Of a stretch of 27,710 nt of DNA, positions 1 to 27,710 are shown piece by piece (within the stretch, counting starts at the first letter, position 1; the number at the start of each line of letters is the position of its first letter). The DNA is from Planctomycetaceae bacterium. GTDB taxonomy: Bacteria; Planctomycetota; Planctomycetia; Pirellulales; Pirellulaceae. The stretch spans positions 1 through 27,710 of the forward strand of contig NYXM01000178.1 in the NCBI GenBank assembly GCA_002685655.1, read 5' to 3'. Both the position numbers and the translations under genes were made by a program. The notes under the pieces are model-generated. The model made no database searches, was not told the DNA's origin, and saw only the letters and a program-made list of their open reading frames with translations.

Positions 1-308
1 CCCTACTGCCGCCGCAAGCACCTAGAAACGGTAGCACTGATAGCGGCCCATTTCCCTGGATTCCACCGATTTAATACCGTTCCGGGAATCGCTGATGAAG
101 TTCACGATTCCGGCAGATTTTTTCCCCGGTTATATCCGTGAATCCGTGAGAAAGGGCTCGGTCTGTTCGGGTGACGCGGGGCCTCCGCCGTTTACGCTTG
201 AGCGAAGCCGATTCTGAGGGGTTCTGCCAATCTACGCCATTCGAATCACCGAAGGCGCCGAAAAGTACGAGTGTCTCCACATGAAGAAATTCCAATTCTG
301 ACAACAGC
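1..308. other. Non-coding stretch at left edge
   Basis: This stretch lies downstream of the first minus-strand CRTAC1 gene. The only open frame here (minus strand, 71-304) would start with TTG, has basic low-complexity composition and matches nothing I recognise. I see no tRNA, no clear terminator with a T-run and no repeat array. Confidence 0.5.
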
Positions 309-2633
309 TCATCTCGGCAATTCTACGTATCGCTCTTGCCCCTCAACAACTCGTATCGCTTGGTTAACCGAAAGATCTCGAAGCACTTGAGTCTTCCCGC
401 TGCTCGGCCAGAAGATTTCAAGTGACTCAACTTGCTCGGCATTTCCGAGTCCGATCGATTGTCCGAGTGGATTCGCGCCGAAGCTACCGCCGCTGTTGAC
501 ATGCTTGTAGATCGAACGAAGTGAGTCACCTTGCTTTACTCGCAGTTGGAGTCGTGCCCCCAGGGCAGCTCGGTTTGAATGTCTCCCGACCAGACTGATG
601 ACAATCCAGTTGTTACCGAAACCCGGGTTCTCGAAAAGAGCATCATAGAAGCCATCCCCTGGATAAGCGCCGCCCAGTTGTTCAAAAACGTCTTGGTCAC
701 CGTCATGATCCAGATCGGCAAATGACACACCGTGCCCCTTTTGAACATGCCCGAACCGTCCGGCCATCGTCACATCGGCGAAGCTTTCGCCCTGTTGATT
801 GTGGTACATCACATTTGGCATCAGATTCTGATACTCGGGTTCACCAGTGCCAAGATAGAAATCGAGATACCCGTCATTGTCCAAGTCACCAAAGTTAGAA
901 CCCATCGGCGCCGTTGGGGCAGTCAGCTGGTAACGCTCGCTCACGTGCGTGAAACCACCGCTGCTGTTCCCTTTATACAAGGCCGGCGGCTCTATTTCGT
1001 ATCCGGCATCGTGCGGCAGGACTTCCAGGAAGTGTGCAGCTAGCCACACGATATCATCCGCGTAAGACGATACGTAAAGATCGAGTGCCCCATCGTTGTT
1101 AAAATCCCAGAACCATGCCGGAAAGCTACGTCGCGGTCCAGTCACGCCTAGCTGTTGAGCTACATCCACGAAGGTGCCATCGCCCCTGTTGCGATAGAGG
1201 CGGTTGGATTGGCCGAAGTTTGAGACATAGATGTCCGGCAACCGATCATTGTCATAGTCTCCCCAAACAACTGCCTTCGCGAACCGGTTGTTTAGCACTC
1301 CTGCTTGGTCTGCCACGTCCGTGAAGGTGCCATCCGCATTGTTTCGGTACAGCAATGAGTAGATGGGGACCGAGCGGGTTGTTTCGTTGCCGATATACAG
1401 ATCCAGATCGCCGTCATTGTCGTAGTCAGCCCACGACGCCGTTTGCGTCGGCGCTCGCGATTGGAGGTTTGCGGAAAAAGTGACGTCAGTAAACGTCCCA
1501 TCTCCGTTATTGTGCAATAAAGAGTTAGGATGTCGACCACCACTCTGGAACCACCCCCCGCGCAACACGAAGAGATCAAGAAAACCGTCGTTGTCATAGT
1601 CTGTTTGCACCAAATTCAGGCCACCCAATAAGCCGGTCAGCCCAGCCTGCTTCGTGCTATCGATAAACTCCCCCTGTTCGTTCTCGAAGAAGTGCATCTG
1701 TCCATATGTGTCATAATTCGAGACCACAATATCAAGCTGACAATCGCCGTTGAAGTCATCTACGATTGCACCGCCAGCGAGGCTGAAGGTATCCAGGCCC
1801 TTGCGCTGGGAGATGTTCGTGAAGCTGGGAAATCCGCCCTTCGGTTCGAAGGCTCGCTGAGGAACTCGCCATTCCTTAGGGATTTCGTCGGGATACTGCC
1901 CAAGCGTCATGTGCGCGATGTTGTAAAGCCATAGCGCTCGCAACCAGATTGCTGACTTCTCTGGCGCCTTTCGCAACACGCGCTCGAACCAATGTATTGC
2001 CCCCGTCGATCCGTCCAAATCCACGTGGATGCCGCCGCCGCGGATGGGGACGAGGCAACTATCCAGCGTATTACGATTAACGCAATTCTGAGTTTCGGCG
2101 AGACGCAAGTGCGCGACGCCCAACTTAAAGTCTAGATCGTTCGCCAGTTGCGCCATCCGCTCGTCAGGCGTCTCTTTCAGCGTCTGGTCGACAAGCTGTT
2201 GGCACTGCAATAGTAGCTCAATCGCTTCTCGTTCATTGCCGAGCCGAAGTTCCAGGCCAGCCAATTCGCTTTGCACAGCATACTGTTGCGGCAGCGATTG
2301 CCATTGTTGTGTCTCGGCAAGTTGTCGCCGCAGAGCGAGCGCCTTCGCGTCGCCAAGCCAGTCGATCGTCTCGCCAGTGGAAACGCTGATCTCGCGGAGT
2401 TCTTCCACCATCAGTGCGTGAGCTTGCGCAGGTGACGGCGGTTGCCTCGGTGCGATAATTGGGCGCACGGAGATTGTGGAGGCCGGTGCTGTCTCATTCC
2501 CCTGCCGGTGGCATCCGAGTGCGGAAGCGACAATCAGAAGAACGAATGTTGCCAGCGCCTCCTCAGAGCAGAGACGCGTTGTGACATTCGGTAGTGAGAA
2601 GATCCGGTTGAAGTCGGCAATTAATCGTATCAT
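309..2633 (-). CDS. CRTAC1-family lipoprotein with FG-GAP repeats and ASPIC/UnbV (paralog 1)
   Basis: Predicted exported lipoprotein of about 774 aa. The frame is open to 2843, but I chose the ATG at 2633 because it puts a hydrophobic signal (FVLLIVASALGC) near the N-terminus with a lipid-accepting Cys near residue 41, and gives the same size as its paralog at 4869-7184. No strong ribosome site separates the candidate starts. After the signal comes a helical TPR-like region of about 200 aa containing the paired-cysteine segment NCVNRNTLDSCLVPIRGGG. FG-GAP/VCBS repeats follow, with calcium-loop motifs such as DYDNDGFLDLF, DYDNDGDLDLY and DLDHDGDQDVF. The C-terminal ASPIC/UnbV domain has IGLG and IFWPSSGKTQVL. 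In this family the repeats fold as a calcium-binding propeller; the substrate is unknown. It lies 500 nt downstream of the sco1-like gene on the same strand, probably as a separate transcript. Confidence 0.9.
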   Translation of the reverse strand: MIRLIADFNRIFSLPNVTTRLCSEEALATFVLLIVASALGCHRQGNETAPASTISVRPIIAPRQPPSPAQAHALMVEELREISVSTGETIDWLGDAKALALRRQLAETQQWQSLPQQYAVQSELAGLELRLGNEREAIELLLQCQQLVDQTLKETPDERMAQLANDLDFKLGVAHLRLAETQNCVNRNTLDSCLVPIRGGGIHVDLDGSTGAIHWFERVLRKAPEKSAIWLRALWLYNIAHMTLGQYPDEIPKEWRVPQRAFEPKGGFPSFTNISQRKGLDTFSLAGGAIVDDFNGDCQLDIVVSNYDTYGQMHFFENEQGEFIDSTKQAGLTGLLGGLNLVQTDYDNDGFLDLFVLRGGWFQSGGRHPNSLLHNNGDGTFTDVTFSANLQSRAPTQTASWADYDNDGDLDLYIGNETTRSVPIYSLLYRNNADGTFTDVADQAGVLNNRFAKAVVWGDYDNDRLPDIYVSNFGQSNRLYRNRGDGTFVDVAQQLGVTGPRRSFPAWFWDFNNDGALDLYVSSYADDIVWLAAHFLEVLPHDAGYEIEPPALYKGNSSGGFTHVSERYQLTAPTAPMGSNFGDLDNDGYLDFYLGTGEPEYQNLMPNVMYHNQQGESFADVTMAGRFGHVQKGHGVSFADLDHDGDQDVFEQLGGAYPGDGFYDALFENPGFGNNWIVISLVGRHSNRAALGARLQLRVKQGDSLRSIYKHVNSGGSFGANPLGQSIGLGNAEQVESLEIFWPSSGKTQVLRDLSVNQAIRVVEGQERYVELPR
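700..755. repeat. Copy 1 of a 56-bp near-identical direct repeat inside two CRTAC1 genes
   Basis: Positions 700-755 match 5275-5330 at 55 of 56 bases (the only difference is T723 versus C5298). Both encode the segment around GHVQKGHGVSFADLDHDGDQD in two paralogous genes whose surroundings have clearly diverged, including at synonymous sites. Confidence 0.85.
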
Positions 2634-3132
2634 CGCGCAGCATCTGCCTGGAAGAATGGGGGTGAGCAAGAGCGCCGTCTGGATCATCCGCGTGTAGGTG
2701 TCCGCAACGTGATTCATGTGCAGTACCCGCTTACAAAACCGTCTATACCGCTCCGGTCTCGAAACGTTGTGTGCGTTAGACTGAGGAGCGCCCCACCTAT
2801 GGCATGGCTTACCTCTGCAGTCAGAATACTCGAACGAATACAAGACTACAATCAGGTTTTGACCTCGATCAGGCGGCGGAATCTCAGGCCAGATGGTGTC
2901 GCAAAACGTCGACTTGCGTCGTCACATGGCGGAAGATGTCCATATCAACTGCGGCTGCGCATGGTGGCATGAAGCCGTCTGGTCGAAAGACTCGAACGAC
3001 GCCAAAGTGTTTGACAATGTGGCGATTGCAATGTGCCCGCGCGGATATCACAGCCGGCCACAGCTGCCGCTCAACACAACAAATTGATTCGAGAACCAAT
3101 GCCTTGAAAATGGAGTTTTCGTGCTTTCGCGA
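2634..3132. other. Intergenic region between sco1-like gene and CRTAC1 paralog 1
   Basis: About 500 nt between two same-strand genes. Short frames on both strands show no recognisable family. The part up to 2843 stays in frame with the downstream CRTAC1 protein and could be an N-terminal extension, but its Cys/Arg-rich translation does not look like a signal peptide. I see no clear terminator or RNA gene. Confidence 0.45.
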
Positions 3133-3843
3133 TCATGGCTCCTCGGCGGTCTCCGTACGATCAAGAAGCAGCTTGACCTGACTGGCGATGTCGTAGGGAT
3201 ACGTGCGGTAATGGTATTGTCGCTGGAGGACACCTTTCTGGTCGATCAGGAACATCCGCGTGGAGTGGTCGATCACGTAACCCATCATGCCCTCCGGCAA
3301 CGAAACCCTCTTCGTTTTGATCCGGTAGGCTTCACTCACCCGTGCCAACTCTTCCTGGGTTCCGCGCAAGCCCAAGAACTCTGGACTGAAGACCCCCAGA
3401 TGTTTGGCGAGACGATCCGCCGAGTCCCGTTCTGGATCCACCGTGACGAAGACGAAGGTGACCTGCTTCGCCAGGTCGCCCAGCGCCTCTTCGATCTTTG
3501 CCCAGCTCGACAGGGTGGTCGGGCAAACGTCCGGACAGTGGGAGAAACCGAAGAAGAGCAGCACCACCTTGCCGCGCTCGTCTCGCAGTCGAAAGCGACG
3601 ACCCTCGTGGTCAGTCAACTCGAAGTCCCGGGCTAGGATCTCCCCGTCGGCGTTGATGTCGTCGGTCTGGATCTCCTGCGAGGAGGTTTCGTCAGTGTCG
3701 AGCTCCTGCGGTAGACTCTCGGGCGTCGCCGACGGAAATCCGGAAGAGGTCGCCGTCGAGCCGGACTCCTGGCAACCCGCTCCCGAGAACAGCACACTCG
3801 CCCAGAGGAGGAACGTCCACGGAGATTCGCCAATGGATCTCAT
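3133..3843 (-). CDS. Sco1/SenC/PrrC-family copper chaperone lipoprotein
   Basis: A 236-aa exported protein of the Sco1 thioredoxin-like family, which delivers copper to the CuA centre of cytochrome oxidase or acts as a thiol-disulfide reductase for that site. The N-terminal signal ends in a lipobox (GAGC, Cys24). After an acidic linker the thioredoxin fold begins near residue 70. The copper-binding CPDVC motif (Cys103, Cys107) follows the FFGFSH strand, and the third ligand is His193 in VIDHSTRMFLID, so the metal site is complete. Its ATG overlaps the stop of the upstream cytochrome c gene (ATGA), indicating translational coupling. Both genes look GC-richer than the flanking CRTAC1 genes. Confidence 0.93.
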   Translation of the reverse strand: MRSIGESPWTFLLWASVLFSGAGCQESGSTATSSGFPSATPESLPQELDTDETSSQEIQTDDINADGEILARDFELTDHEGRRFRLRDERGKVVLLFFGFSHCPDVCPTTLSSWAKIEEALGDLAKQVTFVFVTVDPERDSADRLAKHLGVFSPEFLGLRGTQEELARVSEAYRIKTKRVSLPEGMMGYVIDHSTRMFLIDQKGVLQRQYHYRTYPYDIASQVKLLLDRTETAEEP

Positions 3844-4478
3844 CGATCACCTTCCATCGGTTCCACGGGAGCCTCTTTCGGTTTCTCGCGCACCGGCGTC
3901 ACGAGCTCCGATCTCACGAGGGTCGAGAGATATGCAACCACGGCCCGCACGTACTCCTCGGTCAAGACCTCTTTCCAGCCGAACATCGGCGTTCCTGGAC
4001 TTCCCTCCGCAACGATGCGCAGCTTGGCCCGCTCTGAAAAGAACGCGTGACGAGCCGGGTCGGTCAGGTCTCCTGGCTGCACCGGGAGCATCTGGGACAG
4101 CGCCCGTCTTCCTCGCCCACCCTCCCCATGGCATCCGAGACACAGGAGGCTCCAGATCTCAGCACCTTTGCGGAGATCCTCCTCGGTGGCCTTGGGAAGA
4201 GGGATGTCGTAGTGGTCTCCGAGCTGTTTCTTCAACCGATCGCGCAGCCACTGCCGTCGCTCTCCGTGATCTTCGGGAATCTCGAGTAGCAGCTCGTGGT
4301 TCACTTCGCCCCGTGAGCCGTTTCGGGGAGCGTTACACGCGGCAATCTCGTTCCTCGCGTCGCCGCCGTCGAGAGATTCACTTCTAAAGGCGTCGGTTCC
4401 TCCGCAGCCCGCGGTCCCCAAGGCAAGAAGGACGGACAGGATCCAGGTTCGGCGCAGGTCTGGTCTCGGAAGATTCAT
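3840..4478 (-). CDS. Monohaem cytochrome c lipoprotein
   Basis: A 212-aa class I-type cytochrome c. An N-terminal signal (ILSVLLALGTAGC) gives a lipidated Cys25. A linker of about 75 aa precedes the haem domain, which has CLGCH at 113-117 (haem c attachment, proximal His117) and a likely axial Met165 in GTPMFGW. The helix EEYVRAVVAYLSTLV that closes the fold is present. It is predicted to sit on the outer face of the membrane as an electron carrier. It is co-transcribed with the Sco1-like gene through an ATGA overlap, suggesting a role near a copper oxidase, although no oxidase catalytic subunit is present in this window. The domain resembles the cytochrome c found beside or fused to quinol and oxidase complexes; an exact subfamily cannot be set. 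Confidence 0.9.
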   Translation of the reverse strand: MNLPRPDLRRTWILSVLLALGTAGCGGTDAFRSESLDGGDARNEIAACNAPRNGSRGEVNHELLLEIPEDHGERRQWLRDRLKKQLGDHYDIPLPKATEEDLRKGAEIWSLLCLGCHGEGGRGRRALSQMLPVQPGDLTDPARHAFFSERAKLRIVAEGSPGTPMFGWKEVLTEEYVRAVVAYLSTLVRSELVTPVREKPKEAPVEPMEGDR

Positions 4479-4868
4479 CGAGAGTATGCTACCTCATCCC
4501 TCAATGCAGGTCGGCTGATAGCTATTCCAATCCCCATCCGGCCACTGAATCTACGCCGGAGGCCAGACTTTTGTCAAAGTATTGACCTGTTTTCCATCCG
4601 TCTTGCCCGGGTCATGGGGCGATCGGGTGGGCTTTTGGAACGACCCGGGCAGTTGACTTATTGATTGATAGTGATTTCAATCCCTGACAAGCTACCCGCT
4701 AGGCCCTATCTCGTCCAGGGCTCTTGTACCTCGACGAAAAAACGGACGCGAGAGCGAAGTTTGTCCTGGCACGAATCACCGCGAAAGGCAGATTTTTCAC
4801 TGTAAACCTGGTCGAATGAGAAGCGCCGTGGCGGCCAGACATGCAATCGGCCGCGTTCTGTCACGACC
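4479..4868. other. Intergenic region containing a 10-bp inverted repeat
   Basis: No coding frame that I would accept. It contains TGCCCGGGTC at 4604-4613 and its exact complement GACCCGGGCA at 4642-4651, with a 28-nt loop. The position downstream of the minus-strand gene at 4869 allows a distal terminator or structural role, but there is no adjacent T-run. Confidence 0.5.
4604..4651. repeat. Inverted repeat, 10-bp perfect arms
   Basis: Arms 4604-4613 and 4642-4651 are exact reverse complements; the 28-nt loop is GC-rich. Function unknown. Confidence 0.7.
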
Positions 4869-7184
4869 TCAAAACTGCAACTCTTTCAACTGCAGTCGTT
4901 CGTATTGACTCCGGCCTTCAATAATTCGAATGATCTGATTGACCGGCACGTCTTCGAACACTTGTGTTTGATCAGTCGTCGGCCAGTAAACCTCGAGCTT
5001 ACGAATGCTGGTGGCTTGTCCTAGCCCAATCGATTGTCGCAGGGGATTACAGCCGAAACTGCCGCCGCTGTTGACGTGTCGATACACGGACCGCTCAACG
5101 CCGTCCTCAATGATCACGGCACGAATTCGAGCACCGATTGCGCTGCGATTTGATTGCTGGCCGACTAATTGCACCGTGATCCAATGATTGTCGAAGCCAG
5201 GATTCTCAAATAAGGTATCTTTAAACTTGTCGCCCAAGAACGCGCCACCCATCTGAATATAGACATCCTGGTCGCCGTCATGATCCAGATCGGCAAACGA
5301 CACACCGTGCCCCTTTTGAACATGCCCGAATCCTCCGGCCGTGGTCACGTTCGCGAATTTTTGCCCTGCCTGATTTAGAAACATCACGTTGGGCCTCAAC
5401 TCATAATAGTAAATGTCTCCGGTGCCGAGATAGAAATCGAGATACCCATCGTTGTTCAAATCGCCGAAGTTCGCTCCCATGGGTAATGCGGGGTAGGTCA
5501 GCTTCTGCTCGCGGCTGACATCCATGAATCCACCTCGTCCGTCGCCGCGATAGAGCGACATCATTTCGACCTCTACCTCCTCTTGCAGTTGTCGAGTCGG
5601 CGTCTTGATGTCCGTCAAGTCGGCTCCGAGCGAGTTGAGTGCTAGGATGCCGACATGCCCGCTGGAGCAGCCCACATACAGATCGAGGGCTCCGTCGTTA
5701 TCGAAGTCCCAGAACCAAGTTGGAAAACTCGCGGTTGGGTTGGTGACGCCCGCTTCCTCGGCTACATCTGTAAACGTTCCATCGCGATTGTTTCTATACA
5801 GACGATTCGCGCCGCCATTGGAAACGAACAGATCTGGAAATCGATCTCCGTCATAATCTCCCCAGGTGGCGCCCATCGCGAAGAGTTCTTCTTGCAGCCC
5901 AGCCGCCGCGGCCACGTCCTCGAACGTCCCGTTGCCACGGTTCCGGAACAACTGAGCCGGAGCGCGACATGTCTCCGTTGTTTCATTGCCGACGTACAAG
6001 TCGAGATCTCCGTCGTTGTCGTAGTCTGCCCAGGCTGCTGTCTTACAGGGATAGTGAACCTTGCCCAATCCGGCATCGAAAGTCACGTCGGCGAACGTTC
6101 CACCGTCGTTGCGCAGGAGAGAATTCGGATGGCGTCCCCACTCTTCTAGCCAAGCCCCTCGCATGATGAAGACATCAACGTCGCCGTCGTTGTCGTAATC
6201 CGCCTGCACCATATTGAGGCCACCATAGAGCCCCAGCAGGCCAGCTTCTTCGGTGCGTTCGGTGAATGCGCCGTCACGATTATTCCGAAACAACTGCGTT
6301 TGCCCGATGCTGTCATGGGTGGACGTCATGATGTCGAGATAGTCGTCGTTGTCAAAATCGTCAACGATTGCTCCGCCGCTCAAGTTGAATGTATCCAAGC
6401 CCAGCTTGGGAGAAATATTCTCGAACCTACGGATGTCAATCTCCGGCTGAAAGAAGCTCGGCGGTATCAAATGTTCTTTGGGGACGTCATGTGGATATCC
6501 GCCGAGTGTCATGTAGGCAATGTTCAGAAGCCAAGTAGCCGGAAGATGAACCTTCACCTGCTCGACTTTCTCGTCGGAAGGCCGATCAAGAACTTCCAGA
6601 AAACACTCAATTGCTGTTCGCGAGCCGATTTGTCGAATGTGAAGTCCAGCCCCCTGAATCGGTACAATGCAGCTCTCGCTGGAGTAGAGTTGAACGCAAT
6701 TCTCAGTCTCACCAAGCCGCATCCAAGCCGTTCCCCGGCTGAAAGTCAGGCGGTTCCAGAATCGATTCCGGACCGTCTCATTCGGGTACGGAAGCTGTGG
6801 AAACAACTCCGATGCCGTGGTGAGATGCTTGATCGCAGCCTCGATGTTGTCGACGTGCAGTTCTTCTTGGCCTAACTCCGAATGCGCCGCGATGCGGTCG
6901 AACACGCTTGCTGAAGGCCCAAGATTGGCAACTCGTTGACGTAACAGCTGGACTTGATGTGTGCCCAAGTACGGATGTTCGTCAGGCGTGCGCTCTGCGA
7001 TATCGCGCAGAATCTCTAGCATCTGTTCGTGACTGGATGGGGATTGAGCGGGAAGTGCGACCACCGATTTGTCCCTTTTAGCACAACCAGCGATCGCAAT
7101 AGAAACCACGAAGCCAACGAAACACAGCACGCCACGGAATTGGTCTGAAGAGAGATTCAGCATTTTGCGCTTCACAAAAGTCAT
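4869..7184 (-). CDS. CRTAC1-family lipoprotein with FG-GAP repeats and ASPIC/UnbV (paralog 2)
   Basis: A 771-aa (or 764-aa if the ATG at 7163 is used) lipoprotein with a canonical signal, VSIAIAGC, giving lipidated Cys34. The architecture follows paralog 1: a helical N-terminal region with paired cysteines (ENCVQLYSSESCIVPIQGAG), then FG-GAP/VCBS repeats from about residue 240 with DYDNDGDVDVF, DYDNDGDLDLY and DLDHDGDQDVY, then ASPIC/UnbV (IGARIRAV, QSIGLGQA, VYWPTTDQTQVF) to the C-terminus. A 56-bp segment is almost identical to paralog 1. It is divergently arranged with the gene at 7318, with 133 nt between starts that probably hold both promoters. I see no convincing Shine-Dalgarno for either start. 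The biochemical role is not known; a calcium-stabilised surface or periplasmic scaffold is a family-level expectation. Confidence 0.92.
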   Translation of the reverse strand: MTFVKRKMLNLSSDQFRGVLCFVGFVVSIAIAGCAKRDKSVVALPAQSPSSHEQMLEILRDIAERTPDEHPYLGTHQVQLLRQRVANLGPSASVFDRIAAHSELGQEELHVDNIEAAIKHLTTASELFPQLPYPNETVRNRFWNRLTFSRGTAWMRLGETENCVQLYSSESCIVPIQGAGLHIRQIGSRTAIECFLEVLDRPSDEKVEQVKVHLPATWLLNIAYMTLGGYPHDVPKEHLIPPSFFQPEIDIRRFENISPKLGLDTFNLSGGAIVDDFDNDDYLDIMTSTHDSIGQTQLFRNNRDGAFTERTEEAGLLGLYGGLNMVQADYDNDGDVDVFIMRGAWLEEWGRHPNSLLRNDGGTFADVTFDAGLGKVHYPCKTAAWADYDNDGDLDLYVGNETTETCRAPAQLFRNRGNGTFEDVAAAAGLQEELFAMGATWGDYDGDRFPDLFVSNGGANRLYRNNRDGTFTDVAEEAGVTNPTASFPTWFWDFDNDGALDLYVGCSSGHVGILALNSLGADLTDIKTPTRQLQEEVEVEMMSLYRGDGRGGFMDVSREQKLTYPALPMGANFGDLNNDGYLDFYLGTGDIYYYELRPNVMFLNQAGQKFANVTTAGGFGHVQKGHGVSFADLDHDGDQDVYIQMGGAFLGDKFKDTLFENPGFDNHWITVQLVGQQSNRSAIGARIRAVIIEDGVERSVYRHVNSGGSFGCNPLRQSIGLGQATSIRKLEVYWPTTDQTQVFEDVPVNQIIRIIEGRSQYERLQLKELQF
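5275..5330. repeat. Copy 2 of the 56-bp near-identical direct repeat
   Basis: Partner of 700-755; 55 of 56 bases match, in the same orientation and reading frame of the paralogous gene. Confidence 0.85.
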
Positions 7185-7317
7185 CGAAAGAGCTTATGGG
7201 CGTCACAACAGAATTCTACCACGCAAAGACGCGAGCAACCATGTCGCCGTGACTTACACGGCTCCAGCGGCTAAGATGGACGGGAAAGAGGTCCAAGTTT
7301 CGTGGAGTTTGGAGTTC

Positions 7318-10300
7318 ATGTCGTCAGAAGCATCGGTCAGCGGCGAGGCACCCAGGCGTCGGGCGTATTGGCTGCCTTTGATCGTCCTCGTGGCGGGTTC
7401 GATTGGTGCGGTTGCCTACATGTTCCGAAGGGACAATGAAGATCCTGTCGCCGTACCGCTGACGGATGTCGCGGAAAAGGACGGCTTGGAACCTGAAGCT
7501 GTTTGGGAGACCGAGTTGTTTGCTGACGCCGCGTCCAAGCAACTGAATCTGCTGGCGGAAGCGATAGAGGAACAAGCCGAAATCGACCGCTCGGCTTTGT
7601 CCACAATCGTCGTGCCAACCATTTCATGCGAGCGACTGCGTCCCGAGTCATTACAAGAGGCTTTTGCTGACGAATCGATCACCGTGCTTCGCGGCTTTGA
7701 GAATCAGCCCAATACCAACTCGGCTCGCGGTGTTGAAGTACTCCTTGAATCGCTGAAGGCTCTGAAGAAACCACTGGCCGGTGCGTCTGATATCCACGTA
7801 AAGTTCAAGATTACTGGCGTGGATGTTGGCGAGTCGGCCGTGACGACGAATGTCATCTATCAAGCCAGTGGCCGTTTCGTTCTCCACACGGTTCAGCAAA
7901 CTGGTGTTTGGTTGTGCCAGTGGCAAAGAACGCACATCTCTAAGCCCCCCTTATTGGAACAGATCAGCGTTGACAAGTTCGAAGAGGTTATTGGGCGCGG
8001 AGCGACGGGGGCCCTGTTTGCCGATTGCACTGAAGCCGTCTTTCGGAATGAGCCGACATTTGCCGAACAACTCCTGCCTGGTATCGACTATTGGCGAGGT
8101 AGCATTCAAGCACAATACGGAGTCTATCCGTACGGACACCACGGAATCGCGGTCGGTGATGTGAATCGCGACGGGCTGGACGATGTCTATGTCTGCCAAC
8201 CGGCTGGCTTGCCAAATCGACTTTATTTGCAGAATCTCGACGGCACGGTGACTGACGTAGCTGCTTCCGCCGGCGTTGACTGGCTGGACCGCTGTCGCGG
8301 TGCGCTGCTGATCGATCTCGACAACGATGGAGATCAGGATCTGATCGTGTCACTGAACGAGATGATCATCATCATGGCCAACGATGATGAAGTATTTTCG
8401 GAAAAGACGGTCTTTCGGCCGACTGGCGATCCGGGGTCGTTGGCGGCAGCCGACTACGACCGGGATGGCGACCTCGACGTGTTTGTCGTCAACTACGGTC
8501 AACGATTCTTATCCGATGGCGAAAGCAGCGGTCCGATTCCGTATCACGACGCCAATAACGGTGGACCGAACATGCTACTGAGGAACGACGGGGACTGGAA
8601 CTTCACCGATGTAACTCGGCAATGCGGCCTTGACACGAACAACCGCCGCTGGAGTTTCGCGGCAAGTTGGGAAGATTACGACGCTGACGGTGACACCGAT
8701 CTGTACGTTGCCAACGACTTCGGACGAAATAACCTCTACCGAAATGATGGCGGAACGTTTGTTGATGTGGCTGCCGAGGCCGGGGTTGAAGATATTGCGT
8801 CAGGGATGTCCGCATCCTGGGCCGATTACAACCAGGATGGAAGGATGGACTTGTACGTGGGCAACATGTTCTCATCGGCCGGACTGCGAATCTCTTATCA
8901 GGATCGTTTTCAGTCCCAGGCAGACGGGAGTGTACGAGCTCAATTCCAGCGGCTCGCACGAGGCAATTCGCTGTTCCTCAACGCCGGCGATGGAACATTC
9001 GACGACGCGAGTGTGGAGGCAGGGGTCACCGTCGGCCGCTGGGCCTGGGCATCGAAGTTCGTTGACATCAACAATGACGGACTGGAGGACCTCGTCATCG
9101 CAAACGGATTTGTCACGGGCACAGACACCAAGGACTTGTGAAGTTTCTTTTGGCGGCAGGTCGTGTCGCAATCACCTACGTCAACGACAGATAGCAGAGA
9201 TGCGTACGAAGCTGGCTGGTCGCAGATTCTAGAATTCGTGAATACGGGTGGATCGTGGAGTGGCCATGAGCGAAACAGCTGCTTCCTTAACACCGGTGCC
9301 GCTCAATTCGCGGATGCGTCAGCCGCGGCTGGATTGGACTTTCTCGATGACGGACGTTGTGTGGCTGTAGTGGATTGGGATTTGGACGGAGATCTGGATC
9401 TGTGGCTTTCGGCCCGTACGGGACCGGGTTTGCGATTCGTGCTTAACGACGTTCGTGACACCGATGGCGGCGGAAACCACTTTCTGGCCGTGAAACTGAC
9501 TGGTATGTCCTGCAATAGGGATGCAATTGGTGCCCAAGTCGAGCTGACTGTTGAGGGTACGAAGTTGATCCGGACGCTGCATGCTGGCGACGGCTATCTG
9601 TCCCAGTCCAGTAAATGGGTTCATTTCGGTCTGGGAGACACCGCGTCCATCGAGCAGTTGCGTGTGCGCTGGCCGGGCGGAGACGTTGAGGAGTTTCGCG
9701 GTTTGACAGTAAACACGCGCTTCGAACTCGTTCAAGGCCATGGCCAGGCGGTTGCATGGCAGGCGCCGCAGCGACAGGTCGTGTTGAAGGAATCCCGGAT
9801 CGAAACGCGTCTCGAACCCACGCCAGCTCGTCTCGTGCTGTTCGATCGGATTCCGCTGCCCCACTTGCGGTACACGGACTTCAACGATAACGAGGTCACA
9901 CTTCTGGAAGAAGGAAAGGGCCCGGTACTAGTCAGCCTGTGGGCGACATGGTGCGCACCGTGTTTGGTGGAGCTGCGAGACATCAAGAACGCCGAGCAAC
10001 AATTGCGAAAGAGCAACCTTGAGATTGTCGCCCTGAGCGTAAATGGTCTTGGCCAAGGTGACTCGTCAGATATGCTGCAGGCCAAGCAGTTCATGAGGCA
10101 GCAACAGTTTCCGTTTTCCGCCGGTGCCGCCCATGTCGACTTGCTTGACAAATTCGATGCGTTCCAAGACGTGCTCATCTCATTACGAGCTCAGTCGGGG
10201 CAGCTGCCGTTGAGTTTTCTGATTGATGAGTTTGGACGTTTGGCTGTCATTTATCCTGGTCCCATCAATATCGAGCAGTTGCTGTCGGATGTTAGAATGC

Positions 10301-10968
10301 TGAATTCGACGCCGACCGAAGCCAGCAACGCCGCATTTCCCTTTGCCGGTCGTTGGTTCGCGCGGCCACACGAGACTGGCAGATTGCTGGTCAAGTTTGC
10401 ACGGGAGTTTAAAGAGCGTAAGCACCCAGAAGACGCCCTGCGATTCGCGGGCCTGGCGGCGGACCTGGCCACTCGCGATGGCATTCCGCCGGAACTCACG
10501 TCCGAACTCGCTTCGATGTTCTTCGAAGCCGGGACCGCAAGCCTGCAACAGGATTCCTTCGAAGAAGCACAGCGGCAGTTTCTTGAAGCTGTGCATCTTC
10601 GTCCAAGTTGGGCCGAAGCTCACACAAATCTAGCGAATGCTCACCGTCAATTAGGCGCCAGTAATGAGGCTATAAGGCACTACCAGATCGCGGTGCAGAT
10701 CGATCCTCAGTTATTGCACGCGCACTTCAATTTAGGCGTCATCCGTCTTGAACAGCGGAACAACGCGGCGGCGGTTGCCCATTTCCAGGCGACCGTCGAG
10801 ACGAACCCGGACCTCGCGGACGGTCATCACTATCTGGGCATCGCACTGGCACGACTCGGCCGCACGAGGGAATCTGCTAGTCACTTGGAAACTGCAGTGC
10901 GGCTTGATCCAGCGAATGCCGCTGCACAACGAAACCTCGATTCCGTATTAGCGGGGCAGACTCCATGA
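7318..10968 (+). CDS. Candidate selenoprotein: CRTAC1/ASPIC-UnbV-TlpA-TPR fusion with in-frame TGA at 9139-9141
   Basis: About 1216 aa if the single TGA (residue 608) is read through. I start at the ATG at 7318 (GGAG at 7304-7307) because it leads into RRRAYWLPLIVLVAG, a signal anchor; the upstream frame runs antisense into another gene. Order: signal anchor; a domain of about 220 aa of unknown fold; FG-GAP repeats from about residue 265 (DVNRDGLDDVY, DLDNDGDQDL, DYDADGDTDLY); the TGA; more repeats (DWDLDGDLDLW); ASPIC/UnbV about 721-808 (GAQVELTV, HFGLGD, VRWPGGDVEEF); a TlpA-like thioredoxin domain with WCAPC (Cys879, Cys882); and at least three TPRs from about 1095. The TGA context is TKDL-TGA-SFFWRQVV and the downstream frame is unbroken for 1.8 kb. 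The upstream half alone would lack ASPIC/UnbV and the downstream half would lack any export signal, so one protein is the better reading. Alternatives are a recent nonsense mutation or a base error. The stop overlaps the next ATG (ATGA). Confidence 0.75.
9150..9171 (+). promoter_or_regulatory. Bacterial SECIS-like stem-loop just after the in-frame TGA
   Basis: Pairing T9150-A9171, T9151-A9170, G9152-C9169, a bulged G9153, C9154-G9168, G9155-C9167, G9156-T9166, C9157-G9165 and A9158-T9164 leaves a five-base loop GGTCG (9159-9163). The loop starts 17 nt after the TGA. Bacterial SECIS elements sit immediately 3' of the UGA inside the coding region with a G in the first two loop bases. As I recall the E. 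coli fdhF element, it also carries GCAGGTC at the loop, the string present here at 9156-9162. Energy was not computed. Confidence 0.65.
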
Positions 10969-11936
10969 AACTTTGGTGCTTCCTCATCTGCGCGGGCCTT
11001 GCGGCTGTCGGAAATCGATTGCAGGGGCAGGCCGTTCTTCCGGCGACGAAAGAACACGCTCTTGCGAAGATTCAACAGTGGGGTGGAACATTCTTCGTTG
11101 ATACACGTGTGCAAAACAATCCGGTCCTGCAAGTTTCTTTGGGTGCATCGAGTGTTACCGACGACGACCTGGCTACGCTGGCGGTCTTGCGAGATCTCAA
11201 GATGATCGACCTCAGCTTCACGTCGATTAGTGACGTCAGTCTGCAGCAGCTTCAGCCGCTGCAAGAGCTAATGGCTCTCAACCTTGACTCAACACGAGTC
11301 AGTGGTGCCGGACTGAAACATCTGACGACGCTACCGCACCTGAAAGTTCTTGGCCTGGGAGGATCGCAAACCACGGACAGGACGCTGGTGCATTTAATAG
11401 GATTTGCGCGGCTCAAGCGTTTGGATCTGAGTAGTTCTCGAGTGTCCGACGAAGGACTGAAACATCTCGCCGGCTTGCCCGAATTAGAGCAAATCGACTT
11501 GCTGGGGACGCGAATCACAGATGCCGGTTTGTCGTACCTCAGTCGAGTCCCCAAACTGACGAAGCTCAGTCTCGTTGGCACGCCGTTGACCGACAAGGGT
11601 GTCAAGCACCTTGCTCAGAATCTACGCCTGCAGATGCTGGTGGTCGATAACACGTGGATCACCGATGACGGTCTCGAACATCTGAAAAAATCCACCACGT
11701 TGGAAACGCTCTGCCTCGGCCTCACGCGGATCAGTGATAACGGTCTAAAGAATCTCGCCGGGTTAAATAACCTCCACACGCTGAGTCTCTCAGGAACTCG
11801 TGTCAGCGACGCGGGTCTGAAACAGCTGAAAGGACTGACCAGGCTGAGAAAGCTCGTGCTCAGTTTCAGCCGGGTTAGCGACACAGGTGTCGATAAACTC
11901 CGATCGGTACTGCCTGACTGTGAGATACAGTGGTGA
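10965..11936 (+). CDS. Exported leucine-rich repeat protein
   Basis: A 323-aa protein with an N-terminal signal (MKLWCFLICAGLAAVG) and then about ten leucine-rich repeats with a period near 24 residues, for example LKRLDLSSSRVSDEGLKHL and LHTLSLSGTRVSDAGLKQL. The (T/S)-x-(V/I)-(S/T)-D-x-G-L pattern is the cysteine-free, RNase-inhibitor-like variant common in planctomycetes. There is no catalytic domain and no membrane anchor beyond the signal, so it is probably a periplasmic protein-binding solenoid. Its ATG overlaps the stop of the preceding gene (ATGA), so it is translationally coupled to the candidate selenoprotein and probably serves the same process. It is unrelated by sequence to the FG-GAP proteins. 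Confidence 0.92.
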   Translation: MKLWCFLICAGLAAVGNRLQGQAVLPATKEHALAKIQQWGGTFFVDTRVQNNPVLQVSLGASSVTDDDLATLAVLRDLKMIDLSFTSISDVSLQQLQPLQELMALNLDSTRVSGAGLKHLTTLPHLKVLGLGGSQTTDRTLVHLIGFARLKRLDLSSSRVSDEGLKHLAGLPELEQIDLLGTRITDAGLSYLSRVPKLTKLSLVGTPLTDKGVKHLAQNLRLQMLVVDNTWITDDGLEHLKKSTTLETLCLGLTRISDNGLKNLAGLNNLHTLSLSGTRVSDAGLKQLKGLTRLRKLVLSFSRVSDTGVDKLRSVLPDCEIQW

Positions 11937-12121
11937 TGACGAGTCACCAACGAGCTACCGAATTGGGGGGTATTGGGAGGGGTAGTATCGCTGGAGGGAA
12001 TAATCTGCGACAACAGTGGCTCAAAGATTATACGCCAGAAACAGAACGGCCCGTGGCATGGTTCCGCCGACGTGGCGGACGGCCAATCTGATCGATGGCA
12101 GGCTAAAAGGAGCCATTCGCG

Positions 12122-12352
12122 ATGAAGAAGTACTTTTTACTCGGTTCACTTGCTTTAGGTCTTGGTTTGTACGTCGGTTGCGGCGATAGTTCCATCGTGA
12201 CGGAGGATGTGGCACCCGCCACCGCGGAACAGGAAGCAGAATGGGATGCGGAGATGGAAAAGTCGATGGCTGAAGGAGAGGCTTTGGCGAATGAAGAACC
12301 GGGCGCAAGTCCCTCCGGCGCGGATGCCGGTAGCGGTGCGGATGGCAAGTGA
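12122..12352 (+). CDS. Small acidic lipoprotein
   Basis: A 76-aa protein. A strong Shine-Dalgarno (AAAGGAG, 12106-12112) precedes the ATG by 9 nt. The signal MKKYFLLGSLALGLG runs to a lipobox-like YVGC (Cys20). The mature part is only about 56 residues, rich in Ala, Glu and Gly (EQEAEWDAEMEKSMAEGEAL), with no second cysteine; it is probably partly helical or disordered. It has no family I can name. It is followed immediately by a Rho-independent terminator and preceded by about 185 nt of non-coding DNA, so it is probably transcribed on its own. Small lipoproteins of this build are frequent beside DUF1559 genes in planctomycetes, and one lies 2 kb away here. Confidence 0.85.
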   Translation: MKKYFLLGSLALGLGLYVGCGDSSIVTEDVAPATAEQEAEWDAEMEKSMAEGEALANEEPGASPSGADAGSGADGK

Positions 12353-12364
12353 GCGATTGGGTTA

Positions 12365-12400
12365 GGGCATGGGAGCCGCTGAGGCCCTCATGCCCTTTTT
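12365..12400 (+). terminator. Rho-independent terminator after the small lipoprotein gene
   Basis: GGGCATG (12365-12371) pairs with CATGCCC (12389-12395), with further internal pairing GG.GCC/GGC.CT, and is followed directly by TTTTT (12396-12400). Only the plus-strand side carries the T-run, so it serves the small lipoprotein gene, not the convergent CRTAC1 gene. Confidence 0.85.
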
Positions 12401-12451
12401 AGTTTCCCGCGTATCTAAGGATTGTACTTTGTGCCGGAATTCGTTTGCGCG

Positions 12452-14209
12452 TCACTCCGGATTTGGCTCATCCAAGACAATCTCCTGATCGACGGCGACC
12501 TCACTTAGATATTGTCTGTGTCCACTGGGCCAAACAACTTCCACCGCACACGGCTCTTTGCGATCGCCAAGACCAAAGATGAGCGCCGGTTGATTGGTTG
12601 ACACGTAGCTCGTTCCACCGCACAGCTCTTGAAGTAACACGGTTCCTTCCGCTCGTACGATGACGCGGCAGCCGATGCCCCGGCGGTTGCTCAGGCGGCC
12701 ATGAAACTGGAATTTCAGCCAGTGACCGTGTTGCGAGTCGTTGCGCAGAATTGCCGTGGGTTGATTCTGATGAACGACTGCCAGATCGGCGTCACCATCC
12801 GCGTCAAAATCACACCACGCCGTGCCTCTCCCGACGTACTTCGTGCTGAAAAAACCTCCAGCCAACGGGCCACAATCCTGCCAAGAACGTCCGTTAAATG
12901 CGAGAAGTTGAGGATGCATTTTGTGACGCAGATTGCCTGGATAGTTCTCGATGTGTCCGTTTGTCACAAAGATATCTTGCAATCCATCCTGATTGAAATC
13001 TGAGATGACGACGCCGAAACCTAAGTAAGGCTTGGTGGGTTCATGCAGTCCAGCAATCCCAGTAATGTCCTGAAACCCGTGTGAGCCGAGATTGTCATAC
13101 AGCGTATTGGACTCATCTTGAAAGTGCGTCGCATAGATATCCAAGAATCCATTGTTGTTCAGGTCACCCACACCAACTCCCATGCTTGCTTGAAACGAGC
13201 CGTTTCGATCCACGGCGCATCCCAGCAGATAAGCGTTCTCCGTGAACCGAGCGGCTCCCTGATTCAGAAAGAGGAAGTTGGCGGTGGTGTCGTTCGCGAC
13301 GTAAATGTCAGGCAATCCGTCATTATTGAAATCTGCGATCGCGACTCCAAGAGCCTTGCCACCGTCGCCGACCAAGCCGCGCTGTCGAGCCTCGCGCGAG
13401 AACGTTCCATCTCCTCGATTCACAAAAAACTCGTCGGGCCAAGGGTCGAGATCCCTTGGGTGGCAGATGCGAAACTCTCCCTCTTTCGTTCGACATTCCA
13501 GGGGATCCTGTGGATCGTAAATCAAGTAATTGCAAACGTAGAGATCAAGGTCTCCATCAAGGTCTAGATCAGCCCACGCAGCCGAAGTGCTCCACCTTTC
13601 ATCGTTAACATCGGCTGACTCGCCGACCTCTTCAAAGGTGCCGTCGCCCTGGTTCTTCCAGAGTGCGTTCCTGCCTACGTTTGTAAGGTACACGTCGTCA
13701 AATCCATCGTTATCGTAGTCGCCAATCGCGACGCCCATCCCATACCCGAACTCCGCTAAGAAGCTGCATTCGGTCGTCTCGATAAAACCCTCGCCACCTT
13801 GATTTTGGAACAGCGCGTCGGTGGGCTGAGAAGAATTGGCGTCTTGTGTCGGGTCGCCGCCCTGGTTCAGGTAAAGATCCCAGTGGCCGTCGCGATCGTA
13901 GTCGAGCCAACCGCAGCCGCCTCCCAAGGTTTCGACCATAATCGATTGACCTTGCTCTCCATTGCGATAGAGGTGGGACAGGCCAATCTGCTGGGCAACC
14001 TCGGAGAAGTCAATCGCGGGGACCCATGCCGTGGAGGAAACTCGCTGCTCAGCGTTCGCCGCTTTCTGACGCGAGAATACGAAAGGGGACGTCTGATCAG
14101 GCGGTGTTTCGTTGGTCTGGCGATCGTGGCAGGCAACGCTTGTCGTCAGCAGAACCAACAGCAGGCCCCACAGCGGCATCGCCGTGCATTTTTGCCAGAG
14201 ATCCGCCAT
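12452..14209 (-). CDS. CRTAC1-family lipoprotein with FG-GAP repeats and ASPIC/UnbV (short form)
   Basis: About 585 aa. The frame opens at 14260, but that ATG lies inside the terminator hairpin of the upstream gene, so I use the ATG at 14209, which begins MADLWQKCTAMPLWGLLLVLL and leads to a lipobox-like TTSVAC. There is no TPR-like region: FG-GAP/VCBS repeats begin soon after the signal (DYDRDGHWDLYLNQGG, DYDNDGFDDVYLTNVG, DLDLDGDLDLYVCNY, DFNNDGLPDIYVAND) and the protein ends with ASPIC/UnbV (GIGCRVIVRAEGTVL, LIFGLGDR, VVWPSGHRQYLSEV). This is the minimal CRTAC1 layout, with several cysteines in the repeat region (ECRTKEGEFRICHP) that could form disulfides or bind metal. It is the last gene of the long minus-strand block, separated from the DUF1559 gene by a strong terminator, so it probably needs its own promoter or readthrough. 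Confidence 0.9.
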   Translation of the reverse strand: MADLWQKCTAMPLWGLLLVLLTTSVACHDRQTNETPPDQTSPFVFSRQKAANAEQRVSSTAWVPAIDFSEVAQQIGLSHLYRNGEQGQSIMVETLGGGCGWLDYDRDGHWDLYLNQGGDPTQDANSSQPTDALFQNQGGEGFIETTECSFLAEFGYGMGVAIGDYDNDGFDDVYLTNVGRNALWKNQGDGTFEEVGESADVNDERWSTSAAWADLDLDGDLDLYVCNYLIYDPQDPLECRTKEGEFRICHPRDLDPWPDEFFVNRGDGTFSREARQRGLVGDGGKALGVAIADFNNDGLPDIYVANDTTANFLFLNQGAARFTENAYLLGCAVDRNGSFQASMGVGVGDLNNNGFLDIYATHFQDESNTLYDNLGSHGFQDITGIAGLHEPTKPYLGFGVVISDFNQDGLQDIFVTNGHIENYPGNLRHKMHPQLLAFNGRSWQDCGPLAGGFFSTKYVGRGTAWCDFDADGDADLAVVHQNQPTAILRNDSQHGHWLKFQFHGRLSNRRGIGCRVIVRAEGTVLLQELCGGTSYVSTNQPALIFGLGDRKEPCAVEVVWPSGHRQYLSEVAVDQEIVLDEPNPE

Positions 14210-14230
14210 GAACCGAGTCTGGGGTGGTTG

Positions 14231-14265
14231 AAAAAAAAGGAGATGGCTGTCAGCAGCCATCTCCC
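14231..14265 (-). terminator. Rho-independent terminator of the DUF1559 gene
   Basis: Read on the minus strand: GGAGATGGCTG, loop CTGA, CAGCCATCTCC, then eight T. The arms 14239-14249 and 14254-14264 are a perfect 11-bp stem and the T-run is 14231-14238. It lies 31 nt after the stop of the DUF1559 gene. Confidence 0.95.
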
Positions 14266-14295
14266 TTGAAGTTTCTCGAAAGAGACGAACCCCGT

Positions 14296-15363
14296 CTAGG
14301 GCATCTCAAAAGGAACTCCGTCATTGCGAACGCCCATGCTGTAACGTGTCACGTTGTTAACCGTCTCCGCAACAAAGCGAACACTTCCATCACACAAAGC
14401 AGTCTGAGCTCCGCCGGGGTGATTGCTGCTCCATCCATGACAGCGCCGATCACCTGCGCCTTGTAGCCACTGTGGGTTTTTGTTGTTGATCGGATTCCGC
14501 ATCGTGTTGATCGCGCCAAAGCCACTTATCCATGCGCAATCATCCGTTTCTCCCTTATCGTGTGGTCTTGTCGTACTGTTTCCACCTCGCCAGTGCATGT
14601 CCTCGAAGACCAGCATCGTATTGGATGTACCGTCGAGAATCTCAGCGAGCTTAACAGTGCCGTGATATTTGAATACTCCATTAATCCTGGTCTGATTATC
14701 ATTGAGGCTCTCGCCGTTTACCCAAGGCGTGCCCGGGTTCCGGCCTTTTCTGAACATATCCCTGAAAGTGGGAGGAGCCTCACCATTGAAATCAGGAACA
14801 CGGCCGCAATCTTTCCAGCCTCCCCAGATGTGGCCTAGGTTCCCTGAGTAATCCGTACCAGCGGCAACATTACCTCCCCCATGACGGTAACCGGAGCGTT
14901 GGTTGTTTCTACGTATAGGGTCCTGAGTGTTGGAGGGGCAGATTAGGGCCTGGACTACCGTCTGTTTAAGGTTATTCGGTATTCTGTCCAAGTTCATCCG
15001 TTGGTTGTACCAACGCCGGTCGCCGTAGATCCGGTCCTGCAGGGGCTGTTGCTCGATAAACGGCAAGACTGCCACAATCCAGGAAAGCTGGTTCCAGCGA
15101 CTCTGTGGATTTCCTGGGGCCCGACTGTTTCCCAGATCATTATTCCAGGGCAGCGTCTTGTACGTGTCCTCGTAGTTGAGGCAAGCAAGACCGAGTTGCT
15201 TCAGATTGTTGCCGCACGACATACGACGAGCTGCTTCACGGGCGGCTTGGACAGCAGGTAGGAGAAGTGCGACAAGGATACCAATGATTGCAATCACCAC
15301 CAGCAGCTCTACCAGTGTGAATGCGGTCCGTGACCGTAGTCGTCCAGGATGGTTGAATGACAT
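14296..15363 (-). CDS. DUF1559 pilin-like protein with prepilin N-terminus
   Basis: About 355 aa from the ATG at 15363, which has GAGGAAA upstream at good distance; the frame extends to 15393 without support. The N-terminus has a type IV prepilin signature, RTAFTLVELLVVIAIIGIL, followed by the amphipathic helix PAVQAAREAARRMSC typical of DUF1559. The C-terminus has the H-X9-DG motif (HPGGAQTALCDG). The family is greatly expanded in planctomycetes; members are probably processed by a prepilin peptidase and assembled at the cell surface or in a pseudopilus, but the function is not established. It is followed by a perfect-stem terminator. Placement between a TPR gene and a CRTAC1 gene may be functional or incidental, since these genes are scattered widely in planctomycete genomes. 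Confidence 0.95.
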   Translation of the reverse strand: MSFNHPGRLRSRTAFTLVELLVVIAIIGILVALLLPAVQAAREAARRMSCGNNLKQLGLACLNYEDTYKTLPWNNDLGNSRAPGNPQSRWNQLSWIVAVLPFIEQQPLQDRIYGDRRWYNQRMNLDRIPNNLKQTVVQALICPSNTQDPIRRNNQRSGYRHGGGNVAAGTDYSGNLGHIWGGWKDCGRVPDFNGEAPPTFRDMFRKGRNPGTPWVNGESLNDNQTRINGVFKYHGTVKLAEILDGTSNTMLVFEDMHWRGGNSTTRPHDKGETDDCAWISGFGAINTMRNPINNKNPQWLQGAGDRRCHGWSSNHPGGAQTALCDGSVRFVAETVNNVTRYSMGVRNDGVPFEMP

Positions 15364-15485
15364 ATTAAGTTTCCTCGAAAACACAAAGAACAAAACAAGG
15401 TGACAGCTTACATCTTATTCATAACTTGTACATGGCGAGTATAGGTTGCCAGGCCCGCAGAAAAATCCTTCTGCCAGGGGGGGAG

Positions 15486-16664
15486 CTAAGGGTTTTTTCT
15501 GGTTTTCTCGCGAAGACGCCTCGCTACCAACGCATCTCCACATTTGTCGGCGTATAGGACCATCTTCTGGAGCAATTCGTTCGAGATGGATTGCGTATCC
15601 GGCATCTGCAGGCAGTCACGCATGAGGTCTTTTCCGAGCACGGCCAGCGTCTGGTATTTGTCGACACGCTGCAAGTCCTTGTTACGACGGCAGATAGCAG
15701 CCATATTGTGGAGAGTTTGCCCGTCAAAGGGATGTAACTTCAAGGCGTGAAGATACGCACGCTCGGCCTCGGCGAATTCCTGTCGGCTCTCATGCACCCA
15801 GCCCTTGAAGCGCCAGAACCGGCTATCCTCAGCCGAATCTTGGGGCACTTGGGCGAGCAATTCGGTGACACGATCTTCCTTTCCGCGGAAACAGGCTAAG
15901 TCCAAATGGAATGCCAGAATCTCCTTGTTGTGGGGAAACCGATCAAGCAGTTCGGTCATGACACGTTCAGATTTTGACCTCCCGTCGGATTCCTTTTCCT
16001 CACTTGTGTCATCGAGCGCACTTGACCGAACCAAGTGAAACGCTTGCGCCACGAGAAATGTCTCGTCTTCGGGCTTCGATTGCAGCCATCGTTGGTTCAG
16101 ATCGTATCCGTTGGTAAAGGTGATCCAATCCGCGCCGATCAGATAAAGGTAGGTTTCAGGCACATCACATCCTACTTGGATCGCTCGCCGCGCTTCGGCG
16201 ATCATGCGAGCACGCTGTCTCGACATGGCGTAAAAGAAAATGAGTCGCCGATGCGCTTCACTAGCGTCCGGCTGAACACGAAGGATCCGCTGGCAAGTTG
16301 CCGCTGCAGCGATCGGCTGGTTCAATTTGCCGAACTGCAAGTGACTCAATTCAAGCAGTGCGGCAGGGCTGCGCGGGTCGGTGTCAGGTAGATGATAGAG
16401 ATAGGTGGCGGTTCGAAGTTCCTCACCTTGTAGACTCGCGGCTTCCGCGGCATACAGCCAAGGAAGCGCAACCTCTGGCTGCCATTGAATCCAATCCGTC
16501 GCCAAACTTTCCAACTGTACCCACTGTTGCGACTTGTGTGCATCCTCGCAAGCCGCCTTGAGTGTTGAAACACGGTACCTGCCGTAAACGAGATAGGCCA
16601 GCGAAACAACACATACCACGGCGGCAACGATCAACAGTCGTGTGACATTACGGCGATAACGCAT
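15486..16664 (-). CDS. Membrane-anchored TPR protein
   Basis: A 392-aa protein starting MRYRRNVTRLLIVAAVVCVVS, one signal anchor followed by an exported helical domain. Degenerate tetratricopeptide repeats run through the rest, clearest at AAATCQRILRVQPDASEAHRRL and FAEAERAYLHALKLHPFDGQTL. There is no catalytic or haem motif. It lies 89 nt downstream of the Sco1-CRTAC1 fusion gene on the same strand and is probably part of that operon. TPR regions in this locus also occur at the C-termini of the candidate selenoprotein and of the heptahaem cytochrome, so a role in assembling or docking the exported redox proteins is plausible. No family name beyond TPR can be given. Confidence 0.85.
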   Translation of the reverse strand: MRYRRNVTRLLIVAAVVCVVSLAYLVYGRYRVSTLKAACEDAHKSQQWVQLESLATDWIQWQPEVALPWLYAAEAASLQGEELRTATYLYHLPDTDPRSPAALLELSHLQFGKLNQPIAAAATCQRILRVQPDASEAHRRLIFFYAMSRQRARMIAEARRAIQVGCDVPETYLYLIGADWITFTNGYDLNQRWLQSKPEDETFLVAQAFHLVRSSALDDTSEEKESDGRSKSERVMTELLDRFPHNKEILAFHLDLACFRGKEDRVTELLAQVPQDSAEDSRFWRFKGWVHESRQEFAEAERAYLHALKLHPFDGQTLHNMAAICRRNKDLQRVDKYQTLAVLGKDLMRDCLQMPDTQSISNELLQKMVLYADKCGDALVARRLREKTRKNP

Positions 16665-16753
16665 GGTGTCGGCGCGACGACGGCAGTTTGCTCGTCCGCG
16701 AGATTTCCCACATCAGTGAACCATCTCGGCGAAGGCGCAACATGTCTTCACGC

Positions 16754-19372
16754 TCATTCCTCGACTATTTCCACGAGTTGATTTGCGGCGATCGGGCCTT
16801 CCACGGTCTGCTCGTGTCCCGAGGGCCAGATAATCTCGATCCGATCAACGGTCTCCGATTCAGCCAGACCGAAGTATAGCGGCGTGCGGCTTTGGGAAAG
16901 ATAGCCCGATTGTCCATCATACACTTTCTTAACAGTCTTCTGTCCCATCACTAACGTCGCGACCGCACCCAATCCGTCTCGGTTCGATTTGGTGCCTCGG
17001 AGCCTGATCTTGAGATAATTCAGTGGGATCAGTTTGTCGGCAAGATCACTGATCATCACGAGTGGCTCTGAACTAAAGTCGTTTGTCACAATGTCGAGAT
17101 CACCGTCATCGTCCAGGTCGAAGATGACGGATGATCGCGACCCCAGCGCTGACCAAACCGTGATTCGTCCGGTGCGCCCTTTGCAAATGGGGTTATCACT
17201 GTCCAGCCCATCACAATCAAGTTCGAACCAAGCTTTGATCCGTTTATTAGCTGGACGCGGTTCCACGCCCAGCACAAACTCGCTGTCTACGAACCGCTTG
17301 CCGCGGTCGTTTAGCAGTACCGAATTGACACCGTAACGATAAGGAAAACACATGCTGGCTGTGACGAACACGTCATCGAAGCCATCCGCGTTGAGATCAT
17401 CCACGCTGATCCCCCACGGCCAGTAGTTTTCGGCGCCGATCTGGTCAGAGGTCTCCGCGAAGGCACCATTGCCTTGGTTGTGATAGAAGGCGTTTCCAAA
17501 AATACTCTTTTCGCCAGTGCTCCGCAGGAACACTTCCGGCCACTGCATGTCTGATTTTTGCTTTTCTTGCTTCGGACCGACGTCCTCGCTCATGTCAGAA
17601 TGCATGTCGGTAATGTACACATCGAATCGGCCGTCGTTGTCAAAATCGAAGGATTTGATTCCCATCGATCCCCAAGGAGTGCGCGGGAACACTTCGCGGC
17701 TCTTCCGCTCAAAACGCTCGCCACCGATGTTCACGTAGTATTCGTCGTCGCCTTGCATGTTCAGTACGTACAAATCGAGCCACCCGTCTTGATTCACGTC
17801 CAAAGGGCTTGCCGCCCCGGACCAACTAGTATCGACCAACTCGACTTCTTCCGAGACGTCGGTGAATTGTCGTCCATTGATGTTTTTGTAGAGGATACTG
17901 CGTTCGGAATGGTCTGCTTTGAGGTGTCCGGCGAAGGCATCCGCGGTGCCTACGTAATACTTGTATTCACCTTCCGGCAGGGAACTTGTGCCATCGATGC
18001 GGAGGCTAGCGTGTTCGTCGGTTGTGTACTTGCCAACATTCGTCAGGAACAGATCCAGCAGGCCATCGCGGTTGTAGTCAAAGAACACGGCAGCGGAAGA
18101 ATGTCCTACGTAGGCCAACCCTGCATCGTTCGTAATGTCGCGGAAGACTCCCTGACCGGTGTTCTCGAACAGGATGTTGCCACCGCGGACGGTTGTCACA
18201 AAAAGGTCGGCGTCGCCATCGTTATCAATATCCGCGAACGACGCCGTCACGCCGATGCGGTCGTGGACTGCGACACCTGCTTTGTCGGTAATGTTCTCGA
18301 ACTTCCCACCGCTAAGATTACGATAAAGTCCATTTGCCCCTGCTTGCGCGACAAAGTAGATGTCTAGCTGTCCGTCGCCATCCACGTCTGCCACAGCCAC
18401 ACCGTTGCCGTGATCATAGTGGTTGACCTGGAGCCGCCAGCGTTGCTCGTCGACGATTTGTGGCTGGAAATCGATGCCACTGTCGGCAGCCATGTTGCGA
18501 AACTGAAACGAGTGGAAGACGTCCAACGCCTTCATCGCTTCGATTTGCGAGTTCTTACGGTCTTCCAGCCATGCCGTGCTGATGATCTCGGGCGGCTGTC
18601 CGAGGTGGGTCATCCGGGAGCGGCCTTCTTCGGCGTCGGAACCGCCGTCCAGCACGGCCATTTCCGGCACCACGAAATCCAAAGCACGCCGCAAGTCGGC
18701 CAATCCATCCTGCTTCAGTACGTCGAAATAGCCGCGGATTCGGTTTTGCCGGTCAACCAACACGAACTTCGAATCGTGCATGATCGGCATCGCCGAATTT
18801 CGAGCGTCCTCGGCGACTGCCAATCGAAAGCCGGCCTTGCTCAATTGCCAGATCTTCTCACGCTCGCCCGTCAAGAACTTCCAGTGTTTCTCGTCCGCGC
18901 CGGCCGACGTTGCATACTCTTGGAGGATCTTCGGCTGGTCGTACTCCGGGTCGACCGAGATGCTAAGCAGCCGAATGTCTGGCCAAACCGGATCCTTCTT
19001 GAGCTGATCCTGCAGGTCCGCCATCCGCCGCGTCTGCATCGGGCAGGTTACTTGACAACGCGTAAAGATGAAGTTGGCGATCCACACTTTTCCCTGCAGA
19101 TCGGGAGTGCCAAACGATCGGCCAGCCTGGTCTGTTAGCACAAACTCTGGAACGTCTCCGAGGAATGCCGCGAGTTGCCTCTCCTGAGGTTGTTCAGGAG
19201 ACAGCGCCTGGCTCCCGCTGGCGCCGGCATTCGTTTCATTGTCCTCGCCCTGTTCAACCAGTGTTGGCGCCGGCACCGGAGGGCCATTGAGGGACCTGAT
19301 GGCATACACGCCACCGCTTACGAGGGCCACGACGCCAATCACTGACAGCCAGATATAGGTTTCACGGTTCAC
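16754..19372 (-). CDS. Sco1-CRTAC1 fusion protein
   Basis: An 872-aa membrane-anchored exported protein. Signal anchor at residues 5-25 (YIWLSVIGVVALVSGGVYAI). A complete Sco1/SenC domain spans about 65-235: CQVTC (Cys106, Cys110) after FIFTR, and His199 in MPIMHDSKFVLVD, so all three copper ligands are kept. FG-GAP/VCBS repeats run from about 300 (DVDGDGQLDIYF, DIDNDGDADLFV, DLNADGFDDVFV, DLDDDGDLDIV) and ASPIC/UnbV closes the protein (GLGAVATLVMGQKTV, LYFGLAES, IIWPSGHEQTVEGP). The fusion physically ties copper delivery or thiol chemistry to the CRTAC1 module. It is 13 nt downstream of the beta-helix gene, which is itself coupled to the COX2-like gene, so a copper-related complex is a reasonable inference. 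A frame of 269 aa on the opposite strand is a shadow. Confidence 0.94.
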   Translation of the reverse strand: MNRETYIWLSVIGVVALVSGGVYAIRSLNGPPVPAPTLVEQGEDNETNAGASGSQALSPEQPQERQLAAFLGDVPEFVLTDQAGRSFGTPDLQGKVWIANFIFTRCQVTCPMQTRRMADLQDQLKKDPVWPDIRLLSISVDPEYDQPKILQEYATSAGADEKHWKFLTGEREKIWQLSKAGFRLAVAEDARNSAMPIMHDSKFVLVDRQNRIRGYFDVLKQDGLADLRRALDFVVPEMAVLDGGSDAEEGRSRMTHLGQPPEIISTAWLEDRKNSQIEAMKALDVFHSFQFRNMAADSGIDFQPQIVDEQRWRLQVNHYDHGNGVAVADVDGDGQLDIYFVAQAGANGLYRNLSGGKFENITDKAGVAVHDRIGVTASFADIDNDGDADLFVTTVRGGNILFENTGQGVFRDITNDAGLAYVGHSSAAVFFDYNRDGLLDLFLTNVGKYTTDEHASLRIDGTSSLPEGEYKYYVGTADAFAGHLKADHSERSILYKNINGRQFTDVSEEVELVDTSWSGAASPLDVNQDGWLDLYVLNMQGDDEYYVNIGGERFERKSREVFPRTPWGSMGIKSFDFDNDGRFDVYITDMHSDMSEDVGPKQEKQKSDMQWPEVFLRSTGEKSIFGNAFYHNQGNGAFAETSDQIGAENYWPWGISVDDLNADGFDDVFVTASMCFPYRYGVNSVLLNDRGKRFVDSEFVLGVEPRPANKRIKAWFELDCDGLDSDNPICKGRTGRITVWSALGSRSSVIFDLDDDGDLDIVTNDFSSEPLVMISDLADKLIPLNYLKIRLRGTKSNRDGLGAVATLVMGQKTVKKVYDGQSGYLSQSRTPLYFGLAESETVDRIEIIWPSGHEQTVEGPIAANQLVEIVEE

Positions 19373-19385
19373 GAGGCATTACCTT

Positions 19386-20660
19386 TCACGATTCGGGCTT
19401 CTGCTGCAGGGGCTTGGTGATGTGCACTGATCGGATGGTGGCGAGACGATATCCGACATCCTGGTACTCCTTGGCCCGCGGTTGAAACAGCATGTCAAAT
19501 TGCGGGTTGGGGGCGTCCAGATTGTTGTCTTGCGGGACGATTGTCTGCTGCAGGTCCGCCACGTTGCCTCCGATGTAGCAGCGGCGTACGTTGCTCGCGT
19601 CGGCAATGTCGAGCTCGTAAGGTCCACCCGGTCGTGAACCGTCACCCGCTACGTTTTGCCAAAAGATCGAGTCGAGGTACGAATTGCCAACTCCTTTGTC
19701 ATCTGCACCATTCCAGTTTTCCGTGAATGTGCAGCGCCGGACAGAAACGCGGGAGTTGGGAAACACGGTGAGTGCGCCACAACCATGCTTGTGATTGTAT
19801 CGCAGGCCGTATTCGATCGCGATCCGATCCATTCCCGTGTTGCCGATGTTGCCGACAAACAGGCAGTTTTCGATCACTGCCGAGCTACCCCCCAACACAT
19901 CGACCGCCGACCCGGTTCCGGGACAGCGATTATCCCGAAACACACAATCCCGAAACACCGCCTGGTTTTCCGAGAAGCCGCGATGCTCGACCGAAACACC
20001 TGCTCCGCAAAGTCGCGTCACGTTATCTCGAATCACCACACCTTCAATGGTTGGGTACGACCGGCCAAAGATCTTAATCCCCCCACCGTCGCAGTAGAAA
20101 AACAATCCCTTTTCTAGTTGCTGGAGGTTCGAATCAGGCTCGATCGAAGGCGATGAATCGTCGTCACTGACGAAACCGTTGGCACCGGTGATCGTCACAC
20201 CGCGCAGAACGGTACGTGGCGAGATCCCGTCACCAAAAAATACGACGTGGTTAACCATGGCGGGGAAGCCGGCCTCTGAAGGATCTGCGATGTCTTCATT
20301 CGCAGCCGTCAACACGACCTCGCCGACTGCTTCCAGCTTGATCCCGTCGTGCTGACGGTTGAAGCGGATAAACGCCTGGCCATACTGCGCCGGCCGATAG
20401 GTGCCTTCGTGTATTCTAACGGTGGCGCCTGCCGATGCTTCCGCGGCAGCGTCCAGCACCATCTGGATATCCTCACCAGGATGCACATGAAAGACGCCAT
20501 TGGTGTCTGTGCCGGCAATCTCGATCGGAGTATTCTCCGGACCACGACACCCTGCCTGGGACACAATCGACATTCCAAATACAACGATCGCTAAAAGCTG
20601 TTGAAACCGTCCAACCGGGAATAGCGGTGAAGAGCATGGTTGATCGGGTGCGAGCATCAA
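19386..20660 (-). CDS. Right-handed parallel beta-helix lipoprotein
   Basis: A 424-aa exported protein with a signal ending VSQAGC (Cys38 is the likely lipid site). The sequence HPGEDIQMVLDAAAEASAGATVRIHEGTY is the usual entry to a DUF1565/pectate-lyase-like beta-helix. Repeating coils follow: GVTITGANGF, GVVIRDNVTRLCGAGV, DCVFRDNRCPG, NCLFVGNIGNTG, RCTFTENWNG. No polysaccharide-lyase catalytic triad can be assigned, so it may bind glycans or act as a scaffold. Its ATG overlaps the stop of the COX2-like gene (ATGA) and its stop is 13 nt before the Sco1-CRTAC1 start, so the three genes form a tight unit. Confidence 0.88.
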   Translation of the reverse strand: MMLAPDQPCSSPLFPVGRFQQLLAIVVFGMSIVSQAGCRGPENTPIEIAGTDTNGVFHVHPGEDIQMVLDAAAEASAGATVRIHEGTYRPAQYGQAFIRFNRQHDGIKLEAVGEVVLTAANEDIADPSEAGFPAMVNHVVFFGDGISPRTVLRGVTITGANGFVSDDDSSPSIEPDSNLQQLEKGLFFYCDGGGIKIFGRSYPTIEGVVIRDNVTRLCGAGVSVEHRGFSENQAVFRDCVFRDNRCPGTGSAVDVLGGSSAVIENCLFVGNIGNTGMDRIAIEYGLRYNHKHGCGALTVFPNSRVSVRRCTFTENWNGADDKGVGNSYLDSIFWQNVAGDGSRPGGPYELDIADASNVRRCYIGGNVADLQQTIVPQDNNLDAPNPQFDMLFQPRAKEYQDVGYRLATIRSVHITKPLQQKPES

Positions 20661-21172
20661 CTGGACTCAAGACGTTGCGTAAAACGGACTTGCCGGTGGA
20701 CAATGATACGACCCATCAGCTCATCGTGATAGAAACGAAAGCTGCACAGCGGATCGGCCTGCAGATTGAATATTACGGGTTCACGGGTCATGCAGAGGGA
20801 CTCGGTCATCAGGTCCGGTACGGCAATCTGCTCGATACCTAACTCTGGGACGGAAAAAACGTAGATATAGTCGTCGCTTGTCAAGTGTAGCTCGACGGTT
20901 GCGCCAACGGGTAGCCGTAACTCGTTGGAACTCGTTGTCTCGCCCGTCGGCACGACATCAGGATCCAGATAGCGAAAATGCCAGCGGAAATCGCGCCCTG
21001 TCACCTCGATCACGAACCGCGTTGGCGTGTGGATGGTGCTGGTATCCCCAGCGTTGTCATCGCTGGCCAGTTCCGTGGCGTGACGATCAAGCGATGTGAA
21101 CGTAGCCACCAGCGGCAGCGAAGCCACGCCGATTAGCGCCATGAACAGCACACGTCGCAGCGAGGTCGTCAT
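20657..21172 (-). CDS. COX2-like cupredoxin-domain protein lacking the CuA ligand set
   Basis: A 171-aa protein: N-terminal hydrophobic segment (RRVLFMALIGVASLPLVATF) and one cupredoxin domain that follows cytochrome oxidase subunit II. FVIEVTGRDFRWHFRY matches the aromatic region, NELRLPVGATVELHLTS the next strand, and FSVPELGIEQIAVPD the conserved VPELG-K-D-IPG stretch. The CuA site is degraded: the usual IHSF histidine is Tyr104 (DYIYVF), and the C-x-E-x-C-x3-H-x2-M cluster has become C143-SFRFY-H149-DEL-M153, losing one Cys, the Glu and the spacing. It therefore cannot hold a normal CuA centre; a mononuclear site or no metal is possible. No COX1 gene is adjacent. It is the first gene of block C and divergent from the multihaem genes, with 148 nt between starts. 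Confidence 0.85.
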   Translation of the reverse strand: MTTSLRRVLFMALIGVASLPLVATFTSLDRHATELASDDNAGDTSTIHTPTRFVIEVTGRDFRWHFRYLDPDVVPTGETTSSNELRLPVGATVELHLTSDDYIYVFSVPELGIEQIAVPDLMTESLCMTREPVIFNLQADPLCSFRFYHDELMGRIIVHRQVRFTQRLESS

Positions 21173-21320
21173 TGTCGCGGCCTATCAGATGGCTGTGGAT
21201 GTCGTGGACCGAAGTGGAGTACAATCGATTCTCATTGGGGCAATCTTCCTTTGTTTTGGCCACAACTAAAATCATATCGAATAACAAGCAAGGGACGCAA
21301 ACCGCAGGGCGAGTGATTGC

Positions 21321-23237
21321 ATGGCTTTGAGACCTAGAAGTGTCGTTGTCACCCTTTTGGTGGTCAGCGGAGTCGCCGTTGCAGTGGTTGCGGTGGCGAG
21401 ATATCGGTCGACACCCGCATCTCGACCGCGCGATTTAGGGTCGAGGGCGAAAACCTCTACCCTCCCCCGACCCGCGCCCAGAGATGACAGCTATGTCGGC
21501 AGCCAGGCCTGTGCTGACTGCCACAAGCAGATCTTCCATCAATTCTCTGCGAGTCCGATGGGGCAATCCATGGCGACGGTCGACCAGGCTGTGCAGATCG
21601 AAGATTATGAATCGAACGTGATCGAGCCATCCAAGAAGCGCCGCTACAAGATGACTCGTGACGGGAAGCACGCGACTCATTACGAGATCATGCTCGATGA
21701 GGATGGCGAGCTTCTTTTTGAGCACGGCGAGGTGGTTCGTTTTGTTTTGGGCTCCGGCAGACGCGGGCGCAGCTATCTGATCAATCGAGATGGGCTTTTA
21801 TTTCAATCGCCAATCGGTTGGTATTCTCAATTGGGGCATTGGGACCTCTCGCCGGGATATGCCCCCCACAATCATCCTCGCTTTTCCAGGCAGATTGACG
21901 ATGGATGCCTTTATTGCCACGCGGGCAGAATGAACTATCAAGGAACCGCTGACAACCATTACGCTGAGCCAGTCTTTGCCGAGATAGCGATCGGCTGTGA
22001 ACGCTGTCACGGGCCGGGTGAGCGCCACGTTCAATTAAAATCGGCTGCAGCGCTTAAACTCGCTGGGTCCGACCCGTTTTCCGACCCCATCATCAATCCG
22101 AAGAAGCTAGATCCGTCCAAACGCGACAGTGTTTGTTTTCAATGCCATTTGCTGGGCCAGTCTCTGATCACTCGCTACGGGCGAGGCTTTTTCGATTTTC
22201 GGCCCGGCGACGACCTAGAGGACGTCTTTGTCGTACTATCCCAAGAAATTGGCGCCGAGTCGGACGGTACCCTAGCGCCGGCTACGCAGATCGAGCAAAT
22301 GCGCGCCAGCAGATGTTACCAGGCGGCGGACGGTGCGCTTGGCTGCACCTCCTGCCACAACGCGCACTCGACGCCGATTGTCGAGCAACGGGCAGAGTAT
22401 TATCGACTTCGTTGCCTCGCCTGCCATGAAACCAATGACTGCAAACTTGATCTGAATGAACGCGAACTCGCTTCAGCCAACAATTCTTGCATTCACTGTC
22501 ATATGCCGGCACTCCCTGTACGCGGCATTCCCCACACCGCCTTGACGGACCATCGTATTCTTCGACATGGAAGGGAATCTGACCAACCGAGCGAGCGTGG
22601 CAGTGAGAAGCGAACTGATGTGACCGTTTTCGATCATGCGGACGAAAGATTACCGAGAGCGGAGATCGATCGTGCAAAAGGCATTGCGTTAATGACCAAG
22701 GCTTGGCGTAGGAGAGGTGATGACCTTGCCGCCCGTGCCCTTTCCCATCTGCTAAAGGTGTGGACAGCGCCAGGGGATGACGTGACCGAGCGCCTTGCGG
22801 AAGTTGATGATGTACCATTTTTAGAGGAACTCGGCGCAGGTTACATGCTGCTTGGCAATTCCGATCTCGCCGTGGAATGCTGGAGTCGTGTGCTTAAACT
22901 CGATCCACGAAGCGAGACCGCTCTCAAAGGAGTTGCCAAAGTCGCGGAAGAACGTCAGGATCTGCAGGCCTTTGGCGAGCATCTGGAAAAACTTGTCGAG
23001 GTGAATCCCTGGTCCGACGAAGTCTTCTCCCTGCGGGTCAAACATCGGTTCTACAGCAAAGACTTGCCGGGAGCCGCAAGAGAGGCGGAACGCGCATTGG
23101 AGATCAATCCCACCCTGGTCGAACTACGATCTTGGCTCGCCAATACCTATCGAGAATTGGGTGACGAGGAGCGGGCGAAACAGCAACTGGAGTTCTTGAA
23201 GAAATTGGGAAATGCTCCGCCCGTAAATGACGACTGA
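21321..23237 (+). CDS. Heptahaem cytochrome c with C-terminal TPRs
   Basis: A 638-aa exported protein. Signal anchor in the first 27 residues (VVVTLLVVSGVAVAVVAV). Seven CXXCH motifs: CADCH 64-68, CLYCH 196-200, CERCH 226-230, CFQCH 272-276, CTSCH 342-346, CLACH 365-369 and CIHCH 390-394. ERCHGPGERHV resembles the cytochrome c554/c' type (PF13435). About residues 440-632 are TPRs (LAVECWSRVLKLDPRSETAL, REAERALEINPTLVELRSWL). The role is periplasmic electron transfer or a multihaem reductase; no partner enzyme is obvious. It starts 148 nt from the divergent COX2-like gene and is followed after 76-121 nt by the octahaem gene, which is probably co-transcribed. Planctomycete multihaem-TPR proteins of this type often accompany CRTAC1 genes, as here. 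Confidence 0.93.
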   Translation: MALRPRSVVVTLLVVSGVAVAVVAVARYRSTPASRPRDLGSRAKTSTLPRPAPRDDSYVGSQACADCHKQIFHQFSASPMGQSMATVDQAVQIEDYESNVIEPSKKRRYKMTRDGKHATHYEIMLDEDGELLFEHGEVVRFVLGSGRRGRSYLINRDGLLFQSPIGWYSQLGHWDLSPGYAPHNHPRFSRQIDDGCLYCHAGRMNYQGTADNHYAEPVFAEIAIGCERCHGPGERHVQLKSAAALKLAGSDPFSDPIINPKKLDPSKRDSVCFQCHLLGQSLITRYGRGFFDFRPGDDLEDVFVVLSQEIGAESDGTLAPATQIEQMRASRCYQAADGALGCTSCHNAHSTPIVEQRAEYYRLRCLACHETNDCKLDLNERELASANNSCIHCHMPALPVRGIPHTALTDHRILRHGRESDQPSERGSEKRTDVTVFDHADERLPRAEIDRAKGIALMTKAWRRRGDDLAARALSHLLKVWTAPGDDVTERLAEVDDVPFLEELGAGYMLLGNSDLAVECWSRVLKLDPRSETALKGVAKVAEERQDLQAFGEHLEKLVEVNPWSDEVFSLRVKHRFYSKDLPGAAREAERALEINPTLVELRSWLANTYRELGDEERAKQQLEFLKKLGNAPPVNDD

Positions 23238-23358
23238 ACCGAAGCGGACGCAGGACCTGTATGATGCCTTAGAAAGTAACTTAGCCTGACGCGACGATCT
23301 CCCGTGGAGTCTTGTGGGCAGACTCGGATTGCCATCTCGGACGCAACAGACGAAACAT

Positions 23359-25311
23359 ATGAAACCTTATCATTCTCGCATCATGCGATTCGGGCTAACA
23401 GGTCTTTTGCTGGCCCTGGTGTTGGGCTTGGGATGGACTTACTGGTGGCTCGGGCCTCAACAGGGGGCGGAGATCCCCGTAACGGCTCCCAGCTTAGACC
23501 CGTCATCTGGGGGTAGGACGATCGCGACGCTTCGTCAAACTCGTGAAAAGGAACCTCGTTTTTTTGATTACAACGGTATCGTCTTCTGGTGGGATGCGAT
23601 CCCGGATCCTTTGCGTCAGGTCAGCTTGGAAACGGGACCGCGAAGCAATATGCACTCGGACGATTATGTGGGCCCCGAAGCTTGCCGGAAATGCCATCAA
23701 AAGAACTACGAGCAATGGTCGCGGCATCCGCACAAGCAGATGAACGCGATCGCCGTAGAAGAAAACGTCTTGGGCGATTTTTCTGATGATCAGACGCTGA
23801 ACTACCTCGGCGGCCAGGCGACGTTTTATCGCGATGACAGTGAATTTCGCATGAAGCTCGCGCGCGATGGCATGGAGCTAGTTTACGAGGTGCGGGAGAC
23901 GATCGGCTCGCGCTTCATTCAATACTATACAGGCCGGCTTCTGAAAGGGCGATTCGCCACGGATCATCCCTATCGCCACATCAATTATGTATTGCCATTC
24001 GGATACCATCTGGAACGGCGGCAGTGGGTCCCGACAGTCCATATGGGGAAAGAAAAGCCGGACGGGTTGCGCGATGATCCATTCGCTCCGCCACCAAATC
24101 CGAGAAAGGGCGTTGACTTCACACCCTACGCCTCGAATTGTAACGTGTGTCATACAACGTATCCGCTGTCCGACGACCTGCTACGCAAGCCGAATCAACT
24201 CGCCAAACACGCGCCCGTGCGATTGCATTGGAATATGTCAGCCCATTTTGAACAGTGGCATCCCGAACTGTGGGGCCCGATTGAACATCCCTCGGATGTG
24301 TCAACAAAGGGAATCGACCGCTTTCCGGAAATGCTGATGGATTACGAGGCCCAGGAGCACGCCGTGACATTGGGCATCAGTTGCGAGGCTTGCCATTTGG
24401 GTTGTAAGGAGCACGTCAACAACCCCAAGCTCAATCCTGATTTCCACCCACGTAGCCCACTCTTGTTGGTGCAATCCGCGACCGGAAAGCTCGAAGCTGG
24501 CCGCACACATCAGAACGTCAACTGGGCCTGTGCCCGCTGTCACGTTGGCGAGCGTCCCCAATATGCTGCCGGCATGTCGACCTGGAATTCCGTCGAATAC
24601 TCCGACGCCATATTGGGAAGTTGCTATTCCCAATTAAAGTGCATCGATTGCCACTCGCCCCACCAAGCCACCGGTCAACAGTGGCCACGTTCGCCACAAC
24701 AGGACGATGCAAGTTGCACACGCTGTCACACCAAATATCAGTCGCCCCAGGAAGTCACTGGCCACACGCACCACGAAGCCGACAGCAGTGGCTCTCGCTG
24801 CATGAATTGTCACATGCCTCGGATCAACGAGGGGCTACTGGCCGTGGTGCGCACGCACACGATTTTCTCTCCGACGAATGCCGAGATGATAGAAGCGAAT
24901 CATCCGAATGCTTGCAACCTGTGCCACATTGATCGTCCCATCGATTGGACTTTGAAGCATATCAAGGATTGGTTTGGCGCAACCTATTCAGAAGAGGAAA
25001 TCGCCAAGGCGTATCCGAAACGTGATCTTCCGGTTATCGCTGGGTGGATGGAAAGTGATTACGAGCCAGTGCGGTTAGTCGCCGCAGCCACGGCGTGCCA
25101 AGCCCAAGACAAGTCACTTTTGCCGGAACTACTTGATATGCTCGATGATCCGTTTCTATTAAATCGACAATTCACACAAATCGGACTCGAGGCGATGCTG
25201 CAGATCCGTTTGGACGCGTACGGCTATCAGTTTTATGCGTCTCCTGAAGAACGCATCGCGCCCTTACGGATGCTGCGCGAGACGTTCCTTATAGAGATAG
25301 AGATGCCCTGA
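23359..25311 (+). CDS. Octahaem cytochrome c, membrane anchored
   Basis: About 650 aa from the ATG at 23359; GTG at 23314 or ATG at 23383 are alternatives. I prefer 23359 because a short basic segment then leads into the anchor GLTGLLLALVLGLGW. Eight CXXCH motifs: CRKCH (109-113), CNVCH, CEACH (followed by LGCKEH), CARCH, CIDCH, CTRCH, CMNCH and CNLCH. SCEACHLGCKEH and SRCMNCHMP resemble cytochrome c554/NrfA-like multihaem families. The C-terminal 110 aa contain no haem and are helical, HEAT-like (EPVRLVAAATACQAQDKSLL). No Lys-type haem motif (CXXCK) is seen, so it is not a standard NrfA or octahaem nitrite reductase. It is probably an electron carrier or exported reductase working with the heptahaem protein upstream. 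Confidence 0.92.
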   Translation: MKPYHSRIMRFGLTGLLLALVLGLGWTYWWLGPQQGAEIPVTAPSLDPSSGGRTIATLRQTREKEPRFFDYNGIVFWWDAIPDPLRQVSLETGPRSNMHSDDYVGPEACRKCHQKNYEQWSRHPHKQMNAIAVEENVLGDFSDDQTLNYLGGQATFYRDDSEFRMKLARDGMELVYEVRETIGSRFIQYYTGRLLKGRFATDHPYRHINYVLPFGYHLERRQWVPTVHMGKEKPDGLRDDPFAPPPNPRKGVDFTPYASNCNVCHTTYPLSDDLLRKPNQLAKHAPVRLHWNMSAHFEQWHPELWGPIEHPSDVSTKGIDRFPEMLMDYEAQEHAVTLGISCEACHLGCKEHVNNPKLNPDFHPRSPLLLVQSATGKLEAGRTHQNVNWACARCHVGERPQYAAGMSTWNSVEYSDAILGSCYSQLKCIDCHSPHQATGQQWPRSPQQDDASCTRCHTKYQSPQEVTGHTHHEADSSGSRCMNCHMPRINEGLLAVVRTHTIFSPTNAEMIEANHPNACNLCHIDRPIDWTLKHIKDWFGATYSEEEIAKAYPKRDLPVIAGWMESDYEPVRLVAAATACQAQDKSLLPELLDMLDDPFLLNRQFTQIGLEAMLQIRLDAYGYQFYASPEERIAPLRMLRETFLIEIEMP

Positions 25312-25801
25312 ATAACGTCGTGCCGAGAGGAAAGTTACAGCAAATCGTCAGGCCTCGTGCGGCAGCACCAGGGGGAATGGCGATGGGCTGTCGGGGGCTG
25401 GCTGCTAAAGGCCCGGAATCAGGCGATAGCGAATTCGCGCCGCATACTCGCGGTAGCCCAAGTTCTCCAGTAAGGCTCGGTCGTGCCGTGTTTCTAGGAG
25501 TGGCGGGTGCGAAGTCGTCATTTGAGTTTGGTTTATTTTCGGCAGCCGAAGTTTGAGTCGGTCGAGGAGGATTTGTTGGTGGTCCGTCGGTTTTGAGAGA
25601 CAGCGTTTGCGGATCTCGCTACGGGTTGACATGACAACGTCCATCATTCTCAAGTCGCAACTCCGTCAGAACGCGATGCGGTTCGTTACCGAGCCGCGCT
25701 TTGTGGCACATTTGACCAAGCGTCTTCCACAGCATCGCTTCAGCGGGGTCTCAAAACGATGTCATCTCCAGCGATATCAACTACTTGTGGATTCTACACC
25801 G
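25312..25801. other. Gene-poor stretch between cytochrome operon and mobile element
   Basis: About 490 nt. On the minus strand, 25405-25518 encodes what may be a decayed methyltransferase tail (separate entry). Otherwise there is no acceptable coding frame, terminator or RNA gene. Confidence 0.45.
25405..25518 (-). pseudogene. Possible remnant of an isoprenylcysteine-methyltransferase-like C-terminus
   Basis: The minus-strand translation LLENLGYREYAARIRYRLIPGL resembles the end of the ICMT/DUF1295-like integral membrane methyltransferases, which close with a LG-Y-x-x-YA-x-x-VRYRLIPG-x-W pattern. Only this tail is present and nothing upstream in frame shows the membrane segments or SAM motif. 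The match is from memory and short, so it could be chance. Confidence 0.3.
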
Positions 25802-26029
25802 ATGACGAGGTTTCTTCACCCCATCTTGCTGCTTGTTGCCCGCGCAACGGAGTCGGAATTGGGTCGGTACGTCGAATACTTGAAAGCGGAAAACCGCATC
25901 CTGCGTGACAAGCTGCCCAAACGTATTTCGGTGACGCCAGCAGAGCGAGATCGGCTGGTGAAACAAGGGCTACGTGTCGGCCCGGCCATCAAGGAATTGA
26001 TCGCCATTGTCACGCCCTGGTATCTATGA
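25802..26029 (+). pseudogene. Truncated integrase/transposase N-terminal fragment
   Basis: From the ATG at 25802, about 75 aa: MTRFLHPILLLVARATESEL, then a coiled-coil/HTH segment (YVEYLKAENRILRDKLPKRI) and ELIAIVTP, after which the frame ends at once (WYL stop). This resembles the N-terminus of a planctomycete integrase-core transposase family in which the IVTP/IVSP segment continues into a long rve domain. The catalytic domain is absent and the break coincides with the start of the IS110-family element, so I read it as a gene disrupted by that insertion. The frame is open upstream to 25553, but that part looks non-coding. I do not find the missing 3' part within the window. Confidence 0.65.
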
Positions 26030-27240
26030 AAGAGTTGACTTTTGGAGAGGTACGGTTTTCCTACGCTTTTGAGATTCAACACCTTCAACTCGCAGCAGGA
26101 GAACCAACCGTGTTATACCTTGGAATCGATCAGCACGCTCGACAAATCACGATCTCGCTTCGCGATGAAACCGGAGATGTGCTCCAGACTCGGCAAGTGT
26201 CAACGAAACCAGAGATGATCAACACCTTCTTTCAGAAACTCACCCGTGAACGGCTTCAAGACGGAGACGAATTCGTGGCGATCGTTGAAGTCTGTGGCTT
26301 CAACGATTGGCTGATCCGCATGCTGTACGACTATCGCTGTCACAAGGTGATCCTGATCCAACCTTACGAAAAGAAACAACGCAAAACTGATCGACGGGAC
26401 GCGGCGGCGCTCAGTGAACTGCTGTGGGTCAACCGAGACCGGCTTATGCAAGGCAAGCCAGTCCGCGGCCTTCGGCAAGTCGATATCACCGGCACCGTCG
26501 AACAGGAGAGCCGACGCCTGACGACGCTTCGTAAGGATGTCGGCCGAGCACGGACGCGTCTTATCAATAAAGTCCGGCACATTCTTCGGCGTCACAACCT
26601 GCAATGGGACATGCCAACCAAGACGTTCCCGACCAAACCCGCCATCGCCTGGTTGAAGAAGCTGGTGCTGCCGGAGATCGATCGTCTGGAGATGAATCAC
26701 TTACTCGCTGACTTGGCACTCATCCAGCAGCGTAAGCAGGAACTGGAGCAAGTGATTGCTGAACGTTGTGGGAACAGTGAAGATGCGGTGATCTTATCGT
26801 CACTGCCCGGCGCCGGTGCCTATACCGCAATCGCTCTTGCGTGTCGCGTTGGACGTGTGGAACGATTCCGAAGTGGCAACAGTCTTGCGAACTATTGGGG
26901 ATTAACACCCGGCTGCAGTAACAGCGGCGAACGCAAACAGCGGCTGGGCAGCATTACCAAAGCTGGCAGCCCAATGGCACGCTGGCTGTTGGCACAGGTA
27001 ACTCGCAATGCCTTGCGAAAAGACGCTCGGCTGCGGGAATGGTTCAAACGGATCAAGCGCCGGCGCGGTGCCAACATTGCCCGTGTGGCCGTTATGCGGA
27101 AACTCGCGACGATTATTTGGCACATGTTAATCAAACGCAAGACGTATGCCGCGTGTCGAGCCCAGGCGGTCACGTGAGCCGAGGCCGGGCGGAGCCGGCC
27201 AAAAGATACACCTCAAGAGAAGAAAAGTCACAAGTCAACC
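26018..27240 (+). mobile_element. IS110-family insertion sequence (approximate limits)
   Basis: The left limit is inferred from where the disrupted integrase frame loses family resemblance (about 26018). The right limit is uncertain. A short inverted pair, GTTGACTT at 26034-26041 and AAGTCAAC at 27232-27239, could be subterminal repeats of the IS1111 subgroup, but eight bases can arise by chance. No target duplication is seen, as expected for IS110. Confidence 0.5.
26110..27177 (+). CDS. IS110-family DEDD transposase
   Basis: About 355 aa from the GTG at 26110, preceded by CAGGAG at good spacing; the ATG at 26026 would add 28 residues unlike the family. The N-terminal RuvC-like DEDD domain has Asp7 (LGIDQHA), Glu60 (IVEVCGFNDW), Asp94 and Asp97 (KTDRRDAAAL). 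A helical middle region (140-225) leads to the C-terminal transposase_20 domain with LPGAGAYTAIAL, FRSGNSLANYWGLTPG and ITKAGSPMARWLL, where Ser287 matches the conserved serine of IS110 recombinases. All catalytic residues and a full length are present, so the enzyme looks intact. IS110 recombinases are guided by a bridge RNA encoded in the element's non-coding end; the spare sequence on the left is under 100 nt, so a downstream location is more likely here. Confidence 0.93.
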   Translation: MLYLGIDQHARQITISLRDETGDVLQTRQVSTKPEMINTFFQKLTRERLQDGDEFVAIVEVCGFNDWLIRMLYDYRCHKVILIQPYEKKQRKTDRRDAAALSELLWVNRDRLMQGKPVRGLRQVDITGTVEQESRRLTTLRKDVGRARTRLINKVRHILRRHNLQWDMPTKTFPTKPAIAWLKKLVLPEIDRLEMNHLLADLALIQQRKQELEQVIAERCGNSEDAVILSSLPGAGAYTAIALACRVGRVERFRSGNSLANYWGLTPGCSNSGERKQRLGSITKAGSPMARWLLAQVTRNALRKDARLREWFKRIKRRRGANIARVAVMRKLATIIWHMLIKRKTYAACRAQAVT

Positions 27241-27710
27241 TGAAGAAAAAGGAGACCTCGCAAACCAAGATTCGGTAGTGGTTGTTCGATCTCGAGTTGC
27301 CCAGCGCAACTCGAGATCCCTCCCGTTTTGGGTCAACTCGAAAAAGTCCGTTGATGCGTGGCTGGAGCCAAGAACTTGGCGCAGACAGTCAGCACGAAGC
27401 TCTGGTTGGAGTGGCCCAAACGGTGAGGAATTCGCACTAGATAAATCAGCGTCTACCCGAACAAGGTAGAGCCTCTCATGCACCGCGTGAGCGGTACCTC
27501 GCGAAGGAATGTTTTGGGAGCAATCGCGCATTGACAAGAACGATCGCAACTTCCCGCTGCAACGACGACCGACACGAATCAAATCAGTACACAGTCACAT
27601 ATCCCACAAAACATCAGCGACCAACAAAACAGGCGACTACGCAAAACGCTACCCGTACGCAGTAACCTAGATGGAAACCGTTAGCACTTGACAAACTCTT
27701 ACAGGAACGG
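27178..27710. other. Non-coding, hairpin-rich stretch after the transposase
   Basis: 533 nt to the window edge with no protein family recognisable. Overlapping frames of about 110 aa exist on both strands (plus 27146-27469, minus 27235-27582) and neither looks like a protein. It contains a 6-bp hairpin GGCCGG/CCGGCC at 27183-27200, a perfect 12-bp hairpin at 27288-27318 and a small GTGA-loop hairpin at 27482-27495. It could include the IS right end and a guide-RNA region. Confidence 0.5.
27288..27318. repeat. Perfect 12-bp inverted repeat with 7-nt loop
   Basis: GATCTCGAGTTG at 27288-27299 and CAACTCGAGATC at 27307-27318, with loop CCCAGCG. No T-run follows closely on either strand, so it is not a standard intrinsic terminator. 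Confidence 0.85.

Follow-up and report, generated by a model that had tools for sequence, protein, structure and literature searches.

Organisation of the locus

The window, the whole 27,710-nucleotide stretch of DNA that was analysed, carries on its forward strand a candidate selenoprotein gene that reads from an ATG to a final TGA as 1216 residues plus the stop. The initial annotation had described one TGA splitting a 1216-codon frame, and indeed the TGA at codon 608 was the only internal stop within positions 7318–10968. The features of the gene and its surroundings are listed below.

7318..10968, forward strand: candidate selenoprotein gene (1216 residues), running from its ATG through the TGA at 9139 to the final TGA
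7318..9138, forward strand: first half (607 aa); databases contain the window protein and its relatives in this form
8011..9450, forward strand: FG-GAP beta-propeller, residues about 232–711 (the range aligned to solved propellers)
9139..9141, forward strand: in-frame TGA, predicted Sec codon 608, at a helix start in the structural model
9153..9169, forward strand: predicted SECIS hairpin, arms 9153–9158 and 9164–9169, loop 9159–9163
9523..9720, forward strand: UnbV_ASPIC domain (PF07593), residues 736–801
9859..10245, forward strand: AhpC-TSA/TlpA-ResA-like redoxin domain, residues 848–976
9952..9963, forward strand: CAPC motif, C879 and C882
10525..10938, forward strand: TPR repeats, residues about 1070–1207
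10965..11936, forward strand: leucine-rich-repeat (LRR) gene, overlapping the selenoprotein stop by 4 nt
309..2843, 4869..7184, 12452..14260 and 16754..19372, all reverse strand: further CRTAC1/ASPIC proteins, without the Sec hairpin

The half of the protein encoded before the TGA contains FG-GAP repeats only, and the other half combines the ASPIC/UnbV, redoxin and TPR domains with an FG-GAP remnant scoring below the cut-off; the open reading frame listed for this second half starts at a GTG (9163) lying within the hairpin. The FG-GAP and UnbV_ASPIC matches exceeded the gathering scores and a CRTAC1 fold was found for the window protein, bearing out the proposed membership of the CRTAC1/ASPIC-UnbV family on both sides of the TGA. 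No NCBIfam match fell within the first half (25 of the 31 weak matches for the whole protein were listed). The predicted structure (pLDDT 91.3, pTM 0.93) places residue 608 as the first residue of a helix (394–404 in model numbering). With respect to CRTAC1/ASPIC-UnbV FG-GAP proteins such as murine CRTAC1 (PDB 9etn), the window protein has, in addition, the UGA/Sec position at the start of this inserted helix and the C-terminal redoxin domain and TPRs. A TlpA-like domain with a CAPC motif, also part of the initial annotation, is present: the AhpC-TSA match scored 37.7 bits (cut-off 26), the domain has a redoxin fold with the CAPC, and its Foldseek matches include ResA, TlpA and DsbF. The NCBIfam TlpA and ResA models scored below their own cut-offs on the window protein, so the domain is considered to resemble TlpA/ResA rather than to be equivalent to them. 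A hydrophobic stretch at the N-terminus (residues ~18–36) looks, by eye, like a membrane anchor.

Including the selenoprotein gene, the window encodes five CRTAC1/ASPIC proteins, one of which is fused to SCO1/SenC, together with a free SCO1/SenC, a cytochrome c, a COX2-like cupredoxin and two multihaem cytochromes, surroundings that fit an extracytoplasmic respiratory or copper setting. Among 80 related loci containing the end of the gene, 31 had a downstream same-strand ORF, and no shared gene partner emerged from the grouping of these 31 ORFs by BLAST. The largest group of similar neighbours contained three loci (L056, L072 and L104), followed by the LRR gene of L025 and L088. In these last two loci, a gene similar to the LRR gene of the window overlaps the 3' end by the same 4 nt, suggesting that translation of the second half proceeds as far as its conserved end.

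The hairpin downstream from the TGA

The predicted hairpin consists of the arms GCGGCA (9153–9158) and TGTCGC (9164–9169) enclosing the loop GGTCG (9159–9163). The loop begins 17 nt past the TGA, as initially annotated, and RNA folding gave an energy of -8.7 kcal/mol (9147–9172). The stem had been described as having eight pairs: the inner six are kept in relatives, and the two outer U-A pairs vary (columns 12, 32 and 33 of the relatives' alignment). The hairpin, which we take to resemble the SECIS of E. coli fdhF, shares with that element and with bacterial SECIS (bSECIS) elements a location just 3' of the UGA, a spacing of 17 nt, a stem of six pairs and a G-GU-C loop with pairable bases 1 and 4. 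It differs from them in its distinct, family-specific sequence: no SECIS family was found in the window with Rfam at the gathering score, and loose E-values yielded, near the site, only four weak matches, far below the cut-offs and none of them to a SECIS family. The loop of 5 nt starting with GG, the 6-bp stem, the 17-nt spacing and the folding energy all lie within the bSECIS constraints given in the part of PMC13188914 covered here (loop of 3–9 nt, stem of 4–16 bp, G in the first two loop positions, spacing of 16–37 nt, minimum free energy of at most -7.5).

Folding of the single sequence gave z = -0.65 (45 nt) and z = -2.48 (26 nt). Of 100,000 synonymous recodings that left the peptide unchanged, 4.4% formed the six pairs, and 9.6% of 20,000 such recodings folded at least as well as the native sequence. 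Taken singly, the window hairpin is thereby weakly distinguished, being mildly unusual and compatible with a chance origin. The window alone is insufficient here; chance is ruled out because relatives share the hairpin.

These relatives were identified with the pattern D/E-L/F-TGA-x-F/Y-F-W-R over genome contigs, which gave at least 116 loci (117 matches). BLAST supported 108 of the 117 listed matches (107 loci) as homologues of the window protein with a TGA, and the other nine look like chance matches. Titles were available for 80 of the 116 listed loci and named Planctomycetota, Verrucomicrobiota, Acidobacteriota or unnamed bacteria. In the 106 distinct 48-nt segments obtained, all six pairs were formed in 95 and each single pair in 101–106, and the GU of the loop was invariant (106/106). 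Loop positions 1 and 4 could pair in 98 segments (G-C 77, C-G 14, A-T 4, G-T 3) and could not in the remaining eight, in agreement with the loop pattern N1-G[G/U]-N-N2 published in PMC13188914 (part covered). In a set of 39 diverse rows thinned from the relatives, the covariation score was 0.336, versus 0.164 for shuffled alignments (0 of 500 shuffles as high), and two-sided pair changes were observed in 16 cells (0 of 500 shuffles as high) distributed over four of the six pairs (2 of 500).

A covariance model built from the same 39 relatives, with the window left out (hereafter referred to as R1), recovered positions 9139–9172 of the window with 55.4 bits (E = 5.8e-15; next best hit, E = 0.25). 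When applied to 199 Planctomycetota genomes at E <= 1e-5, R1 identified 41 places in 29 genomes, 23 of them already known. All 18 additional sites belonged to the family, as judged by the flanking peptide, and had the TGA and the six pairs, with drifted peptides including SFLWRQ, SFYWRQ, SSFWRH, SHFWRQ and TFYWRE. The homologue set is therefore not a mere product of the peptide pattern, and the RNA and protein evidence are mutually supportive. Seven distant loci (L259, L262, L263, L264, L266, L269 and L270) carried KDT, EDT or KDC before the TGA and SHFWRQ, SVFWRH, SVYWRQ or TFYWRE after it; these flanking sequences suggest subfamilies that the peptide pattern may have missed. The L264 copy looks broken, as it contains two further stops within 30 codons.

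Position 608 and the decoding of the TGA

We investigated the codon at this position with an any-codon pattern in 686 genomes drawn from larger groups (199 Planctomycetota, 288 Verrucomicrobiota and 199 Acidobacteriota); the residues on either side of the codon are prescribed by the pattern, and family status was assigned by eye from the flanking peptide. Family members had TGA at 38 places, some identical in sequence (23 in Planctomycetota, 10 in Acidobacteriota and five in Verrucomicrobiota, the last all in one genome, G007), and sense codons at 13 places (11 distinct), namely CAG, GCG, AGC, GGC, GCC, TCC, AAT, AAC and GAC. Neither TAA nor TAG was found at the site among the family members matching the pattern in these genomes, and all other matches were unrelated frames. 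All six pairs of the hairpin were present at 35 of the 38 TGA places, versus one of the 11 distinct sense-codon sequences. This exception (L200, G648:C1:1686477-1686505) has GAC at the site, a perfect SECIS-like hairpin and no CxxC, and may represent a recent loss of Sec.

A protein search with the read-through sequence yielded 7,641 hits, the best 120 of which were aligned at residue 608. The residues observed were S (21), D (19), E (15), A (13), N (10), C (9), G (5), H (5), I (5), L (4), Y (2), Q (2), P (2), R (1) and F (1), with a gap in six hits and Trp in none. Full-length hits included P0009 and P0011 (61% and 60% identity across the region searched), both with Cys, P0017 (60%) with Asp and P0056 (60%) with His. 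Homologues had been expected to show Cys or another in-frame TGA at this position: Cys was found in nine of the 120, and TGA in the DNA relatives, but most aligned hits had other residues. Given this variation across the wider family, no residue at the site is universally catalytic. When the 607-aa half was used as the query, 119 relatives remained among the best 120 of 7,998 hits once the query had been excluded, including P0124–P0126 at 90–92% identity, and 118 of them ended in ...NGx...DL at the TGA position (P0200 ends elsewhere); such protein records do not show the kind of stop codon. The database relatives are pieces of ~600 residues, unnamed or recorded as "hypothetical" or "VCBS repeat-containing".

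A nonsense mutation, a decayed gene or a sequencing error in one genome has next to no probability. Position 608 does tolerate many residues, a single base change turns a Cys codon into TGA and the window hairpin is weak evidence by itself. This explanation is nevertheless refuted by the recurrence of the TGA with a covarying hairpin: TGA was read at 108 sites (107 loci), where the two halves are preserved in one frame, and in all 18 cases of each of two further sets. In addition, the ends of 118 of the 119 listed relatives coincide, and neither of the other two stop codons was found at the site among the members matching the any-codon pattern.

It is also very improbable that the TGA is a true stop separating two adjacent genes, the second restarting at GTG 9163. 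The presence of that GTG inside the hairpin and the separate database entry of the first half are in keeping with two genes. Nevertheless, TGA was the sole stop found at the site, members with a sense codon form one continuous chain, 10 of their 11 distinct sequences lack the full hairpin, the 3' junction is kept in L025 and L088, and the break would coincide, in the structural model, with the first residue of a helix within the propeller.

A slightly larger, although still very low, probability is assigned to readthrough of the UGA without selenium, in which, for example, a near-cognate tRNA (for Trp or another residue) would decode it and the hairpin would serve as a stimulator; sequence analysis does not identify the amino acid incorporated. 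Against this, the hairpin agrees with the bSECIS model, including the loop pair, the aligned hits have Cys and no Trp at the site, and the final stop of the window gene is itself a TGA, so UGA is not generally a sense codon here. The distribution of the selenium machinery also bears on this point. In the Planctomycetota set, selB exceeded the cut-off in 134 of the 199 genomes: in 29 of the 29 with the element, versus 105 of the 170 without it (P = 5.7e-6). As the genomes with selB over the cut-off far outnumber those with the element, other selenoproteins are probably common in Planctomycetota.

The machinery was also sought in 40 genomes with TGA homologues (40 loci between L001 and L048) and in 14 control genomes. 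Hits over the cut-off were obtained in 31 of the 40 genomes for selA, 34 for selB, 32 for tRNA-Sec and 37 for selD, and in one, two, five and two of the 14 controls, respectively; the five control hits make the tRNA-Sec search the least specific of the four. Scores above 53 bits were obtained for 31 of the 32 tRNA-Sec hits, the other (G019, 47.8 bits) being doubtful. Each of the 40 genomes had at least one of the four genes. Both selA and selB were missing from G011 and G019, and other genomes lacked one or more of the four, which may reflect incomplete MAGs. All four were present in the genomes harbouring the near relatives L009 (G008) and L025 (G022), which are ~47% identical to the window gene; another near relative, L107, has 53% identity. 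An in-frame TGA was observed in selD in 26 of the 37 genomes (one also with a TAG), and SelD is thus itself likely to be a selenoprotein in those genomes.

The recurrent TGA, the covarying hairpin and the co-occurrence with selB support the earlier proposal that residue 608 is Sec, and Sec insertion is predicted from the presence of the hairpin after the UGA in more than 100 relatives. None of the four findings that the initial annotation had named as contradicting the proposal was obtained, the sel genes being assessed in genomes of relatives. On these grounds, the window gene very probably encodes a selenoprotein of 1216 residues, with UGA608 read as Sec through the ordinary SelB/tRNA-Sec route; the decoding is of the standard bacterial kind. 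A new selenoprotein family is predicted with high confidence, and its members are likely to be recorded in databases as truncated proteins. As the database pieces end at the Sec site, the family, whose members occur in Planctomycetota, Verrucomicrobiota and Acidobacteriota MAGs, is missing from the PMC13188914 catalogue as covered here: among its 119 families, none is named CRTAC1, FG-GAP or UnbV, a few rows giving only "hypothetical protein" and an NCBIfam number. Term look-ups in PMC13188914, PMC12013277 and PMC9312934 revealed no occurrence of a propeller selenoprotein family, and no paper on one was found among the titles and starts of abstracts covered. An earlier mention of the family is possible, because the selenoprotein candidates of two planctomycetes are given in a supplementary table of PMC4807772.

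Association of Sec with the redoxin CxxC

Both Cys residues of the redoxin CxxC were kept in 61 of 63 Sec members (absent from two), versus 17 of 47 members with a non-Cys residue at the site, so the CAPC domain is statistically tied to Sec in the relatives. A test of dependent versus independent evolution of Sec and CxxC along the tree gave a likelihood ratio of 53.2 (p about 8e-11), a p-value that is only a guide because some rates were at their bounds, the rows were not random and the divergent row L076 was left out. A Cys at 654/655 was present in 41 of 62 Sec members versus 26 of 103 others; as this Cys is split over two columns and is not universal, it is not preferred as the Sec partner, and the CxxC is.

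The association with an intact CxxC suggests a possible relay between Sec and CxxC. The protein would be an extracytoplasmic, membrane-anchored oxidoreductase in which Sec608, at the start of the propeller-inserted helix, would provide a reactive selenol at the substrate site. On the basis of the evolutionary pattern, we lean slightly towards its being recycled within one chain by the C-terminal TlpA/ResA-like domain with the CAPC motif. The substrate might be an oxidised thiol, a peroxide or a metal-thiol site of the respiratory or copper proteins encoded nearby.

It is possible, if somewhat unlikely, that Sec608 exchanges no electrons with the CxxC and acts, for example, as a soft-metal ligand, the CxxC keeping other partners reduced. 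The five CRTAC1 proteins, SCO1/SenC, COX2-like cupredoxin and multihaem cytochromes of the window would suit such a role, the site has no U-x-x-C motif, and the CxxC is kept in just three of the nine Cys-608 homologues; against it, a shared redox cycle is the simplest explanation for the dependence of Sec on CxxC along the tree. The chances appear even for the broader proposal that relay and propeller together define a large, unlisted class of extracytoplasmic selenoenzymes, old in several bacterial phyla, with many losses that also removed the CxxC and with expansion to ~20 paralogues in single genomes.

No enzymatic role of CRTAC1-type proteins is known to us, and the conserved Sec offers a direct handle for testing one. 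The window protein shares with TlpA/ResA oxidoreductases a redoxin domain with CAPC, but in the window protein this domain is fused to a propeller and would serve a Sec ~270 residues away in another domain. According to the part of PMC13188914 covered, most characterised selenoproteins have a thioredoxin-like fold; the known redoxin and TlpA selenoproteins described there (UGC TlpA, Redoxin UxxC) likewise contain a thioredoxin-fold domain, but their Sec lies within its motif, whereas the window protein has no Sec in that motif, which reads CAPC, and carries Sec608 on the propeller. An FG-GAP propeller bearing a Sec whose evolution is tied to a CxxC in another part of the protein departs from this arrangement.

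The number of R1 hits per genome in the 40 genomes ranged from one to 22, with 22 in G011, 12 in G024 and nine each in G003 and G039. In G011, the Planctomycetales MAG bin containing L012 (9.2 Mb), 18 of the 22 hits were examined and all 18 were different CRTAC1 paralogues with a TGA, according to the flanking peptide; this copy number may be inflated, as contamination of the bin is possible. Nevertheless, 22 hits in one bin suggest heavy selenium use in some environmental bacteria. All six pairs were present in 16 of the 18 paralogues, and two of the 18 start at a contig edge. The contigs of these two loci, L240 (G011:C970) and L248 (G011:C746), start exactly at the TGA/SECIS, probably reflecting assembly breaks at the repeated element.
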